Assembly (NCBI RefSeq): GCF_024453815.1
Contig: NZ_CP072934.1
Coordinates: forward strand, 62,001-126,000
Reading direction: 5' to 3'
Length of the DNA: 64,000 bases
From: Corynebacterium pseudogenitalium
GTDB lineage: Bacteria; Actinomycetota; Actinomycetes; Mycobacteriales; Mycobacteriaceae
The position numbers and the translations under genes are program-made. Positions 1 to 64,000 of the stretch are shown piece after piece. Within the stretch, counting starts at the first letter, position 1, and each line of letters begins with the position of its first letter. The notes beneath the pieces are model-generated. The model ran no database searches, had not been told where the DNA came from, and saw only the letters and a program-made list of their open reading frames with translations.

Positions 1-963
1 GCGGCGCGGCGCGTTGCCCTGGACGGTTTCGGAGACCATGGTGGCATCATCGGAGGGGTCGACGGGTTCGGGTTCGGGGGCGGCGAGGTGGCTGCGGGCG
101 GCGTTGGTCACGGCGCCGCGCTTGAGGAGTGCCAGGTCTTCGCCCATTTCGGTGGCGGTTTGGTAGCGGTCCGCCGGGTGCTTGGCCATCGCGGTGAGGA
201 TGACGCTGTCCAGGTTGACGGCCTCGTTGGGGGTCAGTTCGCGGTCGGCGGGGACGCGCTCGCTTGGCGGGATGGGGTCTTCCTGGACGTGTTGGTAGGC
301 GACGGCGAAGGGGGATTCGCCTTCGAATGGTGGTTTGCCGGTGACGGCTTCGTACATGACGCAGCCGAGGGCGTAGATGTCGGAGCGGGCGTCGGCTGCT
401 TTGCCGCGTGCCTGCTCGGGGGAGAGATATTGCGCGGTGCCGATGACGGCAGAGGTTTGCGTCATGGCGGAGGTGGAGTCATCCAGTGCGCGGGCGATGC
501 CGAAGTCCATCACCTTCACCTCGCCGGTGTTGGTGATCATGATGTTGGCGGGTTTGATGTCGCGGTGGATGATGCCGGCGTCGTGGCTGGCTTGCAGCGC
601 GTGCGTGACGGGCAGCAGGAACGCGGCGGCTTTCTGGGGGCTTAAGGGGCCGTCGGCGCGCACGAGGTCGCGGAGGTTTTGCCCGGTGACGCGTTCCATG
701 ACGATGAAGGGGACGTCGACACCTGAGACTTCTTCGGTGCCGGTGTCGTAGACGGCGACGATGTTGGTGTGGTTGAGCCGCGCCGAGTTTTGGGCTTCTT
801 TGCGGAAGCGTTCGCGGAAGTTTTCGTCGCGCGCCATGTCGATTTTGAGCATTTTGACGGCGACGTCGCGGCCAAGCACGGTGTCGGTGGCTGCGTAGAC
901 GTCGCTCATGCCCCCGGTGCCGATGATGGCGCCGAGTTCGTATCGGTTAGCGATCGTTGTCAT
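1..963 (-). CDS. pknB: Serine/threonine protein kinase PknB (5' part, cut by window edge)
   Basis: This is a membrane Ser/Thr kinase of the PknB type, which controls cell growth and division in Actinobacteria. About 321 residues are visible: the glycine-rich loop GTGGMS, the lysine in VAVKML, the catalytic HRDIKPAN near residue 132, DFG and the SPEQARG segment, followed by a juxtamembrane linker. The transmembrane helix and the PASTA repeats expected of PknB would lie beyond the window. The ATG directly follows the TAA of the upstream kinase gene. It is called PknB rather than PknA because it is the last kinase of the operon, closely resembles mycobacterial PknB in its kinase domain, and the gene before it lacks PASTA repeats. 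Confidence 0.92.
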   Translation of the reverse strand, partial: MTTIANRYELGAIIGTGGMSDVYAATDTVLGRDVAVKMLKIDMARDENFRERFRKEAQNSARLNHTNIVAVYDTGTEEVSGVDVPFIVMERVTGQNLRDLVRADGPLSPQKAAAFLLPVTHALQASHDAGIIHRDIKPANIMITNTGEVKVMDFGIARALDDSTSAMTQTSAVIGTAQYLSPEQARGKAADARSDIYALGCVMYEAVTGKPPFEGESPFAVAYQHVQEDPIPPSERVPADRELTPNEAVNLDSVILTAMAKHPADRYQTATEMGEDLALLKRGAVTNAARSHLAAPEPEPVDPSDDATMVSETVQGNAPRR

Positions 964-2487
964 TTACGCATTTCCTCCGAGGATGTTTGGCAGATTGTGC
1001 AAGTCTAGTTCACCATTGCCGATTTCCCCACCAACCGGGCTTTCGCTGGGTACCTGCGTCGTGGGCGCCTCATTATGTATCGACGTCCCCTCCGTCGGCT
1101 GTTGCTCCGGCACCGAAGAGCGGGTGTGGGTTGGCTGCGTCGGCGTTTCGTCCTCGATGGTGAGCGTGGCCGGGGCGCTGCTGTGCCTACTGGGCTTGCT
1201 GTGTTCAGTGGGCGTGTCGGGGGCGTGCGTGGTCGGCTCCTCGACGGGTTCCTCGTAGGTCGGTTCGGTTTCCACGGTGGTGGTTTGGGTGACCACGCTT
1301 TGGCGCGGGGCGGTGCTGCTCGGGGTGCTGCCGCCGAGGGTGCCGTTGTTGAATGCCCAGGCCACGCCGCCGATGACGGCGAGGGTGATCACGCCGAGCG
1401 CGATGCCGACCCAGTAGCCGGCGGTGCTGCGCCGCTTCCCAGGAGCAGCAACGTCAGCGGGCGCCGGGCGCACAGGCATCGCTGCGCGCGCCGGGGCCTG
1501 CGGTGGCACGGACGGGCGGCGCCGCGGCGCGGCGGGCCGGGCCGTGGTCGGCCGGGACATGTCGGCGAGCATCTGGGTGGACGCGGTCGGGGAGGGCTCG
1601 ATGGCGATGACGGCCGTGTCGCCGCCGGGCTGCGTCGGGCGCATCCCCTGGCGGACCTGTTCGACGGCCAGCTGCATCTCGTTGCCGTCCCGGAAGCGCT
1701 GGGTTGGCGTTTTGCGCAGGGCGATCTCGATGAGTTCGCGCGCCGGGGCGCTCACGCTAATCGGCAGCGCGGGTGGTTCGGCGGAGACGTGCGCCAGCGC
1801 CACGGAGACGGAGGAGTCCCCGGTGAACGGGCGTTTCCCGGCGAGCATCTCGTAGCCGACGACGCCGAGCGAGTAGACGTCGGACGCCGCCGTGACCTTC
1901 TTGCCTTGGGCCTGCTCGGGGGAGACGTACTGGGCGGTGCCCACGACCATCCCGGTGCGCGTCAGCGGCACGGCCGCCGCCGCCTTCGCGATGCCGAAGT
2001 CCGTAATCTTGATCTGCCCGTTCTGGGTGATCATGAGGTTGCCGGGCTTGATGTCGCGGTGCACCAGCCCCATGCGGTGGATCACGGCGAGGCCGTGCGC
2101 GGCCTGTTCCAGCACGTCAAGGGCCATGTCTTCCTTGAGCTGGCCTTCGCGCGCGATGAGGTCGGCGAGGGATTCGCCGCGGATGTATTCCATGGCGATG
2201 AAGCACATGGGGAACCCGCCGTCGGTCTTGACCTCGCGGTAGTCGTAGGTGGCGACCACGTTGGGGGAGTTGATCCCCTCCGCCGAGTTGGCCTCGTTGC
2301 GGAAGCGGGTGAGGAACTCCTGGTTGGCGGTAAATTCGGGCCGCAGCACTTTGAGGGCTACTTCGCGCTCGTGGCGGACGTCGTCGGCAAGCCAGACGGT
2401 GGACATGCCGCCGTGCCCGATGATCCATTGCAGCTGGTAGTCGGGACCGATGAGCTTCTGTAGTTCGTCTTTGTTTTCGTAGTTCAT
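964..2487 (-). CDS. pknA: Serine/threonine protein kinase PknA
   Basis: This is a membrane-bound Ser/Thr kinase of 507 residues. The kinase domain fills about residues 15-275 with GHGGMS, VALKVL, HRDIKPGN near residue 141, DFG and SPEQ. A Pro/Ala/Arg-rich linker leads to one transmembrane helix near residues 355-377. The roughly 125-residue extracytoplasmic tail is rich in Thr, Ser, Pro and Glu and has no PASTA repeats. It overlaps pbpA by 4 bp (ATGA) and is followed with no gap by pknB, so translation of the operon is probably coupled. Known PknA substrates include divisome and envelope proteins; that role is inferred from the family. Confidence 0.94.
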   Translation of the reverse strand: MNYENKDELQKLIGPDYQLQWIIGHGGMSTVWLADDVRHEREVALKVLRPEFTANQEFLTRFRNEANSAEGINSPNVVATYDYREVKTDGGFPMCFIAMEYIRGESLADLIAREGQLKEDMALDVLEQAAHGLAVIHRMGLVHRDIKPGNLMITQNGQIKITDFGIAKAAAAVPLTRTGMVVGTAQYVSPEQAQGKKVTAASDVYSLGVVGYEMLAGKRPFTGDSSVSVALAHVSAEPPALPISVSAPARELIEIALRKTPTQRFRDGNEMQLAVEQVRQGMRPTQPGGDTAVIAIEPSPTASTQMLADMSRPTTARPAAPRRRPSVPPQAPARAAMPVRPAPADVAAPGKRRSTAGYWVGIALGVITLAVIGGVAWAFNNGTLGGSTPSSTAPRQSVVTQTTTVETEPTYEEPVEEPTTHAPDTPTEHSKPSRHSSAPATLTIEDETPTQPTHTRSSVPEQQPTEGTSIHNEAPTTQVPSESPVGGEIGNGELDLHNLPNILGGNA

Positions 2488-3941
2488 CGCGCGTTGGTTC
2501 CTTCCTCATCAGCTGGCGCTGCGGGTGCCGCGTAGAGCACCGCGCGCCCGAGTGGTGCGGAGACTTGCCCCCCGGTCGCCCCGGTGCCCAGGCCGCCACC
2601 ATTCTTGACGACGACCCCCACCGCCACATCCTTCACCGGGTCAAAGGCGACGTACCAGGTGTGCGGCGCTGCGCCTTCGGCGTGCTCGGCGGTGCCGGTT
2701 TTGGAGGCGAAGCCGTTGCCGTCGTAGCCCCAGGTGTCGCGCTCGGAGCCGAACATGAGGTCCTTGATGGTGTTTGCTTCCTCGGGTTTGATGGAGTCGG
2801 AAAGCATGCGGGGTTTGGTGGTTTCGATTTCGCGCAGGTCGGGGCTGAGTACGCGGTTGACCACGTACGGCGCCATACGGCGGCCCTCGTTGGCGACGGT
2901 GCCGGCCATCACGGCGGCCTGCAGGGCGGTCATGGTGACGTCGCGTTGCCCGATTGCGGACTGGCCAAGTTCGGCGTCGCCGGGCAGGTCGCCGAGCGAG
3001 CCGGCCGCGTTGGGCATGCCGAGGTCGTACTGCTCGCCGATGCCGAATCCGTGGGCGGCCTCACGCAGCGCGTCAGCGCCGACGGCCATGCCCATCTGCA
3101 CGAACGCCGTGTTGCAGGACAGTGCGAACGCGGTGCGCAGCGGCACCTGGCCGCCGCCGGCGCAGGCCTGGCCCGCGTAGTTGGTCAGGGGCACGGTCGT
3201 GCCCGGCAGGGTGATGGACGGCGCGCCCGTCAGCGGGGAATCCGGCGTGTAGCCGTTGCGCAGCCCGGCGGCGGTGGTGACGATCTTGAAGATCGACCCC
3301 GGCGGCAGCTGGTCCTGCGTCGCGTGGTTGAGCAGCGGCTTGCCGGGGTTGTTGTTCACCTCGGCCCAGGCGCCCTCGGCGGTGTCAGGGTTGGAGATCG
3401 CGTTCGGGTCGTACGAGGGCGTCGACGCCATCGCCAGCACCTGGCCGGTCGACGGGCGTAGCGCCACGATCGCGCCCTCGTAGTTGCGGTTCGAAAGCTG
3501 TTCGTAGGCCAGGGCCTGCAGGTGCGGGTCGATGCTCAACTCAACCGAGTTGCCCACCACGTCCTGCTCCAGGCCGGTGCGCAGGAAGCGGGAGGACTTG
3601 CCGGAGCCCGCCCCGGTCAGTTGCCCGTTGTAGCCGGCCTCGATCTGGGAGGTGCCGTACTGGTCTGACACGTAGCCGAGCACCGGCGCAAAGGACCACG
3701 GCATGTTCGGGTACGTGCGCTGGTAGGAGCCGTCCTCGAGCGGGTGGGACTCCGCCAGCACCTGCCCGCCGGCGCTGATCTGGCCGCGGTTGATCTGGCG
3801 CAGCTCCACCACGGTGCGTGAGTTCAGCGGGCTTTGCGCGTACTTCTCCTCGCGGAAGCCCTGCACCACGGTGAAGTTCACCAGCAGCGCCACAATCAGC
3901 AGCAGAGCAATTCCTGCGCCTAAGCGGATGGACTTGTTCAT
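2484..3941 (-). CDS. pbpA: Penicillin-binding protein PbpA (class B transpeptidase)
   Basis: This is a class B PBP that cross-links peptidoglycan stem peptides outside the membrane. The 485-residue protein has an N-terminal signal-anchor helix (about residues 8-28), a PBP dimerisation region, and a transpeptidase domain with all three motifs: the SxxK serine in PPGSIFK, SCN and KTG (SKTGTAE). It overlaps rodA upstream and pknA downstream by 4 bp each. The pairing with the SEDS protein RodA fits a glycosyltransferase/transpeptidase couple, and location beside the kinases suggests phospho-control. Confidence 0.95.
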   Translation of the reverse strand: MNKSIRLGAGIALLLIVALLVNFTVVQGFREEKYAQSPLNSRTVVELRQINRGQISAGGQVLAESHPLEDGSYQRTYPNMPWSFAPVLGYVSDQYGTSQIEAGYNGQLTGAGSGKSSRFLRTGLEQDVVGNSVELSIDPHLQALAYEQLSNRNYEGAIVALRPSTGQVLAMASTPSYDPNAISNPDTAEGAWAEVNNNPGKPLLNHATQDQLPPGSIFKIVTTAAGLRNGYTPDSPLTGAPSITLPGTTVPLTNYAGQACAGGGQVPLRTAFALSCNTAFVQMGMAVGADALREAAHGFGIGEQYDLGMPNAAGSLGDLPGDAELGQSAIGQRDVTMTALQAAVMAGTVANEGRRMAPYVVNRVLSPDLREIETTKPRMLSDSIKPEEANTIKDLMFGSERDTWGYDGNGFASKTGTAEHAEGAAPHTWYVAFDPVKDVAVGVVVKNGGGLGTGATGGQVSAPLGRAVLYAAPAAPADEEGTNAR

Positions 3942-5290
3942 CGTGCGCTCACCGCCTCCGGTGCCTGGGCACCCATCGCCGAAGCATCAAACTCCGCCGG
4001 TTTGTTCGCCGCGTTCGAGATCCGCAGCAGCAGCGCCAGCAGTACGTAGTTCGCCATGATCGACGAGCCACCAGCGGACATAAACGGCGTGGTCAGGCCG
4101 GTCATCGGGAGCATCGCGGAGATCCCTCCGGCGACCACGAAGATTTGGATAGCGATGGTCGTCGCTAAGCCTGCGGCCAACAACTTGCCGAACGTGTCAC
4201 TGACCTGCAGCGCCGCCGAGTAGCCGCGGGTAATGAAGATGGCGAACAGGCACAGCACGCTGGCCACACCCACGAGCCCGAGCTCCTCACCAATCGCCGC
4301 CAGGATGTAATCCGAGTGCGCCACCGGCACCATTTCCGGGTGGCCGTAGCCCAACCCGGTGCCGGTCAGCCCGCCCCAGGACAGGCCGAACAGCGCCTGC
4401 GACGGCTGGTAGCCCGTGGTGTCAAAGTTGGCCAGCGGGTCCATGAAGTTCGCGACGCGGTCCTGGATCTTCTCACTGACCTGGTACACCGCGTACCCGC
4501 CGATGGCCACCAGCCCAGCACCGATGACCAGCCAGGACGTCCGCCCTGAGGCGAAGTACACCATGCCCAGCACCGTGGCGAACAGCAGGAGGGCCGGGCC
4601 GAAGTCATTCGACACCGCCATGATCGCAATCGCGATCGCCCACACCGCCAAAATCGGCGCCAGGTCGCGCAGGCGCGGGAAGCTCATCCCCAGCAGCGTC
4701 TTGCCCGCCACCGTGAACAGGGCACGCTTCTGCGCCAGCAGCTGGGCAAAGAACACCAGCAGCAGGATCTTCGAGAACTCACCCGGCTGGAACGAGAACG
4801 GCCCCAGCCAGATCCAAATCCGCGCATCCGCGAACCCGGGCGGCTGCGGCCACACCAGCGGCAACGCCAACAGCACCAGGCCCAGCAGGCCCAGCAGGTA
4901 GGAGTAGCGGGCCAGCGCCTTATGGTCGCGCACAATCACGAGTGTGCACACCATCAGCACCACACCCACCAAAGACCACATCACCTGGCGCTCCGCGAGC
5001 GGCGCGTACCCTGGGCGTTCCGCTAGGTCCAGGCGGTAAATCACCACCAGGCCAATCGCGTTGAGCAGCGAGACCAGCGGCAGCAGCAGCTGGTCCGCGT
5101 GCGGCGCCGCCAGCGAAATCGCCACGTGGGCAATCGCGTAGACGCCCACGAACCCGCCGACCAGGTAGAACATCTCCGTCGACATCGTGCGGCCCTGGCT
5201 TAGCTCCAGGCCGAACAGCATCAGCAGCAGCAACCCCGCCGAGCACAGCAGCAGGAGCAGCTCCTTCGCACGCCGAAACACACGAGACAT
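3938..5290 (-). CDS. rodA: SEDS-family peptidoglycan polymerase RodA/FtsW
   Basis: This is a polytopic SEDS protein of 450 residues with about ten to twelve hydrophobic helices. Family hallmarks are visible, including the FQPGEFSK segment, the LGYGHPEMVPVAHSDYILAAIGEELGL region and the C-terminal LPMTGLTTPFMSAGGSS motif. SEDS proteins polymerise glycan strands from lipid II with a cognate class B PBP, here the adjacent pbpA product. I chose the ATG at 5290: it lies just after the ppp stop and has a GGGAGGTGAAG ribosome binding site. A longer frame from 5311 would overlap ppp and lacks this spacing. Confidence 0.93.
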   Translation of the reverse strand: MSRVFRRAKELLLLLCSAGLLLLMLFGLELSQGRTMSTEMFYLVGGFVGVYAIAHVAISLAAPHADQLLLPLVSLLNAIGLVVIYRLDLAERPGYAPLAERQVMWSLVGVVLMVCTLVIVRDHKALARYSYLLGLLGLVLLALPLVWPQPPGFADARIWIWLGPFSFQPGEFSKILLLVFFAQLLAQKRALFTVAGKTLLGMSFPRLRDLAPILAVWAIAIAIMAVSNDFGPALLLFATVLGMVYFASGRTSWLVIGAGLVAIGGYAVYQVSEKIQDRVANFMDPLANFDTTGYQPSQALFGLSWGGLTGTGLGYGHPEMVPVAHSDYILAAIGEELGLVGVASVLCLFAIFITRGYSAALQVSDTFGKLLAAGLATTIAIQIFVVAGGISAMLPMTGLTTPFMSAGGSSIMANYVLLALLLRISNAANKPAEFDASAMGAQAPEAVSAR

Positions 5291-5292
5291 CG

Positions 5293-6681
5293 CTACTTCA
5301 CCTCCCGGCACGCGCCCTGCGGGGCGTCCTTCGCCGCATCATTATCGACGCACACCGGCAACGCCTCACCAGCCAACCGGTTCAGGATTCCCAGCACATC
5401 GTCATACGTGCCGCCCTTGAAGTTCTCCACCGTGTTCAGCTGGCTCTCCGGCAGGTCATTGATACCGAAGATCACGCAGTCCTGCGGCACCGAGTTCGAC
5501 GACACAATCTGCAACTTGTTCTGCTCATTAATGCACGCCCGCTGAATCACCTCGCGGCGCGGCTCCGTAAACAACGACGTCCCGACGGCCCGCTCAATCG
5601 CGAAGTGGCCGTCGTTGCCGTCGGTGCCTAAAAAATAGCGGTCGTTGAGCCTATCGTTCGTCCACAACACCGCCGCCAGCGACAACATCAGCACAATCGC
5701 CAACGCGGACAGCACCCACGGCCAAATGTTCACTTTGCGGCCAAACCGCTGGTCATCCTCCTCGTCCGCCGACGCGTCACCCGCGCCGGGCTGCGACCCA
5801 CCACGGCCGCCCTCACGATTGTGGTTCGGCGGAATCGTCTCCGACTTGCGCATCAACGCCGCCGCACGAGACGCCGAAGAGTCCGGGTGCGTCGACTCGA
5901 ACTCCGGCGCCAACGCGCCCGCCATCGCAGGGGACGTCGGCAAGTCGGGGTGCTCCTCGCCGTCTTTGACCTCCACCACATCAGCGATGACCACCGTGAT
6001 GTTGTCCGGCCCACCCGAACGCAGCGCCAGCTCAATCAGCCGCTGCGCCGCCACCGACGGGGTGCCCTGACCAAGCGCCTCCCCAATCGTCGACGCCGTC
6101 ACCGGATCCGACAAGCCATCCGAGCACAACAACACACGATCCCCCGCGCGAACCTGAACCATCTCCAGGTGCGGCTCCACCGGGTTGCCCGTGTACGCCT
6201 TCAAAATCAACGACTTCTGCGGGTGACTCGACACGTCCTCCGGGTCCAGCTTCCCTTCGTTGACCAGGGACTGCACAAACGTGTCGTCCTCGGTGATCTG
6301 GCGAAGCTGGCCGTCGCGAAGCAAATACCCGCGGGAATCGCCCACGTGAATGAGGCCGAACTCGGCACCGTTGAACATCAACGCCGTCAGCGTCGTGCCC
6401 ATGCCCTCCTGCTCCGGGTGCTGCGCCACCGAACGCTCAATCGTCGCGTTCGCATCATCCGCAGCTGCCCCGAGCAGCGCCAACATGTCGGCGTCCTCCG
6501 GGTCCCGGTCGAGGTGCTCCATGTGGCTGACCATCAACTGCGAGGCAACCTCGCCCGCAGCGTGGCCACCCATCCCGTCCGCAAGCAGCAGCAGGTGTGG
6601 GCCCGCGTAGGCGGAGTCCTCATTGTTTCCACGCACCAGACCCTTGTCCGATGCCGCCACATAATTCAACCGCAGCGTCAT
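5293..6681 (-). CDS. ppp: PP2C-type serine/threonine phosphatase (PstP/Ppp)
   Basis: This is a membrane PP2C phosphatase of 462 residues that reverses PknA/PknB phosphorylation in related bacteria. The metal-binding PP2C motifs are present: DGMGGHAAGE near residue 35, GDSRGYL, CSDGLSDPVT and GPDNITVV. A linker of about 80 residues precedes one transmembrane helix (around VNIWPWVLSALAIVLML), followed by an extracytoplasmic domain with several cysteines (RACINE, QDCVIF, PVCVDN, QGACREVK) that could form disulfides. The start overlaps the fhaB stop by 4 bp. Confidence 0.94.
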   Translation of the reverse strand: MTLRLNYVAASDKGLVRGNNEDSAYAGPHLLLLADGMGGHAAGEVASQLMVSHMEHLDRDPEDADMLALLGAAADDANATIERSVAQHPEQEGMGTTLTALMFNGAEFGLIHVGDSRGYLLRDGQLRQITEDDTFVQSLVNEGKLDPEDVSSHPQKSLILKAYTGNPVEPHLEMVQVRAGDRVLLCSDGLSDPVTASTIGEALGQGTPSVAAQRLIELALRSGGPDNITVVIADVVEVKDGEEHPDLPTSPAMAGALAPEFESTHPDSSASRAAALMRKSETIPPNHNREGGRGGSQPGAGDASADEEDDQRFGRKVNIWPWVLSALAIVLMLSLAAVLWTNDRLNDRYFLGTDGNDGHFAIERAVGTSLFTEPRREVIQRACINEQNKLQIVSSNSVPQDCVIFGINDLPESQLNTVENFKGGTYDDVLGILNRLAGEALPVCVDNDAAKDAPQGACREVK

Positions 6682-7136
6682 GGCATCAACCTCACAATCG
6701 TGCGCCCCATCTTGATATTCGTCCCCACCGACACCCGCTCCGGCTGGTCAATGCGCATGCCCTGTACAAAGGTGCCGTTGCGGGAGTCCAGGTCCTCAAC
6801 AAACCAGTCGCTGCCGCGGCGGAACAGTCGCGCGTGCCGCGAGGACGCAAAATCGTCCCCAAGCTGGAAATCATTATCCGGCGAGCGGCCCAGCGTCACA
6901 TGCTCCACACTCGCAATCTCCATGTGGGAGCCCTGCAGCGGCCCCTCAACGACCGCAATCTGCCGGACCTTCTCACGCGACTGCAGCGGTTTCCCCGCCT
7001 GCTTCACTTGTCGACGCCCAGCTCCACCCACCTCACGCACATTCTTCCGCTGCACCCACAACACCAGCAGAATGAACAGCCAGAGCAGCGCGAGCAGGCC
7101 AAAGCGTGCGCTCAGGATCACCGCGGAATCCAACAA
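6678..7136 (-). CDS. fhaB: FHA-domain membrane protein FhaB/FipA
   Basis: This is a 152-residue protein with an N-terminal transmembrane helix (about residues 8-28), a basic linker and a C-terminal FHA domain that binds phosphothreonine. The FHA signature is complete, with GRSPDNDFQL, SSRHARL and the SRNGTFV turn. In mycobacteria the equivalent FhaB/FipA is a PknA substrate in the divisome. It lies 42 bp downstream of fhaA and overlaps ppp by 4 bp, so it belongs to the same operon. Confidence 0.9.
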   Translation of the reverse strand: MLDSAVILSARFGLLALLWLFILLVLWVQRKNVREVGGAGRRQVKQAGKPLQSREKVRQIAVVEGPLQGSHMEIASVEHVTLGRSPDNDFQLGDDFASSRHARLFRRGSDWFVEDLDSRNGTFVQGMRIDQPERVSVGTNIKMGRTIVRLMP

Positions 7137-7178
7137 AGGAGCTCCTTCAAATCGGGGCTTGTTTAGCCTGTTGTGCCG

Positions 7179-8084
7179 TTAGGCCTGGAAAAATTCTGTC
7201 TGCGGGTGCGACGCCGCATCCGTGTAGCGCGGCGCGCCCTCCTCCGGGTCCGGCGTCGCCGGGGTCGATGCCCTCGGCTCCACGATGCGCACCTCAATGT
7301 GGGAGTGCCCGAGGGTGATCACGTCACCGTCGGCAAGCATCCAGTTCTCCACGGGCTCATCATTGACCGTCGTGCCGTTCGTCGACTGCAAATCGACCAA
7401 CACCGCAACCTGGCCATCCCACGTAATCTCCGCATGCTGCCTCGACACACCCGTGTCCGGCAGGCGGAAATCCGCATCATTCGAACGGCCCAAAATATTC
7501 GAGCCCTCATGCACCAAGTAAGTGCGCGACGACCCGTCCTGCAACAGCAGGCTCACAGTCGCTTCGCCGCCCTCAACCGGCGTCATCGTATTTGGCTCAT
7601 GCATGTGATCCTCCTGATCCCGGTTTGCCGCATGACGGTGCCTACCACCCTTCGACCGCTTCGTAGGCTCCGCCACAATGGCATCAAACCCACTCGCGAC
7701 CTCCGGCTGCGGATCAATATAAGAACTGACCCGCAACTGGCCCGTACGCAGCCCTGACTCCTCCGCGATCCGCACAACCGCCGGCCCATCAAAGAACCAG
7801 CCCTGGTTGCGCACATACCGCGTCAGTTGTTCCGCGAGGTGCACCGGCAGGTCACGCTCCTGCGACAAGTTCTCCAAATCCTTCGAAGAAACACCCACCG
7901 CGAACACATTCGGCACCACAAACTCATCATGGTCAGTCACCACAACAGAGTCCTGCGCCTCCTGCTTCAGCAGCTCCTCGATCTCAGCCGGAACCACCTT
8001 GCCGCCAAACAGCGCCGCCATCGAATTATCCAGGCCACGCTGCAACGTACTGTCCAGCTTTGCCAATCGATCCATGACTCCCAT
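7179..8084 (-). CDS. fhaA: FHA-domain protein FhaA (DUF3662 + FHA)
   Basis: This is a cytosolic regulator of about 301 residues. The N-terminal part (MGVMDRLAKL onward) matches the DUF3662 domain of FhaA. A flexible His/Arg-rich linker follows, then a C-terminal FHA domain with GRSNDADFRL, SRQHAEI and STNGTTVN. In mycobacteria FhaA binds phosphorylated MviN and modulates peptidoglycan precursor export. I placed the start at the ATG at 8084, which sits 9 nt after a strong AGGAGG; ATGs at 8090 and 8075 and a longer frame to 8129 are alternatives. Confidence 0.88.
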   Translation of the reverse strand: MGVMDRLAKLDSTLQRGLDNSMAALFGGKVVPAEIEELLKQEAQDSVVVTDHDEFVVPNVFAVGVSSKDLENLSQERDLPVHLAEQLTRYVRNQGWFFDGPAVVRIAEESGLRTGQLRVSSYIDPQPEVASGFDAIVAEPTKRSKGGRHRHAANRDQEDHMHEPNTMTPVEGGEATVSLLLQDGSSRTYLVHEGSNILGRSNDADFRLPDTGVSRQHAEITWDGQVAVLVDLQSTNGTTVNDEPVENWMLADGDVITLGHSHIEVRIVEPRASTPATPDPEEGAPRYTDAASHPQTEFFQA

Positions 8085-8178
8085 CCGCATGCACCTCCTT
8101 TCTTTAACCCCGTTAGTATAGGTGCGCATTCCGACACAACCTAGCGTGAAACACCTTTACGCCCCATGACATGCGGAT

Positions 8179-8209
8179 TTGGCACTTCTCTATGTAAGGG
8201 TGTTATATT
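8179..8209 (+). promoter_or_regulatory. Probable promoter of the tRNA-Leu gene
   Basis: A TTGGCA hexamer (8179-8184) and a TATATT hexamer (8204-8209) lie 19 bp apart; the -10 box ends 12 bp before the tRNA. The spacing is slightly long, but the -10 match is good and nothing else is nearby to drive the tRNA. Confidence 0.5.
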
Positions 8210-8221
8210 GTTCCAGTGCCC

Positions 8222-8305
8222 GCCCGGGTGGCGGAATTGGCAGACGCGCTGGCTTCAGGTGCCAGTGTTCGCAAGAACGTGGGGGTTCAAGTCCCCCCCC
8301 GGGCA
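8222..8305 (+). tRNA. tRNA-Leu (anticodon CAG)
   Basis: The sequence folds as a class II tRNA. The acceptor stem is GCCCGGG/CCCGGGC, with a D-loop, an anticodon arm CTGGC-TTCAGGT-GCCAG giving anticodon CAG, a long variable arm (GTTCGCAAGAAC) and a T-arm GGGGG-TTCAAGT-CCCCC. The discriminator base is A and the CCA end is not encoded. The long variable arm and the anticodon agree on leucine (CUG codons). Confidence 0.96.
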
Positions 8306-8310
8306 CAAAC

Positions 8311-8345
8311 GGACCGGCTCTCCTTCGGGAGGGCCGGTTCTTTTT
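8311..8345 (+). terminator. Rho-independent terminator after tRNA-Leu
   Basis: A GC-rich stem (GGACCGGCTCTCC with GGAGGGCCGGTTC) closed by a TTCG loop is followed directly by a T run, six nucleotides after the tRNA 3' end. Confidence 0.88.
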
Positions 8346-8370
8346 GTGTTTGGTCTCTAGCAGGGGGAGC

Positions 8371-8463
8371 GAGTGCCAAAAGACGCAACCCGATTTGGTC
8401 CGGCCATTTAAAGTGCCAGTTCAGAAAAGTGCTAGATGTTAAACGATGTCAGATTTGGCACTC
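8371..8463. repeat. Intergenic inverted-repeat element, type 1, copy 1
   Basis: The element is bounded by a perfect 10-bp inverted repeat, GAGTGCCAAA at 8371-8380 and TTTGGCACTC at 8454-8463. It begins AGTGCCAAAAGACGCAA, the same 17 bp that open the second copy at 29889. The interior differs between copies. No open frame of note is inside. Confidence 0.7.
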
Positions 8464-8476
8464 CTGCGAGTTTCCT

Positions 8477-8559
8477 GTGCACCACAATCCCCGTTTTCGA
8501 GCAACCCGAGCGGCGTTTCCCCAGGTCGCGAAAATGCAAACCCGGAATCTGGTGCAAAG
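8477..8559 (-). repeat. Intergenic inverted-repeat element, type 2, copy 1 (divergent)
   Basis: The ends are GTGCACCACAATCCCC on the left and GGAATCTGGTGC on the right. In reverse complement it begins GCACCAGATTCC and carries CGCGACC, as do the three other copies at 21712, 21806 and 29995. It is the most divergent copy and lies 13 bp after the type 1 element. Confidence 0.6.
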
Positions 8560-8600
8560 TTCCTCACAGGCGCCAGCTACACTCGCTATCCTCGAAAACC

Positions 8601-9701
8601 ATGAGAGTTGGCATTATCGGTGCTGGTATTTCGGGTCTCGCGCTGGGTGCGACCCTGCATCGTGGTGGGGTGGACGTGCAGTTGTATGAGCGCCACGGAC
8701 ACATCCGCGGTACGGGTGCAGGGATCACGTTGGCCGAAAACGGACTTACGGCACTTGATGCGTTAGGGATTGGGGCTGCGTTCCGTCATCGCCAGTGGGG
8801 GCAGACCCTTGTGCGGGGTGGGATTCGGTGCCCGGAGGGGGAGTGGTTGTCGTGTATTCCAGCGGATGGGCTCGGCATTGATCGCGCGGAGCTCCACACG
8901 CTGCTGCTCAAGCACCTGCCCGAAACGCTCGTCCACACGTCCGCCGAGGCCGTGGACGTTGAGGCGCAGACCGGAACGGTCACTTTCGCCGATGGCAAAG
9001 TCGAGCGTTTCGACGTCGTGGTCGGCGCGGATGGGATCCGCAGCGCGGTTCGGCGTAGTTGCTTTCATGATCCTGGTATCGCCTACGCGGGCTACAACGC
9101 CTGGCGCGGCGTCAGCGATGGCCCGCTTTACGACGCCGTCTTCGAGACCTGGGGCGAGCGCGCTCGCTTCGGCGCCGTCCCACTTCACGACGGCCGCGTC
9201 TATTGGTTCGCCGTTCTTTCCGGGGCAGAGGCCACACCGGGCGAGGCTCGCCTTGACCTGCTCAAAAGCACCTTTGCCTCCTGGCATGACCCCATCCCGG
9301 ACCTGCTGCGCGCAACACCTGACGAGTCGATCCAGCTTTTGCCGATCCAAGAGTTGGCGTCACCGCTACCCACTTATTGCAACGGCAAAGTGGTGCTCGT
9401 CGGGGATGCGGCACACGCCATGACTCCGAATCTTGGGCAGGGGGCGTGCCAGGGACTTGAGGACGTCGCTGTCCTTTCCGCTCTCCTTCTCAACGGCACC
9501 CAGGACATTCGCACCTACGATGAGTACCGCCTTCGGAGGAGCCAAACGATTGCGCGTCAGTCCCGGCTCGTTGGGCGGGTTATTCACGCCGGAGGAAGGA
9601 AGGTGGCGTCGATACGTAATTGGGTGCTTGGGCGCGTGCCGGATTCAGTGAGTCAGCGCCAGGTGCAGTCGGTGACTGCATGGCAGATGCCGGCGCTATA
9701 G
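8601..9701 (+). CDS. FAD-dependent monooxygenase (class A flavin hydroxylase family)
   Basis: This is a 366-residue flavoprotein that probably hydroxylates a small, possibly aromatic, substrate with NAD(P)H and oxygen. It shows the N-terminal dinucleotide fold GAGISGLALG, the mid-protein DG motif (GADGIRSAVR) and the second FAD motif GDAAHAMTPNLGQGA typical of PHBH-like enzymes. The ATG at 8601 starts the Rossmann fold; the longer frame back to 8436 would run through an intergenic repeat and is rejected. The family also contains enzymes of antibiotic, urate and carotenoid chemistry, so the substrate is open. It stands alone downstream of the tRNA. Confidence 0.8.
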   Translation: MRVGIIGAGISGLALGATLHRGGVDVQLYERHGHIRGTGAGITLAENGLTALDALGIGAAFRHRQWGQTLVRGGIRCPEGEWLSCIPADGLGIDRAELHTLLLKHLPETLVHTSAEAVDVEAQTGTVTFADGKVERFDVVVGADGIRSAVRRSCFHDPGIAYAGYNAWRGVSDGPLYDAVFETWGERARFGAVPLHDGRVYWFAVLSGAEATPGEARLDLLKSTFASWHDPIPDLLRATPDESIQLLPIQELASPLPTYCNGKVVLVGDAAHAMTPNLGQGACQGLEDVAVLSALLLNGTQDIRTYDEYRLRRSQTIARQSRLVGRVIHAGGRKVASIRNWVLGRVPDSVSQRQVQSVTAWQMPAL

Positions 9702-9788
9702 AAATATGGGGCCGCCCGCCTATATGAGCAGCGCGCACCTAGTAAGGTGAGCTGCAGTATTGTTGCATATCCCTGAAGGAAGCCCCTC

Positions 9789-10382
9789 ATGACGAACCCG
9801 TACCAGCCCGACGACACCCACCCCGGCACTGACGAGTGGACGTCTCAGCAACAGCAGTACCAGCAGCCGTACTACCAACAGCCATACCAGCCACAGCCCC
9901 CGTACCAGCCGCAGCAGCAGAAGAGCAACACTGGCCTGGTGGTTGCGTTGTCGGTGTTGGGGACGCTGGTGTTGTTGGCGCTGGCTGGAGCGGTGGCGTT
10001 TTTGTTCGTGCGTTCCGATGGGTCGAATGGCGGGCAGCAGGATCCGGTGATCGTGACGGAGATTGAGACGGTCGCGCCGGAAGCCGGCAACAACGGCAGC
10101 CAGAACAACCAGGGCAACAAGCCTAATGTGAACCGGCGTGAGCCGATGGGGTCGAGTGCGGGGTTCTCGAACGCGACGGCGGAGACCGGGAATACGTCGT
10201 CGGAGTTCGCGGGCAATGTGTTGGCTGTGTTTAATGAGCGGGCTGCAGCCACGGGTGAGTTCCCGGGGTCGTTGAGTGTGTATAGCCCGGTGACGGGGCA
10301 GACGTACACGATGTCGTGCTGGCCTGCGGGTGGGGGAGCCCGGTGCCAGGGCGGTAATAACGCGTCGGTGTATTTGTACTAA
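9789..10382 (+). CDS. Small single-pass membrane protein with Gln/Tyr/Pro-rich N-terminus
   Basis: I do not recognise a family for this 197-residue protein. The first 45 residues are rich in Gln, Pro and Tyr, then one transmembrane helix (about residues 48-75) leads to an extracytoplasmic part with an Asn/Gln-rich linker. A C-terminal segment contains two cysteines (MSCWPAGGGARC) that could form a disulfide. Such Q/P/Y-rich tails are common in actinobacterial envelope proteins. It overlaps the next gene by 1 nt (TAATG), so the two are probably co-translated; a GAAGGAAG ribosome binding site precedes the ATG. Confidence 0.75.
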   Translation: MTNPYQPDDTHPGTDEWTSQQQQYQQPYYQQPYQPQPPYQPQQQKSNTGLVVALSVLGTLVLLALAGAVAFLFVRSDGSNGGQQDPVIVTEIETVAPEAGNNGSQNNQGNKPNVNRREPMGSSAGFSNATAETGNTSSEFAGNVLAVFNERAAATGEFPGSLSVYSPVTGQTYTMSCWPAGGGARCQGGNNASVYLY

Positions 10383-11380
10383 TGGCGTTGTATCCTCGCC
10401 CGTTGTCGGTGGGCGATCATGTTCGTGTGGTGGCTCCGGCGCGTTCGTTGGCGTATGTGGAGCAGGGCCCGGCGGGTCGTTTTGTGGCTGAGTTGGCCAC
10501 GCGGCGCCTGGAGCAGCTTGGCCTGTCGGTGAGTTTTGGGGCGAATGTGCGGGTGTCGGACATGTTTTGGTCTGCGCCGGGCAAGTTGCGGGCTGAGGAT
10601 CTTATCGACGCCTACTCCGACCCTTCTGTCGACGGCATCATGAGCGTGATCGGCGGCTTTACCAGTAACGAGATTCTGCCTCACCTGGACTTTGATGTGA
10701 TTGCGGAGCACCCGAAGTTCCTGTGTGGGAATTCGGATGTGTCGGCGTTGGCGAATGCGGTGTATGCGAAGACGGGCCAGGTGGTCTACGTGGGCCCGCA
10801 TTGGTCGACGTTGGGGATGCGCGATTTCGGTGAGGTGACCCGTGACGCGTTTGTGCAGGCGGCGTTTACTGATGGGCCGATCGTGTGGCAGCCGGGGGAC
10901 TGGTTCACGGACGATGACTGGTTTATTAACCAGGATGGTCGTGTGCAGGAGCCGGATGATGGCTGGTGGGTGATCCAGGAGGGCCGCGCGGAGGGGATTG
11001 CGCTTGGGTCGAATTTGGGCACGTTGGGGTTGTTGTCGGGCACGGAGTTCATGCCGTCCCTGAACGATGCGGTGTTGTTTGCGGAGGTGACGGGGAAGTA
11101 CACCGTGATGGATTTCCGGCGTGAGCTGGTGTCGTTGTTGCAGGCCCCGGATGGTCACGGGATTGAGGGCTTGGTGATTGGGCGTTTCCAGACCGCGAGC
11201 CGTGTCACGAGGGTGATGGTGGAGGAGATGGTGGCGTCGATACCTGAGTTGAGGGGGAAGCCGGTGGTGGCGAACGCATCGTTTGGACACACGAACCCGT
11301 TGTTGACGTTCCCGGTCGGCGGGCGTGTGGATGTTTCGGTGGAGGGGGGAGAGGCGTCGATTAGTTTTCCTAGAGTGTAG
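10382..11380 (+). CDS. S66-family serine carboxypeptidase (LD-carboxypeptidase/MccF-like)
   Basis: This is a 332-residue S66 peptidase. The nucleophile is Ser118 in GNSDVSAL, and the C-terminal histidine motif is FGHTNPLLTFPVGG; both are family hallmarks. S66 enzymes either cut L,D-peptide bonds in murein recycling (LdcA) or hydrolyse toxic acyl-AMP peptide antibiotics (MccF). Its length and motif spacing resemble MccF-like members. It overlaps the preceding membrane-protein gene by 1 nt and sits 9 bp before an MFS exporter, so a detoxification role is possible but only inferred. Confidence 0.85.
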   Translation: MALYPRPLSVGDHVRVVAPARSLAYVEQGPAGRFVAELATRRLEQLGLSVSFGANVRVSDMFWSAPGKLRAEDLIDAYSDPSVDGIMSVIGGFTSNEILPHLDFDVIAEHPKFLCGNSDVSALANAVYAKTGQVVYVGPHWSTLGMRDFGEVTRDAFVQAAFTDGPIVWQPGDWFTDDDWFINQDGRVQEPDDGWWVIQEGRAEGIALGSNLGTLGLLSGTEFMPSLNDAVLFAEVTGKYTVMDFRRELVSLLQAPDGHGIEGLVIGRFQTASRVTRVMVEEMVASIPELRGKPVVANASFGHTNPLLTFPVGGRVDVSVEGGEASISFPRV

Positions 11381-11389
11381 TTTGTCCCT

Positions 11390-12856
11390 ATGACTGATTC
11401 GACGCCGGGTCAACGTTGGACCTTCTTTGCAGTGATTTCGCTCGGTCTGCTGATGATCGGGCTGGACAATTCAATTCTGTATACGGCGTTGCCGGAGCTC
11501 AACGAGCAGCTGCACACCACCCCGACCCAGGGCTTGTGGATTATTAACGCCTACCCGCTGGTGCTGGCGGGGCTGCTGCTGGGCACGGGCACGCTGGGGG
11601 ACAAGCTGGGCCACCGCCTGATGTTCATCGTTGGGCTGGTGGTGTTCGGGGTGGCGTCGCTGGCGGCGGCGTTTGCGCCGTCGGCGTGGCTGCTTGTGGG
11701 TGCGCGCGGGCTGCTCGGCATGGGTGCCGCGGTGATGATGCCGGCGACGCTCGCGCTGATTCGCCTTACGTTCCCGGACGAGCGGGAGCGCAACACCGCG
11801 ATCGGCATTTGGGGGTCGGTGGCCGTGGTGGGTGCGGCGCTGGGTCCGCTGGTCGGCGGCGCGCTGCTGGAGGCGTTCTGGTGGGGCTCCGTCTTCCTGA
11901 TTAACGTGCCGATCGTGCTCATCGCGCTGGCCCTGACGTTCTGGCTGGCCCCGGAGAACATGCCGAACCCGGCGAAGCACTGGGACCTTATCTCCTCGGT
12001 GTACGCACTGTTCGCGCTGTCGGGCCTGACCATGGCTATCAAAGAATTGGCGAACCCGAATTCCGGCTGGTCCCTGTTCGTGGTGGCGGTGGTGCTGTGC
12101 GTCGTCGGCGCGGTGTTGTTCGTGCGCCGCCAGGGGAAGCTGGCGGACCCGCTGCTCACCTTCGACATTTTCAAGTCGCGGATGTTCACCGGCGGCGTCG
12201 TCGCAGCAGCCGGCGGCATGTTCTTCATGGCCGGCGCCGAGCTGATGACCACGCAGAAGCTCCAGCTTGTCGACGGCTTCTCCCCCCTCCACGCCGGCGC
12301 GACAATTATTGCGATGGCGGCGGCGGCGATTCCGGCGTCGACACTTGGGGGCGCCTACCTGCACAAGATTGGCTTCCTGCCTCTGATTGGCGGCGGTTTC
12401 CTGGGCGCCGCCGCGGGTGCCGCGGCCCTGATTTGGGGTTCGGACGCGGGCAGCCTCGGCATCGAGATTGCGGCGCTGGCCGTGATGGGCTTCTCGGCGG
12501 GCTCGGTGATGAGCGTGTCCTCCATCGCGATTATCGGCGCGGCGCCGCTGCACCGCTCCGGCATGGCCGCCGGGGTGGAGGAGGTCTCCTACGAGTTCGG
12601 CACCCTGGTCACCGTCGCGCTGACCGGCTCGTTGCTGCCGATGTGGATGGTGCGCAACCTGCCCGCCGAGCTGCAGCCCCTCGGCATGGATGCAATTTAC
12701 GACGCCTCCACCAACGCCCTTGCCGCCCCGGCCTACGCTGGGGCGTACCACAACGTCCTCGTGATGATCGCCTGCTCGGCCCTGGTCTTTGGTGCGGTGA
12801 CCTGGTGGTGCTTCCGCGATAACCCGAAGTCCGGCGACGCGAAGGTGGCGGCGTAA
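11390..12856 (+). CDS. MFS drug-resistance transporter, 14-TM DHA2 (EmrB/QacA) type
   Basis: This is a 488-residue proton-coupled exporter with about fourteen hydrophobic helices. Visible signatures are LDNSILYTALPEL in helix 1, GDKLGHRLMF between helices 2 and 3, and the antiporter motif C-like WGSVAVVGAALGPLVGG in helix 5. The family exports lipophilic cations, dyes and antibiotics. It follows the S66 peptidase gene by 9 bp and is followed with no gap by the next membrane gene (TAA ATG). Confidence 0.88.
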   Translation: MTDSTPGQRWTFFAVISLGLLMIGLDNSILYTALPELNEQLHTTPTQGLWIINAYPLVLAGLLLGTGTLGDKLGHRLMFIVGLVVFGVASLAAAFAPSAWLLVGARGLLGMGAAVMMPATLALIRLTFPDERERNTAIGIWGSVAVVGAALGPLVGGALLEAFWWGSVFLINVPIVLIALALTFWLAPENMPNPAKHWDLISSVYALFALSGLTMAIKELANPNSGWSLFVVAVVLCVVGAVLFVRRQGKLADPLLTFDIFKSRMFTGGVVAAAGGMFFMAGAELMTTQKLQLVDGFSPLHAGATIIAMAAAAIPASTLGGAYLHKIGFLPLIGGGFLGAAAGAAALIWGSDAGSLGIEIAALAVMGFSAGSVMSVSSIAIIGAAPLHRSGMAAGVEEVSYEFGTLVTVALTGSLLPMWMVRNLPAELQPLGMDAIYDASTNALAAPAYAGAYHNVLVMIACSALVFGAVTWWCFRDNPKSGDAKVAA

Positions 12857-14167
12857 ATGAGCGCACGCAGCTGGCACCGGAAGGCGTCCAAGCCGGTGAG
12901 CATCTGGATGTGGGTGTTCATCTTGATCGGGCTCACCCACACGCTGTTCCCCGAACCGGCGTGGCTGCTGATTCACATTTTCACGCTCGGAATCGTGGCG
13001 AACTCGATCGTGCTGTGGAGCGTGAACCTGACCGAGCGTTTCCTGCAGCAGCGCCTTCCCGAGGAGGCGCGCCCGGCCCAATTGCGGCGCACCTGGGTCC
13101 TGAACGTCGGCGTCGTGTTGGTGCTTGTGGGCCAGGTCCTGGCCAGCTGGTGGGAGCAGCACTGGCTGGTCACCTGGGTCGGTGGGTGCCTGGTGGCTGG
13201 TGCGGTGCTGTGGCACGCGGTGGTGCTCGCCCGGCTGGTGCGTGATGCCGGCCCGGAGAAGCGGCACCGACCCGCGGCGATTGGGTACGTGGCGTCGGCT
13301 GCCTGCCTGCTGGTAGGGGTGTGCTTCGGCGCGGCCCTGTCGATGGGCCTGCCGGGCACCTGGCAGGAGCAGATTCGCCAGGCGCACCTGTTTACCAACG
13401 TTGGCGGCTTTGTGGGCTTGGCCGCGATGTCGAGCCTGAGCGTGCTGTTCCCGACGATGTGGCGGATCAACGGCATGCGGGACCGCACCCGCGTGGCCAT
13501 TTGGGGCGCGGTGGCCGGGATTGTCTGCGCCGTCGTCGGCGCGCTGCTGGGAATCTCGCAGGTGGTCGCGGTTGGTGCGTTCGTCTACGTCGGCGCGTGG
13601 CTGTGGCTCTTCCAGGGGTTCCTGGTCAACGTGATCGACGTGTTGCGCGACCCACGCGACCGCATCACCTACCCGGGACTTTCCGTCTTCGTGGCGATGT
13701 TCTGGCTGATCGGCACGATGCTCTGGTACGCCGTGGGCCTGGTGCGGACGGTCCCGGAGATCCCCACGCTGGCGCTCCTCCTCGGCTTCGTGGCGCCCCT
13801 GCTGATCGGCACCATGAGTTACCTGCTGCCCACCACGATGGGCGGCGGGCCGAAGGCGGTGCGCGCCGGGCTGCTCGAACTGTCCCGGGGCACCTACTTC
13901 CGGGTCGTGCTGTACAACCTCGCGCTGGCGGTGTGGCTGCTGACGGAGCAGTCCTGGCTGCGGGTGGTGATGAGCCTGCTCGTGTTCGCCGTGCTGGTGG
14001 CGTACCTGCCACTGCTGCGCAGGGCGGTGAAGGCCCAGGTGGCGGTGCTGCGGGGGCAGCGCGAGGCCCCGGTGGCGGGCGCCCACGTGGAGCGCCCCGC
14101 CGGGCAGTCCGCCCTGGCGCTGGCGCTGGTGGCCGCGATTGTCGCGTCCTTTGGCGGGATTGCCTGA
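12857..14167 (+). CDS. Multi-pass membrane protein with conserved histidines, NnrS/haem-copper-like
   Basis: This 436-residue protein has about twelve predicted helices. Histidines occur in helices or at their edges (THTLFPEPAWLLIHIFTLG, QAHLFTNVGGFVGL), as in haem- or copper-binding NnrS-type proteins linked to nitric oxide metabolism. In several Actinobacteria a domain of this kind is fused to or placed beside NirK-type nitrite reductase; here it converges on such a gene with an 11-bp gap. I therefore infer a role with that enzyme, for example in electron supply or NO handling. The start directly follows the MFS stop. Function is uncertain. Confidence 0.65.
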   Translation: MSARSWHRKASKPVSIWMWVFILIGLTHTLFPEPAWLLIHIFTLGIVANSIVLWSVNLTERFLQQRLPEEARPAQLRRTWVLNVGVVLVLVGQVLASWWEQHWLVTWVGGCLVAGAVLWHAVVLARLVRDAGPEKRHRPAAIGYVASAACLLVGVCFGAALSMGLPGTWQEQIRQAHLFTNVGGFVGLAAMSSLSVLFPTMWRINGMRDRTRVAIWGAVAGIVCAVVGALLGISQVVAVGAFVYVGAWLWLFQGFLVNVIDVLRDPRDRITYPGLSVFVAMFWLIGTMLWYAVGLVRTVPEIPTLALLLGFVAPLLIGTMSYLLPTTMGGGPKAVRAGLLELSRGTYFRVVLYNLALAVWLLTEQSWLRVVMSLLVFAVLVAYLPLLRRAVKAQVAVLRGQREAPVAGAHVERPAGQSALALALVAAIVASFGGIA

Positions 14168-14177
14168 GCCGGGTCGC

Positions 14178-15491
14178 TTAGGGCGTGACCACGAACTGGC
14201 CGCGCTGTCCCTTTTCGGCGTCGGTCATCTGGTGGTTCACGAAAGTGTACGTCCCGGGCTCGTCGAAGGTCATCTCAACAAACCCGCCTTGGGCGGCGAG
14301 GAGCCCGAGCGCCTGTGATCCGGTATCTGTGGCGTTTCGGACCTGGTACTGGCCTTCCTTGAATACGGTGTCGAAGATTTCGCCGACCACGTGGAAGCTC
14401 AGCGGATTGTCGGGGCCGACGTTGAAGATCCACACACGGACGGTATCGCCGACGCGGGCCGGAATCGGCCGCTGCTGGTACTGGTTGGGGTAGCCGTTGA
14501 ACGCGGTGAGATCGTAGAGCCCGGCGGCGACTCGCTCGGGGTCGGCGCCGTCCTCGCCGAGGAAGACCTCGTGTGAGAGGAGGACGTATTCGGCGTCGAC
14601 AGGCGTGAGGTCCGGTGGGTCGATGACGACGGCGCCGAACATGCCGTTGGCGATGTGCAGACTCATCGGCATGGTGGCGCAGTGGTACATCCAGATCCCG
14701 TAGCGGCGGGCTTCGAACTCGTACGTGAGCGATTCGCCCGGGGCGATCTGGGCCATGTTCGTATCGGGGTTGACCTCACCCGCGTGGAAGTCGATGGAGT
14801 GCTCCATCGTGCCGTCGTTGACGATGGTGATGCGGAACAGGTCACCGACGCGCCCACGCAGTACGGGACCTGGCATTTCTCCGTCGAAGGTCCAGACGGG
14901 TTGGGTGACGCCGGGCGCAACCTGGCGCTCGCTTTCGGCAACGTGCCAGGTGTGTTCGTGCACTGTTCTTTCGGGAGCATCGGGCGCGGGAGGCAGCGCC
15001 GGGTCGCGGTAGACCAGGCCGGAGTCGGGCCCGTCCGCGGCAACTACCGGTCTGGGCGCGGCGCTCGGCGAAGTGCTCGGGCTCGCCGATCCGACCACGA
15101 CATCGAACACCATGCCCATCGCCTTGTGTCCGGCGATCGTGCACCAGCCTTGCGTGGACTCGGTGAAGACGCCGAAGTCGTGGACGACGGTGTCGCCGGG
15201 ATCGATGCGGCCTGTGTACTCGTTGCCCAGCTTGAGGTCGTGCTGCTGGTCGTCGGAGTTGGTGATGGTGAGGATGAGGCGGGTACCGGAGGGGACGTCG
15301 ATACGATTCGGCGTGAAGGTCATGCCTTGGATGTCGACGTCGAGCGTGGTGGCGCCGCTGGTGTCGAGTGGTTCCGGGCCGCGATCGTCGCCTGCGGTCG
15401 AGCTCAGCGCGCTGAACGCCACCACGAGCGCCACGAATACGGCGATGATGCCCCACGCCAGGCCGTCGGAGGTCTGCCCTTTTTTATTCAC
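14178..15491 (-). CDS. nirK: Copper nitrite reductase-like multicopper protein with extra N-terminal cupredoxin domain
   Basis: This envelope protein has a membrane anchor and three cupredoxin units. The first (after the helix around GLAWGIIAVFVALVV) carries QHDL and GWCTIAGHKAMGM, a likely type 1 copper site. The next two form a NirK-like core with HSIDFHA, YHCATMPMSLHIANGMFG and SFHVVGE, which supply type 1 and type 2 copper ligands. NirK reduces nitrite to nitric oxide. I prefer the GTG at 15491, which starts just before the anchor and leaves the conserved motif at 15505 in the leader; an ATG at 15542 in frame is the alternative. Neighbouring NO-related genes support the call. Confidence 0.82.
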   Translation of the reverse strand: MNKKGQTSDGLAWGIIAVFVALVVAFSALSSTAGDDRGPEPLDTSGATTLDVDIQGMTFTPNRIDVPSGTRLILTITNSDDQQHDLKLGNEYTGRIDPGDTVVHDFGVFTESTQGWCTIAGHKAMGMVFDVVVGSASPSTSPSAAPRPVVAADGPDSGLVYRDPALPPAPDAPERTVHEHTWHVAESERQVAPGVTQPVWTFDGEMPGPVLRGRVGDLFRITIVNDGTMEHSIDFHAGEVNPDTNMAQIAPGESLTYEFEARRYGIWMYHCATMPMSLHIANGMFGAVVIDPPDLTPVDAEYVLLSHEVFLGEDGADPERVAAGLYDLTAFNGYPNQYQQRPIPARVGDTVRVWIFNVGPDNPLSFHVVGEIFDTVFKEGQYQVRNATDTGSQALGLLAAQGGFVEMTFDEPGTYTFVNHQMTDAEKGQRGQFVVTP

Positions 15492-15504
15492 GGTCTCGAT
15501 CGTA

Positions 15505-15530
15505 ATAAATATGGTTCGAAATAGGGAAAG
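15505..15530. promoter_or_regulatory. Conserved operator-like motif upstream of nirK
   Basis: The stretch starts AATAAATATGG and ends AATAGGGAAA. It is identical at 21 of 26 positions to 16435-16460, upstream of the SufR-like regulators, and its first 11 bases resemble AATAAACACGG in the hmp promoter. Confidence 0.5.
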
Positions 15531-15548
15531 CTCGGCACCCATAGAAAA

Positions 15549-15594
15549 ACCCTCGGGGGAACACAGAGTCTATGTCTGTGACCCAGATCCGAGG
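15549..15594 (+). other. Large stem-loop upstream of the Abi-like gene
   Basis: CCCTCGG (15549-15555) can pair with CCGAGGG near 15588-15594, and an inner CACAGA pairs with TCTGTG. The structure lies in the leader of the Abi-like gene, about 25 bp before its ATG. It may be a leader hairpin or a remnant of the inserted segment; there is no T run, so a terminator is not supported. Confidence 0.45.
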
Positions 15595-15618
15595 GACTAC
15601 GTTGGCTACAATAGCACA

Positions 15619-16455
15619 ATGACGTATCCAGTGCAGCCGCCTACAGGGCGCCACCACCTGTTATGGGGGTCTATTCCACCTGCTCGGATGGCGACATTTC
15701 TATCACACACGTCTCATCATTGCGCCGATGAGGCGCTTGAACTTTATGTATGGAATCGCGATTTGTCCATGGCCTTTATGGCCGATTTAGCGGTCCTCGA
15801 AGTTGCGTTACGTGAGGCTATTCATGCTGTTCTGACCGAGAAATGGGGCGTGCAGTGGTATCAGGAAATGCCTTTGGACGACCGGTCGCGAACGGCTTTG
15901 GCTAGTGCTTGGGAACGTCTGCCTGCTCACGTGAGATTGAACTCGGAACGTGGGGATTTACCAGGGAGACTAGTGGCCAACTGCATGTTTGGCTTCTGGA
16001 CGAATCTGTTTGATAAAGGCGGTTATACCGGCCGAGGTCCTTGGCGCAGAAAGGTTGACAATGAGCGGAACTGGCCAGTTCTAGCAAAAGCATTCCCCGG
16101 CGGCAGGCGAGAAGCTGCACGTCAGCGGGATGAGCATCCTGAAAAGGCGAGAGCGATAACTTTTTCTCGTGTGTGGGTTCATCAGTTGTGCCAAGAGATT
16201 AATGAACTTCGAAACCGTGTTGCGCATCATGAACCGTTACTGAATGGTGTCCCACTTCGTGGACAAACGCATCGAAATGAAAAAAGAAGGAGAACAGTTG
16301 AGGAGGCATTCGCGCAAATCTTGTCCCTCGCCCGCATGATTGACACTGACCTGGCTACGTGGTTGGTGGCCAATAGTGAAGTACCAGGTGTTATGGCGAG
16401 AAAGTGCGAAATAACCTCTTCGTCACGTTCTTTCAATAAATACGGCCTGGAATAG
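15619..16455 (+). CDS. Abi-like (AbiD/AbiF family) HEPN-type putative phage-defence protein
   Basis: This 278-residue protein resembles Abi_2-family abortive infection proteins. It has the family-typical early segment ELYVWNRDLSMAFMADLAVLEVALREAI and, near residue 208, ELRNRVAHHEPL, which contains the RxxxxH arrangement of HEPN ribonucleases. Members stop phage spread by shutting down the infected cell, probably by RNA cleavage. Base composition and codon use are visibly more AT-rich than the neighbours, pointing to transfer. It sits alone between the nirK-like gene and the SufR-like pair, and its last codons lie inside a copy of the motif found upstream of nirK. Confidence 0.72.
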   Translation: MTYPVQPPTGRHHLLWGSIPPARMATFLSHTSHHCADEALELYVWNRDLSMAFMADLAVLEVALREAIHAVLTEKWGVQWYQEMPLDDRSRTALASAWERLPAHVRLNSERGDLPGRLVANCMFGFWTNLFDKGGYTGRGPWRRKVDNERNWPVLAKAFPGGRREAARQRDEHPEKARAITFSRVWVHQLCQEINELRNRVAHHEPLLNGVPLRGQTHRNEKRRRTVEEAFAQILSLARMIDTDLATWLVANSEVPGVMARKCEITSSSRSFNKYGLE

Positions 16456-16460
16456 GGAAA
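16435..16460. promoter_or_regulatory. Conserved operator-like motif upstream of the SufR-like regulators
   Basis: AATAAATACGG followed by AATAGGGAAA repeats the nirK-leader element (21 of 26 identical). It overlaps the 3' end of the Abi-like gene and lies about 50 bp before the first regulator. Confidence 0.5.
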
Positions 16461-16511
16461 ATCGGCGATTTCGGTTTAAGCTGGTAAAGAGCTCTGACCG
16501 AAGGAGGACAC

Positions 16512-17168
16512 GTGAATTCGGCGACCCCGCCTCAACCGACGACGGACCTGATGGACCGCGCCGCCGAGTTGAGCGTGAAGCAGCGCGAGGTGCTTGATCG
16601 CCTAGCTTTGCACCCGCATGGGGCGCAGGTCGGCGACCTTGCCAAGGAGATGGGGATGCACCCCAACACGATCCGCGGGCATTTGGATGAGTTGTTGGCG
16701 CGGGATTTGGTGCAGGTCACCACGGCTCCGAGCGAGGGCCGCGGCCGCCCGAGCAACATTTTCCACACGCGCACCCCGCACCACTCGACCGTGACTCGCG
16801 AGTACATCGGCCTGGTCAGGACGATGGCGGAGTGCCTCACCGAGGGCGATACGGAGAAGGCGCGCGAGATCGGCCGTCAGTGGGCGCGCCAGACCCACAA
16901 CGGCCGCGAGGTGCAGTCGGACGCCTCCGGGGCGTCCCAGCTCAGCGCCCTGATCGCGATTCTGCGGGACCTCGGCTTCGACCCCTCCTACCCAAACCAG
17001 TCCGGCAACATTGGCCTCAACGCTTGCCCGTTCACGACGGTGGGCGTCAGCGCGCCAAGTTCGGTCATCTGTGCCCTGCACGCCGGCTACCTGGATGAAC
17101 TCAGCGGCGGCATCGTGCACAAGCTGCTGCCGTATAGTCGCCCGTCGCAGTGCGAGATCGAACTATGA
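16512..17168 (+). CDS. SufR-like (COG2345) winged-helix regulator with Cys cluster, paralogue 1
   Basis: This 218-residue regulator has an N-terminal winged helix (about residues 15-80, with MGMHPNTIRGHLDELLARDLV) and a C-terminal sensor segment. The segment has the pattern ACPF...ICALHAGYLD...QCEI, with three cysteines spaced as in SufR/COG2345 proteins, where cysteines hold an iron-sulfur cluster. The GTG start follows an AAGGAGG ribosome binding site. It overlaps paralogue 2 by 4 bp. Context with a nitrite reductase and a flavohaemoglobin suggests NO or Fe-S damage sensing; this is inference. Confidence 0.8.
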   Translation: MNSATPPQPTTDLMDRAAELSVKQREVLDRLALHPHGAQVGDLAKEMGMHPNTIRGHLDELLARDLVQVTTAPSEGRGRPSNIFHTRTPHHSTVTREYIGLVRTMAECLTEGDTEKAREIGRQWARQTHNGREVQSDASGASQLSALIAILRDLGFDPSYPNQSGNIGLNACPFTTVGVSAPSSVICALHAGYLDELSGGIVHKLLPYSRPSQCEIEL

Positions 17169-17863
17169 CTATCGACGACGCCGCCGCCCCCCTGCCCACC
17201 GCGGAGCTGATGCGCCGCGCGGCAGAGCTCAGCCCGAAGCAGCGTGAGGTCCTCGATGCGCTCGATTCTTTCCCGGAGGGTGCCTTGCTCAGCGAGCTGA
17301 GCAAGGAGCTTGGCATCCACGTCAATACTGTGCGCGGCCACGTCGATGAGCTGGCGGAGCGCGGTTTGGTGGGCTGGCGCGTGGCCAGCCGCACTACCCG
17401 CGGCCGCCCCTCGCACGTGTACCACGTGCGCACCCCACAGCATCACGCTGTGATGCACGAGTACGTCGCGCTCGTCGAGTCGCTGATTGAGTCGCTCGCC
17501 GGCTTCGATCTGGACGCTGCCCGCGACTTCGGGCGCGCGTGGGCGCGGCGCAACGCGGACCGCTTCGGCGAGCCGCCAAAGGACTTCGAGGAGCTCGCCG
17601 CCGCGGTGCTGCGCTCCCTGCGCGAGATGGGCTTCGACCCGCTCGTCCGCGAGGCTGACGGCGACGCCTCGGTGGAAGTCGGCCTGCAGGCCTGCCCGTT
17701 CGTCGCCGCCGACGGCACCCCGCCCGCAGCCACGATTTGCGCACTACACCAGGGGTTTATCGACGCCACCATCGGCCCCCACCACCTCGACTTCATGCCG
17801 TTCGACGCGTCGGGGCAGTGCGGGGCCCGGCTGGTTAACCGATCAGCCAGTCGTTCGGACTAA
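17165..17863 (+). CDS. SufR-like (COG2345) winged-helix regulator with Cys cluster, paralogue 2
   Basis: This 232-residue protein is a clear paralogue of the gene just upstream: both share AELS.KQREVLD, the helix LGIHVNTVRGHVDELAERGLV, and the C-terminal pattern QACPFV...ICALHQGFID...QCGA with three cysteines. I chose the ATG at 17165, which overlaps the upstream TGA (ATGA); a GTG at 17150 is possible. Tandem co-translated paralogues may form a heterodimer or sense different signals. The 3' end overlaps the convergent flavohaemoglobin gene by 29 bp. Confidence 0.8.
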   Translation: MTIDDAAAPLPTAELMRRAAELSPKQREVLDALDSFPEGALLSELSKELGIHVNTVRGHVDELAERGLVGWRVASRTTRGRPSHVYHVRTPQHHAVMHEYVALVESLIESLAGFDLDAARDFGRAWARRNADRFGEPPKDFEELAAAVLRSLREMGFDPLVREADGDASVEVGLQACPFVAADGTPPAATICALHQGFIDATIGPHHLDFMPFDASGQCGARLVNRSASRSD

Positions 17864-18995
17864 ACAGCTCGAAGTACACGTTCGCCGGGTCGAGCTGTGC
17901 CAGGTCGTCGCGGATGGACTGCAGGAAGCCCTCGCCGCCGCACAGATACACGTCTGCGCCGGAAACGTCCAGGTCAGCGACGTTGAGGCGCTGGCCTTCG
18001 GCACGGAAGTAGGGGTGCAGGGAGGCGTCGTCAAGCTTCTCGACGAGCATCCGCATCTCATCCGCCTGCGCCCACGACTGCTGCGATTCGTCGACGTGCG
18101 CGACGGTGACCTTGCGCGGCGAGCCCTCCGCTGCGAGATGCCCGAGAATGCCGGTCATCGGCGTGGACCCGATGCCGGAGGAGATCAGCACAACCGGGTT
18201 TGTGCCGGCCTGCAGCACCAGGTCGCCGGCGGCGAGCGTGGCGTCGACGGTGTCGCCGACGTTGACGTGGTCGCGCAGGAACGTGGACACTTCGCCCTCG
18301 GTCTCCACGGCGATGCGGTAGTGGGAGGCGTCGCCTTCGATGATGGAGTACTGGCGCAGCTGGCGCGCGCCGTCCGGCAGCTTCACGCCGACCGACGTGT
18401 ACTGGCCTGGGCGCGGCGCCGTGAAGTCGCCCTCCAGGGTGTAGGCGTAGACGGTGTCGCTGAGCTGGGTTTTCTCCGTGACGGTGGCGGTGCGGAACAC
18501 GTCGCCCGCCTCCACGCCGTCCGATTCGTAGAGCTTGCCTTCGTGCTTGATCAGGACGTCGGCCATCAGCCAGTACACCTTGTCCCAAGCCTCGGCGACT
18601 TCTGGGGTGACGGCGTCACCAAGCACCTCGACGATGGCGGCCATCAGGTTGTCGTGCACGATCTGGTACTGGTCCGCCGTGATGCCCAGCGAGACGTGCT
18701 TGTGCGCGATGCGATCCAGCATCATCACTGGGTCTGGAGCGTCTGGGTCCACCAGCTGCGTGGCGAACGTCGCCACCGACGCCGCTAGCGCCTTCTGCTG
18801 CGCGCCCTGCTTCTGGTTGCCGCGGTTGAACGTGTCGGCGATGAGCTCGGGGTGGGCGGTGAACATCTTGTTGTAGAAGGTCTTCGTGATCGTCTGGATA
18901 TTCGCGCCTACCGGCGGGAGCGTCGCCTTGATGATCTCGGCGTGCTCGTCGCTCAGGTATGCCTGTTTCGGGTTTGGTTTCTCGTCAATGAACAT
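17835..18995 (-). CDS. hmp: Flavohaemoglobin (nitric oxide dioxygenase)
   Basis: This enzyme oxidises NO to nitrate with O2 and NAD(P)H. The 386-residue protein has an N-terminal globin domain (FYNKMF, proximal histidine in HKHVSLGI), an FAD-binding barrel (RQYSI) and an NAD-binding domain (SSGIGSTPMTG, YLCGGEGFL). Length is typical. The ATG at 18995 lacks a ribosome binding site but lies 7 nt after a TATATT -10 box, so the mRNA is probably leaderless; a GTG at 18999-19001 is the alternative. A perfect palindrome covers the promoter. It would detoxify NO made by the nearby NirK-like enzyme. Confidence 0.93.
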   Translation of the reverse strand: MFIDEKPNPKQAYLSDEHAEIIKATLPPVGANIQTITKTFYNKMFTAHPELIADTFNRGNQKQGAQQKALAASVATFATQLVDPDAPDPVMMLDRIAHKHVSLGITADQYQIVHDNLMAAIVEVLGDAVTPEVAEAWDKVYWLMADVLIKHEGKLYESDGVEAGDVFRTATVTEKTQLSDTVYAYTLEGDFTAPRPGQYTSVGVKLPDGARQLRQYSIIEGDASHYRIAVETEGEVSTFLRDHVNVGDTVDATLAAGDLVLQAGTNPVVLISSGIGSTPMTGILGHLAAEGSPRKVTVAHVDESQQSWAQADEMRMLVEKLDDASLHPYFRAEGQRLNVADLDVSGADVYLCGGEGFLQSIRDDLAQLDPANVYFELFSPNDWLIG

Positions 18996-19019
18996 AAACA
19001 CGAATATACCCGTGTTTAT
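18994..19019 (-). promoter_or_regulatory. hmp promoter/operator palindrome
   Basis: ATAAACACG (18994-19002) and its exact complement CGTGTTTAT (19011-19019) flank an 8-bp centre holding TATATT on the minus strand. A bound repressor would block the -10 element and start codon. On the minus strand it reads AATAAACACGG, like the motifs at 15505 and 16435. Confidence 0.65.
19003..19008 (-). promoter_or_regulatory. hmp -10 box (leaderless start)
   Basis: TATATT on the minus strand lies 7 nt before the ATG at 18995 and there is no ribosome binding site, so transcription and translation probably begin at the same point. Confidence 0.55.
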
Positions 19020-19501
19020 TAATCTTCGAGATTTTGGTCCAGTCGCTCTTCGTCGCTGCGGCGCCGCGAGCGCTGCCAGCGCGGGGCGAAGATTGCGGCT
19101 GCGGCACCGCCGACGATCACGCCGATGACCATGCCGATACTGCCGCTCGGGTCACTGTCGAAGTCGTTAAAAGCGATTCCGGCTAAGGCGATCGCGAGGA
19201 AGATCCAGATGGGCAGGGTGGACAGCGTGAAAATCTTGGGCGGGCGGGGCCGCGGGGCGTAGTTCTGCATCCACAGCGCGCCGGCGGTTTGTGCGAGCGT
19301 GCCGGGCAACAGCGCGAGCAGTGAGTAGATGGCCACACCACTTGGCAGGACCCAGGCGAGGATCGCCATGATGAACGTGGTGGTGTACATCAGCGTCTCC
19401 GAGGTCACGGTGCTGGACTGGTGGAGGATCTGCTGCTGGTATTCGTCGTCGGTGCCCTGGTTTGCCAGGGCGATCTTCTTGTCGCCGTACTGCTTCAACA
19501 T
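19019..19501 (-). CDS. Small membrane protein co-encoded with an XRE regulator
   Basis: I do not recognise the family. The 160-residue protein has a soluble N-terminus of about 35 residues, four hydrophobic segments (around MYTTTFIMAILAWVL, GVAIYSLLALLPGTL, LPIWIFLAIALAGI and SIGMVIGVIVGGAAAAI) and a basic/acidic C-terminal tail. The ATG at 19501 lies 4 nt after the stop of the XRE gene and has an AAGGA ribosome binding site that overlaps that stop. Such XRE plus small membrane protein pairs are common, and the regulator usually controls the pair. Confidence 0.72.
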   Translation of the reverse strand: MLKQYGDKKIALANQGTDDEYQQQILHQSSTVTSETLMYTTTFIMAILAWVLPSGVAIYSLLALLPGTLAQTAGALWMQNYAPRPRPPKIFTLSTLPIWIFLAIALAGIAFNDFDSDPSGSIGMVIGVIVGGAAAAIFAPRWQRSRRRSDEERLDQNLED

Positions 19502-19505
19502 GGGG

Positions 19506-19718
19506 TTATCCTTCCTGTTCGTCGCCGAAGAGGGCTTCAACGGTCTTGCCGAGGGTGTGTGCGATGTCGAGTGCGAGGTGGACGGAGGGGGAGTAGTTGC
19601 CTTTTTCGATGTTGGCGATGGTCTGGCGGGACACTCCCACCTGTGCGGCGAGCTCGGCCTGGGAGAGTTCCTGCCACCGTCGCCACTTGCGGACCATGTT
19701 TTCGTGTGTGTCTGGCAT
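19506..19718 (-). CDS. XRE-family helix-turn-helix regulator
   Basis: This 70-residue DNA-binding protein is almost entirely a Cro/C1-type HTH: MVRKWRRWQELSQAELAAQVGVSRQTIANIEKG is its core (helix 3 in SRQTIANIE). It resembles the YozG/PlcR-less short XRE proteins that partner with small membrane proteins. The ATG at 19718 has a strong AGAAAGGAG ribosome binding site. It is followed by the membrane-protein gene after 4 nt. Confidence 0.85.
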   Translation of the reverse strand: MPDTHENMVRKWRRWQELSQAELAAQVGVSRQTIANIEKGNYSPSVHLALDIAHTLGKTVEALFGDEQEG

Positions 19719-19844
19719 CAGCGCTCCTTTCTGCTTTGTAAGCACCTACGACAAACAATAAACTAAACACCCCACTATGTAAAGGAAAGTGGACAAAAAG
19801 GTAAGAGTAGGCGTCGATAGGCGCAAAGCTCTGGACTGTCGTGC

Positions 19845-19925
19845 ATGCCTACGCCAGTGCCTGCGTACCTCGATAAGATCCTTGACCTCGTCCGCCATAC
19901 CACCCAACATCCCACATGTGGGATG
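19845..19925 (+). pseudogene. Broken copy of the 5' end of the glutaminase gene
   Basis: The 26-codon frame begins MPTPVPAYLDKILDLVR, which differs from the first 17 residues of the glutaminase at 20051 only by Asp for Glu at position 10. After codon 17 it runs into the 31-bp repeat and stops. The DNA match covers about 50 bp. It looks like a local duplication of the gene start. Confidence 0.75.
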
Positions 19926-19926
19926 T
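19896..19926. repeat. 31-bp direct repeat with 20-bp palindrome, copy 1
   Basis: The unit contains the perfect palindrome ACATCCCACATGTGGGATGT (19907-19926) and is identical to 19985-20015. It immediately follows the broken glutaminase 5' copy. It may be an operator or a small duplicated element. Confidence 0.75.
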
Positions 19927-19984
19927 AAGTGTTATGTTGTTTGACCTGCGTGAACTCGTCCTACATACCACTTTTTCGGTGGAA

Positions 19985-20015
19985 CATACCACCCAACATC
20001 CCACATGTGGGATGT
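19985..20015. repeat. 31-bp direct repeat with palindrome, copy 2 (glutaminase leader)
   Basis: This is the second identical unit; here the palindrome extends to 22 bp. It is followed by two further partial units reading TTATGTGGGA before the glutaminase ATG at 20051. Its place 36 bp before the start suggests it controls that gene. Confidence 0.75.
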
Positions 20016-20050
20016 TATGTGGGATGTTATGTGGGAAGTAAGCTGGCGGC

Positions 20051-21706
20051 ATGCCAACCCCAGTGCCTGCGTACCTCGAGAAGATCCTTGACCTCGTCCG
20101 CGACGACGACGCCGGCGAGCCCGCCGACTACATCGAGTCGCTGCGCACCGCCGACCCGGACAAGCTCGGCCTCGCCGTGTGCACCACGTCGGGCCACCTG
20201 TACTCCGTCGGCGACGACAGCTACGAGTTCTCCATCCAGTCAATCTCGAAGCCGTTCGTCTACGCCCTCGCGCTCGAGGAGCTCGGCGCGCAGGAGGTGC
20301 ACAAGGTCGTGGGGGTTGAGCCCTCAGGGGAGGCCTTCAACGCCATCTCTCTTGACGACGCCACCAACCGGCCCTCAAACCCCATGATCAATGCAGGCGC
20401 CATCGCCGTGAACCAGCTCATCAACGGGGCGGATTCGAGTGTCGAAGACCGCGTCGAGAAGATTCGGTCGTTCTTTTCCCGCCTTGCGGGCCGTGAACTG
20501 CGCATCGACCAAAACATCCTCGACGACGAGCTGGCCACCGCGCACCGCAACCTGTCCATCGCGCACCTGCTGCGGGAATTCGGCATGGTCCAAGACCAGG
20601 CCCACGACGCCGTGAACTCCTACACGCAGCAGTGCTCCATCCTGGTCACCGTCCGCGACCTTGCCGTCATGGCCGCCACCTTGGCCAACGGCGGCGTCCA
20701 GCCGATCACCGGCGAGCGCATCATGTCCGCTGCGGCTAGCCGGGTGACACAGGCCGTGATGACGTCCGCCGGCATGTACGACGGCTCCGGCCGCTGGATG
20801 GTCAACGTGGGCATCCCCGCCAAGTCGGGCGTGGCTGGTGGCCTCATCGGCACGATGCCGGGGCAGCTCGGTATCGCGTCGTTGAGTCCGCGCCTGGACA
20901 AGCAGGGCAACTCGGTACGCGGCGTGAAGATCTTCCGCGAGCTGTCCGAATCCCTCGGCCTCAACCTGATGAGCGCCGACTACTACGCGGCGCCAGGGAT
21001 CCGGACGGTGGATCGTCGAGAAGCGAAGACCGTCGTGCAACTCCAGGGCATGATCAACTTCACCGCTGCCGAGAAAATCCTTCACGACCTCGGCGAATAC
21101 CGCCTCGCCGGCAACCGCCTGGTGCTCGACGTCTCCAACGTCACCTCATTCAACAAGGCCGGGCGCCTGCTGATTAAAGAAGGCATCAAGCAGATCCGCG
21201 ACCAAGGTTTCGACGTCTCCATCTACGACCCCGACGGCGCCATGCCCGACTACGAGTTCTCCGACGGCACCAAATTCCGCGCCGTGAAGGACTTCTCCAC
21301 CTCCTTCGAGGTCCCGGCGAGCCGCACCGAAGTCTTCCGCGCAATCACCAGGCCACAGGAGTGGTGGGACGAAACCATCGAGGGCTCTGCAGACACCGCC
21401 GGCGGCGAGTTCCACTTCCAAAACGACGACCAATTCGCCGAGCTCTACGTCTCCGAAGCCGAGCAGGGCGACCGCCTCGTCTGGCGCGTCGAGCCCACCG
21501 GCAACCTGCTCGAGGACCCCGAGTGGGACGACACCGACATCATCTTCGAGCTTGAAGACGCCCCCGACGGCGACACCCGCGTCAAATTCACCCACCGCGG
21601 CATGCACCCGCACGAGGAAGGCTACGAGGAGGCCGCCGCCGACTGGAAGGCGCGTCTCCGCGACAAGTTGGAGCCACTGATCAAGCGCGAGAGCAAATCT
21701 GAGTAG
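20051..21706 (+). CDS. glsA: Glutaminase fused to STAS and SRPBCC (AHSA1-like) domains
   Basis: The first 310 residues are a complete class A glutaminase, which converts glutamine to glutamate and ammonia. The catalytic SxxK is in SIQSISKPF, and RPSNPMINAGAI and GIPAKSGVAGGL are family motifs. Residues about 325-410 form a STAS domain (VLDVSNVTSFNKAGRLLIKEGI). The last 125 residues (SFEVPASRTEVFRAITRPQEWWDETIEG...) are an SRPBCC/AHSA1 ligand-binding or co-chaperone-like domain. Glutaminase plus STAS is known in Actinobacteria; the third domain is unusual to my knowledge. The ATG at 20051 lies behind palindromic repeats; a broken copy of its 5' end lies 200 bp upstream. Confidence 0.88.
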   Translation: MPTPVPAYLEKILDLVRDDDAGEPADYIESLRTADPDKLGLAVCTTSGHLYSVGDDSYEFSIQSISKPFVYALALEELGAQEVHKVVGVEPSGEAFNAISLDDATNRPSNPMINAGAIAVNQLINGADSSVEDRVEKIRSFFSRLAGRELRIDQNILDDELATAHRNLSIAHLLREFGMVQDQAHDAVNSYTQQCSILVTVRDLAVMAATLANGGVQPITGERIMSAAASRVTQAVMTSAGMYDGSGRWMVNVGIPAKSGVAGGLIGTMPGQLGIASLSPRLDKQGNSVRGVKIFRELSESLGLNLMSADYYAAPGIRTVDRREAKTVVQLQGMINFTAAEKILHDLGEYRLAGNRLVLDVSNVTSFNKAGRLLIKEGIKQIRDQGFDVSIYDPDGAMPDYEFSDGTKFRAVKDFSTSFEVPASRTEVFRAITRPQEWWDETIEGSADTAGGEFHFQNDDQFAELYVSEAEQGDRLVWRVEPTGNLLEDPEWDDTDIIFELEDAPDGDTRVKFTHRGMHPHEEGYEEAAADWKARLRDKLEPLIKRESKSE

Positions 21707-21711
21707 ACTGC

Positions 21712-21787
21712 GCACCAAATTCCCTCGCGCGCTTCCCGCGACCAGGGCTTTTGCAAACCCGCCCCCCAAAATCCCGGAATCTGGTGC
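21712..21787 (+). repeat. Intergenic inverted-repeat element, type 2, copy 2
   Basis: It runs from GCACCAAATTCCC to GGAATCTGGTGC, imperfect inverted ends, with the interior CCCGCGACCAGGGCTTTTGC. It begins 5 bp after the glutaminase stop and could form a hairpin that ends transcription. Confidence 0.75.
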
Positions 21788-21805
21788 AAAGCCGGGGCGC
21801 TATGA

Positions 21806-21883
21806 CACCAAATTCCCCCAAGCGCTTGCCGTGACCAGGGCTTTTGCAAACCCGCCCCGAGAAAAACAAGGAATCTGGTGCGC
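21806..21883 (+). repeat. Intergenic inverted-repeat element, type 2, copy 3
   Basis: This is a direct repeat of the preceding copy after an 18-bp gap, with the same ends and the interior GACCAGGGCTTTTGCAAACC. Together the copies fill most of the gap between the glutaminase and hydroxylase genes. Confidence 0.75.
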
Positions 21884-21966
21884 GCACCCACCTTCACATG
21901 TTCCGAAAGACGGAATTGGAGATGCGTCAACTTACTCCTGTGATTAGAACTAGAAACACATGCGAA

Positions 21967-21982
21967 AGTGAGGTGACTCACT
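21967..21982. promoter_or_regulatory. Palindromic operator candidate before the hydroxylase gene
   Basis: AGTGAG and CTCACT form a perfect 6-bp inverted repeat around GTGA, 39 bp before the hydroxylase ATG. It is well placed for a catabolic regulator, but no regulator gene is adjacent. Confidence 0.35.
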
Positions 21983-22020
21983 GTGCTGGATCTATTGTCG
22001 AAAGTCAAGGAGCGAACACC

Positions 22021-23730
22021 ATGGGAGAGCTGAATGCAGACGTTGATGTGCTGGTCATCGGTACGGGACCGGTTGGCCTAGCGCTGGCGAACCTGCTTGG
22101 CATCCGTGGTGTTTCGGTCGCGGTCATGGAGAAGCGTGACCAGCTGATTGACTACCCGCGCGGGGTCGGCCTCGACGACGAGTCCATGCGCACCATCCAG
22201 GCGATGGGCCTGGCGGAGGAGTTCCGGCCGTACACGATTCCGCACCACATCATGCGCTTGGTCGATGGTGCCGGCAACGTCATCCTGACGAACAACCCGC
22301 AGGGTGAGCCGTATGGTTGGCCTCGTAAGTTTGGGTTCCTGCAGCCGCTGGCGGATAAGGCCTCCTTCGATGGGTTGGCGAGGTTCCCGCACGTCACCAC
22401 CACGTTTGGCCGCGAGCTGGTCAAGATTGAGGAGGTCGACGGTGGCGTCCGCGCGACCTTTGAGGTCGTGCGTGGTGAAGAGGGGGAGGAGCGCACGGGC
22501 GAGCAGGAGCAGATCACCGCGAGGTACCTCGTTGGTTGTGAAGGCGGCCGTTCGTTTACGCGCAAGTGGATGGGGACGGAGTTTGAGGGGAAGTCGCCGT
22601 CGACAAGGTGGGTGGTTGTTGACGTCAATAATGATCCGCTGGGCGCCCCGAATGTGTACCTCGGTGCTGACCCGAACCGCCCGTACGTGTCCATTGGCCT
22701 GCCGCGCGGGGTGCGTCGTTGGGAGTTCATGCTGTTTGATGACGAGCCGACCGAGAAAGTCGACGAGGATGCCTTCATCGAGGAGCTGCTGTCGGAGCAC
22801 ATCCCGGAGGGCACGAAGCTGGACGTGATCCGCCGCCGCGTGTTCACGCACCACGGCCGGATGGCGCGGACGTTCCGGAAGGGCAACGTGCTCATCGCCG
22901 GTGACGCGGCGCACTTGATGCCGGTGTGGATGGGCCAGGGGTACAACTCGGGTATCCGCGATGTGACGAACCTGTCGTGGAAGCTCGCTGGCGTGCTGCA
23001 GGGCAACTTCAGCCCGGAGCTGCTGGATACCTACGATGTCGAGCGCCGCGACCACGCCAAGGCCATGATCGATTTGTCGATGACGTTCGGCACGGTGATT
23101 AAGCCGACGGATAAGAAGGTGGCGTTCGTGCGCGACACGGCGGCGAAGCTGATGAACCTTTCGCCGCGTGTCAAGGAGTACTTCGCGGACATGAAGTTCA
23201 AGCCGGTGCCTCGCTACGGCCGTGGCGCGGTGGTGGATCAGGCGACGTTGAAGCCTGGCGTTGCAGATCGTTCGAATGATCCGTCGCATCGCCCGCGCAT
23301 CGTCACGTCGCGCGTTGCGGTGAACAAGTTGTCGCCGGTGGGCTTGCAGATCATCCAGCCGAAGGTCGAGTACAACGGCGCTGAGGTGCTTCTCGACGAC
23401 GCCCTGGGCCTCAACCACGCCGTGGTGACCTGGGGCGTGGACCCGGCCCGCCTGTTCACGCCGGAGCAGCTCGCTGAGATGGCAAAGGCGAACGTCAAAC
23501 TGGTGTGTGCGGTCAGCCCGACGCAGGTCGAGTGGGCGAAGGAGTACGTGTCGGCGGACACCGAGGTTGTCTCGGATATCACGGGTGCGCTGAAGGGCTT
23601 CTTTGATACCCGCGCGGTTGGTACGGTGCTTGTCCGCCCGGACAGGTTCGTTGCGGTGGCAACGCTCAACGCCCAGGCAGGCCAGGCGTGGGAGGCGTAC
23701 AAGCAGGCTGCAAGCATGCGCGTGCAGTAA
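22021..23730 (+). CDS. MhpA-like FAD-dependent aromatic hydroxylase
   Basis: This 569-residue class A flavoprotein resembles 3-(3-hydroxyphenyl)propionate hydroxylase (MhpA). It has the FAD fold GTGPVGLALANLLG, the DDESMRTIQAMGL segment typical of MhpA, and the motif GDAAHLMPVWMGQGYNSGIRD. A C-terminal thioredoxin-like domain of the phenol hydroxylase type follows. Such enzymes add a hydroxyl group to a phenol to give a catechol ready for ring cleavage. The ATG at 22021 has an AAGGAG ribosome binding site. It faces a Rieske dioxygenase operon, so the same pathway is likely; the real substrate is unknown. Confidence 0.85.
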   Translation: MGELNADVDVLVIGTGPVGLALANLLGIRGVSVAVMEKRDQLIDYPRGVGLDDESMRTIQAMGLAEEFRPYTIPHHIMRLVDGAGNVILTNNPQGEPYGWPRKFGFLQPLADKASFDGLARFPHVTTTFGRELVKIEEVDGGVRATFEVVRGEEGEERTGEQEQITARYLVGCEGGRSFTRKWMGTEFEGKSPSTRWVVVDVNNDPLGAPNVYLGADPNRPYVSIGLPRGVRRWEFMLFDDEPTEKVDEDAFIEELLSEHIPEGTKLDVIRRRVFTHHGRMARTFRKGNVLIAGDAAHLMPVWMGQGYNSGIRDVTNLSWKLAGVLQGNFSPELLDTYDVERRDHAKAMIDLSMTFGTVIKPTDKKVAFVRDTAAKLMNLSPRVKEYFADMKFKPVPRYGRGAVVDQATLKPGVADRSNDPSHRPRIVTSRVAVNKLSPVGLQIIQPKVEYNGAEVLLDDALGLNHAVVTWGVDPARLFTPEQLAEMAKANVKLVCAVSPTQVEWAKEYVSADTEVVSDITGALKGFFDTRAVGTVLVRPDRFVAVATLNAQAGQAWEAYKQAASMRVQ

Positions 23731-23749
23731 TTACATACTGACTACTTCA

Positions 23750-23781
23750 GGGGCACTCAGACAGGAATGTTTGGGTGTCCC
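23750..23781 (+). other. Stem-loop between hydroxylase and membrane-protein genes
   Basis: GGGGCACTCAGAC can pair with GTTTGGGTGTCCC, including G-U pairs. With no T run it may be an mRNA stability or processing element in a two-gene transcript. Confidence 0.4.
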
Positions 23782-23818
23782 TGGTGTTTAACAAGTCTTT
23801 ATCAAGGAGGTATCGCAA

Positions 23819-24469
23819 GTGAGCGACTCGAAACACTCGGCGCGGCCGAGAGACTACGCATATTCAGTGTTCGCCATTGTGGTGATGATGGCCGGTACCG
23901 CCCTTGTGACGACGAGCCAGCTCGGCACGCCGCCGGTCTCGTCGCCGGTGTATGCGATGACGCTGATCGGCGGGTTGAGCTTTGGCGGGTGGACGTTTGC
24001 GCTGAACCTGTTCCTCATTGCGGCGCAGTGGGTGATGCTGCGCCAGGACTTCCCGGGCCGGTACTGGCTGCAGCTGCCCGCGCTGCTTGTCGGCAGCGTG
24101 AGTTTGGACGGGTGGATGTATGTGTGCCGCCCTTTGGCGTCGACGAATTACGCGGCGCAGGTTGCACTCGTCGCGGTCGGGTTGGTGGTGCTCGGCTTCG
24201 GTGTAGCAATTTTGGCTACTGCCAACGCCGTATTCCTGCCGGGCGAGGGCTTCGTCGCTACCGTTGCGACGCTGCGTCGAAAACCGTTCTACAAGGTCAA
24301 GCTGGTCTTTGACATCGTGTGTGTTTTGCTGGCGTTGGTGCTGTCCGTATTGTGGGTGGGCCATTTTGAGGCTGCCCGTGAGGCGACGATCGTCTCAGCG
24401 CTGACGCTCGGGTTTATCGTGGGGGCGTTCACCCCGGTTGCCCGGCGGCTGGTGAAGCCGGTCGACTAA
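23819..24469 (+). CDS. YczE/YitT-like integral membrane protein
   Basis: This 216-residue protein has five to six predicted helices and resembles the YczE/YyaS membrane family, with the loop segment TTSQLGTPPVSSPVYAMTLIGGLSFG. Function is not known for the family. The GTG start follows an AAGGAGG ribosome binding site. It is downstream of the hydroxylase in the same direction and ends 9 bp before a strong terminator shared with the convergent operon, so it probably shares a transcript with the hydroxylase. Confidence 0.72.
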   Translation: MSDSKHSARPRDYAYSVFAIVVMMAGTALVTTSQLGTPPVSSPVYAMTLIGGLSFGGWTFALNLFLIAAQWVMLRQDFPGRYWLQLPALLVGSVSLDGWMYVCRPLASTNYAAQVALVAVGLVVLGFGVAILATANAVFLPGEGFVATVATLRRKPFYKVKLVFDIVCVLLALVLSVLWVGHFEAAREATIVSALTLGFIVGAFTPVARRLVKPVD

Positions 24470-24478
24470 GCAATAAGA

Positions 24479-24506
24479 AAACGCCCCGGAGTAGCTCCGG
24501 GGCGTT
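24479..24506. terminator. Bidirectional terminator between convergent catabolic genes
   Basis: AACGCCCCGGAG and CTCCGGGGCGTT form a perfect 12-bp stem with a 3-nt loop, with A and T tracts on the two sides, so it can end transcription from both directions. Confidence 0.9.
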
Positions 24507-24518
24507 TGTGTTGCGGTG

Positions 24519-25916
24519 TTAGCCCTTGAACATATTCGTCTTGGTGAAGCGCTCTGCGTGGCCCATGCTCTGGGCGGTTTCCTTGGAGAAGTAAATCGCC
24601 AGCGAGGAGACCACGAACAGGCCGGTGATGATGATGGCCAGCGGGGTCAGGCCGGTCTCCGGGGAGACGAAGCGGGTCGCGACCAGCGGTGCGGTACCAG
24701 CGCCGAGGATGGACGCCGCCTGGTAGGTGATACCGGAGCCGGTGTAGCGCAGCTCGGGGACGAACTTCTCGGAGATGAATGCGCCGATCGGGCCGTACTG
24801 TGCGGGCTGGACCACGCATACGAGCAGGACCATGCCGATCCAGATCTTGGTTGGGTCACCGGAGTCGATCATGTTGAAAACGATCCAGATGCCGATGATG
24901 GAGACCAAACCACCGGCCAGCATGACGCGGCGTCGTCCGAGGCGGTCAGACAGGGCGGCGAGGCCCGGCATGACGAAGATCGCGATGGCGGAACCAACGG
25001 TAACCATCATCAGCGCAGTCGAGCGGCCGACTGGCGTTTCAGTTTCAGCGGTCGCGTTCACGATGTACGGCACCATAAACGAGCCCTGCAGACCTTGCAC
25101 GAACAGTGCGGCGGTGCCGGCGAGCGCACCGAGGACCAGCTCGCGCGGAGCCTCCTTCAGCATGCGGACCAGCGGCACACCGGTATGCACCTTGCCGGCG
25201 CGCCGGGCGGCTTCGAACTCTGGGGACTCTTTTACGTTTGCGCGCATGAACAGGCCGACGATGACGATGGCTGCGGAGAACAGGAACGGAACGCGCCAGC
25301 CCCAGTCGGTGATGAAGTACTGCTCGGGGTTGGCGAAGTTGTCGCCGGAAGCCTTCGCGAAGATTGCGAGGATCAGCGTCGACAAGATGGCACCTGCTGG
25401 GCCGCCTGCGATGGCGACGGAGGCGCCGAAGCCCTTGTTCTTGGCGGTGGAGTTCTCCATGGCCATCAGGGTGGCACCGGCCCATTCGCCGCCGATCGCC
25501 ATGCCCTGGATGATGCGCAGGATGACCAGCAGAATCGGAGCGGCCGGCCCAATCATCTGCGAGGACGGCATCAAACCGATGGAGATGGAGACAAGCCCCA
25601 TCGTCATGAGCGTGATGACCAGGACGTTTTTACGGCCGTACTTGTCGCCGAAGTGGCCGAACGCCATCGAACCAATCGGGCGGGAGAGGTAGCCGGTGAG
25701 CAGGATGACGAAGGAGAGCATCGTGCCCAGCTTCGGGTCGATGTTCGCGAAGAAGAGCTGCGGGAACACCAGGCCAGCTGCGGCTGCGTAGAGCAGGAAG
25801 TCGTAGTACTCCACGGTGGAGCCGAGGAAGGACGAACCAAGGGCGAGGCGTCGCTCTTTCGGCGTGCGCTCATGCTTCGCGAGGTCTACCGGTGGGGCAT
25901 GGGTGATGTTAGTCAT
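24519..25916 (-). CDS. MHS-family (MFS) transporter, probably for an aromatic acid or related organic acid
   Basis: This 465-residue transporter has twelve helices. Metabolite:H+ symporter features are clear: GSTVEYYDFLLY in helix 1, RPIGSMAFGHFGDKYGRKNVL between helices 2 and 3, IIQGMAIGGEWAGA in helix 4 and ALSDRLGRRRVM between helices 8 and 9. Related proteins import shikimate, proline-betaine or aromatic acids. It is the last gene of the Rieske dioxygenase operon (31 bp after the ABM gene), so it probably imports the operon's substrate. Confidence 0.87.
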   Translation of the reverse strand: MTNITHAPPVDLAKHERTPKERRLALGSSFLGSTVEYYDFLLYAAAAGLVFPQLFFANIDPKLGTMLSFVILLTGYLSRPIGSMAFGHFGDKYGRKNVLVITLMTMGLVSISIGLMPSSQMIGPAAPILLVILRIIQGMAIGGEWAGATLMAMENSTAKNKGFGASVAIAGGPAGAILSTLILAIFAKASGDNFANPEQYFITDWGWRVPFLFSAAIVIVGLFMRANVKESPEFEAARRAGKVHTGVPLVRMLKEAPRELVLGALAGTAALFVQGLQGSFMVPYIVNATAETETPVGRSTALMMVTVGSAIAIFVMPGLAALSDRLGRRRVMLAGGLVSIIGIWIVFNMIDSGDPTKIWIGMVLLVCVVQPAQYGPIGAFISEKFVPELRYTGSGITYQAASILGAGTAPLVATRFVSPETGLTPLAIIITGLFVVSSLAIYFSKETAQSMGHAERFTKTNMFKG

Positions 25917-25947
25917 GTGGGTCTCCTGAAAGGGATGGGGTGGTCAG

Positions 25948-26649
25948 CTAGCGCGCGGACCACGCAACGGAGTGGGAATAGTTTTCGGTTGCCTCAGGGA
26001 GAAGGCGTCCGTAGTGGTATTCGAAGGACTGCTGGCGGTAAAACTCGCGGGTAAGTTCTCCGCGCTGCGGCGTGGCGGCCTCGCGTCCGGAGTTGCCGCG
26101 GTACTCGCCCGTGGCCATGCGCCCGAACCAGTGATGGTCGTAGATCGTCTGGTCCGCCCACACCTCAAGCAGCATGAGGTGATTGGGCAGCTCCAGGTTC
26201 TCCATCCATGCGTAGTAGAGACAGCCCGGCTCGCGGCGGGTCTCGGTGATTTCCTGGGCGGTCAGCGCGCGCATCTCAGGGTTTTCGACGAAAGCGTTCT
26301 GGATGACAATGCTGACTGGCCCGCGCGCTGGCCACATGATGCGGGCGTCGTAGCCTGCTTCTGGGGCCCACACGCCGTCGGCGAGGACGTACTTGGACTG
26401 CTCGTAGATCTCCGTCGTGCCGTCCTGCACGAATGTGTGCAGGTGCGGCAGCTCCGGCAGCTTTTCGACGATCTCTGCGTAGTCGGACACGCTCTCCGCG
26501 AGGATCGCGACGGCGCAGTCCTCGTCCTCGACCGCCAGGGTTTGATAGGCCTCGGCTTGCTTGATGCCGTCGCGCTGGCGGAGGGATGCGACGTCGTGAA
26601 GAAGCTTTTCTGGAGCATCGGTAGCTCCGCGGTGAACGATGCGGATCAT
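25948..26649 (-). CDS. Protein with ABM/EthD-like dimeric alpha-beta barrel domains
   Basis: This 233-residue protein appears to hold two ferredoxin-like alpha+beta domains. The second (PVSIVIQNAFVENPEMRALTAQEITETRREPGCLYYAWMENLELPNHLMLLEVWADQTIYDHH) is a typical antibiotic-biosynthesis-monooxygenase (ABM) fold. Such proteins act as cofactor-free oxygenases, isomerases or binding proteins on aromatic or quinone compounds. The start overlaps the VOC gene stop by 4 bp, which implies coupled translation. The chemical step is not evident. Confidence 0.7.
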   Translation of the reverse strand: MIRIVHRGATDAPEKLLHDVASLRQRDGIKQAEAYQTLAVEDEDCAVAILAESVSDYAEIVEKLPELPHLHTFVQDGTTEIYEQSKYVLADGVWAPEAGYDARIMWPARGPVSIVIQNAFVENPEMRALTAQEITETRREPGCLYYAWMENLELPNHLMLLEVWADQTIYDHHWFGRMATGEYRGNSGREAATPQRGELTREFYRQQSFEYHYGRLLPEATENYSHSVAWSAR

Positions 26650-27713
26650 ACGAGCTCCTCGAAGTCGACGATCCAGTCCGGCGCGGCGAACTCCGGCTTC
26701 GGTGGCTCGCGGCGCGCGACGATCTCGATGAGGTAGCCGCCGAGCGCGTCGAAGGTGTCGAAGTAGCCGAACTCGGCGGCGCCGCCGCGCAGGTTAGAGC
26801 CCATGCACAGTGGGTGGCCAGCCTCGGTCATGGAGGCGACGACCTCGTCCCACTCGGAGTCCTCCGTGGTCATCCACGCGAAGTAGTGGTGGATGCCCGG
26901 GCCGCGCTCATCGAAGAATTCGCGGTTGTAGTGGCAGTCGCCGTGGTTGACGGAGATGATCTCGAAGCCGAAGTCGCCGGCGGTGCCCTGGGCGGTGAAG
27001 TAGCCGGTGTCGCCGTCCTTGCCGCGGTAGTACGGCTTGTCCAGGCGGCCGAAGCCGGTCTCCCACGTCTTCATCTCGTAGCGCTGGATGCCGAAGACGT
27101 CGCGGTAGTGCGGCAGCGCCGCCATGACGTCGTGCACGAGGACACCGAAGTGGTACATGCCCTGCACCGGCTGGGGCGGGCGGGTGTCGGTGCTCACCTG
27201 GGCTGGGTCGGCCGCGGTTGCGGGGAGCATCTCGACGAGGAAGCCGCCCAGGTTCTCACGCGTGTCGTAGAAGGTGCGCGTGGCGCCGTCGACAGTTGCT
27301 GTGTAGGCGATGTCGTAGCCGAGCGCCTTGAAGTGCTCCGCGACCGCCTCGTCGTTGGCCGCGGTGGAGCGGACCTGCAGGAACGCGATGCCTTCGCGCT
27401 TGGTGCGTAGGAACTCGTTGAAGGGGCTCTCGCCGCCGGTTGGTTCGATGATCTCGAAGGTGAGGCTCGACGCCGGGCGCCCGCCTGGGCCTTTCTCGCC
27501 GTTCACGGCCGGGGTGGTGCCGACGGCGCTCCGCCAGGTTCCCGGGGTCGTCGCCAAGCGTCGGCCGTGCGCTACCGCGTCGGTCGGTGCGTGCTCGGCG
27601 GTGTCCCAGTCGGTGATGCCGTAGATGCGGGAGTACTCCTTGATCTTGGCGTCGAGATCGTAGACAACGACGCCGATGCGCAGGAGGTTCGTGGTTTCAA
27701 TCTGTGTACTCAA
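26646..27713 (-). CDS. Two-domain VOC protein, extradiol dioxygenase-like
   Basis: This 355-residue protein contains two glyoxalase/VOC modules. The C-terminal module has a plausible metal triad of the type I extradiol dioxygenases: His in MYHFGVLVHD, His in GIHHYFAWM and Glu in GYLIEIV. The family uses Fe(II) or Mn(II) to cleave catechols beside the hydroxyls. The start is a TTG at 27711-27713 with an AAGGAA ribosome binding site. It lies 15 bp after the dioxygenase beta gene, which fits a ring-cleavage step. Confidence 0.75.
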   Translation of the reverse strand: MSTQIETTNLLRIGVVVYDLDAKIKEYSRIYGITDWDTAEHAPTDAVAHGRRLATTPGTWRSAVGTTPAVNGEKGPGGRPASSLTFEIIEPTGGESPFNEFLRTKREGIAFLQVRSTAANDEAVAEHFKALGYDIAYTATVDGATRTFYDTRENLGGFLVEMLPATAADPAQVSTDTRPPQPVQGMYHFGVLVHDVMAALPHYRDVFGIQRYEMKTWETGFGRLDKPYYRGKDGDTGYFTAQGTAGDFGFEIISVNHGDCHYNREFFDERGPGIHHYFAWMTTEDSEWDEVVASMTEAGHPLCMGSNLRGGAAEFGYFDTFDALGGYLIEIVARREPPKPEFAAPDWIVDFEELV

Positions 27714-27728
27714 GAGCGTTTCCTTTCT

Positions 27729-28289
27729 TTAGTAGAACAGAGACAAGTTCTTGACGAGGATGGTTGCCATATCGAAGCGGATCTCACGCTCGAGCACCAG
27801 GAATCCGTAGCGCGATTCCGGTGCCCGTACGATGACGTCGCGACGCTCACCTGCGATGGTGTCCTCGTAGCGCTCCCCGCGGGAACGGTAGATGAGGAAG
27901 TTCGAGCGGACGGCGAAGGTGCCGTCGCTACGCTCGTCAATGCGCAGGTTGGTGAGCATGTGGCGCGAACGTGACGGCGGTTCCTCGGCCCACGCCATGT
28001 TCGTTTGAAGACGGACGACGCGCTGGCGCAGAAACGCCTTGGATTCCTCGAAGTAGACCGACGTCCCTTTCGGGTAGAACTCTTCCTTACGCTCACGGGC
28101 CACACGGTTTTCGCGGACCGGCGCCCAGTAGTCGACGTCGTCGTGCATGCAGTCGAGCCAGTCTTCCCACTGCATGTTGTCCATCATTTCAGCTTCGTCG
28201 TACAGGAAGCGCGCGATGAGGCGCTCATCTTCCGCACCCGCAGGGGCCTGGGTCACTGCCTCTGACGCTTGCGTGTTGTTGCTCGCCAT
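27729..28289 (-). CDS. Ring-hydroxylating dioxygenase, small (beta) subunit
   Basis: This 186-residue protein belongs to the SnoaL-like cone-fold family of Rieske dioxygenase beta subunits, with typical segments RFLYDEAEMMDNMQWEDWLDCMHDDVDYWAPVR and SRHMLTNLRI. It has a structural role in an alpha3beta3 enzyme. I chose the ATG at 28289 because of its GGAG ribosome binding site; a start at 28304 would put that site inside the coding region. It follows the alpha gene by 36 bp. Confidence 0.9.
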   Translation of the reverse strand: MASNNTQASEAVTQAPAGAEDERLIARFLYDEAEMMDNMQWEDWLDCMHDDVDYWAPVRENRVARERKEEFYPKGTSVYFEESKAFLRQRVVRLQTNMAWAEEPPSRSRHMLTNLRIDERSDGTFAVRSNFLIYRSRGERYEDTIAGERRDVIVRAPESRYGFLVLEREIRFDMATILVKNLSLFY

Positions 28290-28325
28290 GGGTTTCTCCT
28301 TCAAAGGTCGTGTAAAAGCTAGGGA

Positions 28326-29717
28326 CTAATCGACGTTGCCTTCGTAAGCACCGTCAGAGGCTGCAGCTGCCGCTGCTGCTTCCGGATCCATCACCTTGGT
28401 GAAGTCTCGCTGGTCAACCTCCGGAACGCCCCCTCGTTCGGCCTTGAGCTGTTCCCAAGACTTGTCTTCCATCAGGTCGCGGTAGAAGCCGTACATGTTC
28501 AGCGCGGCGTTGTCCGAGTAGACATGTGCCGTGGATGCGCCTGGGTAGCCGTCATCGTCGTAGCTGACGGGGACGCGGCGCATGTTGTAGGTAAAGCCGG
28601 TCTCGCGGGACTTCGCGCCGCGGAGGATGTGCTGCATCTCCTCCCAGTTCTCGGCGTCGTCCTGCTCGAACATGCCGCCAGGGGAGAAGGTGCGCATGAC
28701 GTCGACACGGATGGCTTCCTTGACCTCTTCCGGCGCGTCCTTTGGCACGAACGCCCAGGACCAGATCTCCATCTCGTTCGGGCCACGCGGGTGGGTGACG
28801 CGGAAGGTGTAGTTGCCCAGCAGCATGAAGTTGGGGAAGACGTTCATGTGGCCGCGGACCTCGCGGAACTCACCGAGGCGCTCCACGATGGAGTCACGGA
28901 TGGTGTTCTCCCACTCGATCAGCGCAGGGCCAGTGTTGGGGATCTCCGCGTCACGCTTGCCGAAGAACGCACCGCCGTGACCGTACGGGCTGAGGAACTG
29001 GCGGCCCTCCGGGACCTTCTTGCGGCCGGTCTTGCGGTCGAAGGTGTCCGAACCGGAGCTGAGCGCCTCCACCGCGGAGACGTGGGAGATCTCCGAGTGC
29101 TGCATGTCGGACGTCGGCTGCTCAACGTTGAACTTCCAGTTCGCTGGCAGGACCCACTTGTGTACAGCGATGGCTTCCATGCCGCCCTCGTAGCGGTCCA
29201 TGTAGCCATCCAGGTAGTACTTCGCGTTGCCCAGGTACTCCTCCAGCGGCGGGATCGTCTCATCCCAGGAGCCGAAGATGAAGCCCTTGTAGTTCTCGAT
29301 GCGCGGCACCTTGATCGCCGACAACTTCGACTTATCGATGCCCTCCGGGTACGCATTGTTCTCATGCGGGATGTTGGTCAAGTTGCCCTCAAGGTCGTAA
29401 GACCAGCCGTGGAAGGAACACATGAAGGACTTCGCCTGACCGCGGTCAGCGCGGCAGATACGCATACCGCGGTGGCGACACTGGTTCAGGAACGCCTTGA
29501 CCTCGCCGGACTTCTGGCGCACAACAATGACCGGGTCCTCACCAATGTAGGTCTGGATGTAGGACCCGCGCTTCGGCAGCATCGACTCGTGCGCAAGGAA
29601 CACCCAAGTGCGCTGCCAGACGGTCTCCAACTCCTGGCGGTAGATGTCCTCGTCGGCGAAAATCTTGCCGGAAACGTATCCTCCGACCGGATCAATGAGT
29701 TCTGCGATCTTACTCAT
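28326..29717 (-). CDS. Ring-hydroxylating dioxygenase, large (alpha) subunit with Rieske centre
   Basis: This 463-residue protein is the catalytic subunit of a Rieske non-haem iron dioxygenase, which makes cis-diols from aromatic rings. The Rieske ligands are in NQCRHRGM and CSFHGW. The iron site motif is D-x2-H-x4-H in TSDMQHSEISHVS. The ATG at 29717 has a GAGGGG ribosome binding site 8 nt upstream; a GTG two codons earlier is too close to it. The C-terminus has an Ala-rich tail. It is the first gene of a five-gene operon that contains no ferredoxin or reductase gene. Confidence 0.92.
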   Translation of the reverse strand: MSKIAELIDPVGGYVSGKIFADEDIYRQELETVWQRTWVFLAHESMLPKRGSYIQTYIGEDPVIVVRQKSGEVKAFLNQCRHRGMRICRADRGQAKSFMCSFHGWSYDLEGNLTNIPHENNAYPEGIDKSKLSAIKVPRIENYKGFIFGSWDETIPPLEEYLGNAKYYLDGYMDRYEGGMEAIAVHKWVLPANWKFNVEQPTSDMQHSEISHVSAVEALSSGSDTFDRKTGRKKVPEGRQFLSPYGHGGAFFGKRDAEIPNTGPALIEWENTIRDSIVERLGEFREVRGHMNVFPNFMLLGNYTFRVTHPRGPNEMEIWSWAFVPKDAPEEVKEAIRVDVMRTFSPGGMFEQDDAENWEEMQHILRGAKSRETGFTYNMRRVPVSYDDDGYPGASTAHVYSDNAALNMYGFYRDLMEDKSWEQLKAERGGVPEVDQRDFTKVMDPEAAAAAAASDGAYEGNVD

Positions 29718-29791
29718 AGCCACTTCCCCTCTGTGATCTGTGTCATCTGTGGGAGTGACTTTAAACGGAAGAATAATTGGCTAAAACCCAC

Positions 29792-29808
29792 GTTCCAGTC
29801 AATGGAAC
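29792..29808. promoter_or_regulatory. Palindromic operator candidate of the dioxygenase operon
   Basis: GTTCCA and TGGAAC form a perfect inverted repeat around GTCAA, 75 bp before the alpha-subunit start. It resembles sites bound by IclR-type catabolic regulators; no such gene is in the window. Confidence 0.5.
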
Positions 29809-29888
29809 AGCCCCGGCGGGCATAAAAGGAGGGGCCTCGGGGCTCAAAGTTCAGCCTAGGATAGTCTTCCCGACTCTTCCCGGGGGCC

Positions 29889-29979
29889 AGTGCCAAAAGA
29901 CGCAAGCCTAAACATCCAGCACTTTTATTACCAGCTAGTATGAATAGCTAGCCCAAAAGAGGTTGCGTCCATTGGCACT
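29889..29979. repeat. Intergenic inverted-repeat element, type 1, copy 2
   Basis: AGTGCCAAAAGACGCAA (29889-29905) faces TTGCGTCCATTGGCACT (29963-29979), an inverted repeat with two mismatches over 17 bp. The first arm is identical to the start of the copy at 8372. Confidence 0.75.
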
Positions 29980-29994
29980 CAGACCTTACTCTAC

Positions 29995-30075
29995 GCACAC
30001 CAAATTCCCTCACGTGCTTCCCGCGACCAGGGCTTTTCCAAATCCGCCCCGCGAAAAACAAGGAATCTGGTGCGC
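29995..30075 (+). repeat. Intergenic inverted-repeat element, type 2, copy 4
   Basis: It carries CACCAAATTCCC, CCCGCGACCAGGGCTTTTCC and GGAATCTGGTGCGCGC, and is very close to the copies at 21712 and 21806. It starts 15 bp after the type 1 element, repeating the arrangement seen at 8371-8559. Confidence 0.78.
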
Positions 30076-30078
30076 GCG

Positions 30079-32814
30079 CTACATCCTCGGCAGCCGCACG
30101 CCCGGAATCAGGTCCGCGTACGCCGCACCGCCGAACCCAAGCGCCAGCAGCAGCGGCAGGATCAGCCACAGCCAACTACTTGCCGACGACCCCTCCGCCC
30201 CACTCGCAGCCCCTTCCGTCTGCTGCGTTGGTTTGGCCTGCTGCGTAGTTTCCGGCGCCTGGCTAGTTGTCCGCGGCGCGGAACTTCCCGGCCTCGTCGC
30301 AGGTGTTGAGGTTGCCGCGGACACCTCGGTGGTTGGCTTTGCGGCTTCGGTTGTCCGCGGGGCGGAATCCTCAGCGGTCGGTTCTGTCTCCTCGGTTGTC
30401 CGCGCGGCGGACACCTCCGAGGTTGGGGTGGACGTTGTCGCTGGTGTTGAGGTTGCCGCGGACACCTTGGTGGTTGGCTTTGCGGCTTCGGTTGTCCGCG
30501 CGGCGGACACCTCCGACGAAGTTGTAGGGGCCACGGCTATCGTGGACAGCTTTGCCGAAGTGGTTGTCCGCGCGGCGAAATCCTCGGTAGCCGGTTCTGT
30601 CGTTTCGGTTGTCCGCGCGGCGGAACTTTCAGCAGTGGGTTCTGGCCTCTCCGTTGTCCGCGCGGCGGACACTTCCGATGAGGTCGGGGCAGCCGTTGTC
30701 GCTGGTGCCGAAGCTGCCGCGGACACCTCGGTGGTTGGCTTTGCGGCTTCGGTTGTCCGCGCGGCGGACACCTCCGACGAAGTTGTAGGGGCCACGGCTA
30801 CCGTGGACAGCTTTGCCGAAGTGGTTGTCCGCGCGGCGAAATCCTCGGTAGCCGGTTCTGTCGTTTCGGTTGTCCGCGCGGCGGACACTTCCGAAGTTGG
30901 AACAGACGTTGTCGCTGGTGTTGAGGTTGCCGCGGACACTTCGATCGTTGGCTCTGCGGCTTCAGTTGTCCGCGCGGCGGACACCTCGGACGAGGTTGCA
31001 GGGGCCACGGCTACCGTGGACAGCTTTGCCGAAGTAGTTGTCCGCGCGGCGGACTGCTCACTCGAAGGAATTTCGGTCGGGGTTGTCCGCGCGGCGGAAC
31101 TGTCAGCAGTGGGTGCTGTCTCCTCGGTTGTCCGCGCGGCGGAATCCTCAGCGCTCGGTTCAGTCGTTTGCGTTGTTCGCGCGGCGGACACCTCCGAGGT
31201 TGGGGCAGCCGTTGTTGCTGGTGCTGTGGTTGCCGCGGACACCTCGGTCACGGTCGTTGGTGAGACCTCAGCCTCGGGTGCTTCAGCCTCGGATGCCTCA
31301 TCCTGGGGCGACTCGGACGGCTTGGTTGTCTCGGCTTCAGGCTTGTTGATGTACTGCTGCAGCAGCTTCTGCAGATCGAGCATGTCCTGCTCGAGTTTCT
31401 TTGCCTCGTCGAGGTTGTGGGTGAGCTCGTCGATATCGATTTGATCTTCGGGTTCGGCGGAAGTGTCTGCAGGTTCAACGCTTTCGGAAGCTTCGGGTGT
31501 CCGCGGGGCGGACTCTTCCGGAGCTGAAGTAGACGTTGTCGCTGGTGTTGAGGTTGCCGCGGACTCCTCCGAAGAAGTCTCGGGGGATTCGGGCTCAGCA
31601 TGAGCTTCGGATTCCGACGGTTCCGGAGCTGCTTCAGATTCCGACGGTTCCGGTGTCCGCGGGGCGGACTCCTCGGTCGGCTCGGCAGCCGCAGAAGGCT
31701 CTACCGTTGCAGAAGGCTCGGCAGCCTCGGTCTCAGAAGCCTCTGTCTCCGCGGGCGCGTTCTTCAGTTCCTCCAGCGCGGCGGCTTTGTCGGCGATGCG
31801 TTTGGTGGCGTCGGTGATTTCGTTGTCCACGGCGCGGAGGGCGCGTTCGAGGGTCCACTTGTCGGCGTTGTGCCAGAAGCCGGTGAATGGGTTGCGCTCT
31901 TGCCATCCGGTGAGTGCGGCGAGGTTGGCTTCGATGTTGGCCTTGCGGTGGGTGGCGGCTTCGAGGGTGCTGTTGGCGAACTCGAGCTGTCGAGAAGCGT
32001 CGTCGATGTTGGTGGGGGTGGTGGCGTCGTAGCGGTCGGCGCCGTGGCCCTCGTGCGAAGGCGTTGCTGCTTCGACGGTTTCGAAGAGTTCGATGGAGCG
32101 GGTGATGTTGTCCAGGCGGGCTTGTTCGAGGTCGAGTTTGGCTTTGCGGGCGTCGCGACGGTTCTTCAGGCCCTCGAGCTCCTTGGTGTTGGAGGGGGCG
32201 AGCCAGCTGAACCAGCTGGAGTCGACTTCTTTTTTGCGTTTGGTGTAGGCGGAGTCGGCTTCGTCGAAAAGTGCTTGGCGCTTGGCCACTGCCTCCTGCT
32301 GCGCGGTGATGCTCTCAAGGGCTTCGCGCAGGTTGGTGGGCAGGGCGACGGGTTTGATGTCGGGTTCGGGGGCGTCTTCGTAGGCGGATGGGTCTTTGCC
32401 GTTGAAGTCCTCGAGCTGCTTCTTGGTCACGGCGAGTGTTTTGCGTGCGGCGTCGAGGGAGGTCTTGGTGGTGCGGACGAGGAGTTCGGCGGAGTCGACG
32501 AGCAGTTTCTGCTGGTCGTACTCGGCTTGCTTGGCCTTCTTGTTCTCCTCGCCGATGGCGAGGACGACGCCCCAGCGCTTCATCTCGAGGACAGCCTGCG
32601 CGCCCTTGAGCGCCAGGTCGGCTTTCCATAGCTGGGATTCGAGTTCGGCGACTTTGGCTTCGCCCTTTTCGACGAGCCCCTGCAACGCCTGCCCGCCGAG
32701 GCCGAGGAGGCCTTGCGCTTCGGCGTAGTGGGCGGTGGGGTTGATGGTGGCGGGGACGGTGACGGCGGTGCCGGTCAGGGCGACAACGAGGGCGCCGGAG
32801 GTCAACTTGTGCAT
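30079..32814 (-). CDS. Long envelope protein with coiled-coil region and Thr/Ser/Glu repeat tail
   Basis: This 911-residue protein has a signal peptide (ALVVALTGTAVTVPATI), then about 340 residues rich in Lys, Glu, Ala and Leu that should form coiled coils. A repeat tail of about 400 residues follows, built from units such as EVSAARTTE and TTTSAKLSTVAVAP, and then one C-terminal helix (SSWLWLILPLLLALGFGG) and a short basic end. There is no LPxTG sorting motif, so it is probably membrane-anchored with a long extended stalk in the wall. The ATG at 32814 lies 6 nt after TAAACT, without a ribosome binding site. Function unknown; adhesion or envelope spacing are possibilities. Confidence 0.75.
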   Translation of the reverse strand: MHKLTSGALVVALTGTAVTVPATINPTAHYAEAQGLLGLGGQALQGLVEKGEAKVAELESQLWKADLALKGAQAVLEMKRWGVVLAIGEENKKAKQAEYDQQKLLVDSAELLVRTTKTSLDAARKTLAVTKKQLEDFNGKDPSAYEDAPEPDIKPVALPTNLREALESITAQQEAVAKRQALFDEADSAYTKRKKEVDSSWFSWLAPSNTKELEGLKNRRDARKAKLDLEQARLDNITRSIELFETVEAATPSHEGHGADRYDATTPTNIDDASRQLEFANSTLEAATHRKANIEANLAALTGWQERNPFTGFWHNADKWTLERALRAVDNEITDATKRIADKAAALEELKNAPAETEASETEAAEPSATVEPSAAAEPTEESAPRTPEPSESEAAPEPSESEAHAEPESPETSSEESAATSTPATTSTSAPEESAPRTPEASESVEPADTSAEPEDQIDIDELTHNLDEAKKLEQDMLDLQKLLQQYINKPEAETTKPSESPQDEASEAEAPEAEVSPTTVTEVSAATTAPATTAAPTSEVSAARTTQTTEPSAEDSAARTTEETAPTADSSAARTTPTEIPSSEQSAARTTTSAKLSTVAVAPATSSEVSAARTTEAAEPTIEVSAATSTPATTSVPTSEVSAARTTETTEPATEDFAARTTTSAKLSTVAVAPTTSSEVSAARTTEAAKPTTEVSAAASAPATTAAPTSSEVSAARTTERPEPTAESSAARTTETTEPATEDFAARTTTSAKLSTIAVAPTTSSEVSAARTTEAAKPTTKVSAATSTPATTSTPTSEVSAARTTEETEPTAEDSAPRTTEAAKPTTEVSAATSTPATRPGSSAPRTTSQAPETTQQAKPTQQTEGAASGAEGSSASSWLWLILPLLLALGFGGAAYADLIPGVRLPRM
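30300..31580. repeat. Coding repeats inside the envelope protein gene
   Basis: The word GTTGTCCGCGCGGCGGA recurs many times; larger units of roughly 260 bp (around 30520, 30780 and 31000) are nearly identical. Each unit encodes the TTTSAKLST...EVSAARTTE block. Such repeats can change copy number by slippage or recombination. Confidence 0.8.
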
Positions 32815-32847
32815 GCGCAAAGTTTAGGGGATAGACCTCTCGAAGTG

Positions 32848-33423
32848 CTACTTCTGTGTAGCGGCGAGTGCCCCCGTGAGTGCGCCGATGGCGGTGTCGA
32901 TGATGTCGTCGCGTTCGGGGGCGGGGCAGCTTTCGTCGACCCAGTCGATGCAGACGGCGTCGAGGAAGCCGAGCATCCCGGATGCGGCGCGTGCGGCGTG
33001 CTCGTCGTCGCGGCCCAGCAGGGAGCACAGCGTTTCGACGGAGGCGTCGCGCATCTCAATGCGCAGGTTGATTGCCTCGGTGGGTTCGGCGCCGCCGCGG
33101 CGACCGGCCAGCCACACGAACGGGTGCTCGGCGACGTGGTTGAGGTAGCGCTCCAGGGTGCTGCGCAGAGCCTCGTGGGTGTCGGTGTTGGGGTCGAGGT
33201 GGTCGTCGAAAAGCGGCTGGGTGTGTGCCTTGAGGAAAGCGGTGTAGAGCCCTGCCTTGGATTCGAAGTAGTGGAAGAGGAGGCCTTGGGACACACCGCA
33301 GGCGTCGGCGATGTCCTGGGTGGAGACTTCCACGTAAGGTGTGGTGGAGAAGATGTCCGTGGCAGCGGCGAGGATTTCTTCCTGGCGTTGCTCGACGCTG
33401 AGCCTCCGTCGTGGTTGTGTCAT
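32848..33423 (-). CDS. TetR/AcrR-family regulator
   Basis: This 191-residue repressor has an N-terminal HTH (ILAAATDIFSTTPYVEVSTQDIADACGVSQGLLFHYFESKAGLY) and a C-terminal ligand domain that I cannot assign. I chose the ATG at 33423 (MTQPRRRLS), which places the HTH at the usual distance; upstream in-frame codons would extend into the divergent promoter region. It is divergent from the GH13 gene, with about 40 bp between starts, so it may regulate that gene and itself. Confidence 0.85.
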   Translation of the reverse strand: MTQPRRRLSVEQRQEEILAAATDIFSTTPYVEVSTQDIADACGVSQGLLFHYFESKAGLYTAFLKAHTQPLFDDHLDPNTDTHEALRSTLERYLNHVAEHPFVWLAGRRGGAEPTEAINLRIEMRDASVETLCSLLGRDDEHAARAASGMLGFLDAVCIDWVDESCPAPERDDIIDTAIGALTGALAATQK

Positions 33424-33464
33424 GGACACCACCCTACAGTACTGAGCTTTGCTCAATAGAAAGT

Positions 33465-34643
33465 GTGAGGAACTTGTCCACGTCAGACATTATCTGGTGG
33501 CACGTCTACCCGCTGGGCGCCACGGGCGCACCGATCCGCGAGGAGCACGACGAAGCGCCGCGCCTGCGGCAGCTCGAGCCCTGGTTGGACTACCTGATCG
33601 AGCTCGGCTGCAACGGGCTGCTGCTCGGCCCGATTTTCAAATCGGTGTCCCACGGCTATGACACGCTGGACCACTTCCAGATCGACCCCCGCCTGGGCAC
33701 CAACGAGGACTTCGACCACCTGATGGCCGCCTGCCGCGAGCGCGGCATCCACGTGATGCTCGATGGCGTGTTCAACCACGTCGCGCGCACCCACCCGCTG
33801 GTGGCGCAGGGCCTGGCCGGCGACACGGACTGGGAAGGCCACGGCGAGCTGGCCACCCTCCACCACGAGGACCCGCGCGTGGCGGACCTGGTCACCGACG
33901 TCATGTGCTACTGGCTCGAACGCGGCATCACGGGCTGGCGCCTGGACGTGGCGTACTCGGTGCCGCCGGAGTTCTGGCGCACCGTGCTGGCGCGCGTGCG
34001 CGAGCGCTTCCCGGACGCGCTCTTCCTGGGCGAGGTCATCCACGGCGACTACGCCGAGATCGCCGCGGCGGGCACCCTGGACACCGTCACTCAATACGAG
34101 CTGTGGAAGGCCCTGTGGTCCTCCATCAAGGACGTGAACTTCTGGGAGCTTGACCACGCGCTGGGCCGCCACCGCGACCTGTGCGAGCACATGGTGCCCA
34201 ACACGTTCGTCGGCAACCACGACGTGGACCGGATTGCTTCGAAGGTGGGGCAGGACGGCGCGCTTGTGGCCACGGCGCTGCTCATGGCGCTGCCCGGCAT
34301 GCCCAGCATCTACTACGGCGATGAGCAGGGCTTCGAGGGCCTGCGCGGGGAGGGGTTCGCCGCCGACGACCCCGTGCGCCCGCCGCTGCCAGCCAGCCCC
34401 GCGGAGCTTTCGAGTCTGGGGCAGTGGATCTTCGAGGAGCACAAGAAGCTCATCGCTTTTCGACGCCGCCACCGCTGGCTCGAAACCGCCACCCTCGAGG
34501 TGACCGACAAAACAAATGAGGCGATCACCGTGGCGCTCGAATCCGGTTCGGAGCGCGCGACGGTGACCGCCTGGCTCGACCCCGCGCCGGGCGTGCGCAT
34601 CACGTCCGGGGGCGAGACCTGCTACGAGTGGTCTGCTGTCTAA
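33465..34643 (+). CDS. GH13 alpha-amylase-family glycoside hydrolase
   Basis: This cytosolic enzyme of 392 residues has no signal peptide. The catalytic triad is complete: nucleophile Asp161 in GWRLDVAYS, acid/base Glu190 in FLGEVIHG and Asp253 in FVGNHDVDR, with the upstream DGVFNH motif. It should act on alpha-glucosidic bonds of small oligosaccharides or on sugar transfer. The start is uncertain: GTG at 33465 is chosen, with TTG at 33474 as alternative. It is smaller than most GH13 enzymes and lacks an obvious extra domain. Confidence 0.83.
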   Translation: MRNLSTSDIIWWHVYPLGATGAPIREEHDEAPRLRQLEPWLDYLIELGCNGLLLGPIFKSVSHGYDTLDHFQIDPRLGTNEDFDHLMAACRERGIHVMLDGVFNHVARTHPLVAQGLAGDTDWEGHGELATLHHEDPRVADLVTDVMCYWLERGITGWRLDVAYSVPPEFWRTVLARVRERFPDALFLGEVIHGDYAEIAAAGTLDTVTQYELWKALWSSIKDVNFWELDHALGRHRDLCEHMVPNTFVGNHDVDRIASKVGQDGALVATALLMALPGMPSIYYGDEQGFEGLRGEGFAADDPVRPPLPASPAELSSLGQWIFEEHKKLIAFRRRHRWLETATLEVTDKTNEAITVALESGSERATVTAWLDPAPGVRITSGGETCYEWSAV

Positions 34644-34656
34644 CCGCTAGAACGGC

Positions 34657-35184
34657 CTAGAACGGCAGGGAGGAACCCGGTGCGTACTTGGCCAGCAGCT
34701 CCCGGGCAATGACGGACAGGTCCGGCAGGCGCAGCGTGACCGCGCCCGCGACCGGCATGTCGAAGGTGGGCACGTTGGCGGGTGCCAGCGTGATCACAGG
34801 TGTGCCCTGCGGTGCGGGTGCGGGGGCCGGCTGGGCATTCTGCTGGGCAGGCTGCGCTGGCTGCGCGTTCTGCTGGGCAGGCTGCTGCTTATTTGCAGGC
34901 GCGCCCGTGGTGCCGCGCAGGCCGCAGCGGTTGGCGGCTTCCTCCACGCGGCCGAGCGCGGCCTGGATCTGCGGGCCGCGGCGGTCGAAGGCTGCGATGG
35001 TCTGGGCCTGGCGCTTCTTGGCGTTGAAGTCGGCGTCGTTGGTCCAGTAGCGGGATGCCTGATCGCAGGAGATCTGGCCTGCGGGAAGCTTTGCCAGGGC
35101 GTCGTCGATGGCGTCAGCGGAGGCCACGCCGGTAGAAACGGTGGCGGCCATGAGTGCGGTGAGTGCAGCTGTGCGAATTTTCAT
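34657..35184 (-). CDS. Secreted protein with PAQQNAQ repeats
   Basis: I do not recognise the family of this 175-residue protein. It has a clear signal peptide (TAALTALMAATVSTGVASA), then a compact domain with two cysteines (QISCDQA and NRCGL) that probably form a disulfide, and an Ala/Pro/Gln linker with PAQQNAQPA repeats. A C-terminal segment of about 40 residues (VITLAPANVPTFDMPVAGAVTLRLPDL) follows. It is likely exported to the envelope or medium. Confidence 0.72.
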   Translation of the reverse strand: MKIRTAALTALMAATVSTGVASADAIDDALAKLPAGQISCDQASRYWTNDADFNAKKRQAQTIAAFDRRGPQIQAALGRVEEAANRCGLRGTTGAPANKQQPAQQNAQPAQPAQQNAQPAPAPAPQGTPVITLAPANVPTFDMPVAGAVTLRLPDLSVIARELLAKYAPGSSLPF

Positions 35185-35225
35185 AGCCGCCAGTATGTCA
35201 CATCAGCCCCATCTGTCACACCCGG

Positions 35226-36545
35226 TTAGGCGTCGAGGAAGCGCCGAATCAGGCTGCGGTAGGCGTCCACGGTGAGGTGAACGTCCTCGATATCCACGTA
35301 TTCGTCGTGGCCATGCAGCAAATCCAGCACCTGACCCAGGTGACGCTCACGGGCGTGCATCGCAAATCCGTAGCCCACCCCGCCCTTGCGGCGCGCGAAG
35401 CGCAGGTCCGAGCCGCCGGCGGCGATAGTTGGGACCACCACGGCGTCGGGGAAGAACTCGGCGTAGGTCTCGCAGATCGCCTGATAGAGCGGCGAGTCGG
35501 TGGGGGAGATGGTGGCGTCCTCGGTGATGAGGTGCTGGATCTCCACCTCGCTGGCCAGGTCGCCGAGCGCCGTGCGCAGCTGCTCGTCGATCCACTCCTG
35601 GCTCTGGCCGGGCAGCGGGCGGATGTCCAGCTCCATGTAGGCCATGGACGGCAGTACGTTGATGGCCTCGCCCGCGCGCAGCACCGTCGGTGCGATGCTC
35701 AGGTGGCTCATGGCGTGCGAGTAGCGCGCCAGGTCGCCGAGCGCCTCGTAGCCTTCGCCGCGCAGCAGGGCGGCCTCGGTCTCGGGGTCGAATTTCCAGG
35801 CGCGGATGTAGTCCGGCCACGGCTGCTCGGTGGTCACGGAGGGCTGCACCGACGCGATACGGCGAGCAACCTCACCAATCTTGGTGACGGCCATGTCGCG
35901 GTCGTGCGGGGCGGAGCCGTGGCCGGCGTCCCCGCGCACCACGAGGCGGCGCTGGGCCGCGCCCTTCTCACCAATCACCACGACGATCGCGTCCGAGCCG
36001 TCGCGCACCGGCAGGTGGGAGCCGCCCTCCTCGGAGAGGCAGTTCTTCCAGCTGAACGGCTCCGGGTCGAGCTGCGAGAGGTAGCCGGCGCCGAGCCCGC
36101 CGCGCGCCTCCTCGTCCGCCACGCCCACGAAAGTCAGTGTGCCGCGCGGGCGTTTGCCGCTCAGGGCCACGTCGCGGGTGGCGGCGGCCATCGCGGCGGT
36201 GATGTACAGCATGTCGGTGGCGCCGCGGCCGTAGAGTCGGCCGTCGATAATTTCGGCGCCGAAGGGGTCGTGCGTCCACTGCTCCTTATCGACGGGCACT
36301 ACGTCCGTGTGGCCGAGCAGCGTGAGGGGCTCCGCGGAGGGGTCGGTACCCTCGATGGTAAACGCGATAGACACCCTCCCATCTGTGGGTTCATACTTTT
36401 GGATGCGCACGGGAGCGCCGTCGAAAAACGATTCGAGCGTGGCCGCGTTGCGGTATTCTCCCCCCGAAGTTGGGGTAAGGTCGTTGACACACGTATTTTG
36501 GATAAGGGTTCGTAAGAGATCCACTGTTGCGCTATGTAGGTTCAT
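35226..36545 (-). CDS. M20-family metallopeptidase (dipeptidase/deacylase)
   Basis: This 439-residue zinc enzyme shows the M20 motifs LLGHTDVVPVD, LYGRGATDM and VADEEARGGLG with the catalytic Glu, plus a dimerisation (lid) domain in the middle. Members remove the N-terminal residue of dipeptides or N-acyl groups. Two starts are possible: the ATG at 36545 lies 7 nt after a TAATAT -10 box, which suits a leaderless mRNA, while the ATG at 36554 overlaps that box. A much longer in-frame extension runs antisense through the neighbouring regulator gene and is not real. It is divergent from the TetR pair. Confidence 0.87.
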   Translation of the reverse strand: MNLHSATVDLLRTLIQNTCVNDLTPTSGGEYRNAATLESFFDGAPVRIQKYEPTDGRVSIAFTIEGTDPSAEPLTLLGHTDVVPVDKEQWTHDPFGAEIIDGRLYGRGATDMLYITAAMAAATRDVALSGKRPRGTLTFVGVADEEARGGLGAGYLSQLDPEPFSWKNCLSEEGGSHLPVRDGSDAIVVVIGEKGAAQRRLVVRGDAGHGSAPHDRDMAVTKIGEVARRIASVQPSVTTEQPWPDYIRAWKFDPETEAALLRGEGYEALGDLARYSHAMSHLSIAPTVLRAGEAINVLPSMAYMELDIRPLPGQSQEWIDEQLRTALGDLASEVEIQHLITEDATISPTDSPLYQAICETYAEFFPDAVVVPTIAAGGSDLRFARRKGGVGYGFAMHARERHLGQVLDLLHGHDEYVDIEDVHLTVDAYRSLIRRFLDA

Positions 36546-36596
36546 GTCTGGCATATTAGGTGCTTTTGTGGGCATCCAGAGAGGAGTTGGTGTCGT

Positions 36597-37184
36597 ATGG
36601 CTCGAAGAGAACTCAGCCAGGACCCCCGCGCTGTGAAAACGCGGAACGCGATCATCAAGACAACTACCGAGTTGTTGAATGAGCACCGGGTTGAGGACAT
36701 CACGGTGTCCCAGATTGTGAACGCGGCAGGGATGAGCCGCCAGGTTTTCTACGAGCACTTCAAGGACCGCGACGCCGCCGTCAAGGCAGCAATCCAGCGC
36801 GCGCTGGCCCCGGCGGTGAACGATTACATCGAGACGTATAAGAAGACCGGCGAGATGCCTCCTGCGCTGGAGGCGCTGTTCTCGCAGCTCGCCGAGGTTC
36901 GTTGCCTCTTGAGCCACGTGATTAACGGCCCGGCCCACGCCACGCTGATGGCTTGCTTTACAACGCCCGAGATGCCAATGCTGCACGACATGGTGACGGC
37001 GATGCGCGCCGAGGTCGTCCCGATGACCGACGAGGAAGCTGCCGACGTGGCTTCTTACCTGTGCTCCGGCGCGTTTTCGATCTTTATGAAGTCGGCGACT
37101 GAGTCCGAGAATTACGAGGAAGCCGTCAAACGCGCAATGAGCGTGTTCGGAGTGTTCGGTAGGGCAATGAGCTTGCCTCAGTGA
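36597..37184 (+). CDS. TetR-family regulator, tandem paralogue 1
   Basis: This 195-residue regulator has an N-terminal HTH (IIKTTTELLNEHRVEDITVSQIVNAAGMSRQVFYEHFKDRDA). It starts MARRELSQDPRAVKTR, nearly the same as its downstream neighbour, which points to tandem duplication. A GAGAGGAG sequence precedes the ATG. The C-terminal ligand domain gives no hint about the effector. It is divergent from the M20 peptidase gene with about 50 bp between starts. Confidence 0.86.
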   Translation: MARRELSQDPRAVKTRNAIIKTTTELLNEHRVEDITVSQIVNAAGMSRQVFYEHFKDRDAAVKAAIQRALAPAVNDYIETYKKTGEMPPALEALFSQLAEVRCLLSHVINGPAHATLMACFTTPEMPMLHDMVTAMRAEVVPMTDEEAADVASYLCSGAFSIFMKSATESENYEEAVKRAMSVFGVFGRAMSLPQ

Positions 37185-37198
37185 GGTATCCTGCATTC

Positions 37199-37822
37199 AT
37201 GACACCACGTGAACTTAGTATGGACCCGCGCGCGGTTCGTACGCGCACGGCGTTACTGAACGCAACGAAGGAACTGCTGCTCCATTACCGGGTGGATGAG
37301 CTTTCGTTGTCCCAGATTGTGAAGTACGCGCAGGTCAGCCGCCAGGCCTGCTACGAGCACTTTCACGACAAGGACGCGCTCATCCTGGCTGCGGGGTGCG
37401 ACATTTGCCTCCCTGCCTACGAGTCTTTCGTCAATGACATCGTGATCGACGAAACGTACCCGGACCAGGTGGCGCGGCTGGTGAAGCACCTCGAGCGCTA
37501 CGACAAGGCGGTCAAGCATCTGATCAACTCCTCGGTGCACGGCCATCTCAACGACAAGATCTGCAACATTCTGGCGGACGCCTACCTGAAGAAGATCTAC
37601 ACCCAGATCGAGTCAGGCGAAGAAATTGCTCTGACGGAGGAAACGCTGCGCGACACGGCCCGCTTCATGGCTGCCGGAACACAGGACATCCTGATCGACG
37701 GCATGCTGCGCGACCGCGAGCATGAAGAAACCGCGCAACGCGTAGAAAACGTTCGCGCGGCATTAGATCTCGTGATCGGCGCGCTGCGCGCCACCAGTGG
37801 TGGGGCAGCGGACGAGCAGTAG
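37199..37822 (+). CDS. TetR-family regulator, tandem paralogue 2
   Basis: This 207-residue regulator has the HTH LLNATKELLLHYRVDELSLSQIVKYAQVSRQACYEHFHDKDA. Its N-terminus TPRELSMDPRAVRTR mirrors paralogue 1, but the ligand domain has diverged. I chose the ATG at 37199, 6 nt after a TATCCT box, over a GTG at 37181 that overlaps the upstream stop. It may therefore have its own leaderless promoter. Confidence 0.86.
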   Translation: MTPRELSMDPRAVRTRTALLNATKELLLHYRVDELSLSQIVKYAQVSRQACYEHFHDKDALILAAGCDICLPAYESFVNDIVIDETYPDQVARLVKHLERYDKAVKHLINSSVHGHLNDKICNILADAYLKKIYTQIESGEEIALTEETLRDTARFMAAGTQDILIDGMLRDREHEETAQRVENVRAALDLVIGALRATSGGAADEQ

Positions 37823-37827
37823 CATCG

Positions 37828-39120
37828 CTATCCTCGCTGGGGAGCTGGGGCGCCGTCTTCTGCGGCGTCCCAAATTTTTTCGTCCAGGATGCCTTCGCGC
37901 TTCGCCACGATGGCGGCGACGACGGCCTGGCCGGTGACGTTGACGGCGGTACGTCCCATGTCGATGATCGGCTCGATGGCCAGCAGCAGGCCCACGCCAG
38001 CCAGCGGAAGGCCCAGGGTGGACAGCGTCAGCGTGAGCATGACGGTCGCGCCGGTGGTGCCCGCGGTCGCCGCGGAGCCGAGCACGGCCACGATCACGAT
38101 GAGCAGGTAGTCCGTCGCGCCCAGGTCGAGGCCGTAGAACTGCGCGACGAACAGGGCCGCGATCGCCGGGTAGATGGAGGCGCAGCCGTCCATCTTTGTG
38201 GTCGCGCCGAGCGGCATGGCGAAGGCCGCGTACTCGCGCGGCACGCCCATCGACTCCTCGACGGTGCGCTGGTTCACCGGCATCACGCCCATGGAGGAGC
38301 GGGTGACGAAGCCGAGGGTGGTCACCGGCCACACGCGGCGGAAGAAGCCACCGACCGGCACCTTATTGACGGCCAGTACCGCCGGGTACAGCACGAAGAT
38401 CACGAGCGCGAGGCCCACGTAGATCGCCAGCACGAACTGGCCGAGATTGCCCAGAGCCTCCCAACCGTAGGTGGCCACGGCCTTACCGATGAGCGCCGCC
38501 GAACCGATTGGGGCAAGGCGGATGATCCACCACAGCACCACCTGGATGACCTCCAGGAAAGAGGCGGAGAACTGCAGGAACGGCTCCGCGGCCTTGCCCG
38601 CCTTGATGGCGGCCACGCCGATGAGCAGAGAGATCACCAGGATCTGCAGCACGTTGAAGTTCACCGAGGCGCTCGTCTCCGAGACCTTGACACCAAGCCC
38701 GAAGAAGTTCGACGGGATGACGGTGTTCAGGAAGCCGAGCCAGGAGCCGGAGCCGCTTGGTTCGGCGGCGGAGGAGGCGTCGACAGACGAGTTCGCGCCG
38801 GGCTGCATGACGGTGCCGACGATGATGCCGATGATCACCGAGAAGAACGCGGTGATGGCGAACCACAGCAGGGTCTGCCAGGCAAGGCGCGCGGCGTTGG
38901 TGACCTTGCGCAGGTTCGCGATAGAGGTGACCACCGCGGTGAACACGAGTGGCGGGATGAGTAGCTTCAGCAGCTGCACATAGGCGCTGCCGACCCAGCT
39001 GAGCGTCTCGCTGAGCCAGGTGATGTCGTTGGCCGCGGCGATGAGCCCGAGGATGAGGCCGATGATCAGGCCGGCGATCACTTGGGCGCCGAACCCGGTC
39101 ATCCACTTTGGAAGGTGCAT
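37828..39120 (-). CDS. Dicarboxylate/amino acid:cation symporter (DAACS family)
   Basis: This 430-residue transporter belongs to the glutamate/dicarboxylate symporter family (GltP/DctA/SstT). It has the re-entrant hairpin segment FVTRSSMGVMPV, the substrate-site region AMPLGATTKMDGCA and the C-terminal IEPIIDMGRTAVNVTGQAV motif with the conserved DMxRTxxN. It imports glutamate, aspartate or C4 acids with Na+ or H+. It starts 84 bp downstream of the ROK regulator gene in the same direction; an inverted repeat lies between. Confidence 0.9.
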   Translation of the reverse strand: MHLPKWMTGFGAQVIAGLIIGLILGLIAAANDITWLSETLSWVGSAYVQLLKLLIPPLVFTAVVTSIANLRKVTNAARLAWQTLLWFAITAFFSVIIGIIVGTVMQPGANSSVDASSAAEPSGSGSWLGFLNTVIPSNFFGLGVKVSETSASVNFNVLQILVISLLIGVAAIKAGKAAEPFLQFSASFLEVIQVVLWWIIRLAPIGSAALIGKAVATYGWEALGNLGQFVLAIYVGLALVIFVLYPAVLAVNKVPVGGFFRRVWPVTTLGFVTRSSMGVMPVNQRTVEESMGVPREYAAFAMPLGATTKMDGCASIYPAIAALFVAQFYGLDLGATDYLLIVIVAVLGSAATAGTTGATVMLTLTLSTLGLPLAGVGLLLAIEPIIDMGRTAVNVTGQAVVAAIVAKREGILDEKIWDAAEDGAPAPQRG

Positions 39121-39130
39121 GAAGCTCTCC

Positions 39131-39182
39131 AGGTGTAGATTTATAGACTAATCGGTATTAAACGAAGCTAAATTCTACACCT
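39131..39182. promoter_or_regulatory. Long inverted repeat before the DAACS transporter
   Basis: AGGTGTAGA (39131-39139) and TCTACACCT (39174-39182) are exact complements separated by 34 bp of AT-rich sequence. This spacing suits two repressor sites or a looped operator, possibly for the adjacent ROK protein. Confidence 0.5.
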
Positions 39183-39204
39183 ATCCTCTAGAAACGCGTC
39201 AAAT

Positions 39205-40275
39205 CTAAACTAGACAGAGCGGTTCACGTAGCACTTTATCCAGTGCAACCGCGCGCGCGATGTCCCGCACGATCTCGCGGTGCGAAGGGATCATGCGCAG
39301 CTTCGGGGCGCGCTCGGCCTCGCTGACCACCGTGCGCGCGAACGTGGCGGGCGCCTGCGGGTCGTCGATGAAGGCGCTGCCGGCGACGACGACGGTGCTG
39401 GGGGTGTGGGCGTCGGCAAGCGTGGCCACGAGTGAGCCGAGGCCGCGTGCGCGCTGGTCGAGCGCCTGGCGCGTGGCCGACTGCTGCTCCGCGAGCGCGA
39501 CGACCTCCTGCAGTGACTGTACTGCCGACTGTCCGATGGCGTTGAGGAGCCCCTGCGTGGTCAGGTGATCGCTGGCGACGTCGATGGCCATCACGCCGGT
39601 CGGGGTGGACATTGCGCAGGCCAGCGAGTCATCGGCGAACAGCGCCATCACCGGCGGGGTGTCGATGTCCAGGCTCGACTGCATCTCCGAGCCGACGATC
39701 GCCTGGCTGATGGAGACGACCTCGACGGGCACGCCGAACTGCTCCCGCATCTGCTGGCGGATCGGCACCCCGTGCCAGCCGAGGTTTGCCGCGGTGACCT
39801 CGCCGTCCTCGTTGACGGTGCCCGAGGTAGTCACGCCGACGGTTGCGAGCGGGCGGCCCATCCCGGCGCTGAGGCGGTGTAGCCCGGCCATGATGTGCTG
39901 CACGAAGTCATCCGGACTCATGTGTGCGACGGGGATGTCCACATCGATGCTGCGCAGGGTGCGCCCCTTGAGGTCGAACAGCGCGATGTAGGTGCTCAAG
40001 GTGCCGACGGCCACCCCGGCGTACAGCGAGTTCGGTTCCCCGAGCTCGAGCGGCATGGTGGGCCTGCCCCGGCCGGTGGACTCGGACAGGTCGCCGCGTT
40101 CCACGATGTAGCCGGAGTTTGCCAGCGCGGTGACGGCGCGGGTGATGGTGGGCTGCGAGAGGCCGGTGGCTGCGATCAGGTCTCGTCGCACGCACTGTTC
40201 CTGCAGGCGAATGAGGTGCAGGCACTTGGCGGCGGGGGTTGTTGGGTGATGGAACGCTGTCCGTGTCGCAGGCAT
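39205..40275 (-). CDS. ROK-family transcriptional regulator (NagC/XylR-like)
   Basis: This 356-residue protein has an N-terminal winged helix (CVRRDLIAATGLSQPTITRAVTALANSGYIVERG) and a C-terminal ROK domain. The ROK part contains VGVTTSGTVNEDGEV but I do not see the usual zinc-binding cysteine cluster or an intact ATP-binding motif, so it is probably a sugar-responsive or degenerate regulator rather than a kinase. It sits upstream of the DAACS transporter. The stop is 84 bp before that gene's start, so both could share a transcript. Confidence 0.82.
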   Translation of the reverse strand: MPATRTAFHHPTTPAAKCLHLIRLQEQCVRRDLIAATGLSQPTITRAVTALANSGYIVERGDLSESTGRGRPTMPLELGEPNSLYAGVAVGTLSTYIALFDLKGRTLRSIDVDIPVAHMSPDDFVQHIMAGLHRLSAGMGRPLATVGVTTSGTVNEDGEVTAANLGWHGVPIRQQMREQFGVPVEVVSISQAIVGSEMQSSLDIDTPPVMALFADDSLACAMSTPTGVMAIDVASDHLTTQGLLNAIGQSAVQSLQEVVALAEQQSATRQALDQRARGLGSLVATLADAHTPSTVVVAGSAFIDDPQAPATFARTVVSEAERAPKLRMIPSHREIVRDIARAVALDKVLREPLCLV

Positions 40276-40408
40276 GTGAATATATGTACCGGTAGTAGAC
40301 CGCTTTGTCCAGTTATCGAGCTAGAGTGGGCCGTCTCGGTAGACAATGCGGTTTGTATGGGGTGTAGAGGTGCACATTCAGCGTGTCCCTCGGTTACACT
40401 GCCTACCC

Positions 40409-42100
40409 ATGACCAATCCTTTGCTTGAGGAGCACGCATCCCAGTCAGAACGCGAGCCTTCGCTACTCGACGCCACCTGCGAAGACTTTCTCTACGACCT
40501 CGCCGAGCTGATCCCTACCCTGGCAACGGAGATCGGCCTCGAAGGCCACGACTGCGACCTGCAGGACTTCAGCCCCGAGTACTACGGCGAAGTCGCCGAC
40601 CGCATCCGTGACGTCGTCGCCGACGTCGACGCGCTCAACGACTCCACGGACGCCTCCGACGACGAAGACGACTTCGACGACGTCGACAATCTCACCGCTT
40701 CGCTGCTGCGCGACCGGATGGCATTCAAGTTGGAGCTGCACCACCAGGGCGAGGACCTGCGCCAGCTCAACAACATCGATTCGCCGGTGCAGACCATCCG
40801 CGACTCCTTCGCGCTGATGCCGAAGGTGAGCAAGGAGGACTTCGAACACATTGAGGCGCGCCTGTCCAAGGTGCCGGCGGCGCTCGCGGGCTATCGCGCG
40901 TCGCTTTCGGAGGCGGCGTCGGCAGGCAATGTGCCTGCGTACCGCCAGATCGAAGCCGTGATCAAGCAGTGCGGCGACCTCACCGACGACGACAGCGTCT
41001 TCGACCAGCTGGGTCTGCCGGAGGACTCGGCCGTCGTCGAAAAGGCGAAGGCTGCATTCGACGAGATGGCCACCTGGCTGTCCACCGAGCTCGCGCCACA
41101 CGGCCGCCACGACGACGCCGTCGGCCGCGACCGCTACGAACTCTTCTCCGAGTTCTTCTTGGGCCGCGGCATCAACCTCGACGAGGCCTACACCTGGGCC
41201 AAGGAGCAGCTGAAGGAAACCGTCGCTGAGCAGCGCGCGCTCGCGCAGAAGCTCTACGGCCCGGACGCCACCATCCTGGGTGCGTACAAGCGTCTCAACG
41301 AGGAGGAGCGCTACACCCTGCGCGGCACCGACGCCCTGCTGGAGTGGATGAACTCCGTCAACGAGCAGGTCATGCGGGACCTCGACGGCGTTGACGTCAC
41401 CATCCCGGAGGGCCTGCACAAGGTAGAGTGCGCGATTGACCACGCCGGTTCCGGCGGCATCTTCTACACCCCGCCGTCCGACGACCTGATCCGCCCCGGC
41501 ACCATGTGGTGGTCAGTGCCGGAGGGCCAGGAAGTGTTCCACACCTGGCAGGAGCTCACCACCGTCTTCCACGAGGGTATCCCGGGCCACCACCTGCAGA
41601 TCGGCACCGCGCTCATGCAGCGCAACGACCTCAACCTGTGGCGTCGCACCGCGTGCTGGAACTCCGCACACGGCGAGGGCTGGGCGCTCTACGCCGAGGA
41701 GCTCATGGGGGAGCACGGCCACTTCGACGACCCAGGCTTCCGCATGGGGCTTCTCGACGCCCGCCGGCTCCGCCTCGCCCGCGTCATGATCGACATCGGC
41801 GTCCACCTCAAGAAGGCCACCCCGGACGGCACCGGCGTGTGGGACGCCGCCTACGCCAAGGCGTTCCTGCGCGACAACTCCGCCATGCCAGAGTCCCACA
41901 TCGCCTTCGAACTGGACCGCTACCTGGGCTGGCCGGGCCAGGCGCCGAGCTACGCCATCGGCTACCGCGACTGGTGCTCACTGCGCGACAGCGCCCTGGA
42001 GCAGGGCATGACGCTGCGCCAGTTCCACGACAAGGCGCTCAAGTTCGGGTCGATGCCGATGGACATGCTGGCCCACGAGGTGCTCAACCACCACGACTAG
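40409..42100 (+). CDS. DUF885-family putative metallohydrolase
   Basis: This 563-residue protein belongs to the DUF885 family of predicted zinc peptidases. The signature FHEGIPGHHLQIG (HExxxxHH type) is present, with RTACWNSAHGEGWALYAEELMGE and the C-terminal GQAPSYAIGYRDW also typical. No signal peptide is seen, so it is probably cytosolic. The ATG at 40409 lies 8 nt after TACACT and has no ribosome binding site. Upstream in-frame codons to 40346 are rejected on that basis. Confidence 0.85.
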   Translation: MTNPLLEEHASQSEREPSLLDATCEDFLYDLAELIPTLATEIGLEGHDCDLQDFSPEYYGEVADRIRDVVADVDALNDSTDASDDEDDFDDVDNLTASLLRDRMAFKLELHHQGEDLRQLNNIDSPVQTIRDSFALMPKVSKEDFEHIEARLSKVPAALAGYRASLSEAASAGNVPAYRQIEAVIKQCGDLTDDDSVFDQLGLPEDSAVVEKAKAAFDEMATWLSTELAPHGRHDDAVGRDRYELFSEFFLGRGINLDEAYTWAKEQLKETVAEQRALAQKLYGPDATILGAYKRLNEEERYTLRGTDALLEWMNSVNEQVMRDLDGVDVTIPEGLHKVECAIDHAGSGGIFYTPPSDDLIRPGTMWWSVPEGQEVFHTWQELTTVFHEGIPGHHLQIGTALMQRNDLNLWRRTACWNSAHGEGWALYAEELMGEHGHFDDPGFRMGLLDARRLRLARVMIDIGVHLKKATPDGTGVWDAAYAKAFLRDNSAMPESHIAFELDRYLGWPGQAPSYAIGYRDWCSLRDSALEQGMTLRQFHDKALKFGSMPMDMLAHEVLNHHD

Positions 42101-42104
42101 CCTG

Positions 42105-43130
42105 CTAGCCGTTGCGTTTGCGATTCTGCCAGTTGACCAACTTCGGCAGGTAACCCGCGAACAGCAGGATGCAGATCAGGCGGATCAGCTGGACCGCCAC
42201 GACCGCCGGGCCCACCCCGCCCTCCGCGGTGAGTGCCAGCACCGTCTCGAGTGCGCCTGGCGTGGTGGCCAGGTACCCCTCGTAGAAGCTGATATTCAGC
42301 CACAGCGCCAGCAGCCAGCCCAGTCCGGCGCAGGCTGCCATGAGGGCGGCGATGTAGACGATCGTGATGGGCAGCAGGCGGGAGAACTGCTTCAGGGCAG
42401 GTACGGATAGGCCGCCGCCGCACGCCCAGCCAATGCACAAGAACGCCGCGATGTTCAGCGGCTCCGGCGGAACGATGACCACGTCCATGAAGGAGCCGAC
42501 CACTGCGGTGACGATCATCGGGCCGAAAATCGACGGGTTCGGGATGTGCAGCACCTTCGCGATCGGCTGCCCAACCGCCACCAGCGCCGGCACCAGCAAC
42601 CACATCCACCAGTAGGGCTCCAGATGCTCCGTGGCGGAGGCGTGCTTGGTAGTGAGCAGCCCCGCCACCACCGGCAGCGTCATCGACACGACGAGCAGGC
42701 GCAGGTACTGCGTCAGAGCGACGTAGCGGACGTCGGCACCAATCTCCTTCGCGATGACCGGCATGAGCGACGCACCGCCCGCGAGCAGCGACAACACCCC
42801 GGTTTCCTGCGAGATTCCCTTGCGCGCGAGCACCGCGCCGCCCACGTAGGCCAACCCGATCATGCTCGCCGCGGCCAGCAGGCCGGGCAGCAGGAACGGC
42901 AACAGCGTCTTCGGGGGGATGCCCACCAGTGGCAGCGCCGCCAGTACGCCGATCACGCCGCGGGTGCACGTGAACAGGAGCTCGTTGATGGGAAGGTCGC
43001 GCCCGCTGCGCAGCGCCACCGCGCCCGATGCGACGATCGCCCCCAGGATCCACGCGGCCGGAAGGTGCAGCGCGCTGAAGGCCCAACCGAGCGCGATTGA
43101 CACCGGGACGACCACACACCAACGAAGCAT
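42105..43130 (-). CDS. AbrB/AitB-family membrane protein (putative ammonia monooxygenase regulator family)
   Basis: This 341-residue protein has about ten helices in two similar halves, as in the AbrB (PF05145) membrane family. Typical sequences are LPAAWILGAIVASG, TRGVIGVLA, LLAGGASLMPVIAKEIGAD and TPGALETVLALTAEGG. The family name comes from a weak link to ammonia metabolism; transport of an unknown solute is more likely. It is convergent with the DUF885 gene (4-bp gap) and divergent from the TSUP gene (25 bp). Confidence 0.82.
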   Translation of the reverse strand: MLRWCVVVPVSIALGWAFSALHLPAAWILGAIVASGAVALRSGRDLPINELLFTCTRGVIGVLAALPLVGIPPKTLLPFLLPGLLAAASMIGLAYVGGAVLARKGISQETGVLSLLAGGASLMPVIAKEIGADVRYVALTQYLRLLVVSMTLPVVAGLLTTKHASATEHLEPYWWMWLLVPALVAVGQPIAKVLHIPNPSIFGPMIVTAVVGSFMDVVIVPPEPLNIAAFLCIGWACGGGLSVPALKQFSRLLPITIVYIAALMAACAGLGWLLALWLNISFYEGYLATTPGALETVLALTAEGGVGPAVVAVQLIRLICILLFAGYLPKLVNWQNRKRNG

Positions 43131-43155
43131 GGCTGTTGATATTACTCTTTAGTGC

Positions 43156-43902
43156 ATGATTGTCGCCCTGCTGATTGCATCACTGACCGCCGGCTGGATT
43201 GACGCCGTCATCGGCGGCGGTGGCCTGGTGCTCATCCCTGTGCTGATGTCCACCACCGGCATGCCTGCCGCCGCCGTCCTGGCGACGAATAAGTTCGCGG
43301 CGTTCACCGGCACCTCCTCCGCCGCGGTCACCATGGTGCGCAAGGTTGGGGTTCCGCGCTGCACGTGGGGCTTCGCGCTCGCCGCGATGTGCGCCTCCGC
43401 GGGCGGTGCGCTGGCCGTCGCGCTCGTCAGCGACTCCGTGATACGCCCACTCATCATTGTGTTACTGCTGGCAGTGGGCATCTTCGTGGTGTGTAAGCCC
43501 TCGTTTGGGTCGGAGGGCAACCGCATCATCACGCCGCGCCGGGTGGCGCTCGGCGTCGCGGTGGCCCTGCTCGTCGGTGGGTACGACGGCGTCTTCGGCC
43601 CCGGCACCGGCATGTTCCTCATCATGGCGTTTACAGCTGTGTTCTCTCAAACCTTCCTCGAGTCCGCGGCGATGGCGAAGGTGGTCAACACCGCGACGAA
43701 CATCGGCGCGCTCGGAGTGTTCATCGCCGGGGGCTACGTGGACTGGTCGCTGGCAATCGCGCTCGCGATCGCGAACGTCATCGGCGCGCAGCTCGGCGCG
43801 CGCACCGTGCTGCAGGGCGGGTCCAAGTTGGTCCGAATCGCCTTATTGACGCTCGTAGTTGTTCTATGCGCGCGGCTTGGGTGGCAAGAATTCGTGCAAT
43901 AA
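43156..43902 (+). CDS. TSUP (TauE/SafE) family membrane exporter
   Basis: This 248-residue protein has seven to eight helices and the two TSUP hallmarks: GWIDAVIGGGGLVLIPVL in the first half and GGYDGVFGPGTGMFLI in the second. Members export sulfite, sulfoacetate or related organosulfur anions. It is followed 7 nt later by a TetR gene that may control it, and is divergent from the AbrB-family gene. Confidence 0.88.
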   Translation: MIVALLIASLTAGWIDAVIGGGGLVLIPVLMSTTGMPAAAVLATNKFAAFTGTSSAAVTMVRKVGVPRCTWGFALAAMCASAGGALAVALVSDSVIRPLIIVLLLAVGIFVVCKPSFGSEGNRIITPRRVALGVAVALLVGGYDGVFGPGTGMFLIMAFTAVFSQTFLESAAMAKVVNTATNIGALGVFIAGGYVDWSLAIALAIANVIGAQLGARTVLQGGSKLVRIALLTLVVVLCARLGWQEFVQ

Positions 43903-43909
43903 TGGCGGC

Positions 43910-44500
43910 GTGGAAAAGCAGCAGAAGATTCTTAGGCCGGCCCGTAGGGCAGCAACCGAGCAGAAGATTTTCGCGTCGGTGCTCAGCATCGCCCGCGATC
44001 GCGGATTGCACTCTGTAACGATCGACGAGGTTGTGGCGGATTGTGGTGTCGCAAAGACGACGATCTACCGCCGCTACGCTGACCGCCGCGAGATGATCAC
44101 CGCGGCGCTGGACTCAATCGCGCTCCAGATCCCGATCTACCTCCCCACCACGCGCGCAGAGTTCGTAAAATACATGATTGACCTGCAGCGCTACCTCGAC
44201 GAGACGCTGGGTGTGCGGCTGATCGGCTCCATCATCGCCAGCGCAGAGCCTTTCGTGTCGCAGTGGCGTCTGCGCCTTGAAACCGAAATCCTCGAACGGA
44301 TGGTGGAGGGGATCCGCAAGGGGATGGACGAGGGCCTGTATAACCCGAACATCAACCCGTACGCCTTCGTGGGCATGCTGCTCGGCGGCATTGTTATGCG
44401 CCAGGCGTTCAGTGAGGCCTCCGCCGAGCGGCACGCCGAAAATACCGCGACGGTCCTGTGGCCACAGCTAGCTGTGGACCCGGACCGCCGAAACGATTAG
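43910..44500 (+). CDS. TetR-family regulator downstream of the TSUP gene
   Basis: This 196-residue regulator starts with VEKQQKILRPARR; the HTH is IFASVLSIARDRGLHSVTIDEVVADCGVAKTTIYRRYADRREM. The GTG at 43910 lies 7 nt after the TSUP stop and about 6 nt after an AATAAT sequence; the in-frame extension to 43859 lies inside the TSUP gene and is rejected. Gene order suggests control of the exporter. Confidence 0.84.
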   Translation: MEKQQKILRPARRAATEQKIFASVLSIARDRGLHSVTIDEVVADCGVAKTTIYRRYADRREMITAALDSIALQIPIYLPTTRAEFVKYMIDLQRYLDETLGVRLIGSIIASAEPFVSQWRLRLETEILERMVEGIRKGMDEGLYNPNINPYAFVGMLLGGIVMRQAFSEASAERHAENTATVLWPQLAVDPDRRND

Positions 44501-44516
44501 AGCTGCTGAGAGCTGA

Positions 44517-45980
44517 CTAGAGCTGCAGAGAGCCGTTGGCCAGGCCGACCACGGCTGCGATAGCGCCCGCGATCACGATCGCCACCACAACCCACTCGAA
44601 GCTGTTGAAGAGGCGCTCCTTGTTCGCGATGCGCGTCCACACGTACGGGATGATGCCCGGAACCACGGCGAGCGCGCCGAAGAGCACGTAGACCGGGTCG
44701 GCGGCGTAGATCAGCCACATCGAGTACACGAAACCGACCGCGCCGACGATGAGGTGGCGCTGGTTGTCGCTGCGGCTGACCTCCGGACCGGAGTCGTCGA
44801 AACGCACGCCCGCGTTCGGGTGGTTAAGCCCCTTGCCGCGCACCGCGAGCAGGATGAGGTACAGCGAGGAGAAGATGTACGGCAGCAGGTACATGATGGT
44901 CGCCAGCTGCACCATCGCGTTATAGGACGTCTCGTTGGCGAAGAAGATGATCACGAACAGCTGGATCACCACGGTGGAGATCAGCTGCGCGCGGAACGGG
45001 GAGCCCGCTTTGTTGGCCACGCCGAGCGACTGCGGCAGCAGGCCGTCGTTCGCCATGAGCACGATCGGCTCGGCACACAGCATCTGCCAGGATACGTACG
45101 CGCCCAGCACCGACAGACACAGGCCGATTGAGATGAACACGCCGCCCCACGGGCCGACGACCGCCTCAAGCACGGCACCCATCGAGTTCTCCGGCAGCGC
45201 CGCCAGCTCCTCCTGGGTGAGCACGCCGTAGGAGAGCGTGGACACTAAGACCAGCAGCAACAGCACCGACAGGAAGCCGATGATGGTCGCGCGGCCCACG
45301 TCCTTGCGGGTTTTCGCCTGCTTGGAGTACACGGAGGCGCCCTCAATGCCGATGAAGACCCACACGGTGTAGAGCATGATGCCCTGCAGCTGCTGCGAGA
45401 ACGGGATGGCCGAGCCCTCGCCCCAGAAGTCCAAGGTGAACTTGTCCCAGGAGAAGCCGAGGAAGGCGACCAAGACGATGAAGCAGAGGATCGGCACCAG
45501 CTTGGCCACCGTGGTGACCACGTTCATCACGGCAGCCTGCTTCACGCCGCGGGTCAGCATGATGAAGATGCCCCACGTCATCACGGATACCGCCACAGCC
45601 AGCACCCACCGATTATTCAGCGGGGCGAAGTAGTAGGCCACCGTGGAGAAGAACAGGGTGGCGTAGCCCACCTGTGCCATCACGGAACCCAACCAGTAGC
45701 CCAGTCCAGAGGTGAACCCGATGAAGTCGCCCAGGCCAGCGCGTACATAGGAGTACACGCCCGAGTCCAGGTGCGGTTTGCGCCGCGCCAGGATCTGGAA
45801 CACGAACGCGATGGAGAGCATGCCCACCCCGGCGATAACCCAGCCGATGAGCATTGCGCCGGGGCTCGCCACGGAGCCAATATTTTGCGGCAAGGCGAAG
45901 ATGCCGGAGCCAATGGTGGAGCCAATAATGAGCGACACCAGCGTCCACATGGTCACCGTGTGTGATTGGGCATTAGTCAT
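44517..45980 (-). CDS. APC-family amino acid antiporter, ArcD/LysI type
   Basis: This 487-residue transporter has about twelve to fourteen helices. The first helix carries the APC signature IIGSTIGSGIFALPQNIG, and ARRKPHLDSGVYSYVRAGLGDFIGF is typical of basic amino acid/polyamine antiporters (arginine/ornithine ArcD, lysine LysI). No arginine deiminase genes are nearby, so the substrate is open between lysine, arginine and ornithine. The ATG at 45980 begins MTNAQSHTVTMWTLV. Confidence 0.87.
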   Translation of the reverse strand: MTNAQSHTVTMWTLVSLIIGSTIGSGIFALPQNIGSVASPGAMLIGWVIAGVGMLSIAFVFQILARRKPHLDSGVYSYVRAGLGDFIGFTSGLGYWLGSVMAQVGYATLFFSTVAYYFAPLNNRWVLAVAVSVMTWGIFIMLTRGVKQAAVMNVVTTVAKLVPILCFIVLVAFLGFSWDKFTLDFWGEGSAIPFSQQLQGIMLYTVWVFIGIEGASVYSKQAKTRKDVGRATIIGFLSVLLLLVLVSTLSYGVLTQEELAALPENSMGAVLEAVVGPWGGVFISIGLCLSVLGAYVSWQMLCAEPIVLMANDGLLPQSLGVANKAGSPFRAQLISTVVIQLFVIIFFANETSYNAMVQLATIMYLLPYIFSSLYLILLAVRGKGLNHPNAGVRFDDSGPEVSRSDNQRHLIVGAVGFVYSMWLIYAADPVYVLFGALAVVPGIIPYVWTRIANKERLFNSFEWVVVAIVIAGAIAAVVGLANGSLQL

Positions 45981-46033
45981 GGAGAATAAGTTACCTTATG
46001 ATGAGAGCCGTGAAGCGTCGAAGGAGGTCGGTC

Positions 46034-46717
46034 ATGCGTGGCCGGATTACAGCTGCTGCGTGTGCAGTCATGCTTGCCTGCACCTCCCCACATGCCGTGG
46101 CGGTAGAAACTGCGCACGGACAGGCGATCGTGCAGGGCAATTACCCCGTTACAACCGTAACTATCGGTAGTACGGAAACACTACCCCCACCACTGCCCAG
46201 GGGCCAAGCCTGGTACAGCGGCACGAGTATCCCCAGCTGGGCGCACCTTTCTGAAGCCGATGGCTCCATCGAGCTGACGCCATCTGTCGGCGTCGATCCT
46301 GGCGATTACCAGTGGCCAGTCGTTGCCCACTACGGCGACGAATCCACGGAAATCATCCCGGTCCGAGTCACTGTGGCGAACCCGGGAACGGATGAAGGCG
46401 TGGCACCGGACTTCCTGAAGCCGCTCGGTTTTGAGCAGATCACGCCGAAGTGTTCCAAGACTTCCTTGGCAGTGGGCATTCCGCTGCTGGCACTGATCCC
46501 GCTCGGCTTTGCCACCCAAATGGGGCTACCAATCGTTGCGGTGCAGGACAGCGTTAACCTGCAGATTACAAACCTGGCGAAGCCGGTGAACATTCACCTC
46601 AAGCCGCGCCAGTACAACCGCCGCAATGCGGACCTCGGCATCGCGTCGGTGCTGACGGTCGCTGGCCTTGTCGGCGGCGGCATCATTTATTCAGCGTGCG
46701 CTTCGTTCGAGCAGTAG
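46034..46717 (+). CDS. Secreted protein with Rib/YPDG-like domain and C-terminal anchor
   Basis: This 227-residue protein has a signal peptide (RITAAACAVMLACTSPHAVAVE) and an Ig-like segment (YPVTTVTIGSTETLPPPL ... DYQWPVVAHYGDESTEIIPVRVTVA) that resembles the Rib/YPDG stalk domains of surface proteins. One internal helix (GIPLLALIPLGFA) and a C-terminal helix (ASVLTVAGLVGGGIIYSA) follow. The ATG at 46034 has a strong AAGGAGG ribosome binding site, so upstream in-frame codons are rejected. It is divergent from the antiporter gene and ends 35 bp inside the convergent helicase frame's 3' end. Function unknown. Confidence 0.78.
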   Translation: MRGRITAAACAVMLACTSPHAVAVETAHGQAIVQGNYPVTTVTIGSTETLPPPLPRGQAWYSGTSIPSWAHLSEADGSIELTPSVGVDPGDYQWPVVAHYGDESTEIIPVRVTVANPGTDEGVAPDFLKPLGFEQITPKCSKTSLAVGIPLLALIPLGFATQMGLPIVAVQDSVNLQITNLAKPVNIHLKPRQYNRRNADLGIASVLTVAGLVGGGIIYSACASFEQ

Positions 46718-48875
46718 GCGTCGCCGTCCACGGGTCCTCCGGCCACGGGTGCTTCGGGTAGCGCCCGCGCATCTCCTTACGCACGTCCTGGTAGGGCCCG
46801 TTCCAAAAACTGCGCAGGTCGTCCGTGACCGCCAGCTCGCGCCCAGCAGGGGAGAGTAGGTGGAACAGCACCCGCTGCCCGCCAATCACCGGCGAGTCCG
46901 CCAGCCCGAACGCCAGCTGCAGCTTCAGCCGCACGACGGGTCGGCCCGTCGAGTAGTCCAGCTTGCCTTGCGCGATGCGCGTCGGCGCCAGCTCGTCGAG
47001 CCGCGAAGCCTCGGGCCACGGCAGTTGCCGCATCAGCGCCTGTCGCATGTCCAGCTCTCTTATCGACGCCCCCCTGGCCAACTGCGCCACCTCCAGCGAG
47101 TAGTCGCCCTTGGTCACGTCCGGCCACGGCTCGCCGATGGTGGCGTGCAGGAAATCGAGGCGCTGCTTGAGGGCGGTGGCGGCGCTATCAAGCGCGAAAT
47201 CTTCGAAGCTGATGTCGCGCAGTGCCTCTTCCACCTCGTGGGGCTCGGGGCGGATCGGGGTGGCGCTCAGTTCGATGGCGCCGATGGCTTTGACCCTGCG
47301 TGCGCGCACTTTCCCGTCCACCAGTGATGCGCGCACGTGCTCCTCGACGCGCTCCTGCGGCATCGCAAGCGGTTCCGCCGCGCGGATCACCGCACCCCGC
47401 GCAGTGCGCTGCACCTCTGCGGCCGCGATCCACTCCGGGGCGCCGATCGGCACGTCCAGCCGCGCCCTCGTTCCTGAGGCAAGCAGGTACTCGCCCCCGT
47501 CGCGCTTGGCCACCCACTGGGGGTACGCCGCCGCGATCACGTCGCCAGGCGCCACCGGCGCTGACTGGTGTACGAGTCTGGCCAGGCGTTTCGCGGGCTG
47601 GTCGGCGAGTTTGGCCACCGTGTCCGCAGCGCCCGAGCCGAACTTCACCAACGCGGCCCCCAGCCGCGGATCCACCGGCATGCGCACCAGCTTCTCACCG
47701 AGGGCGGTGATGCGGTGCTCATCGTCCAGCGCGCCGATGAGCCGCAGCGTCTCCTGTGCAGCGGCCAAGTGGTGCGCCGGGGGAGGGTCCAGCAGCGGCA
47801 AGTCTGGCGACGCCCACGCCGCCAATTGCAGCGCCGCCTGCGTGAGGTCACTCGTCGCGATCTCCGGCGCCACATCCGGTTGAAAGTGCTGGTAGTCCGT
47901 CTCCGAGTAGGCCCGCACCACCGTGCCAGGCCCCAGGCGACCGGCGCGGCCCGCCCGCTGGTCCGCACTGCTTTTCGCCGCAGAGACCGTCACCAAGCCC
48001 GTCATCCCGCGGGCATCCCGCCGCGGCACCCGGGTAAGCCCGGCATCCACCACGCGGCGCACACCCGGCACCGTCACCGAGGACTCCGCAACGTTCGTCG
48101 ACACCACCACCGCAGCATCCCCGTAGAGCGCGGCGTCCTGCTCCGCGGAGGACAAGCGGCCGTGGAGCGGAGTGGCGTCGTCAAGAAAGCTGGCGACGAG
48201 CTCCACCTCCCGCACCCCCGGCACGAACACCAGGGTGCGCTCCGGCGCCTCCGCGAGGGCGGCCACATGCCGGTAGAACTCGCGCGAACCCTGCATCCGC
48301 CCAGCGTGCGGAGCATATGTGACCTCGACGGGGTAGGTCGCCGCCTCCGTGGACAGCACCTCGGCGCCCATGTGGTCGGCGAAGCGGCGCGCGTCCAGCG
48401 TCGCCGACATGGCGCACAGGTACAGGTCATCGCGCAGCAGGGCAGTCTCCATGCACATGGCCAGCACCAGGTCGGTGTCCAGGCCACGCTCGTGCACCTC
48501 GTCGATGATCACCGCGTTGACGCCCTCCAGGCCAGGGTCCTGCAACAGGCGGTTCAGCAGCACACCCGGCGTCACAAACTCCACCAGCGAACCATCCCGA
48601 TGCTCACCACGAATGGAGTAGCCCACCCGCTGCCCAAGCCGCGACCCATCCAGGTCCGCCAGCCGCTTCGCCGCCGAACGCACTGCCACACGCCGCGGCG
48701 CCGTCACCAGCGTCTTCCCACACACATTTGCCACCGCCGGTGGCACCAGCGTCGTCTTACCCGTCCCAGGCGGCGCCTCCACCACCAGCGGCCCGGTGCG
48801 CGGCAGCTCCCCAATCACCTTCGCGACGGGCAGCCCCTCCCCAATCTTGCCCAGGTCAAACGCGTGCTCAGGCAT
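46683..48875 (-). CDS. hrpB: HrpB-type DEAH-box ATP-dependent helicase
   Basis: This 730-residue protein shows Walker A (APPGTGKTT), the DEAH-like box DEVH (VIIDEVHERGLDTD), SAT and the C-terminal helicase motifs VSTNVAESSVTVPGVR and QRAGRAGRLGPG. The C-terminal third matches the HrpB-specific extension. Family members are RNA helicases of unclear role in most bacteria. I chose the ATG at 48875; the frame also opens at a TTG at 48884. Its start overlaps the acetyltransferase gene by 8 bp, and its end overlaps the convergent secreted-protein gene by 35 bp. Confidence 0.9.
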   Translation of the reverse strand: MPEHAFDLGKIGEGLPVAKVIGELPRTGPLVVEAPPGTGKTTLVPPAVANVCGKTLVTAPRRVAVRSAAKRLADLDGSRLGQRVGYSIRGEHRDGSLVEFVTPGVLLNRLLQDPGLEGVNAVIIDEVHERGLDTDLVLAMCMETALLRDDLYLCAMSATLDARRFADHMGAEVLSTEAATYPVEVTYAPHAGRMQGSREFYRHVAALAEAPERTLVFVPGVREVELVASFLDDATPLHGRLSSAEQDAALYGDAAVVVSTNVAESSVTVPGVRRVVDAGLTRVPRRDARGMTGLVTVSAAKSSADQRAGRAGRLGPGTVVRAYSETDYQHFQPDVAPEIATSDLTQAALQLAAWASPDLPLLDPPPAHHLAAAQETLRLIGALDDEHRITALGEKLVRMPVDPRLGAALVKFGSGAADTVAKLADQPAKRLARLVHQSAPVAPGDVIAAAYPQWVAKRDGGEYLLASGTRARLDVPIGAPEWIAAAEVQRTARGAVIRAAEPLAMPQERVEEHVRASLVDGKVRARRVKAIGAIELSATPIRPEPHEVEEALRDISFEDFALDSAATALKQRLDFLHATIGEPWPDVTKGDYSLEVAQLARGASIRELDMRQALMRQLPWPEASRLDELAPTRIAQGKLDYSTGRPVVRLKLQLAFGLADSPVIGGQRVLFHLLSPAGRELAVTDDLRSFWNGPYQDVRKEMRGRYPKHPWPEDPWTATPTARTKRTLNK

Positions 48876-49434
48876 CCTGCGCAAACTTTCGCTTCACGAC
48901 GCCCGGCACCCCCGCCACCAAACAGTCATCTGGCACGTCCTTCGTCACCACCGTGCCGGCGGCCACCACGCAACGATCACCCACCGTCACGCCAGGCATC
49001 ACCATCGCACCCGCCCCGAACCAGCAGTCCTTCCCAATCCGAACCGGCTTCGCGATCTCCCACCCCTCAGCCCGCTTCGCCGCATCCTCAACCGGGTGAC
49101 CCACCGTAATCAGCTGGCAGCCCGGCCCGAACACCGACCCGTCCCCGATGGTCACCTCCGCAATATCGAGGATGACGCAGTTGAAGTTCATGAAGCACCC
49201 CTTGCCGAACCGGGTGTTCAGCCCGAACTCCACATGCAGCGGCGCGAACAGTCCCGGCACGTGCTCACTGTTGGAAAACACCTGCCGCAACAGCTCCTCC
49301 GCCCGCGGCTGATCGGTGTTGCCCAGGGCGTTGACCTGGCGCATCAACTCCCACGTCCGGGCGTGTTGGGCGTCGGCCTCCTCGCCGCCGGGGAGGTACC
49401 ACTGACCTGATCGCATCTGCTCCATCGAATACAT
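48868..49434 (-). CDS. Maltose O-acetyltransferase-like hexapeptide acetyltransferase
   Basis: This 188-residue enzyme has the left-handed beta-helix of hexapeptide acetyltransferases. The N-terminal segment MEQMRSGQWYLPGGEEADAQHARTWELMRQ is typical of maltose/galactoside acetyltransferases, and VTIGDGSVFGPGCQL plus IGKDCWFGAGAMVMPGVTVGDRCVVAAGTVV form the helix coils, with the catalytic His in the TVGHPV segment. It acetylates sugars or related acceptors from acetyl-CoA. It is followed by hrpB with an 8-bp overlap. Confidence 0.87.
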   Translation of the reverse strand: MYSMEQMRSGQWYLPGGEEADAQHARTWELMRQVNALGNTDQPRAEELLRQVFSNSEHVPGLFAPLHVEFGLNTRFGKGCFMNFNCVILDIAEVTIGDGSVFGPGCQLITVGHPVEDAAKRAEGWEIAKPVRIGKDCWFGAGAMVMPGVTVGDRCVVAAGTVVTKDVPDDCLVAGVPGVVKRKFAQDA

Positions 49435-49505
49435 ACCAGCCAGGGTACCGGGGTGTGTAGCCCCTACGGCCCTGCCTGCCGCTCGGCTTACCGCCCCCGC
49501 CCGTC

Positions 49506-49640
49506 GAAAAAGTTCCCCCGAGAACCGTGATGCGGGGAACGATCTTCATGGACAGGCGTCGCGAACTGGGGAAACGGCAGCGTCGGTCGACCGGAGTGGG
49601 CTCGAAATCCAAAATGGTTCCCGAGCGCGGGAACTTTTTC
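49506..49640. repeat. MITE-like element with 12-bp perfect inverted ends
   Basis: GAAAAAGTTCCC (49506-49517) and GGGAACTTTTTC (49629-49640) are exact complements, and the match continues inward with GAACC and GGTTC. The interior has no gene. Confidence 0.6.
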
Positions 49641-49690
49641 AAAGAGTATCGGTGCGAGCCGAGAAGGGACAGAGCATTGAGGGGTTTCGG

Positions 49691-49718
49691 TTGACAGGGG
49701 GACATGTCAGGGGGACAA
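49691..49718 (+). promoter_or_regulatory. Promoter-like element before the RNA candidate
   Basis: A perfect TTGACA (49691-49696) is followed after 16 bp by GACAAT (49713-49718). The spacer repeats CAGGGGGACA, so a regulator site may overlap it. Confidence 0.5.
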
Positions 49719-49724
49719 TGAGTA

Positions 49725-49950
49725 CAACACAAAACATGGTGTTGTGATGTGTTGTTGTGTTGCAAAATAGAACCACCCTCCAGGGTGTTTGAGGACCTGG
49801 AGGGTGGCGAGGGACACACTACATGAGAGCATTCTGAAGGAGCGGCCAAACTGCTTCAGAAGCGCGGGTGAATCCAACGGTTAGCGCAAGTAACCACACC
49901 CACGGGATGCGAAGATTGAATTTCCATCTTCGCATCCCTTTCTCTTTAGT
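49725..49950 (+). ncRNA. Candidate structured small RNA of unknown family
   Basis: Between a promoter-like element and a terminator lie several nested stem-loops: CCACCCTCCAGG with CCTGGAGGGTGG (49773-49807), TTCTGAAG with CTTCAGAA, GGGTG with CACCC enclosing GGTTA-GCGCAAG-TAACC, and the final GC-rich hairpin. No good ORF spans the region. I cannot match it to a known RNA such as 6C, 6S, SRP or tmRNA. The 5' end is inferred from the -10 box. Confidence 0.45.
49904..49938 (+). terminator. Terminator hairpin of the RNA candidate
   Basis: GGGATGCGAAGAT pairs perfectly with ATCTTCGCATCCC around a 9-nt loop and is followed by a T-rich tail. Confidence 0.8.
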
Positions 49951-50013
49951 TTTCTGTGTCTCTCAATTTGGGGCTTAAGGGACATTTTGTGTGTTTTTAC
50001 GGCGTGTCGCGAT

Positions 50014-50199
50014 AAGGGACATTTTGTGTGTGTTTAGCTGCGTCCAGCCCACCCTTTTCTCACGCCTAAGCTGGGGTTCCACTGATGATCAATGCCGGTA
50101 TCGAGGCTTAAGGGACATTTTGTGTGTAACTAGCCGCGTCCAGCCCACCCTCTTCTCACGCCTAAGCTGGGTTCCACTGATGATCAATGCCGGTATCGA
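50014..50199 (+). repeat. Tandem duplication of an element end
   Basis: Two copies of about 90-96 bp (50014-50109 and 50110-50199) both start AAGGGACATTTTGTGTGT and end GATCAATGCCGGTATCGA. A third copy of the first 18 bases is at 49977-49994. This looks like the same IS end preserved several times. Confidence 0.8.
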
Positions 50200-50244
50200 A
50201 TTCTTTCGGCCCGTCGACCTCTTCCCGTCGACCTACTCCGGTTT

Positions 50245-50316
50245 ACCAACGCAGGTCAGCGCAAAATCGGCAAAATAGCCCCAAAATCATCCAAATCACC
50301 GCTGACCTGGGTTGGT
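50245..50316. repeat. Inverted repeat of 17 bp
   Basis: ACCAACGCAGGTCAGCG (50245-50261) faces CGCTGACCTGGGTTGGT (50300-50316), with one mismatch, around an AT-rich 38-bp loop. It could be a small non-autonomous element or a terminator-like hairpin. Confidence 0.6.
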
Positions 50317-50588
50317 CGACGCAATGAGGTCGACCGGAACCCCCGATACCTCTATGCGACCAGAATTGTGCACGTCAAGGGCTTTGCTCGTCCCCCTGGC
50401 TATATGCGACCGCCCAACGCACAGGCGGCTGGTTCTAGTCCCACCCCCCGCACACAAACAATCGGACACCCTCTGCCCGGTATGCGCCTGCTCGCGCGCG
50501 CAAGCCGCACACTTGGCGAATACCTAGGCCGCGCCGGATGGCCGCCCTCGGACCGCGACGCTGCGGCTGGCGAGGGAGCGGACCAGGG

Positions 50589-50987
50589 TCAGACCGAGGA
50601 GAGCGCCCTTGCCTTGATCTGGTCGAACTCCTGCTGGGTAATCGCTCCCGAGTCGAGAAGGGCCTTCGCCGAGGCGATCTCATCGGTCGGGCTCGATCCG
50701 GCGGAGCCGCCGGCGACGGACTTGATGTACTCATCCTGCCGCTGCTGGAGCTCCTGGCGCGCCTCGACCGCGCGGTCGGTCATCCCCCGACCTCGAACAA
50801 GCAGGTACGCGAGCATTCCGATGAACGGCAGCGCGAGGATGAACACCACCCACAGCGCCTTCGCGAAGCCGCCGAGGTCCTTGCTGCGGAAGAGATCTCC
50901 GAAGATCCACCACAGGGACATGAACCATGCGAAGAAGATGAAGAACTCGAACATGGCGAGTAGGAATGAGCCGTTGTCGTCGAACAT
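50589..50987 (-). CDS. PLDc_N/SHOCT-domain small membrane protein
   Basis: This 132-residue protein has two transmembrane helices in a PLDc_N-like unit (FEFFIFFAWFMSLWWIFGDLFRSKDL and ALWVVFILALPFIGMLAYLLVRG), a Gln/Arg-rich linker and a C-terminal SHOCT domain (TDEIASAKALLDSGAITQQEFDQIKARALSSV). Such proteins are common in higher-GC Actinobacteria; function is unknown. The ATG at 50987 has an AGGAGG ribosome binding site. It stands alone between IS remnants and was probably acquired. Confidence 0.8.
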   Translation of the reverse strand: MFDDNGSFLLAMFEFFIFFAWFMSLWWIFGDLFRSKDLGGFAKALWVVFILALPFIGMLAYLLVRGRGMTDRAVEARQELQQRQDEYIKSVAGGSAGSSPTDEIASAKALLDSGAITQQEFDQIKARALSSV

Positions 50988-51219
50988 TTGCTGACTTCCT
51001 CCTGACTGGATGGACGCTGGCCGAGCGGTCCACGCGGACCCCAGCGCACGACGGTTAGGAACAAGGACGTGCCCGGGCCGTCGCCGAACCATGTTAGCAG
51101 CTTTTCCTCACCAAGCGTGGTAGCCGGGTTGCGACGCGCTGACCGGGTTGGGCTGGTGAAGACGGGCCTGGGACTCCACGATTCGTAGCGACCAAGCAAC
51201 GGATCGAGAGGAGTCCCAG

Positions 51220-51531
51220 GTGAGTGTTGAGGCTACCGTCCTGTCCGCTGCGATGCTCGGCATCTCGGGGTTGGTGGTGCTTGCCGTCGGTGAGTACGGC
51301 GGTGAGCTGGAGCTGTTGGTGGAGACCTCCGAGTCGGTGACCGGGTGCCCGCGGTGCGGGGTGGTCGCGGTGGCCCACGGCCGGCGTGAGCATCTGGTGC
51401 GTGACATCCCCTCGGCGGGGCGGCCGGTGCTGCTGGTGTGGCGCAAGCGGCTGTGGCGGTGCGCCGAACCGGCGTGCCCGCAACGTACCCGGTCAGTACA
51501 CCTAATAAAGCGACGTCAGTACGTTCGCTAA
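51220..51531 (+). pseudogene. Truncated ISL3-family transposase (N-terminal zinc-finger part)
   Basis: The first about 90 residues match ISL3 transposases: a GTG start, VTGCPRCGVVAVAHGRREHLVRDIP and the zinc-binding WRCAEPACPQ. The normal continuation is lost after about 51490, where unrelated sequence (RSVHLIKRRQ) closes the frame. No catalytic domain follows. The high GC suits a donor other than this chromosome. Confidence 0.8.
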
Positions 51532-51758
51532 TGCTCGAGCTGATCTTTCATCGCTCGTACCTCTTGGCTGCCAGCGTGGTCACTTATTCGCAACCGCCCA
51601 CCGTGCGTTCTCTACACCCCTCACCGTTGCACTCATGTGAGACATTTGAACGCGCTGTGGCCTTATCCGTCCCCGCGGATTGCTCCTCGCCTGTCATTCC
51701 TGAAGGGTGTCAGGAAGTTTGTGTGTGAGGCTCTGATCTAGAAGGAGTTTCACCGATA

Positions 51759-53105
51759 ATGACTACGGTGTCACCGAAGAAAACCATGACCCGGCGAGGG
51801 TCAACGAGATCAGCGAGAAGCTGATGGAAAATTCTGAAATCGCCAGCTTGATTAGCGAGCTGTCGAGCTCCGCTGATGATGCAAGCGAGCTGGTCAAAGG
51901 CCTGCTGCAAGCATCAATCAACGCTGGCCTTAAGGCGGAGATGGATGCGCACTTGGGCTACGGCCATTCCGACCGCAAAGCGAAATCCCAGGTCGAAACC
52001 GCACAGGAGAATAATCACCGTAACGGGTCGTACACCAAGACCGTCAATTCTGGCTACGGCGCAGTTGAGGTGACCGTGCCCAGGGATCGTGCCGGCACGT
52101 TTACTCCCCGGATGGTGCCCAAGGGTGCACGTCGGCTCACAGAGCTCGACGACATGATTATCTCGCTCTACGCCGGTGGGATGACCGTGCGCGATATCCA
52201 GCATCACCTCGCGACCACCCTTGGGGTGGATATGAGCCCGGATACGATCAGCACCATTACCGATGCGGTGTTAGACGAGGTCATGATCTGGCAAAACCGC
52301 CAGCTCGACGAGTTTTACCCGGTGATCTTCCTCGACGCGCTACGCGTGAAAATCCGTGACGGCCACCGCGTGGTCAACAAGGCTTGCTACATGGCGGTTG
52401 GTGTCGACATGGACGGCATCAAGCACATCCTGGGACTGTGGATCGCCGACAATGAAGGAGCCGCATTCTGGGCATCGGTGTGTGCGGATCTGGCTAACCG
52501 CGGTGTCCAAGACGTGTTCATTGTGTGCTGCGACGGGCTCAAAGGCTTGCCGGAAGCCGTGGAGGCAACCTGGCCGAATTCCATGGTACAGACCTGTATT
52601 GTGCACCTGATTCGGGCTGCGAACCGGTGGGTGTCCTACCAGGACCGCAAAGCAGTCTCCCGCGCGCTGCGTGAGGTCTACACAGCCGCTAACGAGGACA
52701 CCGCACGTGCCAGCCTGGATGCTTTCGAGGCCAGTGAACTGGGCCGGAAATACCCCCAGTCGGTCAAAGTCTGGCGCGACGCCTGGGAGCGGTTCGTGCC
52801 GTTTCTGCAGTTTCCGCCGGCGGCACGCCGGGTGCTCTACACCACCAATTCAATCGAGTCGCTGAATGCTGAACTGCGTAAAGCTACCCGCAACAGGGGC
52901 CAATTCCCGAACGATACTGCCGCACTAAAGACGCTGTGGCTGATGATCTGCAACATCGAACAAGCGTGCCGCCCAGCGAGCGAAGAAAGCAAAGCGCGAC
53001 ATTGAGTGCAACGGCTATATTGAAGGAGCGAAAGCCACCGGGTGGAAACAAGCCATCAACCAACTAGCCGTGGCTTACCCCGACCGATTCGCGGACTACT
53101 TGTAA
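51759..53105 (+). pseudogene. IS256-family transposase with two frameshifts
   Basis: The open part (51824-52990) carries the IS256 DDE triad: FLDALRVKIRD, CCDGLKGLPEAV and NSIESLNAELRK. The natural start MTTVSPKK at 51759 is in another frame and joins the body only if about one base is added near 51780. At about 52963 the frame leaves the family sequence; RAAQRAKKAKRDIECNGYIEG resumes in a different frame to a stop at 53103-53105. The gene is therefore probably inactive unless sequencing errors explain both shifts. Confidence 0.85.
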
Positions 53106-53547
53106 ACCACCCCCCCTAGAGCACTCGATCTCGCTGGGGTCCCTGCGCTACCCGCAGACTTCATACCACACACCAGACGTCATTTGGTGTTGGTTTCTCG
53201 AAACGGGCGAATGGAACTGTTTTGAAAACCATATCTGGTTGTTGTCCGAGGTCATCCCAGGAAACCAGATAGATTTATACACACAAAATGTCTCTTAAGC
53301 CCAATTTGGAGCATGAAGCAACCCATAGGATTCCTCCTTATCAGGCGCCGCCCCATAGGGTCCTTCCGCAGGTGAGGGACGAAATCCCACGGAGAGGCGC
53401 AGGTGAATAAACTCCTGCGGACAGTGAAGTACTCACATGAATGGGTACGCACTGCAGGTGAGAGTATAACCCTGAGATTTGAAAAAGCAGGACGATCACC
53501 CAAACGCCCAGGCACGCCGAGCCCGCACGAGCACTACACTGCCAACC
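53106..53547. other. Region between the IS256 remnant and the SDR gene
   Basis: No gene is supported. It contains the right boundary repeat (53279-53308), an inverted pair of CTGGTT and AACCAG near 53236 and 53262, two similar CCCATAGG...TCC segments near 53322 and 53352, and three copies of GCAGGTGA. The last part holds the SDR promoter. Confidence 0.5.
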
Positions 53548-54267
53548 ATGACAGAGACAACGAAAGTAGCCGTAGTAACGGGAGGCTCCGCCGGGATCGG
53601 GGAGGCGTGTGCGCGGGCGCTCGCCGCGGACGGTTGGAAGGTGTACGTGGCGGCGCGCCGGGTGGAGCACTGCCAGGCCATCGCAGAAGAGATCGGGGGC
53701 GTGGCGGTGCGCCTTGATGTGACGGATGAGGTGAGTGTGGGGGAGTTGGCGTCGATAATTGAGGGGCCGGTTGGGCTGCTGGTGAATAATGCGGGCGGCG
53801 CGAAGGGCCTCGACCTGCTTCGCGACGCGAACCCCGCCGACTGGCAGTGGATGTACGAGACGAACGTGCTCGGCACCATGCGGGTGACGAAGGCCCTGTA
53901 CCCGCACCTGCTGGAGGCGTCCGGTCTGGTGGTGAACATTGGGTCCGTGGCGGCGACTGACGCGTACAAGGGCGGCAGCGGCTATAACGCGGCGAAGTAC
54001 GGGCTGCGCGGGATCACGCGGGCGCTGCGACGGGAAGAGGCGGAGAATAACATCCGCGTCACGGAGATTGACCCTGGCCGGGTGAAGACGGACTTCTCCC
54101 TGAACCGTTTCGCGGGCGATGCCGAGCGCGCGGACGCGGTGTACGAGGGCAAGCTGAACCTGACCGCGGAGGACATCGCGGAGGCGGTGCGTTGGGTGGC
54201 GAGTTTGCCGCCGCACGTGAACATCGATACCTTGTCGATTATGCCGACTGACCAGGCTGAACGCTAA
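53548..54267 (+). CDS. Short-chain dehydrogenase/reductase
   Basis: This 239-residue NAD(P)-dependent oxidoreductase of the classical SDR type has the cofactor motif TGGSAGIGEA, the NNAG motif, the catalytic serine in NIGSVAA and the YxxxK pair in GYNAAKYG. It resembles YdfG-like enzymes that act on 3-hydroxy acids and serine. The ATG at 53548 lies 7 nt after TACACT and has no ribosome binding site; the frame upstream to 53479 is not used. Confidence 0.9.
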   Translation: MTETTKVAVVTGGSAGIGEACARALAADGWKVYVAARRVEHCQAIAEEIGGVAVRLDVTDEVSVGELASIIEGPVGLLVNNAGGAKGLDLLRDANPADWQWMYETNVLGTMRVTKALYPHLLEASGLVVNIGSVAATDAYKGGSGYNAAKYGLRGITRALRREEAENNIRVTEIDPGRVKTDFSLNRFAGDAERADAVYEGKLNLTAEDIAEAVRWVASLPPHVNIDTLSIMPTDQAER

Positions 54268-54296
54268 GTGTCGGGGGCGTGGCTTAGACTGGCTGC

Positions 54297-54629
54297 ATGA
54301 TTCTAAGCACTACTAATTCCGTCGATGGGGGCACCATCGCTGAGTACATGCGCATCGTGGGCGGCGAGGCGATCGTCGGCATGAATGTGTTCAAGGATTT
54401 CGCGGCGGGCATTCGCAACATTGTGGGTGGTCGCGCCGCCGCGTGGGAGGCCGACGTCGTGCGCGCCCGCGAGGAGGCCCTGAACGAGCTGTGGCATCGC
54501 GCCGCGGAGATGGGGGCTGACGCGGTGGTTGGCGTGAAGGTGGACTACGAGTCCATGGGCGCTGACGGCGGCATGATGTTGGTGTCCGCGGTGGGCACTG
54601 CGGTCAAGCTTGCTCCGCCGGTGGTGTAA
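54297..54629 (+). CDS. YbjQ/UPF0145-family protein
   Basis: This 110-residue protein belongs to the YbjQ (DUF74, UPF0145) family, with GEAIVGMNVFKDFAAGIRNIVGGRAAAWEADVVRAREEALNEL and ADAVVGVKVDYE. It forms pentameric rings in known structures, of unknown function, sometimes called heavy-metal-binding. The ATG at 54297 lies 6 nt after TAGACT. It ends 2 bp before the next gene. Confidence 0.88.
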   Translation: MILSTTNSVDGGTIAEYMRIVGGEAIVGMNVFKDFAAGIRNIVGGRAAAWEADVVRAREEALNELWHRAAEMGADAVVGVKVDYESMGADGGMMLVSAVGTAVKLAPPVV

Positions 54630-54631
54630 TC

Positions 54632-54919
54632 ATGGCGTTTGATGTGGTGATTTCGGGGGAGAGCATTAAGCTCGGTCAGTTTTTGAAGGTGGCCAACCTT
54701 GTGGAGTCCGGCGGGCACGCCAAGGAGCTCATCAACGCCGGCGAGGTCAGTGTCAATGGGGAGGTGGTGCGTGCGCGCGGGCACCTGCTTTTCGACGCCG
54801 ACTCCGTCACCGTCGGCACCCAAACGGCAACCGTGAGCACCGGCGGGGATGACGGCGACTACTTCGATGAGCGCACCGCGAACGACGATTTCGATCCGGA
54901 AAAGTGGAGGAACATGTAA
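54632..54919 (+). CDS. S4-domain RNA-binding protein (YaaA/RqcP-like)
   Basis: This 95-residue protein has an N-terminal S4 fold (IKLGQFLKVANLVESGGHAKELINAGEVSVNGEVVRARGHLL) and an acidic C-terminal tail. Such small proteins bind RNA or ribosomes; RqcP/YaaA-type members act in ribosome quality control. It sits in a tight cluster (2 bp after the YbjQ gene, no gap before the VOC gene). Confidence 0.85.
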   Translation: MAFDVVISGESIKLGQFLKVANLVESGGHAKELINAGEVSVNGEVVRARGHLLFDADSVTVGTQTATVSTGGDDGDYFDERTANDDFDPEKWRNM

Positions 54920-55684
54920 ATGCCTGCGTTTCAGGGAACACCAGGGATGCCGTACTGGCAGGACTGCTTGACCAAGGACGTGCAGAAGTCAGCGTACTTC
55001 TACTCGAAGGTGCTCGGCTGGGAAGTGACGGGCGAGACGTACCGGGTTGCCCGGAAGGACGGGTTGCCGGTGGCGGGGTTCGTGCCGTCGAATCAGGAGC
55101 GGGACCTGTGGGTGACGTACTTCATGGACGCGGACGGCTCGATTGAGTCACGTGTGGAGTCGCTGGGCGGCAAGGTGCTGAGCTCCCAGGAGGTGGACTT
55201 CGGTGTGATGACGGTGTGTGCCGACCCGTCCGGTGGCCTGTTCGGCCTGATGCGCCCGGCGGGGGAGGACGCCTTCGTTGCCGCTGGTGAGCCGGGTGTT
55301 CCGGTGTGGTACGAGTGCGTGGCGCCGGATGAGGCCACCGTGGACTTCTATGGGGAGCTGTTCGACTGGGAGCTGCGCAAGGAAAGCGGCTACTACATTG
55401 CGCTGCAGGAGGGCGCGGCGTTCTTGGGCCTGCGTCTGGACCCGCGGCTGCAGCAGCATGGCCTTGCGGCGGTCTGGCACTCCTACTTCGGCGTCAAGGA
55501 CGTTGATGCGGCGTCCCATGCGGTGCGTATGGGTGGCGGCCAGGTGTTGGCTGGCCCGACGCTCAGCCCGTTCGGCCCGATGCTTGGGGCGAAGGACGCC
55601 ACCGGCGCCAACGTGTACCTGTGCGAGGTGCCGGAGCCGGTCAGCGAGGACGTCAGTGAAGCAGACTCCATCCTGGACCTCTAG
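54920..55684 (+). CDS. Two-domain VOC (glyoxalase-like) protein
   Basis: This 254-residue protein contains two VOC modules, each with the typical YFYSKVLGWEV or DFYGELFDWEL start. It resembles proteins near Streptomyces hydroxylases of the CFP30 type and lacks an obvious full metal triad, so binding or resistance roles are possible. The ATG follows the S4 gene stop directly (TAAATG). Confidence 0.8.
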   Translation: MPAFQGTPGMPYWQDCLTKDVQKSAYFYSKVLGWEVTGETYRVARKDGLPVAGFVPSNQERDLWVTYFMDADGSIESRVESLGGKVLSSQEVDFGVMTVCADPSGGLFGLMRPAGEDAFVAAGEPGVPVWYECVAPDEATVDFYGELFDWELRKESGYYIALQEGAAFLGLRLDPRLQQHGLAAVWHSYFGVKDVDAASHAVRMGGGQVLAGPTLSPFGPMLGAKDATGANVYLCEVPEPVSEDVSEADSILDL

Positions 55685-55708
55685 GGCGCGAAACGAAGCG
55701 GAAGCACT

Positions 55709-56527
55709 GTGTTGAAGAAGTGGATTACGGCGCTGTTGGTGTGCGCGCTGATGCCCGCGCTGCAGGGGTTTCATGTGAACCCCGGCTACACGCGGGAGCG
55801 CACTGCGCTGGCGGTGGTGCACCCGGACGGCCGGGTGTCGATCTCCCCGGCGGGCGAGGAGCCGCGCGCCGCGCTGTCCCTGGCCAAGCTCTACCTGGGC
55901 TACTGGGTGCTCTACAACGGCACGAAGGAGGAGAAGGCGCAGGTTGAGGAGATGGTGCGCGTCTCCAACGACGCCATCGCCGAGGCGCTCGACGCCCGCT
56001 ACCCGCAGGCCATCGACGAGATTGCCGCCGACTTTGAGCTGGAGCGCACGCAGCGCGTCGGCGCGTGGGGTACCACGTTGACTTCGGCGAGAGACGTAGC
56101 CACCTTCATCGCGGCCATCCTGTGGGACCCGGTTGCTGAGCCGCTGTTGGACGGGATGCGCCGGCAGTCGCTGGTGGCCTCTGACGGGTTTGGTCAGCAG
56201 TTCGGCACCGCGCGTCTGCGCGGCGTGCAGGGCTCCAAGATGGGCTGGGCCAACGAGGCCACCACAGCGACCGCCTCTGTCTCCTGGGGCACCACGCTGG
56301 ATGAGACGTGGGCGGTGGCGGCGCTAACGAATGGCAGCGCCTACCACAACACCGTCGACGTACGACGTGGCATTGTCCAGCGCCACGACGCCACGCCCGC
56401 GTCAGCCTTCGGCCACAGCAAGTCCGGCAAGAAACTCCGCGGCATCCAGGACCTTGCGCCGGTGCTGGGCCGGGGTGGCGATCACCCCGGTGGAGACGTA
56501 CTCTTTCACTTCCGCCCCCTCGACTGA
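55709..56527 (+). CDS. Secreted serine hydrolase-like protein of the beta-lactamase/PBP fold
   Basis: This 272-residue protein has an N-terminal signal peptide (WITALLVCALMPALQGFHV) and beta-lactamase-fold motifs: SLAK (SxxK) near residue 57, SND (VSNDAIAEAL) and a KMG in place of KTG. It is thus probably a penicillin-recognising or related serine hydrolase of the wall, but motif 3 is atypical. The GTG start has a weak GGAAG ribosome binding site. The last 126 bp overlap the convergent gene, and the C-terminal about 40 residues look low-complexity, so the true end of the conserved protein may be earlier. Confidence 0.65.
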   Translation: MLKKWITALLVCALMPALQGFHVNPGYTRERTALAVVHPDGRVSISPAGEEPRAALSLAKLYLGYWVLYNGTKEEKAQVEEMVRVSNDAIAEALDARYPQAIDEIAADFELERTQRVGAWGTTLTSARDVATFIAAILWDPVAEPLLDGMRRQSLVASDGFGQQFGTARLRGVQGSKMGWANEATTATASVSWGTTLDETWAVAALTNGSAYHNTVDVRRGIVQRHDATPASAFGHSKSGKKLRGIQDLAPVLGRGGDHPGGDVLFHFRPLD

Positions 56528-57187
56528 GGGCTGCTCCCACGCGGCGTCGGAGGCGCGTTGCAGCAGCACCCTCGCTTCGCCGACCTCGATCGTTGTAGCA
56601 GCGTCAGTGGGGAAGGTGAGCACGTAGGCGTCCGCGCCCGCAGGCAGCAGCCCGCAGGAGGAGCCGGTGCCCCACACCGCGACCACGTCCGCGCCTTCCT
56701 GGCGTGCGGCATGCACGGCGGAGGCGACGCCAGTCGGGTCGTCTACGTCGTAGGCGCGGGCACCGGCCTGCTCAGCGCAGGCGGCAACCTCGGGGCGCCA
56801 GGCGAACTCGCGGGCATCCGCTGGCCCGTCGTAGCAAGACACCACCCACACGCCGCCCTTTGCGGGCGCCTTCGATGAGGTGAACACCTGGCCCAGCGGG
56901 GCGTCCTCGACGGAGACGTCCCCGGTCAACGCCACGCCCGGCATCTGGTGATCCACTGCGGAGCCCAGCATTAGCATCGCGGCGTGCGTAATCCGGTCCG
57001 GAAGCAACGCCAGGTACTGCGGGGAGTCCTCGTAGGACGCCTCGATGTAGGACACCAGCTGCGCGAGCTGCTCGGACTCCGGCAGGGTGCGCTCCACGCC
57101 ACCGACCTGGAACTCCTCGGAACCCTGCTCGTTGAGCGGGTAGTGCGCGCCCTCCGCGCCGGGCTGAAGCGACGATTCCTCTACCAT
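56402..57187 (-). CDS. Uncharacterised protein downstream of the M13 peptidase
   Basis: I do not recognise the family of this 261-residue protein. It has no signal peptide or transmembrane helix. It contains VVAVWGTGSSCGLLPAGADAYVLTFPTD, in which GTGSSCG resembles a serine nucleophile elbow of alpha/beta hydrolases, but I cannot place the other residues. The ATG at 57187 overlaps the M13 peptidase stop and has a GGAGG ribosome binding site, so translation is coupled. Its 3' end overlaps the convergent gene by 126 bp. Confidence 0.7.
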   Translation of the reverse strand: MVEESSLQPGAEGAHYPLNEQGSEEFQVGGVERTLPESEQLAQLVSYIEASYEDSPQYLALLPDRITHAAMLMLGSAVDHQMPGVALTGDVSVEDAPLGQVFTSSKAPAKGGVWVVSCYDGPADAREFAWRPEVAACAEQAGARAYDVDDPTGVASAVHAARQEGADVVAVWGTGSSCGLLPAGADAYVLTFPTDAATTIEVGEARVLLQRASDAAWEQPSVEGAEVKEYVSTGVIATPAQHRRKVLDAAEFLAGLAVAEG

Positions 57188-59031
57188 ATTTTGACCCTTT
57201 CCTCCGGGGCGATCCACATCGGGGAGCCGGGCTCCACGTCGAAGGCCTCGTAAAACTCGTCAACGTTGGAGGCGATGACGTTGCAGCGGAACTCGTTCGG
57301 CGAGTGCGGGTCAATCGCCAGCAGCTGCGCCGCCATCTCCGGCCGCGCCTTCGAACGCCACACGCGGGCCCACGCCAGGAAGAGCTCCTTCAGGTTCGGC
57401 TCGACGTTGTTGTCGGCGCAGTACAGCTGGTACGCCACTACCGCGATACCAAGGCCGCCCAGGTCGCCGATATTCTCGCCGAGCGTGAACTCGCCGTTGA
57501 CCCCCGCCACGTCCTGGCCCTCCAGCACAGAAGGCACCAGACCCTGGAACTGCTCCACCAGCTTCGCGGTGCGTTCCTCGAAGTGGGCGCGGTCCTCGTC
57601 GGTCCACCAGGAGTTGAGGTTGCCGTGGCCGTCGTAACGCGAGCCCTGGTCGTCGAAACCGTGGCCGATCTCGTGGCCAATCACCGCGCCGATCGCGCCG
57701 AAGTTGCGCGCCGGGTCCGCCTCCGGGTCGAAGAACGGCGGCTGCAGGATCGCGGCAGGGAAGGTGATGTCGTTGACCACTGGGTTGTAGAACGCGTTGA
57801 CGGTCTGCGGGGTGGTCACCCACTCGGAGCGGTCCGAAGGCTTGCCGATCTTGCCCAGCTGGTAGTCATGCTCGAAGGCGGCGCCGCGGCGCACGTTGGC
57901 CACCAGCTGCTCACCGGAAGGGTCAAAGGTCAGGCCCTCGTAGCTGCGCCAGGTTTCCGGGTAGCCGATCTTCGCCTGGAACAGGCGCAGCTTCTCCAGG
58001 GCGCGCTCGCGGGTGGCGGGTGTCATCCACGGCAGGTTGCTGATGCGCTGCTCGTAGGCGCGCACGAGGTAGTCCACCAGGGAGAGCATCTGCTCCTTCG
58101 ACTTGGCGGGGAAGTGGCGCGCCACATACTCCTTGCCGATCTCCTCGCCCACCAGCGACTCCACCAGCCCCACGCCGCGCTTCCAGCGGTCGCGCTGCTG
58201 CGTCGCGCCGGAGAGCACCGTGCCGTAAAACTCGAAGTTCGCCCGCCCGATCTCCTCGGTGAGCACGCTTGCGCGCGAGCGCAGCACGGTCCACGCCGCC
58301 CACAGTTGCCAGTCGGCGAGGGTTTCGGGGCGAAGCATCGTCGCTAAGTCCTCGGTGAAGGAGGGCATCATGTTGATCACGCGGCCGTCGCGAAGCCCGG
58401 CGCCGCGCAGCATCGTCACAATTATCGACGGCAACTCCGCCAACTCCACCGGGTTGTAGGTAGCCATCGCGTCCCGGCTGCGCACCACATCCCAGTGGCT
58501 GGCCGCCACCTGGGTCTCCAGGTTCATGATGCGCTGCGCCGCCACCTCAGGCGTAAGCCCCAGCAGGTACGCCGGGTCCAAAAACGCCAGCATGCGGGCC
58601 ACGTGCTTCTGGTAGGTGGCGCGGGTCTCCGCGTGGGCGTCCTCCCGGTAGTAGGCCTCGTCCGGCAGGCCAAGGCCGGATTGGACAAGGTAGGGCACGC
58701 TGTCCTCGCCCTGGGAGTCCTTTTCAACCCAAAAGGCCAGGGGGGAGCCGACACCCGTGCGGTCGAGCACGCCCAGGTTGTGGGCGAACTCCTCGATATC
58801 TTTCACCGCGATCAGGTCCAGGTCCGGCTGCAGGGGCGCGGTGCCTGCGGCGTTGATGGCGTCGGTGTCCATGAAGGAGGCGAACAGGTCGCTGGTCTCC
58901 GAGACGATCGCGTGGACGTCCTCCTCCGCCTTGTCGCGCAGGGCGTAGAAGGAGCCGTCGATGCCGCGGTCCGCCGGGATCTCGTGGGAGTCGACCCACT
59001 CGCCGTTTACGTGATGAAAAAGATCATGCAT
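57181..59031 (-). CDS. M13-family zinc metallopeptidase (neprilysin/PepO-like)
   Basis: This 616-residue protein is a complete M13 endopeptidase. The zinc motif is HEIGH starting near His453, followed by GENIGDLGG with the third ligand Glu; NAFY, GSRYDGHGN and a C-terminal EFRCNVIASN are also typical. There is no signal peptide, so it is probably cytosolic and cuts small peptides. The ATG at 59031 lies 7 nt after TAGAGT and lacks a ribosome binding site; the longer frame to 59061 is rejected. The downstream gene overlaps it. Confidence 0.92.
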   Translation of the reverse strand: MHDLFHHVNGEWVDSHEIPADRGIDGSFYALRDKAEEDVHAIVSETSDLFASFMDTDAINAAGTAPLQPDLDLIAVKDIEEFAHNLGVLDRTGVGSPLAFWVEKDSQGEDSVPYLVQSGLGLPDEAYYREDAHAETRATYQKHVARMLAFLDPAYLLGLTPEVAAQRIMNLETQVAASHWDVVRSRDAMATYNPVELAELPSIIVTMLRGAGLRDGRVINMMPSFTEDLATMLRPETLADWQLWAAWTVLRSRASVLTEEIGRANFEFYGTVLSGATQQRDRWKRGVGLVESLVGEEIGKEYVARHFPAKSKEQMLSLVDYLVRAYEQRISNLPWMTPATRERALEKLRLFQAKIGYPETWRSYEGLTFDPSGEQLVANVRRGAAFEHDYQLGKIGKPSDRSEWVTTPQTVNAFYNPVVNDITFPAAILQPPFFDPEADPARNFGAIGAVIGHEIGHGFDDQGSRYDGHGNLNSWWTDEDRAHFEERTAKLVEQFQGLVPSVLEGQDVAGVNGEFTLGENIGDLGGLGIAVVAYQLYCADNNVEPNLKELFLAWARVWRSKARPEMAAQLLAIDPHSPNEFRCNVIASNVDEFYEAFDVEPGSPMWIAPEERVKIW

Positions 59032-59075
59032 GCCCACAACTCTAACGTGTGGGGCGGACATGCGCGTCGGAGGGA

Positions 59076-59960
59076 CTAGCGGTGGTTGGCGATCCAGTTC
59101 GCAGCCTCATGCTGCTGCGCCAGCGTGTAGGACCCGTGCGCACCGATCGAGTGGATGATGCTGCTCGTGCGGCCGTCGTTCGCGCGCGCGATGTCAATCA
59201 CCCAGCGGGGCATCCCGCCGCTGCTCAGGTTGACGTCCATCGCAGGGTCGACGATCTCGCGCTGATTCTCCGTCGGGGAGCACACGATGTCGCCGGTGTT
59301 GCAGATCTCCAGCACGCGCTCACCGAGGTCGCCATAGCCGCCCTCAAGCTCACCGAGCGCGCCGCGCACGTGTGGCGACGTTCCCGCAGACATCACCGCA
59401 CCGTTCCCGCCCTGGTAGGGGCTGGAAAACAGGGCAGCCGAGGCGACGCGCTCCTTCGCGATAGGGCCACGGTCATGCGCAATGTTATTCAGCATCCGCG
59501 ACACAATATCCGCGCCGAGGGAGTAGCCGGTGAAGCTGAAGCGCGCGTTCGGGCAGGCGTTTGCGATGCCCGCGACGGCCTTCTTCGTCTCCGCGTAGCC
59601 ACGATTCGACGCCGTCTGGTACTGCGTGGTGGCGAACGGCGCGGCGTCGTACGCGATCCACAGCGGCTGAATCTGCCCACCCGTATACAGCTGGGTAAGC
59701 ACGCCCGTGAGCCACACGTTCCCGCCGTGCGGCAGGTTGCGCGGTAGCCCCGGCATCGTATTGACGCCACCCGGCACCGCGATCAGGTACTCCGACTTGC
59801 AGCCCTGGGACTTCAGCAGGCTCGGCAGCCGGAACGACGGTGCGATCGGCGCCGGCAGCTGCAGCTGCTGCGCAGACGCCGGAGCCGCCGCACCAACCGC
59901 GACAAGGGCGGCGGTAGCGGCGGCAACAAGAACGGAGCGGAGGGATGCGAAAGCGCGCAT
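59076..59960 (-). CDS. Secreted cutinase-family esterase
   Basis: This 294-residue exported esterase has a signal peptide (SLRSVLVAAATAALVAVGAAAPASA). The catalytic triad is Ser147 in GYSLGAD, Asp in CNTGDIVCSP and His in GAHGSY, with paired cysteines as in cutinases. In Corynebacteriales such proteins act on lipid esters in or near the mycolate envelope. It follows the emb gene on the same strand (18 bp) as part of the envelope cluster. Confidence 0.9.
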   Translation of the reverse strand: MRAFASLRSVLVAAATAALVAVGAAAPASAQQLQLPAPIAPSFRLPSLLKSQGCKSEYLIAVPGGVNTMPGLPRNLPHGGNVWLTGVLTQLYTGGQIQPLWIAYDAAPFATTQYQTASNRGYAETKKAVAGIANACPNARFSFTGYSLGADIVSRMLNNIAHDRGPIAKERVASAALFSSPYQGGNGAVMSAGTSPHVRGALGELEGGYGDLGERVLEICNTGDIVCSPTENQREIVDPAMDVNLSSGGMPRWVIDIARANDGRTSSIIHSIGAHGSYTLAQQHEAANWIANHR

Positions 59961-59978
59961 GGCGCCTCATCTTAGCTG

Positions 59979-62900
59979 TTAGACCTCCCGAATCTTCATC
60001 GGGCCTGGGGTCCACCACCCTGAACGGGTGACCTCTTCGAGCTGGATCTCAGCAAGCGCTGGTACCTCACCGATGGAGTTCGTGCGCAGCTGGTAGCGGG
60101 ACAGGGAACCCCAGTCGCGCTGCCAGTCGCCCTTCATGTACCCCGGCACCTGGTAGGAGTAGTTCACGGCCTCCGCGGTGGACAGCGCACCGCCGCCCAG
60201 GAAGTCCATGAAGCCGGACAGCTGCTGCTTACCCGGTGCGTCAGGCATGATGCGGAACTCCGGGATCTCGGTCACGCCAGCGAAGTGGTTGAACGTGCGC
60301 TGGCACGGGTACTGGAAGGCCACCGACCAGTCGAGCAGGCCCGGGGTGTCCGAGTCGAACATCTTGTTCAGCGGCTGCAGCGTCGGGTTGCGCAGCGGGG
60401 TGACGGCCATCCAGTCGTCTTCCGCAAGGGAGGCGTCCTCGGCGACGAGGCGCACCACGTTTGCCTCCTCGGGCAGGTCCGCGATGGGGTAGCGCAGGTT
60501 GCGCCACTTCGGCGTCGGCCCCTGGTCCAGCATTTCTGCCTCGCCCAGGGTCTTTATTGAGCCGTCGTCGCTGCGCACGCCGTACTCCAGCACCAGCTCG
60601 GCACCTTCCTTTTCGACGCCATTAATGTCGTGGTGCGCGATCTTGCCAGCCACGGACGTGACCAGCAGGGGGGCGTCGTCACGCTTCTGTGGCAGTTCGA
60701 ACCAGGTGGTTTCCAGGTAGGCCGTGCGCGTCGCGCGCTCGTCGTATGTGCCCAGCAGCGGGATGCGGTTGAAGTCCAGGTTGAACGGCAGGCGCACCGT
60801 CGACCCGTTGACACCGCGCAGCGTGAACGGGCGGTTGCCCTCGACGCTGCGTGCATCCGAGGAGAGCTCAGGCTCCTCGTTTGCATCGGACTGGACGGTC
60901 TCGATGGCGGTGTCGTCGCCCGATTTCGTATCCGTGGTGTCGGCGTTGTCGTCCGCGATCGTGGCAGGCACGCCGTCCGGGTGGAACGCGCGGTTCACGC
61001 CGGAGTCCAGCGAGCGGCCCAGCGGCACCCCGTCGACGGGGGTGAGGAAGGAATCGTTCGTGTCGGTCTCCAGCAAGATCTCGCTGCCGAGGGCGCAGAT
61101 GTCACCCTTGAACGTCTTCACGTTGCCCATGCCCACCGAGTAGTTCGGAGTCTGTTCCGCGAACGCCTTCACAAAGGTCAGGCAGGAAAACGCCACCATG
61201 AGTACCGCGGCGACGGCGATCGGCGCGGCCATCACGCCCGCCCAGCGCGACGCCGCCGCGCGCTCCCGCACAGAATCAGGGCGCGGCCGCAGCCACTGGA
61301 CGACGCCCACCAAGGCAATCACCAGCGTAATTCCGAGCAAAACAGTGTTCGCCTCGATGCCCTTCACCTGTGGGTTCTTGTCCCACCACGGCACGCCGAA
61401 GGAGGACACGTACCACCAGGCGTTCCAGCCCGCCAGGCTCAGGGAGACAAGGAAGAGCACCGCTGCGATCGCGAACGAACGGTTGCGCGCCGACTGCAGC
61501 GCAAAGTGAGACAGCACCACCGCGCCGAGTGCTGCGACCACACCGCCGATACCCGCGTAAATACCGAAGTGGTGCGTCCACTTCGTCGGGGTGAACATCA
61601 GGAAGAACGTGGACAGCCCGATGATCAGCATCAGGCGCTGCGTCGGCTTCGCAGGCGTGCCTGGGATCGCGCCGTGGCGTGCCATCGAGAACAGGATGAG
61701 GACTACGCAGAAGGCGAAGACCAGCATCGGGAAGCGGCGCGACAGCGAGCCGTCGACAGCTTCCTGGAACAGCGTGCCGTAGCGCACCCACTCCGAGTAC
61801 CAGGACAGCGCCGGGCCGACCTCGCCGCGCACCTTGGTGGCCTCCAATACGGTCGCCAGGGTCTGGTCCTTGAACACCGGCACCATCACGGCGAAGCCCG
61901 CCGCCAGAAACGCCGCTATGTACGCGATGCCCGGGGCAATCGCGCGTCGCTTGTTCATGATGCGGAACACCTCAGGCAGGCAGATCAGGAACACGCCCAC
62001 CGCCGCCAGACCCGTCGGGCCACAGGCCAGCGTGAACGCCGCCACCACCGTGCCCAGCGCCGCCGGGGCCAGTCGCTTCGTGGCGATCGTGCGCTCAAAC
62101 AGCGCCCACGTCAGCGTCAACCCCATCGCGATAATCGGCTCCGGGCGGGTGCCGTTGTTGTACGGCAGCCAGAACGCCAGGAACACGAACGCGGCAGTCC
62201 AGTACGCCATCCGGCGGTCCGCGATGACCGCGCCGAAGCGCGGCAGCAGCTCACGCGAAATCAGCCACCACACCAAGATGGCGGCCAGCAGCGTCGGCAG
62301 GCGCATCCACATCGACGCCGTCGTCACCTTCGCCAACAACGCCAACACGTCATAGAACGGGGAACCGAACGGCGCCTCGGGCACGCCGTACCAGCGGTAA
62401 TAGTTCGCCATGTAGTCCGAGTCGTTCGAGACCCGCGCCATCGTCAGCAGGAAGCCGTCATCCGAGGTGTTCGCGCCGAACACATGCCAGAACCCCAGCA
62501 CCGCCAGCACCACCGCGTCCAGCGGCTTGAACGTGCGCCAACGACGGTTGAACAGCGGGATACGACGCCCATCCAGCTGATCCAGGCGCCACAGCCCCCA
62601 CAGGCTCACCGCCATCGCGGCCAGCCCCAGCCACATCGCCAGCGACTTCACCAGGGTCGGGCTGGACGTAAAGCGAGAGTTGATCTCGATGTTGGCGGCG
62701 AGCCCGGCGTCAATAAGCTGCGCCGACGACTCCTCCTTCAGCTCCGAGTACAACCCACTGAGCTGCGGGCGATAATCATCCTCGAGGACCTCCTCGAAGC
62801 TGGTGCCCGGCACCGAAATTTCCGCCTGCTCATCCGTGATGTGCACCCGCAGCTGCTTGTCCGGGCCGATACCCGCCAGCTCGCCGGGGCTCAACTCGAA

Positions 62901-63320
62901 GAGCACCTTATTAATCGAGCTGACCACCAACCCGCCATCCGGCGCGGACACAAACATGCCACGGTCGGTCGCCTCCTCCGAGGACGCAGGCAGCGTCGAC
63001 ACAATGATGTTCTGGCCTTCACGCAGGTGACGCGTCGCCTCCAGCGGCACCGTCATGTCAATCTCCTGCGGCGCCAGCGAAATCAGCGGGGCATTCACCG
63101 ACCCCACCGAGCCGCCTTGCGGCCACTGCACTGACGACTGCACCTGCGTCACAGGCAGCAGCGGCGTCAGCAGCAGCAACACGAAGGCGATGAAGCCGGA
63201 CACGACGGTCGCAGCCACCAGCTGGCGCGGGGCGCGCCGAGGTTGTTGCGCGCCGGGCGTGCTCGCCGCACTCTGTGGGTTCGCAGGGTTCACGGGATTC
63301 ACGGATGTCTCAGTTGTCAC
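59979..63320 (-). CDS. emb: Arabinosyltransferase Emb (EmbC-type)
   Basis: This 1113-residue membrane enzyme is a GT-C arabinosyltransferase that extends arabinan chains of arabinogalactan or lipoarabinomannan from decaprenyl-phosphoarabinose. It has an N-terminal helix, a periplasmic domain, about eleven more helices with the catalytic DD in ANTSDDGFLL, and a C-terminal carbohydrate-binding region (SVAFQYPCQRTFNHF). The target of ethambutol in mycobacteria is this family. The start is GTG at 63320. It lies 11 bp after the aftA stop. Confidence 0.94.
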   Translation of the reverse strand: MTTETSVNPVNPANPQSAASTPGAQQPRRAPRQLVAATVVSGFIAFVLLLLTPLLPVTQVQSSVQWPQGGSVGSVNAPLISLAPQEIDMTVPLEATRHLREGQNIIVSTLPASSEEATDRGMFVSAPDGGLVVSSINKVLFELSPGELAGIGPDKQLRVHITDEQAEISVPGTSFEEVLEDDYRPQLSGLYSELKEESSAQLIDAGLAANIEINSRFTSSPTLVKSLAMWLGLAAMAVSLWGLWRLDQLDGRRIPLFNRRWRTFKPLDAVVLAVLGFWHVFGANTSDDGFLLTMARVSNDSDYMANYYRWYGVPEAPFGSPFYDVLALLAKVTTASMWMRLPTLLAAILVWWLISRELLPRFGAVIADRRMAYWTAAFVFLAFWLPYNNGTRPEPIIAMGLTLTWALFERTIATKRLAPAALGTVVAAFTLACGPTGLAAVGVFLICLPEVFRIMNKRRAIAPGIAYIAAFLAAGFAVMVPVFKDQTLATVLEATKVRGEVGPALSWYSEWVRYGTLFQEAVDGSLSRRFPMLVFAFCVVLILFSMARHGAIPGTPAKPTQRLMLIIGLSTFFLMFTPTKWTHHFGIYAGIGGVVAALGAVVLSHFALQSARNRSFAIAAVLFLVSLSLAGWNAWWYVSSFGVPWWDKNPQVKGIEANTVLLGITLVIALVGVVQWLRPRPDSVRERAAASRWAGVMAAPIAVAAVLMVAFSCLTFVKAFAEQTPNYSVGMGNVKTFKGDICALGSEILLETDTNDSFLTPVDGVPLGRSLDSGVNRAFHPDGVPATIADDNADTTDTKSGDDTAIETVQSDANEEPELSSDARSVEGNRPFTLRGVNGSTVRLPFNLDFNRIPLLGTYDERATRTAYLETTWFELPQKRDDAPLLVTSVAGKIAHHDINGVEKEGAELVLEYGVRSDDGSIKTLGEAEMLDQGPTPKWRNLRYPIADLPEEANVVRLVAEDASLAEDDWMAVTPLRNPTLQPLNKMFDSDTPGLLDWSVAFQYPCQRTFNHFAGVTEIPEFRIMPDAPGKQQLSGFMDFLGGGALSTAEAVNYSYQVPGYMKGDWQRDWGSLSRYQLRTNSIGEVPALAEIQLEEVTRSGWWTPGPMKIREV

Positions 63321-63331
63321 AGGGGCATACT

Positions 63332-64000
63332 CTACTTCTCAGGCGTGGCGGCATTGCGAACCACCACGACAAACGGACCAATCTGCTTCGCGTCCCACGT
63401 CTCGCGGGGGAACGCCTTCGGGTTAAAGAACAGGCCTTCGTAGCGCACGTTCGGCTCGCTCGGGAAGATGTTGTGGCCGATGTGCGTCTTCCACGCCGTA
63501 TCCCGGTTCTCGGTGGCGTCCTCGCGCAGGTCATCGCTCATGGTTCCGCGGAAAATGAACGCCTGCGGCGCTGTCCACTTCGTGTCCTGCATGGCTGCGT
63601 CGAGCTTCTCGGGGGCGTCGAAGGAGAGCTTCGCCCACTGCGAAAGTGCCTCGTTGCGCAGGTGGAACTCCCCAAGCGGGTTAGCGTAATGGCTGGTGAA
63701 CGCGTTGAAGCCGTGGTAGGGCTTGAACGCCATGAAGTTGATTTCATCCGTGTACACCACGGTCTCCCCAGGGGTGTAACCGTGGGACTGGATGAACTCG
63801 TCGATCTCGCCGTAGTAGCGGCCCGGGTCCGGCGGGAAGCGGTCGGCGCGCTCGCCGAAGCCGTCCGTATCCGAGTACGCCTGGTCAATGTGCGCCTCGT
63901 TGAGTGCCGGGATGCGCTGCACGAACGAGAGCGTGCCCGCAGCCACCACGATGATGAGCACCGCGGTGATCACGCGCTGCGTGCGCTCCTTGAAGTGGCC
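63332..64000 (-). CDS. aftA: Arabinofuranosyltransferase AftA (3' part, cut by window edge)
   Basis: The C-terminal 222 residues of an AftA-like GT-C enzyme are present; the frame stays open to base 64000 (reading GHFKERTQRV before ITAVLI). AftA adds the first arabinose to galactan in the arabinogalactan of Corynebacteriales. The visible part contains the last transmembrane helix and the periplasmic domain (VVYTDEINFMAFKPYHGFNAFTSHYANPLGEF). Being directly upstream of emb supports the call. Confidence 0.9.
   Translation of the reverse strand, partial: GHFKERTQRVITAVLIIVVAAGTLSFVQRIPALNEAHIDQAYSDTDGFGERADRFPPDPGRYYGEIDEFIQSHGYTPGETVVYTDEINFMAFKPYHGFNAFTSHYANPLGEFHLRNEALSQWAKLSFDAPEKLDAAMQDTKWTAPQAFIFRGTMSDDLREDATENRDTAWKTHIGHNIFPSEPNVRYEGLFFNPKAFPRETWDAKQIGPFVVVVRNAATPEK

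Follow-up and report, generated by a model that had tools for sequence, protein, structure and literature searches.

We identified a gene in a complete Corynebacterium genome (2.39 Mb) that encodes a glutaminase followed by a STAS domain and a third domain of the SRPBCC/AHSA1 type (Table 1). It lies within a stretch of 64,000 nucleotides (G000:C1:62001-126000), referred to here as the window. The gene is a single ATG-to-stop reading frame, free of internal stops. At E up to 1 the 551-residue protein matches three Pfam families, each over its curated cut-off: Glutaminase (PF04960; E 1.4e-111, 372.7 bits, cut-off 27), STAS (PF01740; E 5.3e-6, 26.6 bits, cut-off 22.6), and AHSA1 (PF08327; residues 423-543, E 2.4e-8, 34.7 bits, cut-off 22.1). 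The first-pass annotation had placed a glutaminase at residues 1-310, a STAS domain at 325-410 and an SRPBCC/AHSA1-like domain at 425-551; all three are confirmed, with boundaries correct to within about 15 residues. The glutaminase model TIGR03814 is also exceeded (330 bits, cut-off 255.4). The NCBIfam model NF002134 spans residues 1-417 at 607 bits (cut-off 557), and thus the first two domains are an ordinary glutaminase of this family. The third domain falls outside the model and alone has no NCBIfam match. Within this genome the gene is the sole match in both the glutaminase and the AHSA1 searches.

Residues S64-x-x-K67, N114, E160, N167, Y191, Y243 and V261 are invariant across 23 aligned third-domain proteins, and we take them to have the catalytic or binding roles of their counterparts in human and bacterial glutaminases. 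The first domain would hydrolyze glutamine to glutamate and ammonia, as is typical of the family. In the STAS domain, N368-K369-A370-G371 occupies what is presumably the place of the phosphorylated serine (D-S-S-G) in anti-sigma antagonists. Because this position lacks a serine, phospho-switching of that type is unlikely. The anti-sigma factor antagonist model TIGR00377 scores 14.5 bits, below its cut-off of 53.45, and the cyclic nucleotide-binding family PF00027 (cNMP_binding) is absent after the STAS domain among Pfam families at E up to 1.

Table 1. Positions of features in the window
Feature	Position	Strand	Remarks
Whole gene, glutaminase-STAS-SRPBCC	20051..21706	+	551 aa plus stop
-10-like hexamer TAAGCT	20039..20044	+	six bases before ATG
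Glutaminase domain	20114..20965	+	Pfam residues 22-305
STAS domain	20996..21280	+	residues ~316-410 as drawn; Pfam 324-396
Third domain, SRPBCC/AHSA1	21281..21703	+	residues 411-551
53-base repeat, upstream copy	19843..19895		94% identical to second copy
53-base repeat, second copy	20049..20101		from two bases before ATG
Mini ORF	19845..19928		27 codons
Palindrome, two copies	19907..19926 and 19996..20015		20 bases, perfect
Upstream gene group	14178..19001		possible nitric-oxide handling cluster
Downstream gene block	21844..~30000		strain-variable, probably catabolic
Surface protein gene (probable)	30082..32820	-	repetitive, Pro/Glu/Thr-rich
GH13 glycosidase gene	33465..34640

Distribution and single origin of the three-domain gene

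A glutaminase match is present in 186 of the 242 genomes of the genus. A profile built from 13 third domains (A2) matches 50 of the 242, with the glutaminase gene itself as the site of the match in 49; the three-domain order that the first-pass annotation suggested seeking elsewhere therefore recurs widely. The fiftieth genome, G046, has only two weak matches, both to standalone proteins (25 and 24 bits). Named carriers include C. gottingense, C. bouchesdurhonense and C. riegelii, and protein names add C. hadale, C. qintianiae, C. liangguodongii, C. timonense, C. auris, C. aquatimens, C. lubricantis and C. pilosum. With residues 412-551 as the query, a search of proteins of similar length gave 21 matches, all of them listed three-domain proteins. 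Across the order of the window, the A2 profile matches 65 of 298 genomes, two of these 65 in Corynebacterium, and scores outside the genus reach 104.7 bits.

The first-pass annotation had considered a frameshift or misassembly joining two genes; a chance reading frame is a further conceivable artefact. A set of small Corynebacterium proteins (P0121-P0128; 120-196 residues), several of them annotated as SRPBCC, do resemble 3' pieces of three-domain genes in other records, and in one genome (G236; gene L144) the end of the third domain is out of frame, with profile positions 111-138 in a separate frame of 51 residues. That assembly is 77% complete, and L144 is either a broken gene or a sequence error. 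However, among the matches listed the full-length reading frame recurs in three near-identical genomes (98-99% protein identity) and in many further genomes at 57-80% identity. The junction recurs in the other genomes with the third domain and dN/dS is below 1, which together refute a joining artefact; we consider such an explanation close to impossible.

The third-domain genes group in a single clade (support 0.972) in a 106-row tree restricted to the 410 columns of the glutaminase and STAS domains. Third-domain genes account for 51 rows (49 genomes), and 42 genes represent 41 of the 137 genomes with a glutaminase match but no third domain; the remainder are six further records (four species-named and two MAGs) and seven outgroup rows. 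For a 68-row tree under a site-mixture model, the set was thinned by many two-domain rows and by seven third-domain rows, namely L144 and near-duplicates; this tree gives 99/96 on the third-domain branch, and one label change suffices. The third domain was thus joined once, in the ancestor of one Corynebacterium clade. The sister group consists of two-domain enzymes of 415-416 residues (lengths from fetched genes only). These stop at the point where the fused proteins run on into SRPBCC, which makes the fusion an end-to-end join.

The gene neighborhoods of the two types differ. Of 42 third-domain loci, 38 have a GH13 glycosidase (Pfam; cluster 1) downstream, and all 41 two-domain loci lack it there; the window's own copy is more distant (Table 1). 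Among the two-domain loci, 23 of 41 have a downstream L,D-transpeptidase-like gene (cluster 3) and 13 of 41 an upstream nicotinamidase-like gene (cluster 10), both named from translations. The fusion was therefore accompanied by a change of place. The conserved downstream neighbors of the fused genes are the GH13 glycosidase, a TetR-like regulator and an M20-like peptidase, the last two named from translations, and none of these potential operon partners is linked to glutamine.

Fold, relatives and trimming of the third domain

The third domain is confidently predicted to adopt a complete helix-grip fold, with the order strand, two helices, five strands and a long C-terminal helix. The Aha1 domain protein of Colwellia psychrerythraea (2m89) is the top match by both sequence profile (E 7.4e-10) and fold, at 21-22% identity; unlike the fused domain it is a standalone protein. 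The structure is titled a dimer, which would fit an assembly role by analogy and proves nothing here, as the dimer state may not carry over. Fold matches also include human Aha1 (7dme, 1x53). Ligand-binding SRPBCC proteins of the START/PYL type resemble the modelled domain in fold alone.

Standalone SRPBCC proteins from the order of the window (L264-L281; about 150 residues) and from a Cytophagales MAG (P0134) are 27-37% identical to the third domain and have the EW..T and FTH.GL signatures in common with it. The fused domains differ in having no C-[YF]-x-x-C motif, which precedes the last helix in 19 of the 21 standalone matches. In six sister genomes (G076, G104, G031, G093, G077 and G169) the GH13 gene lies 11-12 kb from a standalone AHSA1 gene. 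We considered this AHSA1 protein as the donor and rejected it, as a profile of 42 full third domains gave no match to these proteins at E up to 10. Among frames under 420 residues, the same profile found only two clipped fused genes (L222 and L223), one match of 16.5 bits in Janibacter melonis (L141) and one of 11.9 bits in L046. The standalone AHSA1 proteins of the genus that we examined, the best of which scores 25 bits, do not appear from their sequences to be the donor.

The third domain evolves faster than the rest of the protein, yet under purifying selection. Across the 42 full genes, pairwise identity averages 0.73 for the glutaminase, 0.62 for the STAS domain and 0.50 for the third domain, whose dN/dS (Nei-Gojobori, own script) is 0.02-0.53 in close pairs and 0.05-0.30 in trimmed genes. 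Trimmed remnants remain below 0.3 within L150-L155 and within L158-L160, and the value for L145-L147 is 0.16. Conservation was scored on 39 genes, excluding L144, with its frame change near the end, and L145 and L147.

Nine genes have third domains trimmed to tails of 91-112 residues, and two riegelii-like genes (L145 and L147) carry a degenerate third domain at nearly full length. Losses were judged against the elements of the model, and the placement of gaps depends on the alignment. The strand at 453-457 is absent altogether from the nine and mostly absent from L145 and L147. Loops 439-452 and 482-495 are incomplete in all eleven, and each of these genes retains the strands 496-503 and 509-516 and at least 88% of the last helix. 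The T-H-R-G turn and W532 are kept in L150-L155 and L158-L160; L145 and L147 have T-R-R-G with W532. L157 has additionally lost most of the strand 462-471, as well as both the turn and W532, and its last helix is poorly conserved. L158-L160 lack W438-W439 and the entire 439-457 stretch, so that the cup can hardly be closed, which argues that selection there keeps the C-terminal half and its contacts and not the pocket.

We expected three independent trimmings. This number is unproved, since a tree holding L150-L155 and L158-L160 together is not rejected (AU p 0.086). Two independent events, one in L157 and one in the L150-L160 group, are firm, and a third is likely. L145 and L147 represent a further, partial case.

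Possible roles of the third domain

We favor, at a probability of roughly 55%, that a standalone SRPBCC protein was fused once to a cytosolic glutaminase-STAS enzyme and now serves as an accessory module for assembly or regulation. The partner would have been a complete standalone protein, joined end to end in the ancestor of the clade. Within the glutaminase oligomer the domain may act beside or on top of the STAS domain, and it may alter activity or stability rather than catalysis. As most trimmed lineages keep the C-terminal half, the working part may be strands 5-6, the THRG turn and the long last helix with W532. However, the poorly conserved helix and turn of L157 speak against this half being the working part everywhere. 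Faster evolution and trimming on at least two occasions also fit a nearly dispensable add-on.

The main rival is allosteric gating of the glutaminase by a small hydrophobic molecule held in the SRPBCC cup, by analogy with the abscisic-acid receptors of plants, which have the same fold and gate phosphatases. We hold this to be possible, at odds clearly below even. A common fold with no known ligand is no proof of function, and the nine trimmed genes have lost 453-457 (mostly lost in L145 and L147 too) and, in L158-L160, also W438-W439, yet the remnants still evolve at the low dN/dS given above. A version in which the trimmed lineages, having lost the sensing, retain the coupling half as a fixed, ligand-independent brake or clamp of an enzyme otherwise gated by a hydrophobic molecule in the helix-grip cup seems unlikely. 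If true, a ligand-gated glutaminase would be a bacterial counterpart, in fold, of the control of an enzyme by a plant hormone receptor. Slightly less probable again is a passive acidic tail that confers stability or solubility and has no regulatory role. The net charge of -20 over the 141 residues in the window's protein, the mean of -18.2 in 39 full genes compared with -8 to -17 in 21 standalone relatives, and the trimming itself are all in keeping with such a tail. However, the conserved residues, the confident and full predicted fold, and the low dN/dS speak against it.

The first-pass annotation also raised a co-chaperone-like role. The family name AHSA1 and the fold matches to human Aha1 would suit a domain that recruits Hsp90. 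However, Hsp90 (PF00183) was over its cut-off in none of 30 genomes, 25 of them carriers of the third domain, with one weak match of 22.4 bits, below the cut-off, in G173; five of 14 control genomes were positive. Nor is the N-terminal Aha1 domain one of the three Pfam families that the protein matches at E up to 1. An Aha1-like co-chaperone is thus refuted for the genomes tested, and we give the idea almost no weight. The three-domain fusion that was proposed along with it stands, by Pfam and in 49 genomes. Overall, the first-pass interpretation holds in part.

The salt-tolerant glutaminase Mglu of Micrococcus luteus K-3 (PDB 3agd, 3age, 3if5, 3ih8-3ihb) has 456 residues and lacks a third domain, and its domain placement differs from that in our model of the window's protein (rmsd 11.6 over both domains). 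The two-domain corynebacterial glutaminases are described by NF002134, whose cut-off is passed by both the window's protein and its sister L162; those of the sister clade differ in lacking the SRPBCC domain and in their gene neighbors. A potentially sensory third domain likewise follows the STAS region in glutaminase-STAS-cNMP_binding proteins (L136, L138 and L140), and L133 has cNMP_binding without a STAS call. This domain, found in four of nine glutaminases scanned, is unrelated to SRPBCC, and the proteins, from Streptomyces, Patulibacter, Verrucomicrobiaceae and an actinomycete MAG, are 600-616 residues long. Precedents thus exist for the two-domain enzyme, for the SRPBCC fold and for a glutaminase-STAS protein extended by a third domain. 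In the portion of the open-licence PMC literature covered, we found no description of the glutaminase-STAS-SRPBCC combination, its single origin or its trimming. As a variant of a familiar enzyme, the three-domain glutaminase is genuine but modest. One genus offers a natural series of two-domain relatives, one tree-placed fusion, full enzymes, tandem duplicates and trimmed versions, so existing proteins can be compared to measure what an add-on domain contributes to a well-known metabolic enzyme. In annotation, a name like 'glutaminase' conceals the third domain, and 'AHSA1' should not be taken as Hsp90-related in these genomes.

Promoter, upstream repeats and surrounding genes

In 39 of 42 full genes and in all nine trimmed genes, the start codon is preceded at a distance of 5-8 bases by a TANNNT hexamer, compared with 1-3% at control positions. 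Of the three exceptions, two are second copies of tandem pairs, while L018 apparently reflects a start misassigned by the script. The hexamer predicts a leaderless mRNA, a type that is common in corynebacteria. The term leaderless occurs in two transcriptome papers (PMC3890552, PMC5784534). As a trait specific to the fusion this promoter was rejected, because the hexamer also precedes 35 of 55 two-domain and outgroup genes; on this evidence it is older than the fusion. The tandem pairs (L153 in G130 and L156 in G036) are complete three-domain glutaminases that overlap by one base or lie three bases apart, and with second copies lacking the hexamer they are therefore probable two-gene operons. 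G240 (L193) has two adjacent two-domain glutaminase genes; one shares only 48% identity with the query and sits on a long branch.

The first 53 bases of the gene are duplicated upstream, where the copy opens a mini ORF that ends in a palindrome. Alignment of the upstream regions reveals a single copy of the repeat in the relatives L006 and L007. The palindrome, ACATCCCACATGTGGGATGT, occurs twice, and its inner 18 bases have no other site in the genome with up to two mismatches. In the same-species genome G135 (L203), the repeats adjoin the start of a divergent gene whose product has SLFN_AlbA_2 and HATPase_c_4 domains. The palindromes in the window may thus be what remains of the operator of a regulator gene that is missing from this place.

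Further upstream lies the possible nitric-oxide handling cluster, in which inspection by eye suggests genes for a copper nitrite-reductase-like protein, two small helix-turn-helix proteins and a flavohaemoprotein. Downstream, a block of FAD monooxygenase, membrane protein, MFS transporter and dioxygenase-like genes, named from translations, separates the glutaminase from its downstream neighbors in G161 and G160, two genomes with glutaminases 98-99% identical to it. The start of the block is present in G135; the block varies between strains and is probably a catabolic island. The repeat region of the surface protein gene is strongly unlike that of G161, aligning by tblastn in separate pieces of 49-96% identity.
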